The position numbers and the translations under genes are program-made. From Blakeslea trispora (lineage: Eukaryota > Mucoromycota > Mucoromycetes > Mucorales > Choanephoraceae), in the NCBI GenBank assembly GCA_025331445.1, contig JAIWNE010000036.1, forward strand, positions 186,001 through 250,000: a DNA stretch of 64,000 nt, read 5' to 3'. Below the pieces are notes generated by a model, which ran no database searches, was not told the DNA's origin, and saw only the letters and a list, made by a program, of their open reading frames with translations. The stretch's first letter is position 1; each line of letters begins with the position of its first letter. This document shows positions 1-64,000 of this stretch, piece after piece.

Positions 1-16
1 GGGGGGGGGAAGGACC

Positions 17-2249
17 TCAATTTAATAAAGTACGACATTGGTTTAGATATTTCTCAGCAACATCCAATAAGCCTTGATCTATCATCCAAATAGCATAAGC
101 ATAATAAATTTCATCTAGTTTTGTCTGATCGTCTTCAAGGGCTCTTTTTAGCACTGTCAGCTTTTCTACCAAGCTATGCCACCCATCTCTATGCATGGCT
201 CGAATCCATCGAGAGATAACTTTAGATAGATCACCTGCCATCATGTAAGCCAGAATGACTTGCTTTTCACTGTCTTTTGCATCCTTTGATTCAGACCATT
301 GATCACCTAGTCGTTGGCATACAGTGGCTAGCTGGTGAGAAGGGACATAGGTACAGACGGCAGTCAGCAATTGAACCCAATCCGTTAGTTCGTCCGTCTC
401 AAATGTCCAGTCTTGAAGGGCGATATGCGAAAAGAAGCGTAGAGCATTCGATTCATGAACGCGGCTATCAAGGTAGGCTTTTTGCGTGCGTGACATCAAT
501 TCTCTACCTCCATAACTTGCTATCATCAGGGCATCAGCAAATCGATGGGTCGCCAAACAGGCATCTACAGCAGCCTCTAACTGACCTGTCATCAAGGCCT
601 GCAAGATACATGTCTCTTTCTCAAAAGTCATCGATTGAGGCTTCTGAGGCAACTCTTTGTTTAAAGACGATGAGGGATGATTAGATTTGAGATAGTGTAT
701 GAGTTCCTCCCTTGGCTGTTTGGAGAACATCAACTGAATCAAAGGCCAATCACTGTCTTCAGGTGCTTGTTGAATACGCATCTCGATGAAGGACTCTAGT
801 GAGTTGGATGCTAAGGCTGTCTCAAACTGATCTGACAGAGCCACCAAATTGGAATCTGCTTTGATGCAGGATAACGTAATTTTCGATTGACCCGAATGAA
901 ACCGTACTAGCCGCCCACGCCATCCAAAGGAAGCACCAATTGACTGCCGAAGCCGATGTGGTCTAAATGCGTTTATTTGATTTATTTGATATACCTGAAT
1001 CTAATAGACATAAGATATAAACAAAATTGTATGCGCTATAAACAGTATTAGCCAACTTACAGAACCATTCAATGAAGCAACAGAGAACATGTTGGGTTGA
1101 GACGAAAGAGCAACTTGACATAACGGACCCGTGCTCTCTAGCTCGTCTAGTATATCACCGGTAATGGGATCCCAACAGAGTATTCTTTCATCCTTGCCAC
1201 AGGAAACTAGATGACGAGCATCTTTAGACCAATCTAGGTCAACTATACCCTTTGTGTGACCCTTCAGCTGTCGTTCAGGCGAATGAGCATGGCGTAGATC
1301 CCATAGTGTCAGGTAAGGGGATTGATCATCATCTGAAGCTGTAATGATTTGAGTTGCCTGCAAATGGTATTAGCTTGATGTCTATGAATGTAGATCGTTG
1401 TGACATTAGGACTTACTACTTTAGGATGCCATGCAATAGAGGAGAGTGAAGATAGTAATCCTGCTAAAGTCATGATCTCCTTTTTGCTACGCAAATCCCA
1501 AACTACAGTGTATCCATTGGTAGATGCACTAGCAATGATATGTTGCACTTGCCCATTCCATGCGATAGAGACGATATCGTCCATTCGGGAAGACCGACTT
1601 CCTGGTGCTGAAGGTGTAGTGGGATGATCCAAGTCCCAAATAAAGATCTATATGATTGAATAAGGTGAGTTGAGTTCTCGGCAATGATTTATATGTAAAT
1701 CCGTACTTACTTCATTGTGGTTTCCTGATGAAGCAAGTAGATTGGTTTGGAATGAATTGAAATCCAGTGCTTTAAGAGCACCTGTATGTGCTTTACTTTT
1801 CAACAAAAGCGTATAATCTAGACTGATTCCTTCAATTCTTTAGCCTTGTTTTTCTCTCTCTCTCTCTCTCAATTTTAAATAGAAAGAAAAGTCAAGTTAC
1901 CTGTATCCATTCAAGACAGATGAAGCATTATAAAGCTCAAGTTCTCCTGTTTCAGTACCACCTGCTATTATGCCATATACCTTTTCTTTTGAAGGTTGTC
2001 CCCAAGCCAAAGTACGAAATCTTGATAAAGAAGACTGTCAAGTCAGTCTTTCTTGAATTCTTGTGAGCATACACTATACCTATTATGTGTTGATATCCTT
2101 GAAGAAGTATTTGTATCCAAAGAGGTTATTTCTAATTCAGGTACATCTAAAGAGCCCACTGATGTTCCCATAGCTACTAGGGCATTTGCCTCACTCGGAT
2201 ACCATGTACAGATAGCAATACGATTAAATTCTTTTAATTTGGGCAACAT
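17..2249 (-). CDS. SEC31: SEC31, COPII outer-coat subunit (3' end missing or truncated)
   Basis: Scaffold of the COPII outer coat that pairs with Sec13 on ER-derived vesicles. Six exons on the minus strand join in frame: 2249-2080, 2020-1901, 1822-1711, 1647-1417, 1357-1061 and 994-17, all with GT-AG introns. The N-terminus (MLPKLKEFNRIAICTWYP) and the next about 330 residues are WD40 blades, with WDLR and FRTLAWGQPSKEK matching the Sec31 pattern. The last exon carries the alpha-helical ACE1 region, with the diagnostic motifs LMTGQLEAAVDACL and GGRELMSRTQKAYL. The reading frame meets TGA at 17-19 after about 635 residues, whereas fungal Sec31 is usually about 1,200 residues with a proline-rich region and a C-terminal domain. 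The stop is therefore probably inside an intron that continues beyond the window; true truncation is the alternative. The upstream ATG at 2294 was rejected because homology begins at MLPKLKEF. Confidence 0.9.
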
Positions 2250-3191
2250 AGTAATCCGTAAAAAAGAAAGAAAAAAAGAGAAAAAAAAAAGCAAAGAATC
2301 AGCCTTTTCTTAAAAGCAAATGGTAACACTTGATCTTCACCTCTTTATTTTTTGTTATGTGTTACTGCGAACAATTCTTTTCTTTTACAATAAAGAAGAA
2401 GAGACTTTCATACACACTTTATTTTGAGCTTAGTTTGGTGAGAGACTCTCTCTCTTTTTCTTTTCTTTTCTTTTCTTATAATTACATTGCTTGTTAGTCA
2501 CAAGAGGAAATCTTAAACATTGTCAAATGACTTTGTTAAAATAAGGAATCCATTTTCCTTTCAACATTTATAAGCTAATCAGCGAATGTGTGTCCGAAAT
2601 CTCTATTCATCTAATGTGGTGCAATCATACTCTAGGGGTGCAAAAAAAAGACCTTTTGAGAAACAGGCCAAGAATGAATAGCTAGATCCTGGATATCGAA
2701 TACATAAGAAGAAGAGCCAACCGAGGAGCCTCTCTGTCCAAACTAGTTGAGCGGAAACTTAGAGTGCTGCAGGTAGTCAAGTTCATAACAGATTTGACAA
2801 GTGGTGGATGTGTATAGATAAAGGAGAAATAGATGGATCACAATACTAGCACAATAGCCGCTTTATTCTTGAGAAATCTAATTTTATAGGAAGCATATGC
2901 TTAAATTGAATAGTGTTTTAGCACTTGAAGCAATTCTAAGTTCATTATATCAAACAACTTTTAAATCGAAAAAAATAGGCTGAAAGGACTACAACTTATC
3001 TTGTAGAAGAATCCTTTTCATTGCAAATAAATCGTCGTGATAAATCCTCTTTTTTTTTTTTTTTTTTTTTTTTTGGTTTGGAAATAGTGTAACTCTCAGC
3101 ATTTTTTCTTTTCTTTTTTTTTTTCATTATTATTGTTATTATTGACACGCTTAAAATTGACTCCTTCCTTTATCTAAATTTAAATTGAACT
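2250..3191. other. Intergenic region between two divergent genes
   Basis: About 940 bp between the SEC31 start and the next gene on the plus strand. It contains poly-pyrimidine and poly-purine tracts, a 20+ T run near 3050-3075 and no coding frame I can support. It should hold both promoters; I see no recognisable operator. Confidence 0.6.
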
Positions 3192-3986
3192 ATGCCAGGT
3201 AATTCTCTTTTCAAAGAAATAGCAACATCTACCTCTCTCATCTTGCTTTCGTTTCTCCAAAGGCAATCACCCTAAAAAATCAAATGAGAGAAGAGATTCC
3301 TCTAGTTACAATAGACAGCAAAGAAAGAACTCATCAGGTAAATATTCTATCATCAATAAGCTCAATCTTTTGAAAGAAAAACAAAACAAAAAAAAAGACT
3401 CTATCCCTAAGCCTTTAAAGTGTAGGTGCCAAAAAGGAAACACATAACATAAACTCCAACAAGCTACTTCACAATCAAAAAGCACAACAAGCTGCTGGTG
3501 CAGCTATCTTGTCTGCCGTGACTTCTCCTCAATCCTCTGGCTTGATTCAATCACAACAACCTGTGGTGGGTGTCAATGGGTTCAATCGAGGTGAACTGGT
3601 TGAATTTTTGAATATGCGTAAGACAACAATCGACTAAAGGGAAAGTTCATAAAAGACATTGACATGCGCATCATTATAGGATTTTCAGATGCATTAACAG
3701 CCTATCATGATACCAATCTGGATCCTTCTGTGAGACCAGAAAAATACGAAAGTTCACAAAAGCCAGCACAGACTTCAGCTTGGGGAAGTAAACCAGCTTT
3801 TGCGTGGGGGCAGTCGACAGCAAACAAATCCAATGCAGGTAGATGAATGTCTCTTTATAAATTGCATATTATATCTAGCTTCATTTTACCCTCCTTTATT
3901 CACTTTTTGTTCTAGATACTACAGGTGTCATGTCAAATGGAGCTGACTTTCTGTCTGAATTAGCCAACCGTAGCACAATAAAATAA
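3192..3986 (+). CDS. Small unknown protein, five exons, 167 aa
   Basis: I do not recognise this family. Exons 3192-3198, 3263-3337, 3426-3617, 3680-3838 and 3916-3986 join in frame through four GT-AG introns, and the seven-nucleotide first exon carries only the start (ATG CCA G). The protein is hydrophilic and basic at the N-terminus (MPGNHPKKSNERRDSS), then has an Ala/Gln/Ser stretch, a more conserved-looking core (GFNRGELVEFLNMRFSDAL, then TAYHDTN), a Trp-containing low-complexity part (SAWGSKPAFAWGQS) and a helical tail ADFLSELANRSTIK. There is no signal peptide or membrane segment. Phase agreement across all four introns is the main evidence that it is a real gene. It ends 22 bp from the stop of the convergent Yippee gene, so the two transcripts should overlap at their 3' ends. 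Confidence 0.7.
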
Positions 3987-4008
3987 AAGACATAATAATT
4001 GATGATGA

Positions 4009-4422
4009 CTAGAAGAATGATATCCATTCAAAATCTTTAGAGATCCTTGCTTTCTCTACGATATATTTGCCTTCTTTGTATTTCTGAGGTTCTTCTAATG
4101 CTCTAATGTATTTCCAGCCAACTTTTGCTTGACATTGATTGCAGATGATATCAGCTACTGTATGAATGCCTGTCAATAACATACGCTCCTCTTTTGTGCC
4201 AATAGTGACATTCACTACTTTATTCACTAGATAAGCCGGACCATTCTATTGAGTGTTATATAAGACGAGCTTCAGTTGATTTCTATATCGAGCATATTAC
4301 TTTACTCTGCCCTGAAATGTCTTTGAAATAATGGACTTTCGATCTAATAGATGGCAATGACAAGAACTACAGGTAAACAATTGACTCGAATAGAGATAAT
4401 GACGATGCTTTCGTTTGTCCAT
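4009..4422 (-). CDS. Yippee family zinc-binding protein, 117 aa
   Basis: Yippee proteins are small, highly conserved zinc-binding eukaryotic proteins; in yeasts the relative Moh1 is linked to stationary phase, and the molecular role is unsettled. Two exons (4422-4306, 4245-4009) joined by a 60-nt GT-AG intron give 117 residues, the family length. Visible hallmarks are the first CxxC ([10 protein letters not shown]), [30 protein letters not shown], the second CxxC in [16 protein letters not shown], and [16 protein letters not shown]. All four zinc-ligand cysteines are present. The start is the first ATG of the exon containing the first CxxC, giving [17 protein letters not shown] cyclophilin gene lies downstream beyond a MITE. 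Confidence 0.93.
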
Positions 4423-4525
4423 GAAAGAAAAAGAAAATTGTATAAATAAGAGAAGAAAAATGATGAAATATGTGATAGATGCATTAAAGAAAAACTTATA
4501 GAGTCACACACACTCACACACACAC

Positions 4526-4558
<33 letters not shown>

Positions 4559-5330
4559 GATATAGATGAATGTGGTGCAGTTTGATTCAAACATGACTTT
4601 ATCAGCTGCTTATCATACTTTCTTTCTCTTTGTTTTAAAGAATATATAGACAAAATGCTTCATGTCCCGAGCTCAGTTTTATCTTTTCCAAATGAAAGAA
4701 AAGCAAGAGAGAAGTCTTGTCTGCTTTTGCTTATATTTTACTCAGCATTTTTTGGACCAATAGAAATGTTTGCTTGAGAAACATTAGCATGATAACCGGC
4801 AATCAAGTCGGGTTTTTTTTTCTTACACACATGGCCTCAGCAGATTTATGACTATAAAAAAAAAAGAAAGAAAGAAATTCATGGCTTATCAACTGTCTCT
4901 TATAGACAAATACAAAGAGAGGAAGAAAAGCGTCAGCTCAAGAAACCCATTTGATTATATGGATCAAGTAACTCGTGCTGTAAAGTAGCTGTAAACCTAT
5001 TCAGTCTGCTTAACTAGATAAATTATGCTGTACTTGAAGCATATCTAGCATAAATCAGTTTAGAAAAAGGCATCTATACAATAGACAATAGAACTATGTT
5101 ATGTAGTAACATAAGCATGTAGGAATGTTGCATGGTAAATATCCTTTTGTTTGACACTCATTTTGGCTTGGAAATAAAAAAACGTTTAATAAGCTTGTGA
5201 GGGGAATATTACTTTTTTTCTTTTTTTTTTTTTGCTTATACAATTTGACTCATCAATCAATGTTTCATGTTTACGCTATGTTGACAGCCACAAGTAGCTA
5301 TTTGAAGTAATAGATTGCTCGCTTAACATA
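4423..5330. other. Intergenic, no coding signal
   Basis: About 900 bp of AT-rich sequence upstream of the Yippee gene. It holds the CA/TA microsatellite at 4505-4558 and several poly-A or poly-T tracts. No frame is convincing. Confidence 0.6.
4505..4558. repeat. CA/TA compound microsatellite
   Basis: An interrupted CA dinucleotide run is followed by a TA run with one G interruption. It lies about 80-140 bp upstream of the Yippee start codon, so it could sit in the promoter or 5' leader. Confidence 0.9.
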
Positions 5331-5493
5331 CAGTCAGACCTATTGAATTTGGCGTTTCATACAAAATTAATGTCGCATTTGTCAATATTGTTTCATCCTA
5401 ATTTTCGTTAAACAAATGCCTATCAAGATGAAACAATATTGACAAATGCGACATTAATTTTGTATGAAACGCCAAATTCAATAGGTCTGACTG
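5331..5493. mobile_element. Palindromic Tc1/mariner-type MITE, 163 bp, TA target site
   Basis: Two perfect 67-bp inverted arms (5331-5397 and 5427-5493) flank a 29-bp loop. The ends read CAGTCAGACCTATTG and its complement, and both outer flanks are TA (5329-5330 and 5494-5495), the target duplication of Tc1/mariner transposons. There is no room for a gene, so it must be mobilised in trans or is a deletion derivative. Perfect identity of the arms suggests recent insertion. Confidence 0.9.
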
Positions 5494-5836
5494 TACAAGT
5501 GTTGACTAGCTCCAAAGATGTTTAGAGTAATATCTAAGGTTTTTTTTTTTCGCTTTCAAACAACGCGTTATCGATTCAATAGGAAGATATTATGAACACA
5601 CGCATCACGGTCTTTGTAAAGTGTAAGAAGGGTTCAAAAAATGGATAGTAGAATCTCGGTAATGTCTAGAGTGTTGAGCTTTATACGATTACGCTAATAG
5701 ACCTCATCTAAACAATGATTTTATGATACGAATAACCAAGGAACTATAAGCTCAGAGTTGATCTTTGTGATTTATAGAAACAGAACGACGATAAATGTAT
5801 TTAAAAGTACAGAATAACCCTTTTATTTTGATTTGC

Positions 5837-6641
5837 CTACAATTCAGCATGTTCAACAACATCAACAGGCAATTCACCGGAATCTTCGATGATAATGTCA
5901 ACCTTGGGTCTGTCTCTGAAGCTATAGCAACATACATAAATACAAATGAGCATATAAAAAGTCGTTCAACTTACCCTTTTTCGCATTCTTCAATCTTGGT
6001 GACAACATCCATACCTTCAACAACCTTACCAAAAACAACGTGTCTACCATCCAACCAAGGAGTCTTGACAGTGGTGATAAAGAATTGAGAACCATTAGTA
6101 TCAGGACCAGCATTAGCCATAGAAAGAACACCCTATTCAAAATGCATGATGAATAACATATAAAGCTTCGTTATCGTTCATAACTTACGGCTCCAGTGTG
6201 TCTCAACTTAAAGTTTTCATCCTTGAACTTGGCACCAAAGACAGATTTGCCACCAGTACCATCACCGTTAGTAAAATCGCCACCTTGAATCATAAAGTTC
6301 TTGATGACACGGTGGAAAGTGGATCCCTTGTAACCAAAGCCATGTTGACCAGTTGCCAATTCCTTGAAGTTTTGAACAGTCTTGGGTGTAGTCTTACCAT
6401 AGAGGCCAATGACAATTCTACCGAGCTTTTCATCACCTTGTTTAATGTCAAAGTAGACTTTTAAGAAAGGAAAAATATGAGTCATTTATATACTTCTTTT
6501 TTTTTTAGTCTGAAGATACTGTTTGTTCATATCTTTACCTTTATCAGTAATTAAAGGACCAACAGTAGCTGAAACATAACTGAAGGTAGCAAGTGCAATA
6601 AGCACAGTGAACAAAAATGAAGTAACACCAAAGCGAGCCAT
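5837..6641 (-). CDS. Peptidyl-prolyl cis-trans isomerase B (ER cyclophilin)
   Basis: Catalyses proline cis-trans isomerisation during folding of secretory proteins. Four exons (6641-6539, 6457-6189, 6132-5975, 5921-5837) give 204 residues. The first about 24 residues ([20 protein letters not shown]) form a signal peptide. The cyclophilin core includes [15 protein letters not shown], the catalytic and cyclosporin-binding segment [42 protein letters not shown] and [13 protein letters not shown]. The C-terminus is VEHAEL, resembling an HDEL-type ER retrieval signal with Ala in place of Asp, so ER residence is likely. Intron phases all agree, and the start is the only ATG preceding the signal peptide. 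Neighbour upstream on the same strand: the ubiquitin protease gene. Confidence 0.95.
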
Positions 6642-7129
6642 ATTTCAATGTATAAAGAAAAAAAGAAAAAGAAAAGAAAAAAAAAGAGTGCTCTCTTAAA
6701 TATGGGTTAGCTTAATTGTGTACAACCTGAGAAGGAAAAAAGAGTGACAGAAAGTAGGCACATACAAAAATTGACCAATGAAAAGTTTGATGTGTTATTT
6801 TTTAAACCCGAGTTTCCTTGCCACGCATCAAGTGTCTCGAGGGGGGGGAAAGAAATCTTTTTTGTCAGCTCTGTTATCCGTATCAAAATTTCATAAAAAA
6901 GTATGCACAACGCATTTTATGTGAATCTACTTTTATGAAAGAGTAAAGGCAGTTTCATTTGTTTACGTAGAAAGCTAAAATTTCACTGTGCTTAACATAA
7001 AACAAGTTATTCAGTGACTGAACAAAACACTTTTTTCTTCTTGATTTTCTTTTATGAGTGTATTTATATACAAAATGAGGATAGAGAGAGAAGGGGGGGG
7101 GGGAATAGTTTTTTTTTTTTCAAATCTAA
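6642..7129. other. Intergenic spacer, cyclophilin promoter and protease 3' region
   Basis: About 490 bp with a G9 run near 6841 and a G10 run near 7095, plus poly-T tracts. No coding frame is supported. Confidence 0.5.
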
Positions 7130-9251
7130 TTAATATGTCACGGCTGAATTCCTTTTAGCTTTTAACAGTAAATCATTTTGATCGCCTACGATTAAAGAAC
7201 TGGCCATTCTTAATGCTTCTTTGGCTGCATCGTCTGTTGGTATATTGTTATAGAGTGTGTCGAGATCTTCTTGCTGTGATTCCTCGGATAAATCAGTAGA
7301 AGATGTGCTATCCATCTCTACTTCTTCCAAATTGGATTCATCTTCCGCAGAATTCAATGTACTTTGTTCATTTTCGCTTGTAAGTTCGTACAATAACATG
7401 TATGGATTGGCACGTAGCACTTCGTCCAGCGTGCACTCATCTACTTTTGAATCTGATATACGATACCAAGCATTTTGGCATTTCCATTTTTCAGCTTTGT
7501 TATCATCCGTGATACACATATGACATTTGCAACTATCAGCAAAGATACGTCTCTTGAATGCCACAAAATGACCGAAACTATGACTACCATAATGGACAAC
7601 AACACTCATCAGTCGGTAATAGCTTTTGCGTGTACTGACTGTCTCGGGTGTAGAGATTGGTACGTTGGGCTGTGTATGAAGAGTACCATTTGTGCTGAAG
7701 GGTGAAACATCCAAATATTCTGGAAACAAGATCTGACAGGTATTTTTGTAGACTGCACCTGTATTTAGAAAAGCAGATCGAGAAATATGCAGACACAAAA
7801 TCTTGGGTGGTTTTGCCAACATCACTTGTTTGCTGCTCATTCGGCGGCTTGATCGTAACAAGGGTAGTTTATCCTGTTCATCCTCTTCTTCAATACGCCC
7901 TTCTGCTAATCTGAGCTCAATCGTTTGCTTTGTTCTCTGTAATATCACAATTTGCGAGACCAATTCTCGCTTTTTCTTCATGTCACCCGTCTTGTTGCAT
8001 TTCTTTGATTGGTGTTGAAGTTTCTCTATTTCTGACTGTAATGATTTCGCTGTCGTCTCAAATGAACATCGACGACAGCTGGCATCTTGAAGATACTCCA
8101 TGGAAGTGAATTGTGTAAGGCATTCTTGCAATGTTGTTGTATATTTGTTAGGCACGTTCAGTTGGATATTATTGAATGAAAAATGTCGAATGGCACTCTG
8201 ATGAAAAAGAAAAGAATTGAGCTATCCATAGTCTGTGAAACACTAAGAAAACAAAAAGCACAAGCTTACTTACGGTATATTCACATTGCATACAAGACAA
8301 TCGATTTGCTAGTAATCCAATAAACGGATTCTCTAACTGATGAGTCTGAGGTTGTGATGACTGTATACAACGTTTGTTAGATGATCGATCCATCAACAGG
8401 TCCTTTAGGCCATGTCCAAACACTCTTGATTTAGCAATTGCTTGACCCTCTGTATCCATTGCACTGGATACCAATTGAAAGAATTCTTGTGCATCTTGCT
8501 GTTCACGACTAATGATGCGACGATTAGAAGAAAGTGCTGTGACAATATCGACAGGACGAAAAGAAGAACGTCTCTCGAGTGGTTTGGTTAGACACCGAAT
8601 TGTTTTCAATAAGGATCGAGTGACTGGCAAAGAGATATCAGATGATGAATTGCTGGCGTACTCTAAATAGAGATGCAGTTGAGGTAGAGAAGACATGGCC
8701 TATAGATGTATTAGTTTATCAGCAAAAGAACACCAATAAAGAAAGAGAAGAGGAGGAGGAGGGGTTTAAGCGTAATCACCTGTAAGACTGAATTAAGGAA
8801 GCATGAATTACCAGTATTTACAAGCCCTGAAATAAAAGCAGTCTCATCACTTGCTTCTAAACTAGAACTCAAACAGATATCTGCTTCTGTTGAAGTAGTT
8901 GCTAGCTTGCTTTCTAATAAACAAACAATATTTTAATTTAGAAAGCGTTGTCTCTTTCCTAGAAAAAAATAAGAGAAACATAGTACCATTTAGCTTTTTC
9001 GACATATTGTCATAGTATTCTTGAGGTCGAATATAGACCATCAGTTGAGGAACACCCATCTGAATAAAGATGGAGTGCAGAAAGGAAGCAAAACAGCTAG
9101 GCAGCAAGTAGGTTGTGTCATCGTGGAATACTGCCATTCTTTGAACAAACGGTAATAATATGGCAAACAAGCCTATTATAGCCATAGATAATTGCAACCA
9201 AGCAGATAGCTCAGTCAGCAAATACTGCAGTTGTTCTAAAGTTAATTGCAT
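7130..9251 (-). CDS. Ubiquitin-specific protease with N-terminal membrane segment (Ubp1/USP30-like)
   Basis: A USP-family cysteine protease that removes ubiquitin. Exons 9251-8987, 8913-8780, 8699-8274 and 8197-7130 join in frame to about 630 residues. A hydrophobic segment near residues 25-50 (LSMAIIGLFAILLPFV) precedes the protease, as in yeast Ubp1 and animal USP30. The Cys box is GLVNTGNSCFLNSVLQ with the nucleophile near C126; the ubiquitin-binding QQDAQEFF motif follows. A zinc-type CxxC pair lies in RLSCMQCEYT and another in DASCRRCSFE. The His box is SHSFGHFVAF (near H485), then WYRISDSKVDE and NPYMLLYEL. The C-terminal tail is acidic and Ser-rich. An in-frame ATG at 9270-9272 adds seven residues and is an alternative start. 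Confidence 0.92.
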
Positions 9252-10595
9252 TATATTAAATTGAAAGAACAAAGAAAAAAAGGGAACAAAAAAAAATTGA
9301 CTTTGTTATTGGAGACTTTTTTTTAAGCTTTGTATTACTTGAGCTTATCGCCAATATTAATGAAATGAAAGTGCTTTTTACTGTAAGAACATGCAAGCAA
9401 TTCACTTGTTCTATTCACTTCTCTTTTATCTTGAAATCAGTTTATGCTTGGACATTGAAAAGACCTACACTTAGTATGAAAGCAGTTTGAGTATTTTCGT
9501 CTCTCTTTTTTACTCTTTCTATGAAAAAGGCGATGTGTCTGGAGCTGCTACTTATCAAGAGACAAGCTAAAGTATTTAAATAAAGACAGAGAACAGATAT
9601 AAAAAAGATTTATCAGTATATCACAGTAGCTCTGTATAGTAATAAATGGCTTTTATATAAGAATTAAGCTCTATCAAGCCAAAGTAAAGATAAATACTAG
9701 AAATTAGGGTTGCTGTATCAATCAGAACGCAACAAAGATGTAGTTTTCAATATACTCATTGCATAGCTCAACGCAATAAACATCAGTTGAACAAGCAGAT
9801 ACGAAAGTAGTATTAGAGATTTAGAAGAAAGAAGAAGAGTATTTAAGTAATCTTTCGTTGAAGAGTAGATGTATAGTTGGATAACAAGCAATTTGCATAT
9901 GAGATGAAGCTTTTCTTTCTTCCTTTACTATTGGCCTTGTTAAAAGTTTGAAGAGAGATGACTGGACGACTCTAACTTTTGCAAAACATTTTCCCGCGAT
10001 ACAAAAGGCCTTGTAGAACTAACAGAAGGCAATAACCTAATAGTGCTGCAGCAATTTTACTTTCAACTTAGTAGTGTAAGCAAATAGTATCTTTTGTCTG
10101 CGCAAGCATACATCAGACCTTGATCAAGGTTAGCAACTCCTTTACCTTGCTTGGTTATCCTAGTACAGCTTTTTCATCACAACTAACAGAAGCATAAAAA
10201 GATCTTTTTAGTCTCCAATGTCTTATATAAACTTCAGTGGTGTTATTTAACGGCAATACATAACAAAATCAGAGAACCTAAATTTTGTTCTTGCGCAGTC
10301 AATATGAGTTTGCGAGATAAGTGACAATAATCGTCTATTGGCTTATAAAACCTCGAGTTCTTTGTAAATAGAGAATATGTTTATCGACCATAAGTAAAGG
10401 AATTGAAAGAGAAAAAATAAAGACATCTTGCATACCTCACATTCAAATACAATGAGTGTAGTATCAAAGTCGCTCTATCTATTAGCAATCGAGATTGATT
10501 TAAAGACGAGTCAGCTCTTTCACCTTAAACATATCCTTGCAACAGACGACCGATAAATGCTGAATTCTTTTTTTTTTTTCATTTCATGTCCTGTA
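9252..10595. other. Gene-poor intergenic DNA
   Basis: About 1.3 kb of AT-rich sequence with stops in all frames and no motif I recognise. It contains the promoter of the protease gene at its left end and abuts a transposon at its right end. Confidence 0.55.
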
Positions 10596-11466
10596 CAGTA
10601 GGGTTACAAAAAAAAATAAGATAAAATTTCCAAAATCCAAATTAATGTAATATACCACTTCGTTATGAACAAAATTCCTTCTCGCCTGTAACTGTATCGC
10701 CTTGCTCTCAACATCGTTACGGACCCCCTTTGTACCCTCTATCAGGGTGAAGAAACTACCTTCCACTTTTTCTTCTGGTGTCGACAGAAATTTATTTTTT
10801 GGGATGCTATTATCCGTGAATTTCTTTGGCCCAGTACATCCGTCGACACTATAGCGGCAGCTCTCAAATCTTTGAACTTTCGCTCCATTTCCGCTCGACC
10901 ATCTTGCCCCTTTCCACCAAATGTAATTTTGATTATCGCTCTGTCTGAGTTGTGGAAAGCCCACTGAGCTCACGTACACTAACGATCTCCCTTCCTTGCT
11001 ACGACAGTCTTCAGCCAGACCCTCTGGTCTATTCAGTGTCGTGCTGCTGAAGATTCCAACTCTTTTGAATAGTTTCCTAGTTTAGTCACCATTTATATTT
11101 TCTTTTACGTATTATTTAAATCATTGTCGAGCACCTCTATTCTTTTTTTTTTAAAAAAAAATGGTTTTATTTAACACCTCTATTCTGCAGCCTGTTTGGG
11201 TTGCATTATACGTGTGGCAAATAAAATCATTTTAAAAAAAAATCCAAATTACCATCATCATTGGTTTTGACCTATCAAGCACCATTAAACTACTACCAAA
11301 TGTCTTGAAATGCTCAAATATCCATTAGAAATTGTCTGGATTTACTTTTGGGCTTTTTACTGCTTTTAAAAGCATACACATAATTGAATGAGTAGCCAAC
11401 TAATATCTAGTTGGACCCACATTTGTAGGGAAGGAAAATTTTATCTTATTTTTTGTAACCCCACTG
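10596..11466. mobile_element. TA-flanked non-autonomous DNA element, interrupted by a LINE
   Basis: The ends are inverted: left CAGTAGGGTTACAAAAAA, then AATAAGATAAAATTT; right AAATTTTATCTTAT..., ending GTAACCCCACTG. Both are flanked by TA (10594-10595 and 11467-11468), as for Tc1/mariner-type elements. A second, uninterrupted copy lies at 42232-42488 and aligns closely across the right portion from the ATTACCATCATCATTGG segment onward. Comparison with that copy shows that 10645-11238 is an insertion. Without it the element would be about 265 bp with no gene. Confidence 0.8.
10645..11238 (+). mobile_element. 5'-truncated LINE tail inserted in the DNA element
   Basis: A 13-bp duplication AAAATCCAAATTA brackets it (10632-10644 and 11239-11251), and the insert ends in an A run, as expected for target-primed reverse transcription. 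The plus strand encodes a decayed C-terminal reverse-transcriptase tail: NKIPSRL, a stop, then LYRLALNIVTDPLC and GEETTFHFFFWC, matching the zf-RVT zinc-binding pattern C...H...C found after LINE reverse transcriptases. The reverse transcriptase core itself is absent. Confidence 0.75.
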
Positions 11467-11468
11467 TA

Positions 11469-13798
11469 CATAAATCAGAACTCATTTCAGAGAGCCCCAA
11501 TTCTGTATTGAGTCTTCTCGAATTCAGTTTGAGTCTTCAAGCTGACTTCCTTTTTCCGATAGTTAAATTCTGCTTTAATAGATATACAGAATGGTATTAT
11601 TAGAAATGAATAATGGAGGCAGCACAATGCTGTTCTGTTTACAAGCCACAGCAGTTGACTAACAATGTAGCAAAAAAAAAAAAAAAAAATACAGTTGAAC
11701 TAATAGATCATGTACCATAAATCTACTTTATTGTTTGGAATGTAAAGGAAGCTTTTCTGGTGCTTGAGTTTTCGTCTCGTCTTGGATGAGTTTTGGACCC
11801 AATCAGTAGATAATCAAAAATGAATGGTGCTGAGTTGATTGATTTGAGAAGATTGATAGTCTTGGTACTCTTTAAACATCTACAGTAGGGAGATTAGGAT
11901 ATCGATCGCCTAGACTCAAATCGAATTAAATCAGGCCAAGGAGTAGAAGACAATCCAAGTAAGGGCTACTTGTTCGACAAAAGAAATTCATTAGATTGAT
12001 GAACGGCTCGAAATCATAAAGTACTAAGGAATTTACTAAGCTCCCTGATGATTTCAGATGAGCATTTGTTTGCCAGACAAAGAAAAGTAGTCTGGAATTC
12101 TAATTGTCTCCAAAAAAATCTTCTGACTAACAACAGGCCGGCTACAACATCGCTTAGTGCTTGGCATATGTTCAAAATAGCCATGTTTTCGGCAAAAAAA
12201 AAAGATAGACGATCTCAGTTAAAGCTACAACGTAGCTGTCGATCAGAATAGTGCTCCAATTTGATGTTTTACCTTAATTATACTTTATCTGGAAAGGTTT
12301 TTATTAGGGTTTTCTAAACGAATTAAACATGACATGTTGCGTATAACAGCTCAAGAGAAGGAAAGGATCAACCCTAAAAGTATTCACCAAAAGCCACGAA
12401 CAACGAATAATTTCCGGGAATTGTGTAGATAACAATGTTTTTTCTCTTGAGGACAAATCGTACTAAAATTGCCGAGAGATCATAACTGACGAGGCTGCAA
12501 AGGCCAAACGATGTTTCCAAAGCAATTACCAAATAATCTGTTTGCTTCTTTGCACGAGCCATATATTCTATTCTTTTGAGCAAACGCTAACTCCCATAAG
12601 TTTTGACTGTGACCAACAAAACTCCTTTAAAACATGAATCTGACTATAAGTTGCCACGAGCAAGATTTTAAGATTTATGCGAGGATAACATAAAGCCAAA
12701 AAGAGTTTAGTATCCTTTTTTTTTTGTGACCTTCTGCCCTTTTTGAAGTATAATGATAACATGTACATATATAAAAGCAAACGAGCATGCCCCCCCATCT
12801 ATTGAGCATTTTAAGAGAAAGAAAGTAGAAAACAACAAAGCCATTTTACCCTATTTCTGTGTGCTTCAAGTGTTGTGTTTTTTTTTTTTTTGCAACATGT
12901 AATAAATAGTGAATTTAAGTTAAGCATTTGCTTAATATTCAATAGAAGCAAATGATGGCTTCTCTCGGCAAAATGTTGTGGTGCCAATTCAATCTCAGGG
13001 TTAAACAAGAAGAATGAAGAAATACAAGAAAAACATAGTCATACATGATTTGCGCCTTAATCGCTATTGAAAGATTTTTTTTTATTAAGGAACTTTTTTT
13101 TATGCTTGAGAGATTTTAGCCAACTATTATCGAATCTCAAATTGAAAATATGCCTCATTGCCGTATCATTTGAACTCCCTTTTTTTTTAGACAATTACTG
13201 CTGTTTTCTGGTAGTGCAAACTAATTAAATAATATATATGCATTCAGGAAGAGACTTTAGAAAGATTTTTTTTTGTTCCTTTTTTTTTTAAAATAGCGCT
13301 CTAAATGATCGACATTAAATAGCCAGTGAAATTAAAGTCAAAAATAATAGCAAAAAGAGTAATAAAGTGAGACGAAAACACCCGCTATTCAGTTGAGATT
13401 TCTTGTTAATTTGTATCTCTTCTTAATTTAGGTTGGATTGTCTTTTCTTCTTCTTTTATCATTTCTTTGTTCTGTTCTTGTTTAACTGTCATCTGCCCGA
13501 TCCATCTAAAGCAAGAAGATATCATAGGTAACTGCGGACCATTACTTTGGGCGTGTAAATACTTGTCTATTTTCTTACTGTTTGATCATTTTCAATATAT
13601 ATATAAATATATATTTTAAAAGATACCAAAAAATATATAAAAAAAAACAAAGTAAATAGAATAAAAAACAAAGAAAAAAAGACATCTTAGTCTTTTTTTT
13701 TCTTTTACAAAAGAAAAAGGCGCACAACACATTCGATTTGAGGATCATCCGACAACAACATTAACCACAACAACAAAAACTATTTGCTTCAAGAAGAC
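11469..13798. other. Gene-poor region upstream of the copper-fist gene
   Basis: About 2.3 kb with no supported gene. It is AT-rich, with many poly-A or poly-T runs and a TATATATAAATATATA tract near 13600 that may belong to the promoter of the following gene. Scattered open frames of 65-76 codons overlap each other and show no motifs. Confidence 0.5.
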
Positions 13799-15187
13799 AT
13801 GCTCATTAACGGGATCAAGTTTGCCTGTAATACATGTGTCAAGGTAACAAGCATATACAGTTCTTTCAAAACTAATGCTAACGAATAAAGGTTGGATTTA
13901 GGGTCATCGTTCCTCAAGCTGCAATCACATTGAAAGACCTTTAGTTGAGATTCGAAAAAAGGGGAGACCAGTGACCCAATGCTTGCTCTGCAGAGATTTG
14001 AGAAAGACCAAGCAAGTTCATGTCAAGTGTGCTTGTACGGATAAATCTGAAAGTAGGTCAATCGTTATTTACTTTACAAAACATGAACTTGTATTGAAAA
14101 CACAGCCACAGCTTCATCGCATCAAAAATCTTGTTGCCTTGACTGCTCATCTCTAGCTGAAGATTATATCTTCGATGGCGTGGCTCAAGGCACTCATCTA
14201 GTTGATTCTATTGCATCATCATCATCAATCCGGTGCACATGCCATGAGATAACTCACAAACATGTTCACAATCATGGTATCAGTAAAGACAACAGTACTC
14301 AGCAAATAATGATGAAGATTCCTGATGGCTCTCACATTGTATCACCTGGAAAAGCAAAGCAAAGTCACCAAAGAATGACGTTAGACCAACAACAGGCAGA
14401 TTTTCCAAGACGACCAAAGGGCCTCAAAAGCCCCAGTCGGCGTCGATCGTTCCCAATGCGAAACACGAACTCGATCGCAAGAAGTGAATATGCGTATAAT
14501 TTGACAAATTCGTTACCAGCAAACATGAAAGCTATGATGAGGATCGACGACGCAGCTCTTGATATGACCTCATTGCCAGAGTCAACTCTCCTAATGGAGA
14601 TGCAGTCATTCTTACTCTCAAATTCGTTTCCAATGACTAAAGATGCCGACCACAACATGAACTCAGCACTTAGTGTTTCTTCTACTTCTACCTCTACTTC
14701 TACTTCGACTTCTTCTACTTCTTCTCCTAATATCCCCTCTTGCGCAGCTCAGAACTATGTTAATGAAAGCAGCACAACTAGGTCAGATGTAGATGCTAAC
14801 AGCTTGAACAATCTGGCGAATCATGTGCTGGACATAAAAGAAGAACCGTTTTATAATATGGAAGATCATATGTATCCGTATGCAAATCTCGATATGGCGC
14901 GCTCAGCAACAAGCTCAACAAACTCCTCATCGTCCACTTATCGGTCTCCATATATCCAGCAATCTCAGTGGATGTGCGGAAGCATGATCCCTCATCAATC
15001 ATGTCCACCAATACACCTGCAAACGTTGGGGGAGTCTGTCATGGTCACAATAACACCTTTAATGAGTAATGATTCACCAAACATAATTCAGCCATCGCTT
15101 GATAAACCAGCATCCACCCGCATTTTGACCTGCTACTTTGGAAGCAACTGTATTTGTCCTGAGTGTATGGTTCATCCTAGTCTATAA
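13799..15187 (+). CDS. Copper-fist transcription factor (Mac1/Cuf1/Ace1 type)
   Basis: A copper-responsive DNA-binding regulator. Exons 13799-13843, 13902-14052 and 14112-15187 give about 423 residues. The N-terminal 40 residues are a copper fist: INGIKFACNTCVKGHRSSSC then NH, with zinc ligands in the C-x2-C-x8-C-x-H pattern, followed by the minor-groove motif KKGRP. More Cys and His lie in CLLCRDLRKTK and KCACTDK. The middle is Ser/Thr-rich, with a TCT/ACT-type codon repeat encoding poly-Ser-Thr near 14680-14730. The extreme C-terminus, TCYFGSNCICPECMVHP, resembles the copper-sensing Cys/His cluster of Mac1 and Cuf1 (CxC...CxCxxCxxH), which suggests a sensor that shuts off under copper excess. 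The first intron interrupts the fist itself. The start gives the canonical MLINGIKFAC. Confidence 0.92.
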
Positions 15188-17147
15188 GAATCCATACACT
15201 ACTTGCCGTATATTCAGTCTGTATCTACTTTCTATGATATATGCACTATTTTTTTGCCCTTGTATTCAGATGATTTAAATTGTTCATCTTATGCCATACT
15301 AATACTATCACCCTATTTTATTTTAAGCTACGTTCAAGAAGAAGGAAAAAATACCTCGCACTCCTTAACCTAAGCATTCTTGTCATTTCAAAAAAAAAAG
15401 TACATTTAGGACCCAAGAAAGAAGAAGAAAAGAACTATACCTCATTTATCTATGTATCTAATTAAGCCAATAATCTACAGTTATTTTTCCTTTTCTAATT
15501 TCAAAATAAATATTGAATCTTGTTTTTAGTTTTGTGGATATTTATTCGAAATGGCTTCGAATAAGTGCTGATCTATACATACAAGGTATTTGTTGAGCAC
15601 GCAACGAGCTCATCCATGTTGCTTGTTGTGAGGGTAATCAAGACGAACTCACAAGCTTTCATAGTTGGCACATTCATGTCTTCTATCAAGAGTAAAAATC
15701 ATCAATATATCAAGCATTGTTTCATAATAATAGCTAGACCTATTTCTTTGTTTACTGTCTCCAGCAAGCGCTGAAGCATCGTTACATGGAACTGTTTCGT
15801 TTACTTTATATCAAAGATGTTTACCTATAATGTCTATGCCTTTGAGTTGAACCGCTTTAAGTTAACATTCCACTTCGCTTGAGTGAAAAATAACATTCTA
15901 ATCAGTATCCTCGATATTCTTATCACAAGGGACCAACGACATAGCATGACAAGCAATCATCAAAAAAAGGCACAACTAACAAGAGTAAGATTTTAAAAAC
16001 AACTATTGTTTTCTGATCCAATGAAAACGTTTGATTTGATTTCACTGCAATTTTGAACTATTTGAACTTCATGAAGCCAGCCCTCTTTAATTATGAGTTT
16101 TATCATCATCCGCTTTTACAATAGTCGTTCAAAATGAGGGTACTATTGAAGCCTTCTAATCTCATTCCGAAATCAAGCACTGTAATCTTTCAAAGTGAGC
16201 TTGCCGAGATGTTTTCTTGGTTACAACTAAGGATGACAATGCATAACCATGTCTTCAATTTGATGGCATCAGTTTTGGCTTACTGACATAAATTTGTTTT
16301 TCACTAGAAATATTGTAATTGACACTATTGAATTGAGGCGTCTGTCATCAATACAGCTTCGCATTATGCTACTACCCAATCTTGACTCAAAAAATGTGAC
16401 TCGATAAGGTTCAATAATATCCATTCCCACATCGCCTTAACTTTTTAATATTGATTCAATAAGAAATACGATTGCACAGTATACCAACACAGTTTTTACT
16501 GCCACAAAATCTAAGTTCAATTGTACTAAAGCCTTCGTTATTATTTTATAAGCTGTGCGATTAGTAAATGGTGCTGGATTTTGACGAATCTTAACCATGT
16601 GTTACTCAAATTAAAAACTAATTGAAAGCAATTGCGTTGTCGGATTTCAACAAAATAGGATATACCTTCGTTTACTGTCTTTTCAAAATGCGCCAAAAGT
16701 GAATCGAAACGAGAAGGCGTTTCTTGAATGCAGATAATGAATTGCTTGTTCAAATTTTCAATTTCTTTTATGGTCTTTTGGTAACAAAAAGGATGCCTGC
16801 TTGCTAAAGTAACGCTTTATTATCTGAATATCTTCTTTGACTGCTGTCCATTGTACAACAACATACATTATTTGTTATCATCAAAGTCAAGAACAATGCA
16901 CACAATAACTTTATTGTTTTATTTGTACATAAAGTTACAACAAAAAAAGCGTCTAATCGCTCTCGAAACCACCAAGAGGTCTATATGTGTACGGGTTATG
17001 TAGCCAATATACTAATATAGAAACAAAAACAAAGCTCGAACTTATAACCGATAGCCACAAGATATTTGTACCTTTAAGAACTAGTACCTGATCCAGTAAC
17101 AAAAATGATCAAATAAATATGCTTTTATTATATTGTAGCCTGATGGT
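15188..17147. other. Intergenic, no coding signal
   Basis: Nearly 2 kb of AT-rich sequence between a plus-strand and a minus-strand gene that converge. Short open frames (up to 70 codons) show no motif or splice logic. I see nothing assignable. Confidence 0.5.
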
Positions 17148-17994
17148 TTAGCTTCCTTCGCTTGTACGGACCTTTAGTCTTACTTTGGCTATCAAGGCTA
17201 GTTTGTCAAGCATGTTCCTTAGTATACTATCTTCGCTTTGGTCAAATTCCTTCAACCAATCTGGGCCACATAGCTCTTCTGCTGCTGCTATGATGTCTCT
17301 GCATGATTTGGGTGAACAGTCGCTTTCGTCGTTATCATCATAGATAGCAGCGGCAAAAAGGGCTAGCGTTGGATCATAGTCACCATTTGGATCCAAGTAG
17401 CGAGAAAGATATTGTTCTGAACAGTATGTATGCCGATATGTGATCAACGCAAGTAGTGCTAATGTGGACTGTCTTTTATTTTCTATCCTAGCCTCTTGTT
17501 GGTCTGTGCTTAGGACAGCCTGCAAATCTGCCAATCCTGCCTCTAACAATTTACTAGCCTCTTCTTCGTCTTCACCCATCATGCCTACATTATACAAGTC
17601 TGTTCTTTCATCGTCAAGTTGAAGACCAAACGAACTTCTTGCGTCTGCTTGTTGATTTCTATGAAAGATATGGTAAAGAACGTTAATCTGTCGAAGGATA
17701 CGGATGATGGCTGCAAGGTCTTCTAGAATCTCACTGTTGGTCCGAGCTGCCATTCTGTGAAAATTGACTCGTGATCGTGAACGAAGTCCGGTAATTGTAT
17801 CATTGTCGTCATCAACATCGTCATCAGTAGCATCCTCTTCTGTTTCATCCTCTCTCTCTTCAGAAAAATACCTCAAGGCATAACTGGACGTCCTCTACAA
17901 GCAGATCTGCTTTTTTTAGTGACTTTTGCTATTTTTTTTTTTATCAAAGTAATAACAAACACAAACTTACGCTAAATGGATAAATCAAAGGCAT
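17148..17994 (-). CDS. Acidic unknown protein, 256 aa
   Basis: I do not recognise this protein. An eight-codon first exon (17994-17971, MPLIYPFS) joins through a 76-nt GT-AG intron to 17894-17148 (starting RTSSYALRYFSEERED). It has an acidic patch (DDDVDDDNDT), a basic patch (GLRSRSRVNFHR), a predicted helical core (LEDLAAIIRILRQINVLYHI), more acidic residues, an Ala/Leu-rich helical stretch ending TLALLALITYRHTYCSEQYL, and a C-terminal helix LRNMLDKLALIAKVRLKV. No membrane segment or catalytic motif is visible. The start was chosen because the long frame has no in-frame ATG at its 5' end, while the upstream exon supplies one in phase. Confidence 0.7.
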
Positions 17995-18423
17995 TCAAAT
18001 TGTATCAAAGAGAGAGAAAAAGATACAAAAAAAGCCCAACCTATTTTTTTTCTCTAAATGACATCTATTCTCTTGATAACAAAGAAAATTGATTAGCCGC
18101 ACTGTACAGGATTAAACCGTGCAACTTTGGTTTCAAACTCAAAAAAAGCTATCAAATATCGCTTTTTGCTAGATAAGAAAGATATGTCAATATGTCCATG
18201 CAAGTAAATCCATGCCATATTGTTCGTCAAAATAAGTAAAGAGGCAAAACAAAAGGCAGGGTGTATTATCATGTATTTTGATGCATTGCTTTCTTTCTTT
18301 TCCCGGCAAACAGAAAGAAAAAGGGAAATATTATAGAAAGATGAGTGTATGTATATATATAAAAAAAAAAGAAGAGTTATGCGTATAGGCTGAGTTGTGT
18401 GGTTGATTGTTGCAAATTGTGTC

Positions 18424-18462
<39 letters not shown>

Positions 18463-18546
18463 ATGTATATATAAGCGTTTTTTTGTATTTTGAGCTGATC
18501 AAATTAAATGCGATTCTTTTTGTTTTGTACAATGAAATCAAGTTGC
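17995..18546. other. Intergenic spacer with microsatellite
   Basis: About 550 bp between two minus-strand genes, holding the TA/TG repeat at 18424-18473. It contains the promoter of the acidic protein gene and the 3' region of GAR1. Confidence 0.5.
18424..18473. repeat. TA/TG compound microsatellite
   Basis: About ten TA units are followed by nine or so TG units and a short TATATA tail. It lies about 75 bp beyond the GAR1 stop codon, so it is probably in or next to the 3' untranslated region. Confidence 0.9.
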
Positions 18547-19520
18547 TTAAAAACGGCCTCTTCCACCACGGTTACCACCACGGCCGCCACCGAAACCTCC
18601 ACCACGACCGCCACCACGACCGCCACCGAAACCTCCACCACGACCTCCGCCGAAACCGCCTATCGATAAAGTTTAATATCTGTATCCTCATTCCATCTTT
18701 TCAACTTTGTCGCTTACCACGGCCGCCACGAGGAGCACCTCCACCGCGGCCTCCGCCAAATCCGCCTAATTTTTCAAAGAATATTTCAATTAGTTGACCG
18801 AGATAAATCTTTAGGATTGCGTATACATACCACGGCCACCACGGCCACCACGGCCACCACCTCTACCAGCAGAAGCACCACCACGGCCTTGTTGACCAGT
18901 GGGCTTGCCAACTTTAGAAAAGAAAAAAAAAGTACATATATTTTAATACACTTATGCCCATTTAAAAAATAGAATAGGGAAACTCACCTTTTCCAGCGAC
19001 CTTAGGCTTTGGCAAGAAGCGCTCAAGAGGCAAGAGCTTATCAGTGCCAATGAAGACCTTATCATCAGGCTTAAAGGACTTGGCAATCATGCCTTCTTGC
19101 ATCTTGACAGTAAAGTAGACTTCATTCAAAGGACCCAAAATTTCATCAACCTTGCCAATTTGACTCTTGTTTTCGAGAAAAATGGGGGCATTGAAATAAG
19201 GAATCTTGGTGTTGATGGACTTGCAAACCATTTCGCCCTCACAGGCGTGCTTAAAAGCACCCATGGCTATAAATCGAAATGAGCTACAATTCTAATTCGG
19301 TTCTTCCATTTTGTTATTTCTTTGCTCACTTACGAACGACTTCGGCAGGAGGGCCTTGAGGAGCACCGCCGGAGAAGCCACCACGGCCACCACGACCTGT
19401 CAAAATTTGAAACGATTTAAAATGCATGTTTAGCGATGACATCTAAATTGTTTTGTTACGAGTTTTACCTCCGCCACGAAAACCTCCACGACCACCACCT
19501 CTTTGTTGACCGAAACCCAT
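18547..19520 (-). CDS. GAR1: GAR1, H/ACA ribonucleoprotein subunit 1
   Basis: Core protein of H/ACA snoRNPs, which pseudouridylate rRNA in the nucleolus. Six exons (19520-19469, 19396-19334, 19266-18988, 18911-18831, 18765-18718, 18659-18547) give 211 residues. The central Gar1/Naf1 domain is intact: [51 protein letters not shown] and [26 protein letters not shown]-rich tails flank it on both sides, starting [14 protein letters not shown] and ending [10 protein letters not shown]. Four of the five introns fall in or next to the glycine-arginine tails and three of these interrupt a Gly codon after its first base, so exon skipping would change tail length without shifting the frame. An antisense open frame over the C-terminal tail is a repeat artefact. 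Confidence 0.95.
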
Positions 19521-19981
19521 TATGTAAATATATGTATTGTAAAAGTCAGAAATAAACAAAAGGCTATTCCTTTAGCAGGCTGGAAGGCTTTTAAGAAAAT
19601 TTTGATCTTGAAGAGACCGTCACAATTTTCATTTTGAAAAGCCGCAATTTAGTGCTGCTGTGTCTGGGGGCTACTCCGCCGGTAATAAGCAATACGATTG
19701 GACACTGTCAGCCAATAAAAGTTGTTATTACCGTCGCTCATTTAAGTTTTGGCTTAATGGTTTTTGATGAGTGGGCTCAAACAGAATATTACTAAAAACT
19801 ACAGAATTTTCTCTCTGTTCTACCAAAGAGATTCATCAAGAAAATTACAGTGATTGAAAGCTTGTTCGACTACAAATAAGAAGCGAAAGTGAGTAAGACA
19901 ATCAAGCTAACGAAGTAAGCTTTGTCTCAGAAACGAAGCCAGTAACGCCCTGCAATCCTTACAAGAGCTGTATTTCGTTTA

Positions 19982-20141
19982 GACTAACACTTGGTCCACT
20001 CACTTCGTCCACTCTTTACGTACACCCCATCATATTTTTGTCCACTCCTTACGTACACCCCACTCAAATTTCCTTGACATGATAGTAGTTATTACTCACC
20101 CCCCAATTTTTTGTCCACTCTGTGTACAAGTTTCCAAAAAA
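19982..20141 (+). repeat. Left terminal inverted repeat of the MULE
   Basis: 160 bp. It contains internal repeats of GTCCACTC and TACGTACACCCCA-type motifs, which could be transposase binding sites. It lies about 105 bp upstream of the transposase start codon. Confidence 0.9.
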
Positions 20142-20247
20142 AGAAAAAAGTAATTTGTCCACTCCATTTCCGCAGTTTTTGTTCAATAAACTTTTTTTGA
20201 CAGCGATTGTCAACAAAAAACCTTTTTCTTTTGTTTATAATATAAAA

Positions 20248-23200
20248 ATGTACCAAGAAGCTGCACCTTATCTAGCAATGTTTGAAAAGATTGTAAAGAC
20301 AAGCTACAGTACCAAAGAAGATCTACGCAATGACATCCGTCTGCTTGGAAAAGAGCATAATGTTATTATGAGTATTAAGTCATCCAAGCCTACTTGTATC
20401 TATTACATTTGTAAGCATGGTGGGCACAAGCGGGTTAGATCAGACCGTGGCCAAACAACCAATGGAAGGAAAAGTAAGAAGATGTTATGTGATACTTTTA
20501 TTCAATTCAATTATGATGAAGTCCGCGAGGATTGGACAGCTAGCCGTCATCATGGTCTTCACAACCATTCGATTCCAGGAAACCCAGCAGCTTACAGCAT
20601 TAACAGAAAGATGTCTGCAGAACTTGAAGAGGAAGTATTCGCTGATTTTAAGTCTGGATTGACTGCAAATGTTATTTATCATGCTTTGAAGTCACGAAAG
20701 ATTTTCAACATCACTAAAAATGATCTTGAAAACCTTCAGTATCGCTTTTTCAGTGCTGAGCGTGGCAAAATGATGTATGAATACATCACCGGATTGCAAG
20801 ATAAAGGCTACGAGGTTTATTACAAGCTTGACAGTGACAAGCGAGTTAATGGAGTGTTTTTTACTTCGAAGACAAGTATTGACCGTGTCAGACGCATGAA
20901 CGAAAATCTTGTGATTGATGCGACATACAAAACAAACGCTCATAAGTTGACATTTGTCAATATTGTTGGCACAAGTAGTGTTGAAGGCATCAAGCCCGAT
21001 ACATTGGTGACATTTGAAGTTGCAGGCGCTTTCATCAGCGAAGAAAACTTTGCAAACTATCAATGGGTGCTTCGTTGCCTCAAGGAAGCTGTTTGGTCAG
21101 ATCCAAGCCAACAAAGTACCAATGGTCCTTTGACCATAACCACCGACAACGAGCAAGCACTCAAGAATGCTATTGCAGATGTGTTTCCGACAACACACAA
21201 TATCTTGTGCTATGTTCATATGCAAAAGCGTTTTGAAGCCAAATTGATGGAGTGCATCAGCGACAAGGACAAAGACAGAAGGCTGATCATCAGACAAGAG
21301 ATCCAAAAGCAATATCAAGCAATTGCCTTGAAGAAAACAACCGAGAGAGACATGCTGAAAGCTGTACAAGATCTCAAAAGATTGTTCTTGGAAGAGCCTG
21401 ATATCTTTCCTGAAAGCGCCAAAGTAAGCAATTAACGAGATACTTAATATCGTCTAAACTATGTATAACAGGAAAATTTGGAATTGCAAGCCGATGGTAC
21501 TCCTTCTCCTTTAAATTATGTCAGTAAAGAAGGAAAGAAAAAAGCCATTGAATTCATTGAAAGGTAGTTGAAATGTGCTTGAGGCAACAACTACTAATCT
21601 TTATACGTTTAGTAAAATGGAAGAAGCAGAGATGTGGACGGCTTTCCACACACACAAGTTACCTCACATGGGAAATCGGTCTTCCAATAGAGTGGAAAGT
21701 AGCCATTCTTCACTCAAAAGCTACCTAAAATCTTCTTCTGGTACTATTGTTATGACAACAGAGAAAATTCATCAATGGTATAAACAGAGGGTAACTATTC
21801 AAAATTCTTTAATGATATACTTTGTACTAAAGAGTTACTTTTAAATGAAAAGGAAGATGATTTGGAAAACAAGAAAACCGAAGAGATGCTTTCGTATCGT
21901 AGTTTGTATACTTATGAAGAAGAAGTTTTCGAAATGATCCGTCCTTTGTTTACCAAAATATATTCCTTTGCTGTAAACAAAATATTCCAGGAGCTTCTCA
22001 AAATTCGCTCTGCTGAGAGCCCTGTTGTCTTCAAAGACTGTTTATGCTCAATCAAGTTTCATTACAACCTTCCCTGTAAACACATGTTGAGCTTAGAATC
22101 AAGCAAAGTTCCCATCAGCATAATTCCCCAAAGATGGAGATTCGATCATGATGAGGGCGATGAAGGTAAGCATGGTTTAGTTTTGGTAGGATATAATCAA
22201 CAGTTATTAAATTGTTTTCAAGAAATGATGATCTCGACACAAATAGAAGATACTCTAGTCAGTGATGAAAATAACAATGAAGTCCTTGAAATGCAGACAC
22301 GAGATGGTAATTAAAGATATGAGGTGTTTTAAAGGAACAAGAACTAATAGAGCATTTCATAGATTTGAAAGAAAATGAAGACGAAGAAGTATGGGAGTGC
22401 GAAAACAAAGATGATGATGATGATGATTGTACAATCATCGATGCAACTATGGTGCCTCCTCAAATCATACGCAGATCAAACAAAAGAAACTTTAACTCTC
22501 GCATAGTTAGCACAGCTACTAAACTCATAGAACTATACGAGTCTCTTGAATCTGAACAAGATAAAAGAAATTTGATTGATTCTGTTGAGAATGCGATGAA
22601 AAGTGTTGAGATCAGAAGAGTTGAAGAAGTTCTTCCTCCAAAAACACGCGTCAGTGTAAAAGGAAGACCGAAAAATGTAAAGCGCAATTTGACACATTAC
22701 GAGCATTTGCTTAAAAAAGAAGATTCAAAAGAGGCTCAATTAAAACCGAAGAAGATGGAGGTAGCCATCAAAGAAAAAGAAGAAACCAAACGTAAGCTTC
22801 AAGACTTAAAAAAAAGTAAATACAGATAGCTAACGTATATGCAAAAAGTAGAATTGAAGATCAAAAAGAGAGCCATTAGCCAAGTCAGCTACGGAAAAGA
22901 CGATTTTGTTTTTGACATGCAATATAGACCAAACAAGCGCTCTCGCGGCAATATTAGTCAAGCTGTTCGCAGTATACTTAGCTCTTCAATCAAAGAATCC
23001 AATATTACTGGATATCTCGATCCTGAAGGAGATGGAAACTGTGGCTTTCGGGCTATTGCTTTCTTGGTCAACAGGAACGGCCCTAGTTATGAAGATGGTG
23101 AACAATATCTTGAGGTCAGGTCAAGAATGCTTGAGACTTATCAAAAACTCAAACCAATCTACAAAGAACACTTTCCTGCCTTCCAAATCGAGAGATTGGA

Positions 23201-23453
23201 AGAAACCATAAAAAAAGGAATGAAAAAGAAAGAAATAGCTGAATGGTTCTACGGACCTGACTGCGCTCAAGTTGTGGCAGACACATATGGGGTCCCAGTT
23301 TGTGTATATCCCTCTGCTGAATTAGAGCATTCTGCGGTAAATCCTCCCTTGACTTTTCTGCCTCTTGAATTGCCAAAACACAAATCCAAACCTGTGGCAA
23401 TTCATCTTCAAAATGGACACAACTTACACTGGTATGCAATTTCGTTTGGTTAA
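20248..23453 (+). CDS. MULE transposase with SWIM finger and C-terminal OTU protease domain
   Basis: Likely exons are 20248-21423, 21472-21563, 21613-21790, 21853 to 22165 or 22306, 22342-22815 and 22849-23453. Order of parts: a FAR1/WRKY-like N-terminal region (CIYYICKHGGHKRVRS, HHGLHNHSI); the DDE core with D in NLVIDATYKTN, D in TITTDNEQALKNAI and a probable E in SNRVESSHSSLKSYL; a SWIM finger CLCSIKFHYNLPCKHM; an acidic and coiled linker; then OTU with the nucleophile motif EGDGNCGFRAIAF and the catalytic-His motif NGHNLHWYAISF. Fusion of the OTU part depends on a 33-nt intron (22816-22848) that carries a GCTAAC branch site; otherwise OTU is a separate frame from the ATG at 22839. The apparent start inside the TIR is not an ATG; 20248 is the first ATG. 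Confidence 0.85.
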
Positions 23454-23636
23454 TCCCCAAACTGATTGCATACCAGTGTATCATTACTACTTAAAGATAA
23501 AAGGAAAACAAGAAGAGTACAACATGTACTGGAACAAATGGCGTCAATTCTCTAAAAGACAAACAAATGCTAACAAAGAAACTATAATAATTGAATAAAA
23601 ATAACCAAGTAACTACAGTGACTGAACTATATTTAC

Positions 23637-23796
23637 TTTTTTGGAAACTTGTACACAGAGTGGACAAAAAATTGGGGGGTGAGTAATAACTACTATCATG
23701 TCAAGGAAATTTGAGTGGGGTGTACGTAAGGAGTGGACAAAAATATGATGGGGTGTACGTAAAGAGTGGACGAAGTGAGTGGACCAAGTGTTAGTC
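23637..23796 (-). repeat. Right terminal inverted repeat of the MULE
   Basis: Inverted copy of 19982-20141 with the same GTCCACTC and GTACACCCC submotifs. It begins about 180 bp after the OTU stop codon. Confidence 0.9.
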
Positions 23797-23829
23797 TTCG
23801 TTTAAGGAACACTATTAGAGGAGTCAATG

Positions 23830-24137
23830 AAAGACATGATTTTGAGTAACATCGTTCTGGCTGAACATTTTGAGGACCTTCTGACTTGCTTGACAGAATG
23901 AAAGGCGCATTCCATTGTTTGAACCCTGAATGCCCATCTGTCAAGAATGGTCGTGGGGTAAGTGGCCGTGACAAGCTGTCTGCTCTTGCTATTGCCATTT
24001 CCGGGATTACAACTTTGCTCTTTCAGCAAACCCTCCCTGCTTTCTCTCAAACCATCAGTCCCTCCAACACTGAATTTAATCACAAAACAGCATCCTTCTG
24101 TACAAGAAGCGGTTTATTGGCTGCACGCGAAGCGTGA
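23830..24137 (+). pseudogene. C-terminal zinc-ribbon fragment of an older transposon protein
   Basis: The plus strand reads RMKGAFHCLNPECPSV, then KNGRGVSGRDKLSALAIAIS, GITTLLF and a Ser/Pro/Thr-rich end. A CxxxxC pair followed by GRDxxxALAI resembles the zinc ribbon plus NRDxNAAxNI end of TnpB/Fanzor-type (OrfB) proteins. The same frame just upstream has three stops, so it is a remnant. The complete MULE inserted only about 30-80 bp upstream of it. The assignment is from pattern memory only and is weak. Confidence 0.35.
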
Positions 24138-25693
24138 TGAGCAAGGTTGTAAGTGTTACATAAACTCTAATTGCTTTAAATTGCCAAATCTTCTCTCCCC
24201 CCAGACATGACAGCTTTGCCGTGCTTTTGAGCAGGGTTATAATGAAGATGGAAAAGCATAAATCAAAAAAGACTACAGTTGATAGCCCTTGGTTAAAGCT
24301 GTTCAGCATAATAGTGAAAGCTTATTAATTGAGAGCCTGGATCTATTTTATCAGCTGAATTACAATTTGTTTTTATGCAGCCAAAAAGTCTTTTACTAAC
24401 GACAACTATAGTCAGGTTACTATCAACAATAAATCATTTGGTTCAGATGTCAATGTATAGAAGCATAATTAAATTCTCTCAAGTTAATGTATTGCTGCTC
24501 CCTTGCTGATAAAATTTCTATGTATAAAGAAAAGATGCTACTTGTCTAATAATGCTCTATGTATAAGCGAAACGTGTTGATTTGATAGACTACACTACGA
24601 CAAACTAAGTTTTCTCAAACTGCTTCACTTTGAGTCATACTACATTTGGATGCAAGCCCCTCCCCCACCTTAAAAATTTATGAATTCATGAATCGAGCAG
24701 GTAAACATGGATGTTTCTTGTAATGCAGAAGACACACTTCTGCCGAAATTTTAAAAAAGATAAGAACAAGCTAATGAAGTTGGAGTGTCATAATCGAAAC
24801 ATTTTTCATAAAAATCCTGTACTCTGCATTAATGATTATCAATTGCTTGTACGCATTTAATGCAAAGCTCACAAAAAAAAAGTCTTCTTTAAGTCTGACA
24901 GCCTAAGTTTGTTGTTCACAACATTTTATCAAATGTTGATCTGCTGCTTCAAGTTCTTACTTTACAAGTTCATGATGAACAAAAACAAAAAGATACAAAG
25001 TGGGAGAAGCAACGAAGAACTTATCTCCAGTATTCTTTTTAAATCAAGGCATACATCACAGTTTTAATACGCATGAACATTATGTTTGCGCTTTAAACAA
25101 GACACCTTATTAAAGGTCAATTAAGCATACTATATTTTTTGTCACATTCTTATACAAGAAACAAAAAAAAAAGGCTCTTGACCTTTTAGTTTGATAACTT
25201 GCCAAACGCTTTCACGTGGATATGTAGTTGATCTTATGCATAGCATTTTGATTGTAATATGTGCTTATTAACAAGAAACGGAAGAGCACTGATCTCGCTT
25301 AAGGTTAAGTGTCAATAAACTATGCAAACAACACAAAGTTAAGAGCCTTGAATTTATTGTCAATTGCAAGCTAGAGAAAGATACTACCAGCAAGAAAAAG
25401 AAAAGACGGCATTCATTGAAGGCTAATTATAACCAAGTTTATGAAAAGACAGACTTTATAGAGCTTACATGTGCTTTTGTATTCCAAACTACCTTTGGGG
25501 CTTCCTGTTCATTGCGAAGAAGAATATTATAGTCTTGTCTTATTCTTACATATGAAGAAAACTTTAAAAATTAGATTAAGCCAGAATTTGGTCATGCATT
25601 TGATTTGCTAATTCAGATTGTTTAAAAGAACTGTGTTTTCAACCTTCTCTTTTTTTTTTGGCTTTTGTTTTCAATATAACTTTAAGCAGCAGA
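24138..25693. other. Gene-poor spacer
   Basis: About 1.55 kb of AT-rich DNA between a transposon remnant and the P450 gene. No frame or repeat is convincing. The right end should contain the P450 promoter. Confidence 0.5.
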
Positions 25694-27764
25694 ATGAGTC
25701 AACTACTATTCTTGAATAACAGTGCACCTATTCAAAATTTGGTCAAACTATACAGCACCTATATCATGCCTCATCTTGCCAAAAGAAGCCATATAATTGG
25801 GATCAAGGCTGCTGTAGCCTTTTCTTTAATTTATTTTCTGTATGATCGTCTCTTTAAGCCCCCAAAGCAACTACGCCAATTCCCATACATTTCATATTAT
25901 ACCACTATTAAAACTATTCTCAATGGTGAAAGTGCCCGGGATTTTGACCGCCGTGTGATTGCACCACTACTCGAGACTGAATGGAAAGAAGGTGTATACA
26001 TGGTAAGAGGTGACTGTATATAGTTTTTTTTTTGAAGCCTCAAGCTAAGTCTCACACAAATACACGCACATTGCTAATAGAGGCCTTTTGGTAATGGTTG
26101 GAACGTCATGATAGCAGACCCTGAACTTGCCAAAACAGTTTTCTCAAAGACGGGTAAACGATGAATAGTAAGAGGGGGGGAGAGAAATTGATGGCCACAA
26201 GCTAAGACATGTTCAATAGACAATTTTCCAAAGGCAACACTATCTCAAAGGATGAAAAAGGCTGCTATGGGTAAATTTTTAGGTGAGAATAGTATTATGA
26301 TATCAAATGGACATGAATGGAAAAGCCAAAGAAAGTTGGCTAATCCGGCCTTTCACCGCTCTATGCCTGTTAACTTATTTGGAAATTTGACACTTGATTT
26401 TTTTGATATTGTTGATCAAAGCAACGGCCACGTTGATTTTACTGATCTTATTCAACGATGGACATTAGATGCTATTGGAAGAGCGGGCTTTGGTAAAATG
26501 CAGGCGTATCCAAAGTGAAACACACTAATGATTCTGCATTTCTATATCTTAAAGGTTTTGACTTTAAGGCCATCAAAGAGAAAAACAACGATTGGGTAGA
26601 TACTTATAATTTCATCAACGACAGCTTTTCAAATGGATTCTATTTTCTTTTTCCTTTCTTGGATCAAGAAGGCTCAGTTTTGCTTTCAGCTGAACGTAAG
26701 AAGGTTCATCAACGTCTTAATCAGTTCCTTGGTATGATTGATCAGATGATTTTGAACAAGAGAGAAACAGTGAAGAAAGGCAATCTTGATAATGACTATC
26801 TGGCAGAAAATGAAAAGGATCTCTTAACTTTGATGATTGAAGGCGAAATGAGAGGAGAAGGTGCTATGTCCAACGCAGATTTAAGAGTAAGCTGTTTGTA
26901 TGTATACACATCACAATTGTTTACATACTTTTTCTAGAGCAACGTATGTATATTCTTTTTAGCTGGTCACGAAACAACCTCAAATACACTTTCTTTCGCT
27001 ATCTACTACCTGGCTGCGCATCCCGTAAGTTAAAGTCTCTATTGACTAGGTGGCTATGTAAACTTACTTTTAGATTCCCCTCTTAACAACAGGAAGTTCA
27101 GCAAAAAGCCAGAGAAGAAGCTATTAGAGTACTAGGCGATGATCCAACAGATGTTTTACCTACTTTAGAACAGATAAAGGAGTTCAATTATATCAACCAG
27201 GTGATGAAAGAGGTATATGTTTTCTTCAAATACAAATAGTATGCTTAATTAAACAACCAAAATCAAATCAATCGTTAGACGCTACGTATCAATGGACCTG
27301 TATCCCGCGTTGTAACTCGTATAGCTAACGAAGGCTTTTTCTTGAATGACAAGTTTGTCCCAAAGGGTACATTGGTTAATGTCGACATGAACAACATTCA
27401 TCATAGCAAAAAGTTTTGGAGCGATCCTTATAAATTCGACCCTGACAGATTTGCTCAAGACGCTCAAGGGATCGCACGTAAAGCAAGCTCCGGTATGAAT
27501 TGGTTACCTTTCGGCTCTGGTGGTAGACAATGTATCGGAATGAACTTTAGTTTGTATGAGCAGCGTGTTTTTCTGTCTATGCTTTGTATGTAATTTGAAC
27601 TATTTTGACTTTTAAGATTACTGACGTTGCTTTCTTCTTTTTTAGTGAGAAGATACACTTGGAAATTACCTGAGGATTCGATCCATAAGAATGGTGTCGT
27701 TTCAATAGGTGCTGGCATTACTAGCACTGCTAAGCTAGACATCGATTTCACAAGACGCTACTGA
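25694..27764 (+). CDS. Cytochrome P450 monooxygenase, 539 aa
   Basis: A heme-thiolate monooxygenase, substrate unknown. Eight exons (25694-26002, 26081-26153, 26220-26492, 26555-26886, 26938-27024, 27093-27212, 27279-27585, 27646-27764) all agree in phase. An N-terminal hydrophobic anchor lies around residues 30-55 (IIGIKAAVAFSLIYFLYDRL) and is followed by a Pro-containing hinge. Hallmarks: C-helix WKSQRKLANPAFHR, I-helix oxygen-binding motif AGHETTS, ExxR in KETLRINGPVSR, PERF-like FDPDRF, and the heme loop PFGSGGRQCIGMNFS with the Cys ligand. Closest in general form to the CYP3/CYP4-like fungal clans expanded in Mucoromycota; I cannot name the family. The 5' frame contains an earlier non-ATG extension that I rejected. 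It is flanked on both sides by transposon debris. Confidence 0.93.
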
Positions 27765-27999
27765 AAATGGATTTCTGACTTTTCTTCTTGCTAGCAAATT
27801 GAAGTTTATATAAACATATTAGTCTTCTTACAATTAGAGCCTATTGACATAATGACAATGCTTTTCTTTTAATGGGCTACTCTCATATCAATTCGTTTCT
27901 ATCTTGTAAATAAAAAACAAGAGCCTCCCTCAACTCAATAAATGAATTGAGAACGTTTTACTTTACTGGAGTCCCACAAATAAGTGAAAAACTTACATC

Positions 28000-28500
28000 A
28001 CCAAACACATTTCCTTTTTTAGTAACTTCCCATCTCACCACGTCAACATCGATTTTGAGCTCACTCTCGCTCCACACTTCCCCCTCTGCTACTAGTACCA
28101 TCTGCCTGGACTACCTTTTGGTCTCTCGCTATACCTTTGCAGGCTCAGACGGTTTGGTATCGTCTCCTCCACTCCAAAATTCCCTGTCGCTTATTACTTC
28201 ACCATATGAATCCGTCTTCCTTCCCCTCTCCCCTCTGCCATATCTGTTCTTCCTCTGACGAGACTCTGGACCATTTCCTTTTCCTCTTCCTCTGCCCGGC
28301 CAAGGCTTCGGTTTGGCTGACAACTCTCACTACATACGTCTATCCTTTTATCCGCTTTGTTCCTCCTGACGTCCCTCGCATCTTCCGCTGCATCTACCAA
28401 TTTCTTCCTGTCACTCTCATCCGTGACTCCTCTCTATCTATGTTTTCAGCACATTTGTTTTTCTCTTTTACCTGGTTTCTCAAATATTTTAGCTAAGTCC
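28000..28500 (+). mobile_element. LINE reverse-transcriptase C-terminal fragment
   Basis: One frame reads VWYRLLHSKIPCRLLLHHM, then SPLCHICSSSDETLDHFLFL and FLCPAKASVWLTTL. This is the zf-RVT zinc-binding tail (CxxC...H...C) that follows LINE reverse transcriptase domains, preceded by the usual W-x-RLLH segment. No reverse transcriptase core remains and I see no clear poly-A or target duplication, so the boundaries are approximate. Confidence 0.7.
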
Positions 28501-28795
28501 TTGATTATCTTCTTGGTTTTATATGTTTTCAACATTTTTGTTTCTTCAACTATAATACGAATACTTGCTGTTTATTTGCAGTTCAACAGTATGATTATGG
28601 TAACTGTTAGCTTGCCTTTCATACTCTACTTGAATAAATTAAAGCTGTTTTCTATTTATCATCACTTCTGTGGTTATCAATGTTATCATTACTTGGTCAA
28701 CTATGTATTTCTGTAAGTGTATGTGAAGGAAAAAGAGCAAGTATGTTTATTTATTTTTTTTGAATATCAAATGGTAATTCCAGAAGGATTTGACA

Positions 28796-31300
28796 TTATC
28801 TTTTTTTTTTGAGATTGGCCATAGCTTGATAGTGAAGACTATTGATAGCTGGCCAGACTATCTTGATGGAGCGTTTTAGCTCTAAAGCAATCCAATGGTT
28901 TCGGTTGACGAAATGCATCAGAAGAGGAAGAGGTTTGGGTCCTGGCTTGTAGTTAGTAGAGTTGAATCTGTCCAACACAGGAAGAAAAGTCAAATGATTG
29001 CACAATCGGGTGCCATGAACCAAAAGCGATTCTCTACAAAAGTATTGGCATCTATGGTTGTCTTCTTACTTCCAATTTTCTCTTCAATACCGAAGCAAAC
29101 AATTTTTTTGCATGCCTCCAAATCATACAACTGCCTAAAAGCCTTGAGATATTCATCGTAATTTGAAAACAGCTGATCGCGCATAACATGTTTCACTTCT
29201 AGAAACTCGTTTTTATCATCGAAGATCTGTGCAGCCAAAGCACGAAAACCACAAAAACCATCAGACTTGACATCCACAATACCTGTAAAAGCATTGGATG
29301 GAATTTCAGCAGAAATTTGACTGGCAAAACGATGATCTATGTAATTTGTTTTTGTTGATTAGAGAATTAAATATGCATCTGATGAATATATCGACGCTCA
29401 CCTTTTTGTTGTTTGATCATAGCTTTTTTTGCTCTGCTTTTCTCTTGGAGATCCTCAAAAATGTTCAAAAAAGCATCTGCAGTAGCTCTCTTTGTTTTTG
29501 GAACTCTTTTCTTCTTGTAAAACTATGCCTTTTATTACTTTTCCAAGGGCCGTAGCATGGCTCCTTGGCCGGACGGCCAATCTTACTTACTTCTTGAGAT
29601 GAAAGTAGCACCAGCTTGTCATCACAACTTTGGCGAGATTCGTAATCTTCCATTGCCTTTTTCATGTGATTGAGCAAAGAATCAAGATTAGACTTATTGC
29701 GGAATTTTGTCTCCAGTTTCAAAAGAAACCGTTGCCATTCATTGCTGCAATCAAGGTCAATTGGAACAATGGAAGAAGCCATTTCAACATAGCTCTCGCT
29801 TAAATGCCAATGGCGATGGAAGTCTTGAAGACTAAATGGCTTGTCTTCCAAAGAAAGCATAGAATGTGCACAGGGTAAAAGAAAGTTTACCTTTGCAATT
29901 TTCACCATCAATGCTAGGTTTCTTTTCTAACTCGACATCCACACAAGCAGCATGAGCAGCAATGAGAGCAGCGCGAGACACTTTACCTCTAACTGTATCT
30001 AATCGTCTGTTGCGAAGCATCAGAATGCCGTGCTTCTGTGCTTCTTTCTGCTCCAAAAGATCAAATTTTTGCTGCAGCAAAGTACAGTAAGAATCGATAT
30101 GCTCGAAAGCAGAGACCAAATCCATTCTTCTGGACATTCCAACCTTCAAAGCACAATATCCGCTTTCTGCCCTTTGCGAGCTCAAGCAATTAAAATGGGC
30201 CCATTTGTGCCTGATTGCAAGTCAATTCCTTTCAAAATAGCCCAAGGCCCTGTTACATTCAGGCGTTTCTGCATCAGGGTTGTAGTCAGACACGTTGTCT
30301 TCATTGTGCGCCTTCTTGATGTATGCTTCAACATACTTGTCGAAACTTTCTACATCTTCTGCATGGACAATCTTTTTGACAAGTTTCATGCATTCCTCTG
30401 TGATTTTTCGATCAAAGAACCGACAATTTTGGTTGAGCTCCTTTTTCACATTGCCAAATACACAACAAGTTGTCAGAATCGGGAAACACTTCCTTTAATG
30501 CTGTAATTAATGCAAAGTATTTGTCAGTAACGAACAATGGCTGTTCAATGTGCCCTTGGATTGTATCCTTCAAGCATTGTAAGAACCAAGTGTAAGTACT
30601 CTGTTGTTCATTACAAACAAAAGCATATGCCACAGGGAATGTTTCAAGTACATCAGCACCAAGGTTGTGTACACCGTAAACACAAATGAGAGGCATGCTG
30701 CGGTCATTCGCCTTGTAGGTGGCATCGATGACTAAAACTTGACCCATTTTTCTTGCATTGTGAAGGATTGACTTGTGAGCAAAGAAAATGTTCTTCAAAC
30801 TCATAGACGAGCCATTGCTTGCTTGGGGCACCTGGTATCTGACATTGTACTCAGCATTTTGCATCCTGTTAATCAAGATTTTGGCATCCTCTATTTTTGA
30901 GTTGGGAATAGCTGAGTCCTTGATTTCATTTGCCAGGTTTGCAATGTCTTCGTATTTCAAAACAGGAGTCCCTTGAAAAGTAGCAATATTCTTTCTAATC
31001 TCAGGTACACTGGTGTTCTTTTGAACCATCTGAGAAATCGCCTTGATGTCTGCAGGAGCCAAGAGTCTTGATTTACCTTCGGGTGTGATCCGGTTATACT
31101 TGACAGTGCAAAGATGATCGTGAGTATGCTCATCATCGCTATTTGGCTTGTTGACAAACCAATAGCCCCCTTCGGAATTGAAGCCGATTCGAATAATGAA
31201 CCTGCAGCTACCTTTACAAGTTTGAGTTTGTCTCTTGGCATCAGGTCTGGGCTTGTTTGTGTGGAAACGGCTTCTGAACTTGCATGTAAGTAGCAATCGC
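28796..31300 (-). pseudogene. Decayed MULE transposase with OTU domain (second, divergent copy)
   Basis: Reading the minus strand from 31300: a FAR1-like start (CKFRSRFHTNKPRPDAKRQ, CKGSCRFIIRIG), the DDE core with D in VLVIDATYKANDRS and a second D in LFVTDKYFALITALK, then a one-base frameshift after LLCIWQ near 30460 into VKKELNQNCRFFDRK. An in-frame TGA follows YFERN near 30220, with the E region in SSQRAESGYCALKV. A damaged SWIM-like part (NFLLPCAHSML) follows near 29870. The OTU part has KSDGFCGFRALAAQ (Cys retained, Asn of the DGNC box replaced by Phe), another frameshift near 28990, and the His motif NRNHWIALEL. Domain order matches the intact element at 20-23.8 kb but residues differ widely. 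I could not find its TIRs. Confidence 0.75.
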
Positions 31301-32676
31301 TTTTGGTCTTCAAATTTGGATCGGACAAGAATAATATGTTCTTTACGAGCTCAATCAAAAATAATGTCTGTGAGCGAATTGAGTTGATGAAACTTCACGC
31401 TGGCAGTGACAGGCAAACGCAATCCTCCTTTAAATAATGTAAAATTTTCATCTGATACGCTAATAGTAGTTTTGCGGCTGTTAGAAACTGAAAATGTACT
31501 ACAAAAAACTATTGAAAGAGGTTCCATAAAGCCATCATCATTAGCAAAAATATTTTGGTTTTTATCCGTTTTGAATGAGTATCAAAAAGAAAAGGAAGAG
31601 AAAATTCCTTCCCTATATCAGTTAATATATTAAAAAGTTAAAGGAGCTAAAAAACAGTCACCACCCGCTTAAAATCGAATCATAAAAAAATAGCCACTTT
31701 AAAGCAAAATTCAATCATGCATAAATAATGAGCTATAAACCATTTGGGAGGGGGTTTGGGAGAGGGACAACCCTCCCCCATGCGCACAGCCAGCACTAAT
31801 TAGGATCAGTAGACTAAGCCTTAGCTAGCTGGGAGGGGGTTCGAGGAGGAGGGACGACCCTCCCCCTCACGCGAAGCCCATATGATCCTCTCAACACTTA
31901 GTATACTATAAACATTACAAAATACTTGAGTAATGCACCTTCCATATGATTCAATTGTGTTTCAATAAAATGTGTTTGCTCTCATTGTGCTGCTTTGATG
32001 AGAATTAGGGAAAGAGTTTCTGGCTGTGGTAGGATTCATCCTATGCTTTAATTGTGTTATTCTAAGGATAAGTCAATTTTAAGTCCCTTGCGACCAGCAC
32101 CATTAGAAGTTTCAGATCTTCTCAAACGAGTGCTAACCCTTCCAAAGAGGTTCAAATTGTATTAGAACATACGATTACTATTTAAGCATCACTTCAGTTG
32201 TTGTAAACCTTGATCCATACTTCGCTAATAGCCAAAGTGGTTCCTACACTTTTCAAATTCAGGGCAGTCCATATCGTTCGATTAAACCTGCTATTCCCTC
32301 AGACAATTTAAGTCTCAAATTTGCGAACATTAATTGTTGCTTTTGAAAGACTTACTCACATTTAACCCCATCTGATTTAGCTATGAACCAATTATAAGGA
32401 TAAGCTCAAGTCTTTTTCACTGCCCCGGGACACATGTTTTTTTTTACCAAAGCGACGGTTTAAAATACACGAAGCGCAGCGAAGGAGTTATTTTATACCA
32501 GAGCGAAGGTTCAAAAAAAAATATGGGTGGGGCCCCCACATTGATCTTCTCATCGGATTAGTTGGCCTGCGGCAGCACGAGCATGTTGCAAAGCGAAGCG
32601 TTCTGAACCATAACTAAGTTCAACCATAGCGTAGCGAAGGTACTAATTTTGTTACCGAACGTAGGTTCGGTTTGTA
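31301..32676. other. Repeat-rich, non-coding spacer
   Basis: About 1.4 kb without a supported gene. It holds a tandem pair of G-rich hairpin units (31743-31876) and several copies of GCGAAGG or GCGAAGCG-type words between 32460 and 32660, including the palindrome ACCGAACGTAGGTTCGGT. It looks like transposon debris. Confidence 0.5.
31743..31876. repeat. Two copies of a G-rich/C-rich hairpin unit
   Basis: Units at about 31743-31787 and 31828-31876 share GGGAGGGGGTT, a G/A-rich middle, then GAC(A/G)ACCCTCCCCC and a trailing CGC-containing stretch. The G-rich and C-rich halves can pair within each unit. Confidence 0.7.
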
Positions 32677-32893
32677 ATAGAGATGTATGTCGAAAGTTTC
32701 ACCCCGAAATTTAACCGCGATTGATAGCCATGCTACAAGAAATAGACTTGAATGAATCAGGATGGCATGGTTAGAAAGCTCTTTTTCTTCGCAAGCATAC
32801 TATGACATCCTGACTCATTCAAATCTATTTCTTGTAGCATGGCTATCAATCGCGGTTAAATTTCGGGGTGAAACTTTCGACATACATCTCTAT
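32677..32893. repeat. Foldback inverted repeat, 88-bp arms
   Basis: Arms 32677-32764 and 32806-32893 are complementary with two mismatches; the loop is 41 bp. The arms contain GTCGAAAGTTTCACCCCG, which also occurs at 63531-63548 next to a TA dinucleotide, so this is probably a MITE of the same family. The complementarity extends slightly beyond the TATGTCGAAAG ends, so the exact element edge is unclear. Confidence 0.85.
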
Positions 32894-33270
32894 GCTTATA
32901 TATTTAAAATAATCCCTATATACAGTGCTTCCAGAGTCCATTGATCACCTTACCGAAAAAATTGGTCACCTTTCTGAGAACCAATTGTGGTTCGTTCCTA
33001 CCACAAAAGTCGTTGCCTTCGCTTCGACTCCAGATGTAGTATTGGCACGGGTGACATGTCTGGAGGGAGGACAAAAACCAAAATCCAAAAAAAAAACGAA
33101 TTTTAAGTTTGGCGATAGCCAAACTTTTTTGGATTTGCATTATTATGAGTTATTCAAGCACTCCAGACAATAAACTGAACTTTCGCAATGTTTTAGTGGG
33201 ATATTTATAATAGTAATGTAATAGAGATAATTGTGTAAAATAAGTATAGAGTAATATAAGGCCAAGCGAG

Positions 33271-36200
33271 TTAAAGGTAGTTAATCGAGGTGGGATTTTG
33301 ACATCTCTTTTTATCCCAAACGCCCTCACACTGTTTGCTCTTGCAATTGAGACATATAGGATTCTTGCAGTTAGACCTACGCATTTTCCCATTACACAGA
33401 ACATCACCATATCCTTTGCATGTTTTCTTCAAAGCATTTGCATTACTTGAATAAGGATGGTAGGATGTGGCAATGTTGGTTTGTCTGACTTGAGCTTGCG
33501 TAGGTAATGGTACTGGCACTGGAATGCTTTGTACAAGAATTCCATAATAGTAGTTACTATTATGATAGCTAATCAAATGAGAATAGCCAGGAGCTGTTGT
33601 CTCAGGTACAGGTGTTTTAGAAACGACAATGTCGATAGGTGCGGTTGAAATTGTAAGCAAGTTTCTGCTGTTGTCTTGGCTTGGCAATGAAGGTACTGCC
33701 GATGGCAAATGTACACTAGCAGAATTTTTCTTACAGATTTGAGACTTAATTAGCGAGATAGTACTGTGATGTGCTTGATGAGTAGTGCGAGCTAGCTTCT
33801 GCTCCTTCCAATGTCGATGATACTTTTCTAAATGTTCAGGTGTTTTATAAAACACTCTTTCTCCCTCACAAAAGGTGTTCCATTTTTTGGCCAGAAGGTC
33901 AAAGTTAGGGGTAATTCTATTTGATGTCTCAAGAACATCTTTCAACAGACGTCCAAACAAAAGCTTTTCTTCTAAAGTATGAACTGCAATTACAGCATAC
34001 TTGGCCCTTTGGTGACTTGCCACAAATTGATACTATTTCTCTCATGGAGAGTGGAACCAATTTTCAAGAAAACAGTATCTTTGATATTTGGTATCGCAAG
34101 ATCTTTTTCTACGTTATACACAGGACTACTTAAACTCGAAACTCACTCTACTTCCTTCCACCTTCTCAATTCCCAGCCGTTGCATTTCCTCATCTGGCAA
34201 AGGGCATATGCCAAAAACTTCTTCAGAGCCACGAAATTTCAAGGCATTGATTTCAACTGCCAAATGCTTTAGACCTCGATCAGCCATCTGCATAGCTTGG
34301 CGCAAATAATCAAGATGCTGAGTCAGCCAAGGATCATAATGACCCTTGTACTCTAATCCAAGACGATTGGAAGTTCCAGCATCAAAGTTATGTCCTAATC
34401 GGTAGTCAATTAACATTGCAGAGGCAAGCTCTGGACCTGCACCAAAGGACCCAAACTTTCTGATAAGGTTCTGGTGAACTCCTCCTTCCAATGAATTGGT
34501 TCCTCTTACACATCTATAAAGAGTGAGACCATACTTGTCTTTTTTCTGCTTCTTGTAATAAAGTTGGACACCTGGTGGATCCGAGACATGGCCTAACTGC
34601 ACAGTCTTCAAGGCACTCAGTGCTTGCGCCCAAGACACTTTGTCAAAAAGAGAACATCCTAACTTGGAGCATCTCAAGGGTCCAAACGAAAGGAAAAGAG
34701 ACTGTAATACTGGCAGAAGTATAGCGGGAGAGCAAATCTTTCGTTTGACTCTTTCCCAAATCCAGTTGCAGTCATACTTCGTTCTCATTTCCCAGCTTTC
34801 ACCATTCTTTGCCAATGCATCTGAAACCAATTTCTTGTCATCTTCATCAAGAACAAAAAGACTATCACTAAATCTTTGAGTGAATTCCTTGTAAAGACCG
34901 TGCTGCTTATAAGGCCTTATCATATCAATCAGATGAAATACATCCTTGACAACACGAGTAAAGACTCGTTTGTCATCATGCTGTTCATGCACTATCTCAT
35001 GGCTTATTCTTAAGTTGGAGGTGAACAGCTGATAGCCGTGTTCGAAGCTTTTTCTGTCAACATTAGAAAAGTTATCAGGGAACATAGTGTTGAAAGCAAT
35101 ATCAACATCTGCATCGTTGATCGATCCAACAACTTCAACGTTTTTCTCAGAATCGTTTAGACTAGTAACGACAACTGCATTCGGTCTCACACTGATACTT
35201 TGGCTTGGCGGACGGACGCTACTACCAGCTTCTTGTACTTCTTCTCTTAGCGCCTTTATCAAATCAGAATTGAAAACCTTGATAACAAATCCAAGTTCAG
35301 AAAATGAGCCCAAACAAACAGGAGCTGCAGAGTTTCTGGCTTCATTGTTTTGTTTATTATCAAGATTTTCAGGATTCACCATGTAGCTTGGAATATAGAC
35401 TTTGGTTACCCTGAAAAGACAGGAGCCTTTCTCAACATGCTTGTTATCTTTGATTTGTTCAATCTGACCGGAGGCAACCACATGTTTTAAGCCACGAGGC
35501 TTCAAAGAAACAAAGGTTCCTGGTATATAATTCTTCGAATTAATGCGCGAACCAGTCTCAGGAATAGCCTTGATTGCTTCGTAAATAGTTAAGCTGGCCC
35601 AAGCATCTATGACTGCGTATTCTATCTGCTTGGAAGAGAGTATCTCTGAGGACCATTGAGTCTCTCGCTCTGACTTCTGAATGCTTTTCCCCAGCACACT
35701 GAGTGAAATTGCTGACAAAGAAGTTGCACCGCTGGACACTACTTTTCTTGAGGAGCAAAAGGATCCCAATTCAAGTTTGCCTTTGCAATTGACACACATA
35801 CTTTTTGCCAATCTGCTCAAGTCACCGCCTACTTGCCGCCCAACTTTCTTTATGTTTTCATCCTCAAAAATCATCATCAAAGAGATGGGTAAAGAAATCC
35901 AACATCTATCAATATGGAGCACATAGACATTTTTGGCAAATGCTATCTGAATCACATCCACTCTACAGCTATCTACTCCTTCAGAATAACAGATATCCCA
36001 TTCACAATCAAAGCCTATAGCAACATCGCCTCCTTCCTCAGCTGACGACTTGATCTCTTCAAACAAAGCTCTGAGAGAAATCTCCATGGAATCAAAGTCA
36101 CGACATAAATAAAGAATATTGATATCATTAGACAATTGAAGATATGTGCTATCTGTGCTTGAAGTGTTCATCCTTTCTTAATCTGCTGGCTCTACACCTT

Positions 36201-37673
36201 TTTTAAGAGATTCAAATATCCCCTCAACAAAAGACTGGTCACCTTTCACATTGTCAGTGAAAAAAGCGATTGGCATTTGATGCCCGTAGTCGAAGTATGC
36301 TTCCCGCATTTTCTCAAAAGAGTGCTTCAGATATGACAGTGCCTTCGATGGCACTAATACTTGGTGTACTATCTCTTCATATTCATTTGTCATAGTGTAG
36401 AGACCAGTAAACACACTGGTGTCGTCAATTTTGGCCATATGCTTTGGGAATTTGAATGAATGATCACCCTTTAAGATCTTTCCATCCAAAAGCATCATAT
36501 GTTTGTCCATTCTTGGTTGAAGGACTTTTATGATTTCCGTGTAGATAGTTCGAATGTACGTGCCGGTAGGTACGAAGCCGGCATATCTCTTCTGATCATT
36601 AAACGATGAAAAATCCTCAGGTGGCGAGTTCGAGAAATACTGAGAAATTCCACTCCGTTTGTTGTATTCAGAGAGCAAATACTGAAGCTCAACTCTGTCA
36701 TGACGAAGCATGTGAAGCTCACGAAGAATCTTTTGGAACCTTTCTGGTCCAACTGAGTTCTGAATACAGGGTCTGAGAAGGTCGACTACTGCTTTTGAGA
36801 TTCCTCCCCGATGAGTAAGAATAGCTGGAAATTCCACCTGCAGTTCAAGAGGAAGCTGTTCAACAATTTCTGAGCCATGCGCATTAAATGAAGCTCCACA
36901 TTTTCGATCACAACATCTATATCTAACTGACATAAGGTAAAAGCAGCTATAATTTTGAAAATGAATGAGTATGCATACTTTTAAAGAGTTATTTGTTAAT
37001 CACCTAAACATATCCACAATTCTTCGGGCATGTGGTTTTTTATTATAACCTTTCGTTTCAAGGCTCTTCTTGCAAATTTCCCTAGGACACCTTATTCCCT
37101 CCAAGCCTTAGTTGCTCAACAGGTGCGAAATCCAAAGAAAAACTTGTGGCCTCTAGAGATAGTTGGCGTCCTTTTTCTTTCGAAGAGCAAAAAAGGTCAT
37201 CATAGACTCAATCCAAAAGGTACCATTTTTGTATTCAAAAGGATATTCTTCGTTTGCTAGACGAGCCTGTAGTTCCTCAGAACAATCAGTCAAAACACTG
37301 TTGTCTGGAAGCGTGTCGCTATTTTCCTCCGTGTCTACATCTTCAACTGAGTCTTCAACTGTTTCACTGATCTGTTCTTCGTTTCGTTCCTGAGTAATAT
37401 TCTCCACTAATGCATTATGCTCCTAAAGCCTAAATAGTGTTACTATGACAAACTCTAATTTTTGTCATCTCGGAAGGCATAAACGATATTGTTTCTGACT
37501 TCAACATAAGAGAGGTTGAAGATATAACTTACTTCATTAGTTTGACTATCAATCCCATTTGCACTGTTTGCACGGTTAAACAAGCTTGTAAGCATTCGCT
37601 GATTCCTGTCAAATCCTCTAGTAGAGAAGAATCTCAACGTTTTGAAGCTTTTGTTTGTTTTTTGCTTAGGCAT
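33271..37673 (-). pseudogene. DUF6729-like / DDE transposase / 3'-5' exonuclease protein with three stops
   Basis: Four exons join in phase (37673-37533, 37422-37004, 36946-34147, 34032-33271) to about 1,370 codons interrupted by TAG at 37153-37155, TAA at 37108-37110 and TAA at 36178-36180. Parts in order: a basic N-terminus; a zinc-like module (FWIESMMTFFALRKKKD, IRCPREICKKSL, VRYRCCDRKCGASF) that I recall as DUF6729; D in MLLDGKILKGDHSF (codon near 36484); D in PIAFFTDNVKGD (near 36254); a DEDDy exonuclease (AIGFDCEWD, VGRQVGGDLSRLAK, EYAVIDAWASLTIY); RGTNSLEGGVHQN with the probable catalytic E near 34487; and a Cys-rich tail (CKGYGDVLCNGK, CLNCKSKQCEGVW). The exonuclease lies between the second D and the E. 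The long intact stretches argue for recent decay. The DUF number is from memory. Confidence 0.7.
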
Positions 37674-37744
37674 TTGATAGCATAAAAAAAGTAAAGAAAG
37701 AAAAAGGACTCGAAAAGCAGAAAACTTTGTAGTGTATCAAGGTA

Positions 37745-39033
37745 TCGTATTTTCACACCAAATTCGCGGATTTTACAACTAATACTCGAGGAAAATACAC
37801 ACAAAAATTTATTAATTATCAAAAGTAACATCTTCTCCTCTAATATATCTGTTTAGATTTTCAACGCAGTGCTTTGTCCACCCTTCACAATCTTTGGGCC
37901 AGACGCTTCTTTCTGCTTGCTCGACGACCTTGTTCATCATCTCCTTCTCCTCTCTTGGGGATCTTCTTACGAAGTTCTTGAGTTTAGCAAAGCATGACTC
38001 GATTGGATTGAACATGAGAGAGTAGGGGGAAGAAAATGACATGTGTATCTTGAGCGACTAATGATCTCCTGGACTTCTTTGCTATGATGAAATCTAGCAT
38101 TGTCCATGATGATAAGCATGGGCTGTTGATACTCTTTGTCAAGCCACTCAATCAACTGCCTCATGAATTCAGCAAAAATGAATCAATTGGTAGACCCATT
38201 GATCATCACAGACTGAAGTGACTCCACTCTGTGGATTGTCATGGCACCGATTATTGAGATTTTCTCGCTTCTTTTTACTTTGGTTAACACATGAGCTTTT
38301 TTTCCTCTTTTTGATCGAGCTTGACCTGGAACCATGCAAGCATTAAAGCCACATTCGTCAACAAAAACACAGTTAGCTGCATAATTAATGCCTTTAATTG
38401 ACAGGTCCTCGGCATATTGTCTTCTGCTGGCTTTTAGCTGCTCTTTAGTCTGGGCCATCTCCAAGGGTGAGCTTCTCTTCAATGTCAACATGAGGTGGGT
38501 ATCAATATGCTTGTGCAAAGCGCTTATGCTGATGGATATCTCTTCAGGAAATTCTTCAGGAAACTTTGCCATGAGCTTCAATCGTAGCTGCTCCAAAGTT
38601 AAGATGTTTCCTTCTTCTTCATCAATTAAATCCCTTAAAAAGTTGGAATGTTGTTCCTTGATTTTTATGTGCTTAGGACCACCGCGCTTCTTGTATTCAA
38701 CTTTGTTGTACTTGCGTCCTGTTTCAACTATACCACGTATAGTACTTTCAGAAAGTCTGTATTTAACAGCGAGCTTGGTTATTGGTGTTGCTGTTGCAAA
38801 GGCTTTTTCACAGATTTCTCTACGAAGTTCTTCGGTTGTTCTAGTATAAATCTTGCGAGATTGCTTAGCATTGGTGTTAGCTTGAGTAGACATTTTTTTG
38901 TATGGCGAGTAATGGTTTATAAAATGATCAAAGTAGTAAGAAATAGTTAGATATCTTAAATTCTAATGATTTATTAGTTGTAAAATCCGCGAGTTTGATT
39001 TTGCAGATTCCCGAATTTGATGTGAAAATACGA
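37745..39033 (-). mobile_element. Tc1/mariner-type transposon, 1,289 bp
   Basis: Inverted ends TCGTATTTTCACACCAAATTCG (left; the right has one base change in this segment) are flanked by TA (37743-37744 and 39034-39035). The inner TIR motif CGGATTTTACAACTAATA is present on both sides, but the right TIR carries about 22 extra bases between the two blocks. It contains a single broken transposase gene. It sits just 5' of the DUF6729/exonuclease gene and about 110 bp upstream of the calmodulin-like start codon. Confidence 0.88.
37812..38893 (-). pseudogene. Tc1/mariner (IS630-type) transposase, inactivated
   Basis: Starts MSTQANTNAKQSRKIYTR, with a helix-turn-helix region (TPITKLAVKYRLSESTIRGI). 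The DDE core shows ANCVFVDECGFN (first D), MLIIMDNARFHHSKEV (second D) and SPYSLMFNPIESCFAKLKNF (E). An in-frame TGA near 38180 follows MINGSTN, and a one-base deletion near 38030 separates CHFLPP from the YSLMFNPIE frame. Two lesions make it non-functional as read. It is transcribed toward the DUF6729 pseudogene. Confidence 0.88.
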
Positions 39034-39144
39034 TACATCAACAAAGAAGTCATTTGACAAAGCTTGCGTAACATCCTTGAAGAGTAAAAAAGGGATCCAA
39101 CTAATTCTCTTTCTTTCTTTCCTGTTGACTTTATTTGTAAAGAA

Positions 39145-39881
39145 ATGGTATTCATGAACTACTTTGTACATTTTTCTAGTTGAGTCTAACAGCCAAAATT
39201 AGACTACATCTCTCACCAAAGATATGCTTGCCGATTGCGAGGATGCATTTAAGCTTTTTGATCACAATAACGACGGTGCCATTGACGCATCTGAATTAGG
39301 CTCTGTTATGACATCGTTAGGACTTGATCCTACCAAGGAAGAGGTGAATGATATGATCAATAATTTTGATATCGACCATAGTGGAAAGATTGAATATAGA
39401 GAATTCTTGGATATTATGACACAGTAAGGTTGTGATGTCCTGATTTCTTAAGAAAGATTAAGTTGTTTCACAATAGATTTAAAGATAAAGATGAGCTGGT
39501 CGATGCATTCCGAGTATTTGACAAAAACAATGATGGCTATATCACGCTTGATGAATTGCGATCTGTTATGAAACATTTGGGTAGAGAAAAAAAAAAGCGC
39601 TTTTGATACTGAAAGAAAAAAACTCATTCTGATCTGAAAAAAAAAGGCCAAAGTGCGAATGATCTTGAACTGGACAAAATGATAGAAGAAGCTGATGTTG
39701 ATGGTGATGGTAGAATAGACTATAAGGAGTTTGCCAAGATAATGGTATGCGTTTGCATCCTAAGAAAAAAAATTGTTTGTTTTTGAAATGCATATCTAAT
39801 TAGCGATCTAGTCTAGTGCTTGATTCTCAAGTGTACTGTTTCACGGGCAACAAACAACATCAGGTCTCCGTCTGTTGCTGA
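39145..39881 (+). CDS. Calmodulin-like EF-hand protein, 167 aa
   Basis: A calcium-binding regulator of the calmodulin/centrin group, probably not calmodulin itself. Exons 39145-39147, 39203-39423, 39477-39580, 39647-39744 and 39804-39881 agree in phase. Four canonical EF loops are visible: DHNNDGAIDASE (residues 21-32), DIDHSGKIEYRE (57-68), DKNNDGYITLDE (90-101) and DVDGDGRIDYKE (126-137); all have acidic residues at positions 1 and 12 and Gly at 6. The intron directly after the ATG codon is a classic calmodulin gene feature. Divergence from calmodulin is strong, and an extra 25-residue tail (RSSLVLDSQVYC...) with three Cys replaces the normal MxAK end. The frame at 39224 has an ATG, but upstream sequence supplies the spliced start. 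A Tc1 element ends about 110 bp upstream. Confidence 0.85.
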
Positions 39882-40740
39882 AACTCTTTTTTTTTTGTTA
39901 TTATCAGCCTGTGATTTACAATCATTTTGTTCAAAAGAAATAAAACTTTGTTCAAACTAAGAGAATAATCACCTCTTATTCATAGTGAGAAAATTCAACA
40001 AAAAAAAAGCTAGATCGACTAGTCTTTTAAGCAGTATTCAAATCCTGATAATGAGTAATAATTCAGTATTATTACAGACCTCAAAAAATTGAAAAGTAGA
40101 CAAGTTTTCCTTGCTGCATTCATTTTGTTTTTTGAACGAAATGATTTAAGCACCGCTTCATGGGGATTCAAAATAAGGGTCAGCCAATTAGAAAGCTAGG
40201 TTGTTTTTGTTTCGTATTCATGTAAGTGTTAGTTTGCGAAACTATGGCTCGATTAAACAAGAGAGCTCAGTAGCTCAATCATTAAAAAAGGTCTGAAAAG
40301 GAAGGTTTACCAAGAAAAACAATGATGGTGTTGATCTCTTTTCAATTCAGGAGGTACAAGAATGATAGCTCTGATAAGATAATGTAGGCCCAAAAAAAAA
40401 GCACAAAATATATTTGCTGTATTAGTGATTACACAATCGATGATTTAATACATAGCACAATCAAAGTGCCTCCTCTTGGCAATTCAGACGATGATTTCCA
40501 GACATCTACACCAACCCATATAAAAAAGTAAAAGACAAAAGCTTCGTCACCTTCTCCTCATGGTTCAGATAAGCTTAAGTGAAAAATAGGCTTTCTTACG
40601 CCTGCTAAGTCTTTTTGTAATTATTTGCAACGGATAGACTTCCTTGCCCCTGGCCCATCTTCTTTTAAGGGTCATGCTCCTCCTACAAATTCCACTAAAA
40701 AGTTCAAATTAAGATTGATAAATCTAACGAGCTTCGTAAA
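39882..40740. other. Spacer, possibly the decayed 5' part of the following element
   Basis: About 860 bp. From about 40450 some frames give protein-like stretches (VPPLGNSDDDFQTST, FLAPGPSSFKGHAPPT) with stops between them, suggesting the decayed N-terminal part of the next pseudogene. The first 500 bp show nothing. Confidence 0.45.
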
Positions 40741-42920
40741 ATGAAAAGCCAAGAACACGCAAAGAACCAATCAGCAAATGCTGTTTGCAAGACATGCGGT
40801 GAAGCAAGACATGCTCGCTCATCAAGTAGAATGTATAGACTCTATAAGCCTAGTAAGCTAGAAGAAGCTAAAAATTTTGCCAGAACCTCTGTAATCAATA
40901 CAAACCTGAGCAATGTTTGCAAATCTGAAGATTTCGTCAAGAACCTACAAGAAGCTGTTCTACGTGTCTCTCAAGTAGTCTATGCTGGCGCTATGTTTGC
41001 AAACCATTTTTGCTAAAACAATTAAAGAATGATCAACAGCCTTTTATTATATGCCATACCTTGTATTACAATATCTTTTCCGCCCTGTCTGGTCAATGCA
41101 AGAATGCCTCACAAGACATCAAAGATTGCTTCAAGAAATATCAAGCAAAAACTCAGCTTTAGTCACGAAATTATAAGATTCAAAGTTTTCAGGCAATCGT
41201 GCCGTCTATGGCAAAGCAATACGAAGCGTTGGTTAGAAACAACGTGGCCATCAATTATGAGTCAAGAACGCTTCGATTCTTCGTAAAACTGTTATCAGAA
41301 AATAATGAGGAGTTTTACTGCAGTGATCATTTAATAATATTACGAAGAAAGTCATTAGCCAAACACGTTTTTAATCTGAGATTGGACTCCTTTTCTCCTT
41401 GGCCTTCTTCTGTTACAGACAATGAAGCCAACAGAACCTTAGCTCAAAGATTGCTTAGATATTGGACATAATCTGATTTCCCTCATCATGAGCCTCCTAC
41501 TGAACCAAACTTATATAAGCGCCCGAATGGTACTTCAAATGGCTCCATCAAGTTCAACAAGGCTTATAAGAACAACAGTTCATTCAAGAAATTGATCCGT
41601 CCATAGCAGCCTCTCGTTCCTTCGTTATAATAAATTTGCAAGAGATTCTTGGTGTGACAGACATGAACAAGAGAATCTTTTGATCTTCAGTTGCTTCAAC
41701 TGTATCTGCTATCAACAAGAACCAACCACTAGTCAAATCTAGTAAGTAGAGAAACTGTTGCCAAAAAGATGCTTTGCGTATGGTAGAATTATTCATCCAG
41801 GAGACTCAGACTAAAATTAGCCATGGAAGATTCAGTCCATTGAAATATACTGACTCACGTGTTATGCTTCTTTTCTTTGCTTCCTTTGTATGACAGCGCT
41901 CCAAAAAATATATACATTGGCAAACAATTATTTTGGAAGATTGCTAAATCAGTAGATAAGGACAGCATTGGAACAGGAAAAAAACCTAGTGATAATCTAA
42001 CTAGAGGACATTATCTTTTTTTTTTGATTTTGGTAAAACAGGGATTTATTCGCAAGACAAGTTGTCTATGGACAAAAAAAAAATTCTGCTATGTGATAGC
42101 TGCATCTTTGTTTTCATCAATAGGAAGCTGATTTTCTTTTTATGACAGAAATCCAATCCAAACCGATGATTAATTTGTTGAGTTTATCTTCAAGAAAAGA
42201 AAGTCGAATGAGCAAAATGTCCAACTGACATCTACAAAAAATAAGATAAAATTTCATTTTTCCTTCCAAATTACCATCATCATTGGTTTTGACCTACCAA
42301 GCACCATTAAACTACTACCAAATGTCTTGAAATGCTCAAATATTTATTAGAAATTGTCTGGATTTACTTTTGGACTTTTTATTGCTTTTAAAAGCATACA
42401 CATAGTTGAGTTAGTAGCCAACTAATATCTAGTTGGACCCACATCTGTGGGGAAGGAAAGTTTTATCTTATTTTTTGTAACCCCACTGTACATCAAGAAT
42501 CAAAAGGGAACTTGCGAAATAACAAAGAGGTTACTGCGAAAGCAAGAAATATAGCAAGGACAGTACTGTTGGCGCTAAATATACAAATGATTCTAAATAG
42601 GTATCTTCTCCTTCTAAAAATCATTATACAAAGCTAAACAAAACTGTTATTGCTTATAAAAATGCAACTTTTGGTTCTCCTATGAAAGGAAAAGTAGCTG
42701 CTCCTACAAAGCGAGTTACTGAAGCTATTCGAAGGCTAGCAAGACAAGATGGTTATACTGAGTTTGCTTATGTAGATGAATATCTTACAAACTGAATTCG
42801 CAACAAGTATCAGACAAGAACATTGGAGAATATAGTTGACAGAAATACATTGCGGAAAGCACATGGATCCTCAAGTGTGAATATTGTAGTACCGTATGTA
42901 ATCGCGATGTCAAGGCTGTC
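40741..42920 (+). pseudogene. Decayed Fanzor/TnpB-like (OrfB) transposon protein
   Basis: Fragments in several frames follow the order I associate with Mucorales OrfB-like proteins. They are a zinc-knuckle start VCKTCGEARHARSSS; a helical segment EDFVKNLQEAVLRVSQVVYA; EALVRNNVAINYESRTLRFF with WPSSVTDNEA; SLLPLYDSAPKNIYIGKQLF; then, after a nested element at 42232-42488, KRVTEAIRRLARQDGYTEFA and YVDEYLTN. The end is KCEYCSTVCNRDVKAVKNI, matching the CxxC and NRDxxAxxNI zinc-ribbon/RuvC-III signature of TnpB and Fanzor nucleases. Many stops and frame changes make it clearly dead. Boundaries are approximate. The family call rests on the last motif and is inference. Confidence 0.55.
42232..42488. 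mobile_element. Second copy of the TA-flanked DNA element, left end truncated
   Basis: Closely similar to 10596-11466 without its LINE insert; it runs from TACAAAAAATAAGATAAAAT to GTAACCCCACTG followed by TA (42489-42490). The outermost CAGTRGGGT of the left TIR is missing. It is nested inside the decayed Fanzor-like gene. Confidence 0.8.
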
Positions 42921-43539
42921 AAGAACATTCATCATGTCTTCACTTATTAATCAAATCATAACCATGAAAGACCATCTATCTTTTAAAGACCTCCACCTTT
43001 AACATGGCAATCGTAACATTGTCATACTCCTTATAGTCTGTAAGTGATTAGCAAAATGTGTTAGTATTGAAACAAATTGACATTTTTGTACATTTGGATC
43101 TGATAGCACTATAACGTGCCACATACACATTGTTGCATCCTTAGCATTATATATTTATACTATGTTTACAAAATATAAGGATTCGGTCGATTATAAAAAG
43201 TATCAACGCATTGCTTTTGGAGCAAATCTATCTTTTCTCAGAATAACAATACGATATTGTCTTACAATAACGAATCTATTGTATCGAGGTTTCTGAATTT
43301 AGAAGAACAATCATTACCCATGCTCTTTTTTCAAAATCTTCAAAAATATCAGACTTCCAAGAAGAATTATTGTTTGAAACTGAGATTTATCTAACTCTGA
43401 GCGTTGGCAGTTTTCTGGACACTTTCTTTTGATAACCTCAAACAAGGATTGTGTCGGTTGAGACTGGGGTTAGTATGTTTGGGAAGATATGGAGAATCGC
43501 AATACTTCAATTCATTTTTGCTACTTCGTTAGAGTGACT
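42921..43539. other. Spacer between the Fanzor-like remnant and the DIRS element
   Basis: About 620 bp of AT-rich DNA with no coding frame that I can support. Confidence 0.45.
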
Positions 43540-43667
43540 ATTAAATATTAGATACGAAGACAAGATGTGTACTAGTATGAGAATGCTGTAATCTTCTTTT
43601 ATTTATATCGAAAAAATTATTGTATAAAATCTTGAATTATCTAAAGTATTTATGATTCTTTGATCTT
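43540..43667 (+). repeat. Left inverted terminal repeat of the DIRS element
   Basis: Outer 26 or so bases (ATTAAATATTAGATACGAAG then ACAAG) are unique to this end; the inner part matches the right repeat in inverse orientation. Confidence 0.85.
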
Positions 43668-43699
43668 ATTGAGTTTGGTCATGGGCGGGTAAGGGTGGG

Positions 43700-43817
43700 A
43701 CTCATACTAGTGCACATCTTGTCTTCGTATCTAATATTTAATTCTGAGGTCGAAATGAATTCTCCCAGAATTGCATGAGATCCTCAGACAAGAATGTGTA
43801 CTAGTATGAGAATGCTG
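43700..43817. repeat. DIRS internal complementary region
   Basis: The first about 45 bases are complementary to the left end, the rest to the right end (CTGAGGTCGAAATGAATTCT and onward). In the DIRS model this templates circular DNA formation. It sits immediately after the recombinase stop at 43825, with slight spacing. Confidence 0.85.
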
Positions 43818-43824
43818 CTTCAGA

Positions 43825-45444
43825 CTATGGAAAATCCCCTGGAGCATCGAAAAAATCGTCTTCTTCCGTATCCATAGTGGTATCGTCATCTTGTAAAGAG
43901 GCATTGGGGATAAGAGGTGGTTGGAGCGAAAGGACAGCGTTGGTGATATCTACCTCATTTATGTGATCGCGTCGATAGTAGGTGTCGTAGACTGTTTCCG
44001 AGGACCAGTTGCCTTGTGTGACAATATCCTGGATGGAGATACCTTGCTGTCGTGCAATAGTTGAGGCGAGGGAGCGGATAGACACCGATCGGTTTGTCGA
44101 TTTCTTGATAGCTTTGCGAAGATAAGAACGGATGGTGGATATCTTCAGTGCTTGAGTGGGTTGACGGGAATTCAGGAACAAGCGGTCTGGTTGTGGCTGA
44201 GAATTTGCAAGTCTAGGATGACGTAAAAGAGATTTGATTGCTATGATAGGGCAAAGTTGTTCATCTGTATGCTTAAAAACCTGGCAAGTCTTGATAATAT
44301 GGCGACCTTGGCGTTTTTCCTTAGGTTTGTATACCTTGAATCTCATTGTAGAAGAGAGAAAGATAACCGAAGATCTTGGGATTCTATGAAGATCAGATGG
44401 GCGTAAGAAGGCTGCCATACCAAGAAGGAAAGCGACCTTTTGTTGTAGGAGCCCGACTGCTGTAGAATTGGAGGATGCAATGTTCCTAATGTAGTGGATG
44501 GTAGGTGTGATGTCAATGGCATCTTGGTGTTGTTCTATCGGAGTTGCATTGGATAGAATGGTTTGGATCAATGTTCTGATTATAGTACTGTTGCTGAGAG
44601 TTGTTGGTTCTGGGTGAAGTTGGGACACTGCTGATCGCCATAGTTTAACCGTGTTGGGAGCTAGGTGATATTCTGAATGTGCCAAAGAAAGGAAGTTGGT
44701 GAGGTCGCTGGCTGTAAAGTTGAAAACATCAACATTGCTGGTGTTGCACCATTTTAAGAATGCGAATTGTCCTGCTCGATAACTGAGGTTGGTAGGCGAT
44801 TTGTCGGTAAGTTGTTGGAGCATTAAGCCTTTGGCATTGTCGTCTAAGGTTGTGTTTCTATAGCGCTGCCGGATAACTGCCAGACGGAGAGTCTCGATGT
44901 CTTGTACTTCAGTGGATGGGGTGTTGTCGGTGTCATGGTTTGAATCTGTTTGTGGCTGAGAAGCCAAGGTGGAGCTGTGGCTAGTTGTTGTAAGACTGGG
45001 TAGAACATGCTGGTTGTCCAATGTGGTACTACTATTGTTGCCTGTGGGATTTGTTCGCTGATAATCTTGCTGAGACATTTTGTGATGCAGTTCCAGGGTG
45101 GGTTGATCCAAGGACGCTGAAACTGGTTCCATGGTATACTGAAGGCATCGGTCGCCCAAGCTTTGGGGTCTGGCGTCCAGGAGACATATTTTGGTAGTAG
45201 CCTGGTGGTCCGGTCGGCAAATAGGTCGACATCGTGATATCCTAGGAGGTGGTTCAGTTGATTGAATGTCTGCGGTTTGATCCGCCAAGTGTTCTTGGTG
45301 TATGCACGTCGTGATTCCAAGTCTGCTACAACGTTGTGTGTCCCCGCAATGTGCTGTGCGGTAATTGTGACGTTGTTCTTCATGCAATATTCCCAAAGTT
45401 GTCGCGCAATGGTGGTGATGTTGTTCCCCCTTGTTTGTTGACAT
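43825..45444 (-). CDS. DIRS tyrosine recombinase
   Basis: Integrates the circular DNA intermediate by site-specific recombination. The open frame is 539 codons, but the first about 170 residues overlap the RNase H frame and look like shadow translation; a likelier start is one of the later ATGs near 45080 (MSQQDYQRTN). SAM-like N-terminal helices (SYRAGQFAFLKWC, LTNFLSLAHSEY) precede the catalytic domain: LRPSDLHRIP (first Arg), SIRSLASTIARQQG (second Arg), QGNWSSETVYDTYYRR (Trp/His position and Tyr nucleophile). In my reading the His of the HxxR motif is Val (VSIR). An acidic tail ends the protein. Confidence 0.85.
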   Translation of the reverse strand: MSTNKGEQHHHHCATTLGILHEEQRHNYRTAHCGDTQRCSRLGITTCIHQEHLADQTADIQSTEPPPRISRCRPICRPDHQATTKICLLDARPQSLGDRCLQYTMEPVSASLDQPTLELHHKMSQQDYQRTNPTGNNSSTTLDNQHVLPSLTTTSHSSTLASQPQTDSNHDTDNTPSTEVQDIETLRLAVIRQRYRNTTLDDNAKGLMLQQLTDKSPTNLSYRAGQFAFLKWCNTSNVDVFNFTASDLTNFLSLAHSEYHLAPNTVKLWRSAVSQLHPEPTTLSNSTIIRTLIQTILSNATPIEQHQDAIDITPTIHYIRNIASSNSTAVGLLQQKVAFLLGMAAFLRPSDLHRIPRSSVIFLSSTMRFKVYKPKEKRQGRHIIKTCQVFKHTDEQLCPIIAIKSLLRHPRLANSQPQPDRLFLNSRQPTQALKISTIRSYLRKAIKKSTNRSVSIRSLASTIARQQGISIQDIVTQGNWSSETVYDTYYRRDHINEVDITNAVLSLQPPLIPNASLQDDDTTMDTEEDDFFDAPGDFP

Positions 45445-46719
45445 ATGATAGGGCTGTTGTGTTGTCGGTCTGAATTAATAAGCTGGTCTGCTGAATTCGG
45501 AAGGCTTGGATCGCATGGTTGATGGCGGACAATTCTCTCCAGTTGATCGATTGAGTCGTCTCTTTCGTGGTCCAGTATCCGTGGGTGTTCAGGCGATTGT
45601 TCAGTTGGGCGCCCCAGCCTATGTTGCTGGCATCCACTTGGAGTGTTTGTTGTGGTGTGTTGAGGAGAATCGTCTTGCCGTTCCATTTGCTGATGCGTTG
45701 AATCCACAGTCGAATTTCTGCGAGACATTCTTTGTTGAGAGGCACAGGTGTGTCCCAGTCGTGAAGGGATCGTACATGTTGATTCTTGAATCGAAGAAGG
45801 TTCCTGGTGTAGAGGCGAGCTGGTGTGAGTGCAAATGCTGCTGCTTGTATCCGCATGGTGAGGCTGTGAATGATACGAGGGGACTGTACGGGTGACTTCA
45901 ATACCTGTTGTAGAGATCTGCGAATGTCTCTCAGTTTCTTCTCCGGAATGCTTGCCTGCATGGTCGTTGAGTCCAATGTGAATCCTAAGTGATCGATTTG
46001 CTGTATTGGTTGTAGTGTTGACTTCTTCTTGTTGATTAGCCAACCTAGTTCTTCCATCTTCTGTATCAGTTGTTGTGTATGCGTCTGTGCTTGTTGCTCG
46101 CTGTCGGCAATGATGATCCAATCGTCCAAGTAGTAGCTGGTGCGTATCCCTTGTTGGCGGGCCCATTTGGCGACTGGTTTCATGATTTTGGTGAAGAGCC
46201 AAGGGACAATGTTGAGACCAAATGCCGGAGTGTTGTGTTGGTATGTTTGGCCATTCCAATGGAAGCGCATGTACTTCTGGGATTGTTGGTGAAGAGGAAT
46301 GTGGAGAAATGCGGAGTGCAGATCTATAGAGGTCATGTAGTCGTTGGGTTGTATTAGTAGAGCTACCTCCTTGATGGTTTCCATTTTGAAGTGAGGGGCG
46401 AGGATGTATTGATTCAGTGGTTTGAGATTGAATACTGGTCGAATGCCCCCGTCTTTCTTGGGAATGACAAATAAGGTGCTGTAAAAGCTGGGTGAAGGAA
46501 TGTCGATGGGTTGAATTGCTTTTTGTTTGAGAAGGTCGGTTATTGCTTTGTTGAGTAAATTGTGTTGTTCTTTGTTGCGCGGAATGGTTGGAATGGGTTT
46601 GGAGGAGAGTGGTGGGGGTCGAACGAATGGTATTTTGAAGCCGTATTTTAAAATGTTGAAAATTTGATAGTTGTTTGTGATAGAGTGCCAGTTGTCCGCG
46701 AATTGTTGTAGTCGACGGC
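44844..46719 (-). pseudogene. DIRS reverse transcriptase - RNase H - methylase-like ORF with frameshift
   Basis: The frame open from about 46719 reads TLFVIPKKDGGIRPVFNLKP, SIDLHSAFLHIP and the catalytic YLDDWIIIA of reverse transcriptase. RNase H follows: QVDASNIGWGAQL, INWRELSAINHAI and TDNTTALSYVNKQGG. The frame ends at 45380, but the product clearly continues in another frame from about 45415: IARQLWEYCMKNNVTITAQH, GTHNVVADLESRR, VDLFADRTTRLLPKYVSW and the NPPW of the DIRS methylase-like domain. The switch falls at a GGGGG run, so a one-G loss (biological or a sequencing error) explains it. The upstream part has no ATG, which suggests translation linked to the Gag frame. Distinguishing a dead copy from an assembly error needs reads. 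Confidence 0.82.
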
Positions 46720-47625
46720 CTACTGGTGGGTACTGGGAGCTGGCTTTTTGTTGTTGTTGGCAGGATGACTGTTGTAGCTTCTGCTTGAGTGGTACGCGGA
46801 TGGTCGGTGGTGACTGGTGCCGTGCTGAAAACCCTGTTGGGAAGAGTGATTGTTGAAGGAGGAACCACCATGCTGCGATGGTGGACCTGATCGAAAGGGC
46901 TGCGTAGTCGGGGATTTGAAGCGGTCAAATCGTGATTTGTTGTTGGTTCTGCGGGCTGTGTTAGCGGCAGAGGATTTCTTCTGAATTTGTTCGTCGAAAA
47001 CATCTTCATCAAGCAAGTATTGTTTATTGTTGTTCGTATTGTGTTGAACGCGATGGTCGACGGCGCTGTATGCTAAATCTATACGACTGTTATGAAGTAG
47101 AGTTACACAATGTAGAGTTAGTCGACGAATGTCATTTAGAGTGATTAGAATTTTGGCTCTATCCATATTATCGTAAAAGATATCGCGAGTAAGGATATCC
47201 AATGGGCGAAAAATGGCTGTCGTGGCGTATGCGGCTTGTTTGAGACGTAAGTCCTGAGTACGTTCATGTGAGCGCATCTGTTTGGCGGCACGCGGCATAG
47301 TGTCGGGAGGTTGGTAGTTGATGCCACGGACAGGAGGATAAGAGTCGATTATTTCTTTGCGTTCTTCTGGCGGAAGGCTATTGTCGGTCCAAAGGGCTGT
47401 GTCTAAGTGCATCAGCTCATTCAATGGGGCTTCGGGGACCCAGTCGTATCGGGGTCGTATAGGCAACTCAGCGGGTGGAGAGAGGGTGTCCATTGCGGTG
47501 GCGGGAGGAGGTTGTTGTGGCTGATTGGCTAAATTAAGGACGATGTTACGTAGTTCGTCTTGTTGGAGTTGCAAGGCTTGTAGGATAGCAGAAACATCGC
47601 TAGTAAGTGGGTTATTTTCTGACAT
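46720..47625 (-). CDS. DIRS Gag-like protein, 301 aa
   Basis: First ORF of the element, starting 208 bp inside the right end. It begins MSENNPLTSDVSAILQALQL, has a Pro-rich segment, a central helical region (DRAKILITLNDIRRLTLHCV) and a His/Ser/Asn/Gln-rich basic C-terminus (SSQQGFQHGTSHHRPS). No zinc knuckle is visible, typical of DIRS Gag. It overlaps or abuts the reverse transcriptase frame. Confidence 0.8.
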   Translation of the reverse strand: MSENNPLTSDVSAILQALQLQQDELRNIVLNLANQPQQPPPATAMDTLSPPAELPIRPRYDWVPEAPLNELMHLDTALWTDNSLPPEERKEIIDSYPPVRGINYQPPDTMPRAAKQMRSHERTQDLRLKQAAYATTAIFRPLDILTRDIFYDNMDRAKILITLNDIRRLTLHCVTLLHNSRIDLAYSAVDHRVQHNTNNNKQYLLDEDVFDEQIQKKSSAANTARRTNNKSRFDRFKSPTTQPFRSGPPSQHGGSSFNNHSSQQGFQHGTSHHRPSAYHSSRSYNSHPANNNKKPAPSTHQ

Positions 47626-47677
47626 ATTGAAATGGATTTTTCAGTGATTAAGTGGTAGTGACCAAACGAAAAAAAAG

Positions 47678-47833
47678 AAGATCAAAGAATCATAAATACT
47701 TTAGATAATTCAAGATTTTATACAATAATTTTTTCGATATAAATAAAAGAAGATTACAGCATTCTCATACTAGTACACATTCTTGTCTGAGGATCTCATG
47801 CAATTCTGGGAGAATTCATTTCGACCTCAGAAT
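47678..47833 (-). repeat. Right inverted terminal repeat of the DIRS element
   Basis: Inverse of the left repeat over its inner part, with an extra outer segment (ATTCTGAGGTCGAAATGAAT read on the minus strand). It probably contains the promoter for the leftward ORFs. Confidence 0.85.
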
Positions 47834-48262
47834 AGTAAATACCCGTCATGATATCTTGCAATTAAATATACTAAAGTAAAACCAAAAAGAGCGAAAGAGA
47901 TTACAATGAGGTTTTTTAAGCCAAGTCTGTTTTAGAAAGCAGAAATTGAAAAGATATAATCCAATTCATGTTGATTTTAACAGTGATTATACAAGTGTCA
48001 ATATGGTCCAAATTGTTTTGTGCAAAGTAGGCACAACTTTGTTTCATATTTTGAAAAATGACTTTTGTACTAGACCTAATTGACATATGGTAGCATTTGT
48101 GTATTTTTGTTCTTTTTTTTATAAATGAATCACTTTAGGCTTGTGTTAGAGCCTCGTTTAAGAAAGTGAACCAAGTATGTGGAGTAGTAAAAACTGCTAT
48201 ATATTTATATATCTATATACAAATGAGCAAGGAAAGAAGGGTTGTAACTTTGTTGATCTATG
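47834..48262. other. Spacer between the DIRS element and the adenosyltransferase gene
   Basis: About 430 bp, AT-rich, with a TATATATTTATATATCTATA stretch near 48200. No coding signal. Confidence 0.5.
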
Positions 48263-49250
48263 TTAATGCTTAATATAAATCTTCTCTTCCTTTCCTTGCG
48301 TGTGTGATGCCCATCTAGCTGCATTAAATAGAAAATCACTCAATCTGAAGTTTAAAGATGTATTTAGAACGACCCTTACTTCAGAGACATTTTCCCATAT
48401 ACCTATTCAAAAATATCGCAACGGATTCGTCACACAAACCGGTACGAGACAGAGGCTGAACTCTCCTCTCTGCTCTACGACACACAGTGCGCGCAACATG
48501 AAGACAAGCACTAGACTTACCACCTGACTAAGAAAGAGAGATTTCATGAGTTGACAAAGGTTCTATTCTTAGTGCTTGAGAAATTTACTGGTAAAATAAA
48601 GTGGGAAAGCTTTGGCAATTGCTCATCGTATTCGTCAATCCAGCTCTCTAGTTGAGTAACATGGTCTCCTAATGGATCAAATACTGTGCGTACTATCATT
48701 TCATAATCAATTCAAATTTCTCTAACATCATGATGAAGTCTTACTCAAACGGTTCTCCTGCGAATTTTCGCGAGGTGTTGCAATATTTGATCCAATGTCT
48801 TGCAATAGACACTGTATCTAAACAATCAAACATCAGCCATTGAAATTCATCAAGACAGAAAAACGAGTTTTACTTTGACCAGCTTCTTAATTAGATCTCT
48901 TCCCCAATCGTGATCTTCAAGATGCTCTATAGCTAACCTGTATATCAAATGAGAAGCTAGAAGAGAATAGAGTGAAAAGCATAGCCCAGACACCTACCCG
49001 AGATTTGAGCTCAATTCGTCAGTGGTGCCTTTTAAAAGTTAATAAGACTTCTTACTTGATAGTTGGTTGCTTCAAATATTTACCTAAAGCTTCAAAAATA
49101 ATATCGTCCTTGTCTCTACGCTCTCCGTTATAAAGACTAGCGCTGCCTTTTTATTTCAAACCGGTATTAGTTTCTTCAACTTCTTCATCTGATTGTCTCT
49201 TCTAATCTAATAACTCTACCTTTGTCACCAGTTTTGGTATATATCTTCAT
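48263..49250 (-). CDS. ATP:cob(I)alamin adenosyltransferase (PduO/MMAB type)
   Basis: Makes adenosylcobalamin, the cofactor of methylmalonyl-CoA mutase. Eight short exons (49250-49220, 49146-49084, 49028-48998, 48937-48874, 48817-48745, 48692-48589, 48527-48403, 48344-48263) agree in phase and give 190 residues, the family size. Signature motifs: the ATP-binding [20 protein letters not shown], the active-site [65 protein letters not shown] then [26 protein letters not shown]. All expected ATP- and cobalamin-contact segments are present. No conventional presequence is visible; an in-frame ATG at 49274 adds eight residues (MQTILSPQ). The gene is easy to miss because no exon exceeds 42 codons. 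It is divergent from ATP1, 496 bp apart. Confidence 0.92.
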
Positions 49251-49746
49251 TTGCGGAGATAAAATGGTCTGCATACAATTTTCCAAATGTGCTTAACTTT
49301 TATTCAAAATTCTACAAAGCTAGAAGATGAATTCGTTTCAATAGAATTGGTCTATTGGTTCATTTGAACTTCTTTATTCTGTAAGAAATTGAACTTTATT
49401 TGAAGATGAATTGTGCTAGCATAAATAGACTATTTTCCCATGACAATTAGCCTAGTTTGGGTCAATATGCGCCTTTATTTGGAGGCCTCATTTTGTTGTC
49501 TTCTTTTCCATCTATCACATACAAAAAAAAAAAAAAAAAAGATGATAAAATCGTCTGAATTTGAAGTCAATGCACTGTAATTATTAGATTCCGATCGGTG
49601 ACGAAAAAGTTTTTTTTTCTGAAGCGTGCCTGGCAATTTGCTGTGCTTGCCTGCCTGCTGAGAAACAAACTTTTATTTTTTTTGTGTTTAATTTTTTTCA
49701 CTTTTTTTTTTTCCTTTGTTAAAAGTAGAACCACCCCTCTCTCACA
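49251..49746. promoter_or_regulatory. Shared divergent promoter region of adenosyltransferase and ATP1
   Basis: 496 bp separate the two start codons. It holds an A18 run near 49525 and pyrimidine-rich stretches close to the ATP1 start, typical of strongly expressed fungal genes. No specific site is assigned. Confidence 0.5.
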
Positions 49747-51701
49747 ATGCTCAGAAACGTTGCTCGTATTGCTCGTCCTGCACTCACTCGTAGTGTTTTG
49801 CCCGCTGTATGTAGATGACTTGTTTCGACGAACAAAGGAAAAGAAGAAACTAAACTAAAAAATTTTTAATACAACTTGTTAGGCTCGTCTCAACCTTGGT
49901 GCTGTTGCATCCGTTACTCGTGCTTACGCTTCTGCTAAGCCTTCTACCTCTGAGGTTTCTTCTATTCTCGAACAACGTATCTTGGGTGCCAACTCTGAAG
50001 TTGACCTCCAAGAAACTGGTCGTGTTTTGTCCATTGGTGATGGTATTGCCCGTGTTTACGGTTTGAAGAACTGTCAGGCCGAAGAAATGGTTGAATTCTC
50101 TAGCGGTCTCAAGGTAAGAAGATAAGCAATAGTAAATAGAGATCTATACTCTTTATCAGAGACAAAAGAATATCAATGGATTAGGAAGCAATTTCCCTTT
50201 TTGATAGAGATGTGTAATACTAATGTTATTCACCATAGGGTATGGCTCTTAACTTGGAAGCCGATAACGTTGGTATTGTCGTCTTTGGTAACGATCGTTT
50301 GATCAAGGAAGGTGACACTGTCAAGCGTACCGGTGCTATTGTTGACGTCCCTATCGGTCCTGGTCTCCTCGGTCGTGTTGTTGATGCCCTCGGTAACCCC
50401 ATTGATGGTAAGGGTCCTCTTGATGCCGCTGGTCGTTCTCGTGTCCAAGTCAAGGCTCCTGGTATCTTGCCTCGTCACTCTGTCAACGAACCTATGCAAA
50501 CTGGTATCAAGTCTGTTGACTCCATGGTTCCCATTGGTCGTGGTCAACGTGAATTGATTATTGGTGATCGTCAAACTGGTAAGACTGCCGTTGCTCTTGA
50601 TACTATCTTGAACCAAAAGAACTGGAACAACGGTTCTGATGAAGCCAAGAAGTTGTACTGTATCTATGTTGCTGTCGGTCAAAAGCGTTCCACTGTTGCT
50701 CAACTTGTCAGAACTCTTGAAGAAAATGGTGAGTGAAAGACAAAATAGGACCTTTCTTTCTTTGTGTATGTGTATTCACATACCGAAATGGGAGAAAACG
50801 TAAGATAAACAACAGGATTGACTAATTATATTGGTTGGTAGATGCCATGAAGTACACCATTGTTGTTGCTGCTACAGCCTCTGAAGCTGCTCCTCTTCAA
50901 TACCTTGCTCCTTTCTCCGGTGCTGCCATTGGTGAATGGTTCCGTGACAACGGTCGTCACTCTTTGATCATTTACGATGATTTGTCCAAGCAAGCTGTTG
51001 CTTACCGTCAAATGTCCCTCTTGCTCCGTCGTCCTCCTGGTCGTGAAGCTTACCCTGGTGATGTCTTCTATCTTCACTCTCGTCTCTTGGAACGTGCTGC
51101 CAAGATGAACAAGAACTTCGGTTACGGTTCCATGACCGCTCTTCCCATCATTGAAACTCAAGGTGGTGATGTCTCTGCTTATATTCCCACTAACGTTATT
51201 TCCATTACTGATGGTCAAATTTTCTTGGAAGCCGAACTCTTCTTCAAGGGTATCCGTCCTGCCATTAACGTCGGTCTCTCCGTCTCTCGTGTCGGTTCCG
51301 CCGCCCAAACCAAGGCTATGAAGCAAGTTGCTGGTTCCATGAAGCTTTTCTTGGCCCAATACCGTGAAGTTGCCGCTTTCGCCCAATTCGGTTCTGATTT
51401 GGATGCCTCCACTCAATTTTTGTTGAACCGTGGTGCCCGTCTCACTGAATTGTTGAAGCAACCTCAATACACTCCCTTGTCTATTCAAGCTCAAGTTCCT
51501 ATTATCTTCGCTGGTGTTAACGGTTACCTTGACAAGATTCCCGTCAACAAGGTTGTCGAATGGGAAAAGGACTTCATTAGCCACGTTGCCACTCAACACG
51601 CCGATGTCCTTGAAGAAATCCGTACTAAGGGTGTTCTCTCCAAGGAACTCGAAGCTAAGCTCCGCGATGTCTGTGATAACCACGCCAAGGGCTTCTACTA
51701 G
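49747..51701 (+). CDS. ATP1: Mitochondrial F1-ATP synthase subunit alpha
   Basis: Non-catalytic nucleotide-binding subunit of the F1 head in the mitochondrial matrix. Exons 49747-49806, 49883-50113, 50239-50728 and 50842-51701 give 546 residues. The N-terminus [20 protein letters not shown] is an Arg-rich mitochondrial presequence. Family motifs: [12 protein letters not shown], the Walker [15 protein letters not shown] (near residue 206), [20 protein letters not shown] and [18 protein letters not shown], including the alpha-subunit Arg finger region. Codons end strongly in C or T, unlike the neighbours, which fits very high expression. The reverse-strand long frames are shadows of this biased codon use. 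Confidence 0.97.
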
Positions 51702-52265
51702 ATTGCTTCCTTTTCTTGTAATGTTTGATTAATTGTAAAAAGCAACAGCAGATTTCTTTTTGCTCTGAAAATAAAAATGTACACAAAAAAAAATATGTAT
51801 AGTATTTCTCAACGCTAACTACTTGGTTCCTTAAAAAGCTCAAGCTTAATTCATATTGGTAGAGATGTTAGAAGAAACCATGCCTTTGTTTATGAAGGAT
51901 TCAAATTACTCTTTTCTAAAGAAAAAAAAACTTCTCTGTCATTCAGTTTTGAGAAGGGAAAGCGTATTAACAACAAACGTCCCAAAAGATAATATATGCA
52001 TTTGTATACCATGCTCGTCCAGTAACAGAAAAACTTTATATGTTCATTTCACTATGATTCATCAAAAATAATCGGGAATTCTTTATCACTAATTTGCAAT
52101 TCCTTAACTTTCCTTGCCGCCTTGGGTGGCTACCATCTGATCAGTGTACTTTTTGTCTTCATCTACACTAATCCTTCCCACTAAAAGCTAAAAGTATTCG
52201 TTCTTTCGTATACACTGCTGTTTGATGTTTAAGACGACTGATGTTATTTCTGCTTATCCCTCTTA
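51702..52265. other. ATP1 3' region and spacer
   Basis: About 560 bp with an AATAAAAA-type polyadenylation context near 51768 and no coding frame that I can support. Confidence 0.5.
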
Positions 52266-52349
52266 CAGTAGTCGCTTGATTTAAGAGTATTTTCAATATA
52301 AGAGTGCAAACTTCAAGATTGCGGACACTCTTAAATCGAGCGACTACTG
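52266..52349. mobile_element. Miniature Tc1/mariner-type MITE, 84 bp
   Basis: Ends CAGTAGTCGCTTGATTTAAG and CTTAAATCGAGCGACTACTG are inverted (one mismatch) and flanked by TA (52264-52265 and 52350-52351). A third end of the same kind, CTTAAATAGAGCGACTACTG then TA, finishes at 52633, so two nested or adjacent copies may exist. Confidence 0.8.
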
Positions 52350-52739
52350 TATTATTTCCGCTCTACGAACTTTCAAATGCTTTTGTATGCAAAATTCTTG
52401 TGTGAAGCTTTTCGAAAACATATATTTTATTTTGGCATTTCAACTTCAGAGACACTATATAAATCGATTCTGGATAAAAACTAGTGCACTACCCTGCTTT
52501 TTTATGAAATTCATGTACACAGCACCCGCTTTATTTAAGGATAGTCAGAAATCTTGCAAAATTTTTATTTTGAATAGAATTGGTTTTAGGCAAAAGGTTC
52601 TCAAAAGCTCATACTTAAATAGAGCGACTACTGTATATTGTGTGAGAACGATAAAAGCGAAAATAATAACATCAAGAGTAAAAACAACAAGCATTTTGCA
52701 TAAGAGTAAGTCAAAAAAGAAGGGCTGCAACACAAATCA
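52350..52739. other. Spacer holding the stray MITE end
   Basis: About 390 bp of AT-rich DNA; the only thing seen is the right-hand type TIR ending at 52633. No coding signal. Confidence 0.45.
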
Positions 52740-53620
52740 GACTCCCAGCTTTACACACATCCTACTTTGTGTCAACACTTTCTGGAACAGGTTCGTACCA
52801 ATCGTGTCCGCCTCCAACCCTTCTTTTGCAGGGCTTTCACTTTACCCCCCTTTGCCCTCTCCACAGATTGTGAATGCCACCCCTCTCATCAATCCTTGAG
52901 CTTTCAAATTGACGAAAACGATATCCTGATGTCTTCCAAAGACCATCGTTCTCTTCTGGCTATTCTTGGGACTGATTCTAGACTTTCATCCGTAAAATGG
53001 AAATTCTTTTGGAAATTATCTCTTTCGCATTGTATGGTATCGCATCCTTTCTCACAAAATCTCCTGCCGTACCATCTTACACGACCTCATTCCTTTGTTC
53101 TTCACTTCTGCACTCTGCTCACTTTGCGGTACTGATGATGATGCCTTGGAACACTTTCTTTGGCTCTATCCTCTTATACGTACTGTCTGGTCATCCATTT
53201 GGTCCACTCGCTTCGAGACGGCTTTCTCCTTGACCACTCTATCTCAATCCATTCTCTTTTTGGAATTTCCTACTCTGCGTAAACCATCTCTCAACTCGGA
53301 ATCTTCAAGTATTATCTGTTCGATTATTCCCAGTATTTGGCGTGCTCACTGGTCATTCATCTTTTTTGATATTCCTTTTATTCGGCAGACTGTTATCGCT
53401 ACCACGTCGCGCCAAATTTTTACATCGCACCATGAGTCACTAATCAAGTCTGGCATCTCGCATGCCCCTCTGTTTCCGCTCGACTGTTAACTCCTATTTA
53501 TTATTTAACTACACCACAAAAACACATAATCCCCCAAAATCTTAATAATCCAAAAACATGCATGTGACTTAATATCTATCATCATTAATAAACAAGAGCG
53601 TCTACTTCATAAAAAAAAAA
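52740..53620 (+). mobile_element. 5'-truncated LINE with reverse-transcriptase tail and poly-A
   Basis: Frames (with shifts) read ILMSSKDHRSLLAIL, KWKFFWKLSLSH and FSQNLLPYHL, then CSLCGTDDDALEHFLWL, the zf-RVT zinc motif, then TVWSSIWSTRFE and a C-terminal region ending near 53490. An A12 run near 53609-53620 follows an AATAAAC signal and marks the 3' end. It is the best-preserved of three LINE tails in the window. The 5' boundary is approximate. Confidence 0.75.
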
Positions 53621-53781
53621 AATATCTATTCGGCAAGTATTATTCAATTTTACCGATTCTATTTCCTAACAGGATTTCCGGCGTACAGCGATTGGATAAA
53701 CTGTCACTGCTTTTTTTTTCTTTAACCGTACACTTCAAATTGAACTTTTTGCCAAAAGCACTTATTTCGCTGCTCTTCTTC

Positions 53782-56552
53782 ATGTACCATCCTAACGACT
53801 CTCTAAATTCGCAACTGCCTTTACCAAGGTTACCTGTTGTGTCTATTAAAAGACAAAAATCAGAGAAAAATGACAAAAAGCGAACAAGGAAAAGCAGAGC
53901 TTGTAAGAAGATTGCCATAGCCTTTTCTTCTACTGTTTCTAACTACCTTTTTTGCTATCAATTGACAAATCAAAAAGGCGACCTCTGTAGGCGCAAGAAA
54001 ATTAGGTACATCTTCATAGAAAGAAGAATGAATGTGTGAAGTTCTAAAAAAAAAAGAAATTTGAATCAGATGTGACTATGACCAAGACTATCCTCAACAT
54101 TCATGCAGCTCTTGTAAGGGCTATGGAAAAGAATGTGCCTTCAATGAAGTAAGCCGACTTATTTCTCGCAATGGTATGCCAACTTACTGATTTTTAGTTA
54201 GGCTTCCAAAAAAAGAGGGCCACCAAGAGGCTATGTAGAGGGTCTAGAAAGCCGATTGAGACGCATGGAGAAATTACTATTAACTGTTGCAGAAAATGGA
54301 AATTTACCTCCTGAAGTGCTAAAAGCAACAAGCGAATTAGCAAACAGTAGTAATGAAAAAGAAAGTACCAACCTGAGCTCCACAGAAGAATTACAACACT
54401 CAACAGAGAAGCAGACAATGGCACAGAAAGCGGACGATACAAGTCAAGAGAGAGCAGTTGGGATGCCTATCTCTAATACAAGTGAACCTTTTTCTTATGT
54501 CGGCAGTTCCTCTGGAATCTATCTGCTGAGCAGATTGTTTACTCGCAATACAACACACATGGACAGAAAAGAAAAAGAAGCTTTACCAAGACCTGTAGAC
54601 GACAATGAAGAAGACTTGATGATAGCAAGATTTGGTGGTGATCCGTTAAATAAGCTAGGATTTGGAAGGATATTGAATCCTGATTGGAAAATACCACCTA
54701 AGGACCTGACAGATCACCTCATTCAAATATATTTTAGACGAATCAACATTATGTTGCCTATCCTTGATGAAGATAGCTTTTATCAGGAATACCGTAAAGC
54801 CAATCATGCCTCAACTTTCATTCCTATTATCATGGCTATTTGCCGTAGTAGTTGTCGATTGCTAGAAGAAGAGGACTTCTTGGTGCAAAAATACAACATT
54901 GATCGAGCACATTTCTTTCGCGACATTCAAAAACAGATGGACACATATTTTGATGTTGATTTCTTGCAGCCAAAGATTGAGACCATTCAAGTACTCTTGA
55001 TCTCAGCCTCCAACACAGAGAAATGGGGTATTGAAAGCTCCGATTGGATTACAACAAGTATAGCGGTTAAAATGGTAAAGAGAGGATGAAGAGAGAAAGG
55101 AGAAAGAGTGTGTGATTGAACGTTAGATTGTAGGCACAAGATTTAGGCCTACATAGAGCAAATACTCAGCATCAAGGTGTCCCCAAAAAAGACATGGAGG
55201 CCAAGAAAAGGCTTTGGTGGTCTGCCTATATAATTGATAGATGGGTTTGTGCTTCTCTAGGAAGGTAAAACCGAAAGCGTCTCAATCAATGGAATCGCGC
55301 TCATTATTGCTGATTAGACCATTAACTATATCTGATGCCGATTGCGATATTGATCATCCGGATCCAAATGATCAGCAATATACTCTTTTCTTCTACATGG
55401 TCAAGCTGAGCTGTATTTTAGGAGATGTTTTACGAGCATTTTGTTCACCTCGAGCGCGTCTCATGTCTGAGAAAGGAATTGTATTGGAAAATATCTCCCG
55501 AAGTTTGGAGCAAATGCTCTTAGGATGGCGAAGATCTCTACCATCTCATTTAGCTTTATCAAAAACAGACTTATACATGATTTCTCAGAAAGATATAGAC
55601 GCCGAATTTAGAGCAAAATTAAGCAATGGAGGCAAGTATATAATATGCAGTAGTATTCATGCTGTATGTAACATGTGAAATAGCATCTCAGCTTCAGATG
55701 GCTTACATTGCTGTCTATCTTCTTATCAAACGCCCTCTTATTTCTATGGGTATTGGAAGTGAATCCACAGTCAAGATGCCAGCAGAATGTCAAGATGCAA
55801 TCAAACTAGCCGTGGATTTATTTGATGTGATGAAAATTACAGATTTGTTGTGCAATTGGTCTCTTGGGAGTAAGTCAAATACATTTGGGAATGAAAAGGC
55901 AGAACTGCATCTTTATGTTATTAATGGCTCAAATAATATTTAGGCTACTGGTTATCACAAACACAGATGCTCTTATTGTTGAACTTTAGAAATGCTGATA
56001 CTGGTTTAAGTGCTGAATCTAAGCGTTTTTCAGAGCGGTTCAAGTCTCGACATCATGAATTATCAAACTACATTACACAGGTAACTTTCGTAGGCATCAA
56101 TTTTTGAAGTTTTACTGACGCTAGCTTTTTTTCAGCCTTCCCTTGTCCCATTTCTAGAGTTGGTTTCTAGTGTGATCAGCGGTGAAGGAAGCCATGACAA
56201 AAACAGCAATGCCAGTCATGGTAGTACTATTAACAAGAGCCTTGCACCGAGTGTTGATCAACAGCAATCTCTGTGGGAGGCTTCAAACGGAATTGAATGG
56301 CAAGGTAAGATAGAAGTAAAGCCAGATAGAAGTGCATTTCATGTATTGACTAGTAATAGAAATGGTGAAACTGCTAGCAGAAACAGGTTATCAGATATGC
56401 TTCAAATAAGAAGGGTATGGTCAAGCTCTATAATTTGCTTTCTAAAGCTCTTTTTCCCTTTTTTTAAGTTTCGCTCTGTAACAACTATTTATTCAGGATC
56501 AAATAATCAAAATAAACAAAGTGCAATTATCAGCATGAGAAATGTACTTTAG
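53782..56552 (+). CDS. Zn2Cys6 transcription factor with fungal-specific regulatory domain
   Basis: A nuclear DNA-binding regulator, target unknown. Exons 53782-53902, 53978-54005, 54070-54148, 54202-55074, 55134-55264, 55318-55631, 55684-55869, 55944-56080 and 56136 onward. The zinc cluster is split by three introns: RACDLCRRKKIRCDYDQD, then SCSSCKGYGKECAFNE, giving six Cys. The linker has KKRGPPRGYVEGLESRLRRM, the GPP motif plus a short coiled coil seen in this family. The middle-homology region follows (HLIQIYFRRINIMLPILDED, AQDLGLHRANTQHQG, KKRLWWSAYIIDRWVCASLG). One intron (55632-55683) seems to use a GC donor. The last 51-nt possible intron (56416-56466) is in frame, so the C-terminus may be 745 or 761 residues long. 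The start ATG gives MYHPNDSLNSQ. Confidence 0.88.
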
Positions 56553-57975
56553 TTATGATCTAGTACTAGTGTACCACATATATATACTTTACTTGCTGAA
56601 AAAAGTAGCCTTTTCTTATCCTTACTGACCAATAGATAATCCAGCGAATTTGGTTCTTATGTGAATATCGTTGATGCGCAAGCACACAATTCTATATAGA
56701 CTAGTTCAAAAAGTGCGAGTATCTCAGCGCACTTGCATTATTTGTAGCCGAGAAAAGATACCTTCTTGAGTTGTTATTAAAAAAGGGAGCTAATTGACCA
56801 GCTACTTAGCACTCAACCATGTCAAAATAAATATTTCAGACTATATTAACATTGTTGCTAAGTAAACTCATATTGATGTGAGGAGGTATAAGTCTCTTGG
56901 AAACTAGTAGGACTTGATAAGAATCATTAGCTAGCTGACCTTCTGAAAGGGATCCAACACTGTGTTTCAGAAAAAAAAGACACACATTTTGATAGACCTT
57001 CCTTTCTTCATCATTATAAGTTAAAGAACAAAATTAAATAATGATTTAAATGCTTACTATACTCTGTTGCTTTTTTTTTCTACGTAAAGCGTAAATTCTC
57101 AGTTCGCCCTTCAGACTCAACTTTACTTCTTGACAGTTTTCTTTTCTAGTCTTTCTTCAATTGTTATCAAATTCATAGTGGAAGGCATTATTGCTATCAT
57201 AATGACAATCGCAATGATGTTGGAGCAACTGATTAAGCTTGGCTGCTACCAAGTTTTCTCTTTCTTTGAAGACCCTCTGTGCCCTCACATTTAGCAGTTT
57301 TAGCGAAATTCTAGTTTGTGTACCAATTTCCTACAATTGACACTGTATCGCTTAAACAAGAATATTCGAAAAGCTATCTGCTGACTGTTTCGATAAGCTT
57401 TTGTGTCGCTCTTTAATCAAGAAAAAAAAACCTGTCATCTCAAAGAGCATATAATATCCAAACCAAAGCTTTTGGTTGTCTTTACTGTTATTACTAAAGG
57501 AAAAGAAGCCTTAAAACAAATACTGGTGCGGGCATAATGTTGCTGCAAGAAAAATACTTTAATGGCTCTCCTTTTTTAATTTTCTGAAATAGGACTATCC
57601 TAAAAATTACGTACTTTTTTTTTAAAAAAACAGTTCAAATAACAAGGGGATTGCAACTAAAAAAATTTCGATTTTGTAGAATAGTTGAACCAAGAGCCTT
57701 TTTTTGATTGAGAGAGTGTTGGCTACTAAAATGTGCATTTACTGTCTTTATCTTTTACTAGTACAGTGTACAATCTATTTCTGGCAGTGGAGTATCTCAA
57801 TTGGTGGATGGATGATTAGGTAAACAGACGGGATAATTTTAAGACTCAGTAGCTTATGTAATCAAATATTGCGGCGGTCTTTTGATTTTGCTATAAAATT
57901 ATCTATTCATGACCTAAACTAGTAGATAACAGTCCTTTTTCTTTTCCCTCTCTTTTTTTTTTCTTTGACCATATC
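56553..57975. other. Intergenic region upstream of GAL7
   Basis: About 1.4 kb without a convincing frame. It includes the GAL7 promoter at the right end, with T-rich tracts just before the start codon. I see no clear operator. Confidence 0.5.
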
Positions 57976-59028
57976 ATGTTTGACTATAACAATAACTCTC
58001 ATCGCCGCTATAACCCTTTGACCAAGTCATGGGTTCTTTGTTCTCCACATCGCACGCAAAGACCTTGGCAAGGACAGCAAGAAGGAGGTGATGTAGAACA
58101 AAGGCCAGAGTATGATCCAAAGTGCTATCTTTGTCCCGGAAACCAACGTGCCAACAGCGAGAAAAACCCAAATTATGAAGCTACTTTCCGCTTCCCTAAC
58201 GACTTTGCTGCTGTCAAAGCAGATCAGCCTGAACTAGAAGCCAATGACGATGACTTGATCAAGGTAGAAGGTGTTCGTGGAGAGTGTCATGTAATTTGCT
58301 TTTCTCCTCGTCACGACTTGACTTTAGCCGAAATGTCTGTTGAAGAAATCAAGAAAGTAGTTGATATTTGGACAGACAGTTACGTAGAAATGAAGAAAAA
58401 GAAATATGTAAGCCATGTTCAGATCTTTGAGAACAAGGGTGCTGCTATGGGCTGTTCAAATCCTCATCCTCATGGTCAAATGTGGTGTACTGAACGCATA
58501 CCTGAGGAGCCTGGTAAGGAGCTTGCTTCTTTGCAAGAATATAGCAAAAAACATCAAGGCAAGTGTCTGTTGTGTGATTATGCTCAACGCGAGTTGAGTG
58601 ATCCTGAGCGCAAACGCACAGTGTTTGAGAACGATACTTTTTTGGTGGTGGTTCCCTTTTGGGCTGTCTGGCCATTTGAAGTTATGGTGTTGCCCAAGAC
58701 ACATATTGACTCTTTGCCCGAAATGAGTGAAAAGCAAAAGGTTGATCTTGCTGATGCTGTCCGACGTGTGACTTGTCGCTATGACAATTTGTTTCAAACC
58801 AGTTTTCCTTACTCTATGGGTATTCATCAAAAGCCTATAAGTGGCGAGCATGAATATGCTCATCTTCATCTTCATTACTATCCTCCTCTTCTCAGAAGTG
58901 CCACAGTTCGCAAGTTCCTTGTAGGTTATGAAATGTTAGGTGAACCACAACGCGATTTGACACCTGAACAAGCTGCTGCTCGCCTTAGAGAGCTTTCAGA
59001 AGTTCATTACAAGTCTCAATCCAATTAG
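57976..59028 (+). CDS. GAL7: Galactose-1-phosphate uridylyltransferase
   Basis: Leloir-pathway enzyme exchanging UDP between UDP-glucose and galactose-1-phosphate in the cytosol. One exon, 350 residues, matching the family length. Motifs: RRYNPLTKSWVLCSPHRTQR, zinc-type CYLCPGNQRAN (near residues 50-60), RGECHVICFSPRHDLTL, the active-site CSNPHPHGQMW with the nucleotidylated His in H164-P-H166, CLLCDYAQRE, FWAVWPFEVMVLPKTH and HLHLHYYPPLLRS. Every catalytic and metal ligand I know for the family is visible. It has no introns, unlike most neighbours. No other galactose gene is in the window. Confidence 0.97.
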   Translation: MFDYNNNSHRRYNPLTKSWVLCSPHRTQRPWQGQQEGGDVEQRPEYDPKCYLCPGNQRANSEKNPNYEATFRFPNDFAAVKADQPELEANDDDLIKVEGVRGECHVICFSPRHDLTLAEMSVEEIKKVVDIWTDSYVEMKKKKYVSHVQIFENKGAAMGCSNPHPHGQMWCTERIPEEPGKELASLQEYSKKHQGKCLLCDYAQRELSDPERKRTVFENDTFLVVVPFWAVWPFEVMVLPKTHIDSLPEMSEKQKVDLADAVRRVTCRYDNLFQTSFPYSMGIHQKPISGEHEYAHLHLHYYPPLLRSATVRKFLVGYEMLGEPQRDLTPEQAAARLRELSEVHYKSQSN

Positions 59029-59378
59029 AATACACACATATTCATTGTTATAAAAACTTAAAAAAAATCTTGTAATATAGTTGACATCCCTCCCCTCCTC
59101 TTTTCAAACAATCAAATAGAGAAAGAGATTTATATATGAAATAAAGCGTTTGTAATTCGTAATAATCTTGTTCTATTTTGGTCTTTTCTATCTTAACAAA
59201 AGCAGCAAAATAAACAAATCAAACAGTCTTACCAAACAAACTAGTAATAGGTTAATTTTCCGTAATGGTAGGCCAGTGAGTTCACCCTATGGATTGCAGG
59301 CAATTTTTCCTTTTTTTCTTTCTCAAATATAGACGGTTTAGAGAATCTTCATAATTATTGCCCGAAAGCAAAACTACC
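59029..59378. other. GAL7 3' region and promoter of the next gene
   Basis: 350 bp containing AATAAA-like signals near 59140 and a pyrimidine-rich tract just before the next start. No coding signal. Confidence 0.5.
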
Positions 59379-60434
59379 ATGGATCAACAATCAACAAGTC
59401 AACCGAAGCAGCCGACCCACAGCAGAACTCAAAGCTATAATAGCGCACAATATCATGAGCCCTCTTCCAGCAGAAATAGCATGAATCTAATTGAAGGGAC
59501 TACACTGCATTTCCCTCAAGGGAATAGTAAAAGGCCAAACTCAGCGCTGATGGTGGATGCTCGATTGCAACGGCAGCGGTGGGATGCTTTCTTTGAGCCA
59601 CAATACTCCTTTAGTGCATTCGATCATGAGGACAGACAGAGAAAATCGCAAGATGACGAAATACACAGGAAGAAGATGGATAAGCTGATTGATGAAGGCA
59701 ATATCATGCTAGAAGCGATCAAAACGCCTCGCTCAAGTTCTAGACATAGTTATGAAAACTCTCCCTCTCATTTTAGTGCTTCTTCAACACCAACAGCAGG
59801 CGTTTTGACACCAACTCTTCCCTATCTTAATACAGATAAAACTAAACCTGACATACAAATAAGAGCACTGGAAGACGAAGCCAAGTTAATGAACCGTTTA
59901 GAATTGTTAAAGAAGATACGTATGAAGCTTGATACAAAAAACCAATATGGTCAAACAGACACAGATGATGTGCCTGAGGCATTTAGTACAAACACGGGTC
60001 AATTAACGCCTGTCATTGCGAATTGGAAGCAACTTACAGAAAAGGCAAAGCGACTACATAAAGAAGCTCAAGCAGACACTAAAAGCCTTGCACTATCTGA
60101 ATCATCATCTTCTTCTTTGAGCCTTGACGAGAAACAACTAGACATCGATAATGAAGTGGAAGGCAACACGCATTGTATGCCGTACCGCCAATCATTTCTT
60201 TGTTTCGTTTTTGGATTTCTATTTCCACCTATTTGGCTGCTTGGTGCTTTTTGTGTATCACCCCATGCAAAGCGACAATCATCTGCCAACAACAGGATCA
60301 ATCGTGTATGGCGTCGCCGGTCACGCATTGCACTATGTATTTTTTCGGTTATTTTGACGATTCTGTTAGTGATTTTCTTTGTTTTGAAACCTGATTTTGT
60401 AGGCTGGAGACGCAGTAAACAACATTTGACTTGA
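59379..60434 (+). CDS. Unknown protein with two C-terminal membrane segments, 351 aa
   Basis: I do not recognise a named family. A long hydrophilic Ser/Thr/Gln-rich N-terminal part (probably cytosolic and disordered) includes DARLQRQRWDAFFEPQYSF and a predicted helix NRLELLKKIRMKL. The C-terminal third has two hydrophobic segments: SFLCFVFGFLFPPIWLLGAF and RIALCIFSVILTILLVIFFV, separated by a basic loop (NNRINRVWRRRS). The FxFPPxWLLGA plus WRRR arrangement resembles tail-anchored serine-rich fungal proteins of unknown function. One exon. The start at 59379 has a good context (ACCATGG). It converges on RRN3, with about 200 bp between stops. Confidence 0.8.
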   Translation: MDQQSTSQPKQPTHSRTQSYNSAQYHEPSSSRNSMNLIEGTTLHFPQGNSKRPNSALMVDARLQRQRWDAFFEPQYSFSAFDHEDRQRKSQDDEIHRKKMDKLIDEGNIMLEAIKTPRSSSRHSYENSPSHFSASSTPTAGVLTPTLPYLNTDKTKPDIQIRALEDEAKLMNRLELLKKIRMKLDTKNQYGQTDTDDVPEAFSTNTGQLTPVIANWKQLTEKAKRLHKEAQADTKSLALSESSSSSLSLDEKQLDIDNEVEGNTHCMPYRQSFLCFVFGFLFPPIWLLGAFCVSPHAKRQSSANNRINRVWRRRSRIALCIFSVILTILLVIFFVLKPDFVGWRRSKQHLT

Positions 60435-60632
60435 TGTTAGTTACTATATTAATAACGATAACGATAATAAAAAAAACTACAGGCTAAAGACGGAAAGGCG
60501 TAAATATACTTGTTTTTATTGATTGAAATGAGGATGCAGAGAAACAATACAATTTGAAAAATGAAAAGAGAAAAAAAATGAGTAGTGGTGGAAATATGAA
60601 TTATGCATAGAAGAAGAAAAAACCGAAAGAAA

Positions 60633-63418
60633 TTAATGCAAGTAATGTGTAGGACTAGGACTAATACTCATAGCCATCATGCCTTCGGTTACATCTTCAT
60701 CATCGCTTTCTTCTTCACTATCTTCATCGTCATCACTTTCTTCATCTTCATCTTCAGAGATCCATTCAAAATAGATGGGATCAATAAAACCTCGGCTACT
60801 CTCTAACTTGTAAGGATCAAAGGGAAAGAAAGTCTGCACTGTTTGGAGTAGATTGGTACTTCCTAGACCGGGCACAAATACTTCTCGATTTTTTTCCATA
60901 ACAGGGTATACATACATAAAGTGAGTATTACGAGATAATTTGGCGAACTGACGTACAACAGCAGGAGCGCACAACTTGAGAGGATTGAACTTGCTCATGA
61001 TCAATCGAGGTAGGTTGCGTAGACCAACACACCATGTACGACTTGCTCCACTACCAAAGCCAGATTCAGGATGAGTTAAACGACGATGTTCCTCAGGAAT
61101 ATCCTCATCACCCATATCGTCTTCAATTTCAAGCTCGTTGTCAATGACAAGGTCTCTCCATCGGAAACAAAAGATATACATAATGGCTTGCACAACAGCA
61201 TAGAATACATCGTGTTTTGTACAATCCAAACCACGAACAAGTATCTCATTTTGGTCAACATAGCTTTCGCACCAAAATGACAAAGCTGAGACTAAGTTTT
61301 GAATAGCACTTGAATCTAAAAACTTTGCACGAGCCACATAAGAAGAGATATAAGCAGCAGCAGACACACGAGTTACATTGGGCTTCAAGGGGTCAGTGAT
61401 GTGCTTAATTAGATGATCCAGAAAGTAGGCACTGTACACATTAGCATCAAGAGAGCAATAGTAAAACAACAAGAATTGCGTGTATCGTGATTTGAGTGTC
61501 TTGAGGATAGAGCGATCAAATATGTCTACGAGACAGTAAAAAAGTTCGTTTTGTACATCCACAGAAGCTTGATTCAGATGTCTTTCAAAATATTGAAATG
61601 TCAAGTTCATCATAGCGTCTAACTTGCGAATCATATATTTGATTTGCTGAACAGAGTCATTACGGTCAGCAGCATAATCGGAAGCAACAGAGTCTACGCT
61701 GGCATCGTCTGAAACATCATCGTCCTCATCTTCAGAATCACTATGCTCGGAGTCATAATCTGCGTCAAAATTTAGGTTGTATACATCGAGTTCAATATCA
61801 TCATCCATTTCATCCAATTCTATCTGAATCTGTGCATCAATCTGAACCATCTGATCTACCACCAAGCCGAGTATTTGCTTACGCAACATGGGAGCATAGT
61901 CAGTTACGCACAAGATGTTTTTAATGTAAGCAGCTTGCTCAGCAGAATTGAAACGCTTATGAGGCATATAGCGAACTAAGCTAACAAAAAGAGAGTTCGC
62001 ACCTGTGGGAATCAATTGAAGTATACATTGGAGTGCTTCATGACAGCGGTCATACGATGTTGTACGGGTCACTGATGCGTTTTCAGGCAAATGTGCACCT
62101 ATGATGTTATATATGCATACATGATTAGAATCATGCTGTGTTCAATTCAATTCAACACAAGAGACTTACGATACCGAAAGCCTTCCACGAGCGAGTTCAA
62201 AATAGGAACCACATAAAATGCATGTGCGGAGACCAAGTTTTCCAAAAAGTCAATGTATGCATTCACAAAGGCTCTATTACGGAAGCTCCAATCTACTTGT
62301 AAGGCAGCTTCTACAAGTGTAGAGCAGGATTTATCTAGTAAGGAGACGGATTGAGAGAGAACAATGATCCATGTATATAACTTTAAAGTTGAGGGTGCTT
62401 CAGAACTATTGGGATCCCGATTCAGTGTTTCCACCAATTCGTTGTAGCGAGATGCATTTCCCTATGTAATTGCAAAAAAAAAAAAGGAACGAGTTTTAGC
62501 CGAGGTTCTTAAGCAAAATAAAATAAAATAAAATAAATAAAGACAATCAAAATGAAATGATTAAGAGAGAGGAAAAGAAAAGAAAACAGAAAGTGGAAGG
62601 AGTGTGATGTTGTGTATGGACGCAAAGTGTGTAAAGATAAAGGGTGAGATGATGTGTTGAGTGATTAGACTTGAGATGTAAGCTTACAAAGAAGCATCCA
62701 AACTCTTTTATATGAATGACATTGACCAACTACAGAATAAGGAAACTAGGAGTGCTTTTGCGAAAATTTGTAACTTTTCTATCCTCCTCTTTTTCTTTCC
62801 TTTTTCTTTCATGTAGTTCCCTAACTCTCCACAAAAGAAAGGGAATCTACAATTGCCTCGCATTTGTAGATGAGATTTTCTCTCTCTCTCTCTTTCTTTC
62901 GCTCTAATCATTGCATGAAACGATTGCATAGAAACAATTGTACAATATACTTTTTCTGGACCCACAAAAAAAAAAAGCTTTCCTTGTTAAAGAAAAGACA
63001 TATTAGGCAATTACCCGAACGCACTTTAAGAATCGAATGCTTGATTCAGTACGGGGACATGCCGCAGTAGTTGGCATTTGATGTTATGCTTGAAAAAAAT
63101 TAAAAATTTTCAAGTATAATTATATTGATAGGCCCTTTTTAAAAAAAAAACGAAATAAGGATAGAGGGAAACACAATAAAACTATCATCGAGTCAAGTAT
63201 AACTCAAGTCAAGAAATATAATGGTTTACCTGCTCTTTCTCTCGTAAAGCACCCACAACAAATGTCTTCATCATAAGCTTCATATTAGTAAGTTTTTCTT
63301 TGCTAACATTTTCGTTCGTTTCCTCTCTTTCGGCTATAGGGGGTATTGTAATTTTCGTCATATCTTGTGCTGAATCCAAGGTAGCTGTTGAAGTCATAGT
63401 AGGCGATCTTACAGGCAT
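60633..63418 (-). CDS. RRN3: RRN3, RNA polymerase I transcription initiation factor (TIF-IA)
   Basis: Bridges RNA polymerase I to core factor at rDNA promoters. Exons 63418-63230, 62461-62170 and 62098-60633 give 648 residues. Motifs: LENLVSAHAFYVVPILNSLV, VRYMPHKRFNSAEQAAYIKN, YTQFLLFYYCSLDANVYSAY, HDVFYAVVQAIMYIFCFRWR, NPLKLCAPAVVRQFAKLSRN, and LQTVQTFFPFDPYKLESSRG then FIDPIYFEW, all typical of Rrn3. An acidic insertion sits in the middle (DADYDSEHSDSEDEDDDVSD) and another at the C-terminus (EEESDDEDVTEG). The first intron is long (768 nt) for this genome. A CTTTAG acceptor-like site 12 bp upstream of the chosen ATG could mean an extra 5' exon. Confidence 0.93.
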
Positions 63419-64000
63419 TGTTTTCGAGTTGTCTAAAGTAGAGAATAAAGAAAAAAAAAATGAAAAAATTAAACAGTCGCAATCAAGAAATTTTCCTAAG
63501 CAAGTCACGATTTATGCAGATAAAGATACAGTCGAAAGTTTCACCCCGCTCCGTTTTTGATTTACTCTCGCTATAATCGTCGGAATTTTGCAAGAGTAGT
63601 ACCATTCGATCAGAAAAAAATTGGGAAATTTTTTGGGTTAGGTCTTGCTTCTCTCTGATCACTACAACTTGAGGAAGCTTAAAAAGTAGATTTCATCAAT
63701 TTTGATTAAAAAAAAGGCCACTTTGAACCTCAGAAAGAAGTATGTTTTTTAACCATCATTAGCTTCAACTCGTTCCAAAAGTGCACAGCTATAGTCAAAC
63801 TCCTTCGAATACTGTCTAGCAATGTTTTCTGTACCCTTACAAACCAATATCGAAGATTCTGCGTCGATGTTTTGAAGAAAAGGCTCAAGTTTTGTCTTGA
63901 GACTTTTGAATGTCAATTGTTCCTCCATTCATCCTTCTTGTAAGTTAATTTTAAAGTGTGCAAGTCCTTCAAGAGAACATCATAGCTCACTACAATGCTT
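63419..64000. other. Right-edge sequence with a transposon end and a small ORF
   Basis: At 63527-63528 a TA precedes CAGTCGAAAGTTTCACCCCG (63529-63548), which looks like a Tc1/mariner terminal repeat facing right. On the minus strand a 59-codon frame (63928-63749) starts MEEQLTFKSLKTKLEPFLQ, and other coding-like sequence (VSYDVLLKDLHTLKLTYKK) lies just upstream at the window edge. It could be the end of a transposon or host gene entering from the right; I cannot decide. Confidence 0.4.

Follow-up and report, generated by a model that had tools for sequence, protein, structure and literature searches.

The window, a 64,000-nucleotide stretch of Blakeslea trispora DNA, carries on its minus strand a Dada-like DNA transposon copy (33044..37744) whose DDE transposase has a complete DEDDy 3′-5′ exonuclease set between its second Asp and its Glu, as the preliminary description had proposed and as motifs, PF01612 and an alignment of 159 sequences bear out. 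The family is a Dada-like variant of the exonuclease-bearing kind, real and mostly already explained. Its best explanation, which we hold to be likely, is a decayed DNA transposon of that kind, in which the DDE core would join the ends and the inserted exonuclease would trim them, usefully but not as a requirement. The layout had been taken to be without precedent among characterised transposons, which does not hold. It has been known since 2013 from two hosts, Laccaria bicolor (Dada-1_LB, Dada-2_LB) and Ectocarpus siliculosus (Dada-1_ES), whose Dada elements have a DEDDy exonuclease placed after the second D and ahead of the DxxH motif according to the parts of Kojima & Jurka 2013 (PMC3706591) covered here, where the same role in 3′-end processing is proposed.

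The copy is complete at its 3′ end, truncated at its 5′ end and decayed, and is 91-97% identical to copies L011-L017. Its 3′ boundary (33043/33044) is common to L011, L012, L013 and L016, beyond which the sequence differs between copies, and these four share its 3′ terminal inverted repeat (33044..33067, minus strand; plus-strand reading GGCACGGGTGACATGTCTGGAGGG). The 3′ ends of L014 and L017 are truncated. With L014 as the reference, ~124 bp are absent from the 5′ end of the window copy. A Tc1/mariner-like element with broken frames (37815-38962; DDE_3, below cut-off) abuts this truncated end. Incidentally, a palindromic repeat at 32677-32893, 86% self-complementary and foldback- or MITE-like in look, recurs in L011, L012 and L024.

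Coding capacity is spread over several open frames on the minus strand. The N-terminal frame (MPKQK..., 37455..37736) is putatively the first coding piece. A frame with the first half of a DUF6729 module (EYKNGTFW, 37156..37422) resembles, by eye in the alignment, the EY..GTFW region of the relatives P0002, P0003 and P0006, and gave no DUF6729 match on its own in the Pfam scan. The frame at 36178..36999 holds the C-terminal half of this module (PF20499, E 1e-9) and, as judged by conservation, the D1-D2 half of the core. It is followed by a frame of 683 aa (34126..36177), 96% identical to the best other copy, which comprises the exonuclease, a linker, the DxxH motif, a helical part and the catalytic E, and by a C-terminal frame (33271..34032) with a Cys-rich tail (CKGYGDVLCNGKMRRSNCKNPICLNC...). 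A DUF6729 module before the core and a Cys-rich tail after it had both been described beforehand, and both are found. Our literature search turned up no paper naming DUF6729.

In the window copy, a TAA codon lies between the frame with D1 and D2 and the frame with the exonuclease. Copy L011 has both open as one frame of 1028 aa, and L018, a more distant relative, is open over 1105 aa. Because L011 and L018 read open across, D, D, exonuclease and E do stand in this order. The window copy itself is broken, with 4 stop codons in the 1079 codons that align with the L018 frame, and its C-terminal part sits in another frame. A Mucor mucedo protein shares 59% of 659 aligned positions with the frame of this copy.

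Conservation of the catalytic core was read from an alignment of 33 sequences and then from the one of 159, of which 157 are database proteins and two are frames from this genome. The D1 codon (GDHSFK, 36463..36465, minus strand) encodes D in all 154 sequences that have a residue at this position, and corresponds to D175 of the L018 model, inside strand 171-177. D2 (FFTDN, 36253..36255, minus strand) is D in 153/155 sequences and D245 of the same model, directly after strand 241-244. The core is re-entered after the exonuclease at a DxxH motif (DVFH, 34933..34944, minus strand) that the preliminary description lacked, with D and H each kept in 133/135. The catalytic E (RGTNSLEGG, 34486..34488, minus strand) is conserved in 112/113; the gene model of P0006 skips over this motif. 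The first Asp had been assigned to DGKILKGD, which is off by seven residues. The Asp of LDGK is replaced by G, N, S or T in 13/32 rows with a letter in the 33-sequence alignment, and thus the conserved first Asp is that of GDHSF (36465-36463).

In predicted models D1 lies on strand 1 and D2 just after strand 4; the insert follows, and after it strand 5, which bears DxxH, and a loop with E before a helix. The core is thus predicted to fold as RNase H. Of the earlier proposal that the acidic residues share one RNase H fold, the order of D1, D2, DxxH and E fits in these models, and the loop of E is of low confidence. The DDE core is of the C/DxxH (IS256/MULE/hAT) type.

The inserted domain (35569..36072, minus strand), between D2 and DxxH, is a WRN-like DEDDy 3′-5′ exonuclease, matched by PF01612 over residues 36-203 (E 8.2e-14) and with an FDCEW motif whose D lies at 36009-36007 and E at 36003-36001. 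The best PDB sequence match of its frame is the WRN exonuclease (E 2.2e-16). After 8/159 sequences with a gap at a DEDDy position were set aside, all five DEDDy residues proved intact in 135/151 relatives, including Mucorales, a chytrid and Agaricomycetes.

Among 20 own-genome pairs compared, 3 of which gave no dN/dS estimate, exonuclease dN/dS is 0.09-0.11 in the three most diverged estimated pairs, where dS is saturated, and 0.19-0.87 in the other 14, several of them between decayed copies. Core dN/dS is 0.03-0.04 in two of the three most diverged pairs, and the exonuclease value exceeds that of the core in 9/14 of the less diverged ones. As shown at the level of sequence, the exonuclease is under long-term constraint. 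Core and exonuclease identities correlate across 119 proteins (r 0.84, reached by 0/999 permutations), as a single entry of the domain, followed by inheritance along with the core, would lead one to expect. Such a single acquisition with joint inheritance is probable.

On the other hand, the exonuclease site is altered in 16/151 relatives. One to three residues are changed in 13 of these, and P0013, P0017 and P0032 have lost all five but keep the domain together with D, D and E. The gene models of P0016 and P0021 come without the domain, which the models may skip. Therefore, some lineages may do without trimming: to judge by the relatives with a dead exonuclease, it helps but can be dispensed with, or the domain is also structural. 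Taken further, the main role of the exonuclease would be that of a structural or DNA-binding insertion domain, comparable to the helical insertions of hAT and IS256, with its nuclease activity secondary. The three relatives that lost all five residues and the 13 with one to three changes favor this, as do the insertions known in RNase H folds of other transposases, according to the parts of PMC3985635 and PMC7780238 covered, but the intact sites in 135/151 relatives weigh against it, and we regard it as rather unlikely. As a separate observation, the P0021 model (Apophysomyces sp. BC1021) fuses the exonuclease-less transposase to three SH3 domains, which is an annotation chimera or a genuine fusion of host and transposon.

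A tblastn search of the own 37.2-Mb genome gave 61 pieces in 31 places, pieces less than 7 kb apart being grouped. Two of these places (C4:3820 and C242:404064) match in the exonuclease region only, with 28% identity, and are possibly exonuclease genes of the host. L018-L022, which are full-length relatives, measure 4.4-4.7 kb and have imperfect inverted repeats of ~24 bp at their ends, for example GGCTCGTATGCCATGTCTGGGGAG / GGCGGACCTGACATGTCTGGGGGG in L020. With up to 3 mismatches allowed, each end pattern, that of the related 3′ end GGCTCGTATGACATGTCTGGGG among them, had 22 matches in the genome, and the reversed controls had 0. The 3′ end of the window copy has 4 differences to this pattern and is outside the 22 matches. 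A more divergent related element at L029:340-5517 (C235) has 101-bp inverted repeats of 98% identity, and the family may thus have long-TIR members.

Perfect direct repeats flank the ends in 3/8 paired-end copies (GAAAACTT, AAAATAAA and AAAAAAAAT; 8, 8 and 9 bp), and the other 5/8 show no duplication of 5 bp or more. The duplications are A/T-rich, the 9-bp one being an A-run, and the AAAATAAA copy is of the window's own family. Mismatched flanks gave such repeats in 0/56 and shifted 8-mers in 3/1344 controls. The paired ends of C225 and C256b lie 9.5 and 16 kb apart with insertions in between, so the pairing in these two, the A-run and AAAATAAA copies respectively, is inferred.

There was no sign that this branch targets small-RNA genes. 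Rfam gave 0 matches in 13 loci (121,347 bases), in a search without a positive control in which an insertion-split gene could score below threshold, and nothing in the window. ARAGORN, run with the bacterial code and without a positive control in the genome, gave 0 tRNA genes in 14 loci.

We conceive that the transposase would bind the inverted ends and cleave them, and that the inserted exonuclease would trim whichever 3′ ends are exposed, those of the element or those of the donor DNA beside it, ahead of joining or repair. The 3′ ends would be joined to the target at positions staggered by 8-9 bp. Transposition could instead be of an IS256-like copy-out/paste-in kind via a circle, and the exonuclease would then act at the figure-eight or circle junction. 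The core does match IS256 in fold, but a fold match shows no pathway, and the eukaryotic C/DxxH relatives hAT and MULE are regarded as cut-and-paste transposons; we consider this route quite improbable. A domesticated host nuclease gene, such as a fused WRN-like repair protein, is suggested by relatives annotated ‘3′-5′ exonuclease’ or ‘Werner syndrome ATP-dependent helicase-like’, but is largely refuted and very improbable given the multiple copies, common boundaries, inverted ends, some target duplications and many decayed copies. The element is a multicopy transposon with TIRs and not a single-copy syntenic host gene without repeats, which is what the preliminary description had named as its refutation.

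Relatives are found well beyond this genome. With the L018 frame, phmmer found 31 proteins, 20 named and 11 unnamed. By genus we take 17/20 named ones to be Mucorales (Apophysomyces confirmed by look-up); the others are from the chytrid Quaeritorhiza, Athelia and Sparassis. A profile search gave 34 proteins, and the Sparassis protein P0031 as query gave 174. Among the 120 of these 174 listed, the named relatives are presumably mushroom-forming fungi, to judge by genus name, and no protein is named Laccaria.

Another unit in the window (19657-24220) shares 5′ sub-terminal sequence with copies of the exonuclease-bearing transposon (89% to L014 across 85 bp) and ends in a similar inverted repeat, GGCAAAGCTGTCATGTCTGGGGGG. 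It bears a remnant TnpB/Fanzor-like zinc-ribbon frame, with a fuller copy at L011:7569-9752. This frame matches PF07282 below cut-off (E 0.02) and has no PDB sequence match; its Fanzor identity was judged by eye. Nested in the unit is a MULE at 20089-23453 (PF10551, E 6.5e-17), with FAR1 and otubain matches below cut-offs and with similar inverted sequences near 19982 and 23790 as bounds by eye. The exonuclease-transposase unit lies head-to-head with sequence of the Fanzor-like unit at L011:1855-2282 and 6871-7298 and in L017 near 7690; in L011 it has 428-bp inverted repeats on both sides with 99.5% identity.

With an exonuclease inside the catalytic domain of a DDE enzyme, it can be tested directly whether transposons see to 3′-end processing themselves or leave it to the host. 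Open-frame relatives, defined ends, 8-9-bp duplications and natural dead-exonuclease variants would make the end-processing proposal experimentally testable. New relative to 2013 are the Mucorales and many Agaricomycete relatives, the defined ends, the constraint on the exonuclease and the exonuclease-dead relatives, with no snRNA or tRNA gene found nearby. The fungal relatives question RNA-gene targeting as a general trait of the protein family. In the open-licence literature searched, we recognised no later description of the ends of the fungal group, and found no paper joining Mucor, MULE, exonuclease domain and transposase.

Compared with other known transposons, the element resembles IS256 and MULE in its RNase H core with an insertion and in the C/DxxH motif, as far as predicted models and the fold match tell. 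That motif is described in the parts of PMC3706591 and PMC7780238 covered. The fold match is to the IS256 transposase ISCth4 (6xgx, 6xg8, 6xgw), which is prokaryotic, without an exonuclease and of 9-12% sequence identity. According to the passages covered, ISCth4 makes 8-bp A/T-rich duplications (PMC7780238) and MULE duplications are 8-11 bp (PMC6446971); the duplications here agree with these lengths in 3/8 copies. The likeness to MULE (PF10551) lies in the C/DxxH-type core: among 8 relatives scanned, P0027 gave a weak PF10551 match below cut-off (E 0.059) and the other 7 gave no MULE match, and the element's frames in the window have no significant IS256 or MULE profile match. We know of no MULE with an exonuclease between D2 and E.

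KDZ, Academ, Zisupton and Kolobok, also considered, had no Pfam support in the window frames or the 8 relatives. Among DDE transposons carrying a nuclease, KolobokD has a DEDDh exonuclease and ISL2EU a YqaJ exonuclease, according to passages of PMC9587614 and PMC4482050 in which placement between D2 and DxxH is not reported. These are other nuclease families, and Kolobok and ISL2EU were rejected since their nuclease types differ from the DEDDy exonuclease here.

The likeness to Dada, set against the covered text of PMC3706591, is in the protein. Both have a DDE triad with DxxH after the second D and a D-D spacing near 70 (567-635 in Dada-U6_DR, 175-245 in L018), Cys-rich zinc-type modules stand before and after the core, and the DEDDy exonuclease lies between the second D and DxxH as in the Laccaria and Ectocarpus elements. 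For the N-terminal CCCC finger of Dada, two Cys pairs are seen by eye in the DUF6729 part (CxxC...YxCxxxC consensus); Cys spacings before the EFPA motif are heterogeneous in 99 relatives, and the pair order differs from Dada-U6_DR. Dada has a C-terminal CCHC finger, whereas here there is a six-Cys tail: Cx2C..C..C..Cx2C occurs in 39/157 database relatives and a CCHC-like spacing in 1/157, itself among the 39, many of the 157 being partial.

The DNA ends differ. In the parts of PMC3706591 covered, published Dada elements have 6-7-bp duplications and no TIRs where examined, only sub-terminal inverted repeats, whereas here imperfect TIRs of ~24 bp go with A/T-rich duplications of 8-9 bp in 3/8 paired-end copies. 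Those parts do not give termini for the Laccaria and Ectocarpus families, and the main text of the 2022 Dada paper (PMC8869645), as far as covered, has 0 occurrences of exonuclease and Laccaria. Targeting of snRNA or tRNA genes is described in PMC3706591 for many, not all, Dada families, including all of those with clearly definable ends, and no RNA-gene target was found here. Because the core protein features of Dada are present and its DNA-end features are not, we do not file the element as a confirmed member. A tentative and somewhat doubtful possibility is that the exonuclease-bearing fungal elements, with their TIRs and 8-9-bp A/T-rich duplications in Mucoromycota, Chytridiomycota and Basidiomycota, form their own superfamily apart from the RNA-gene-targeting animal Dada, one that would have captured a WRN-like exonuclease once, coupled it to end processing and left several descendants with a dead insertion domain.
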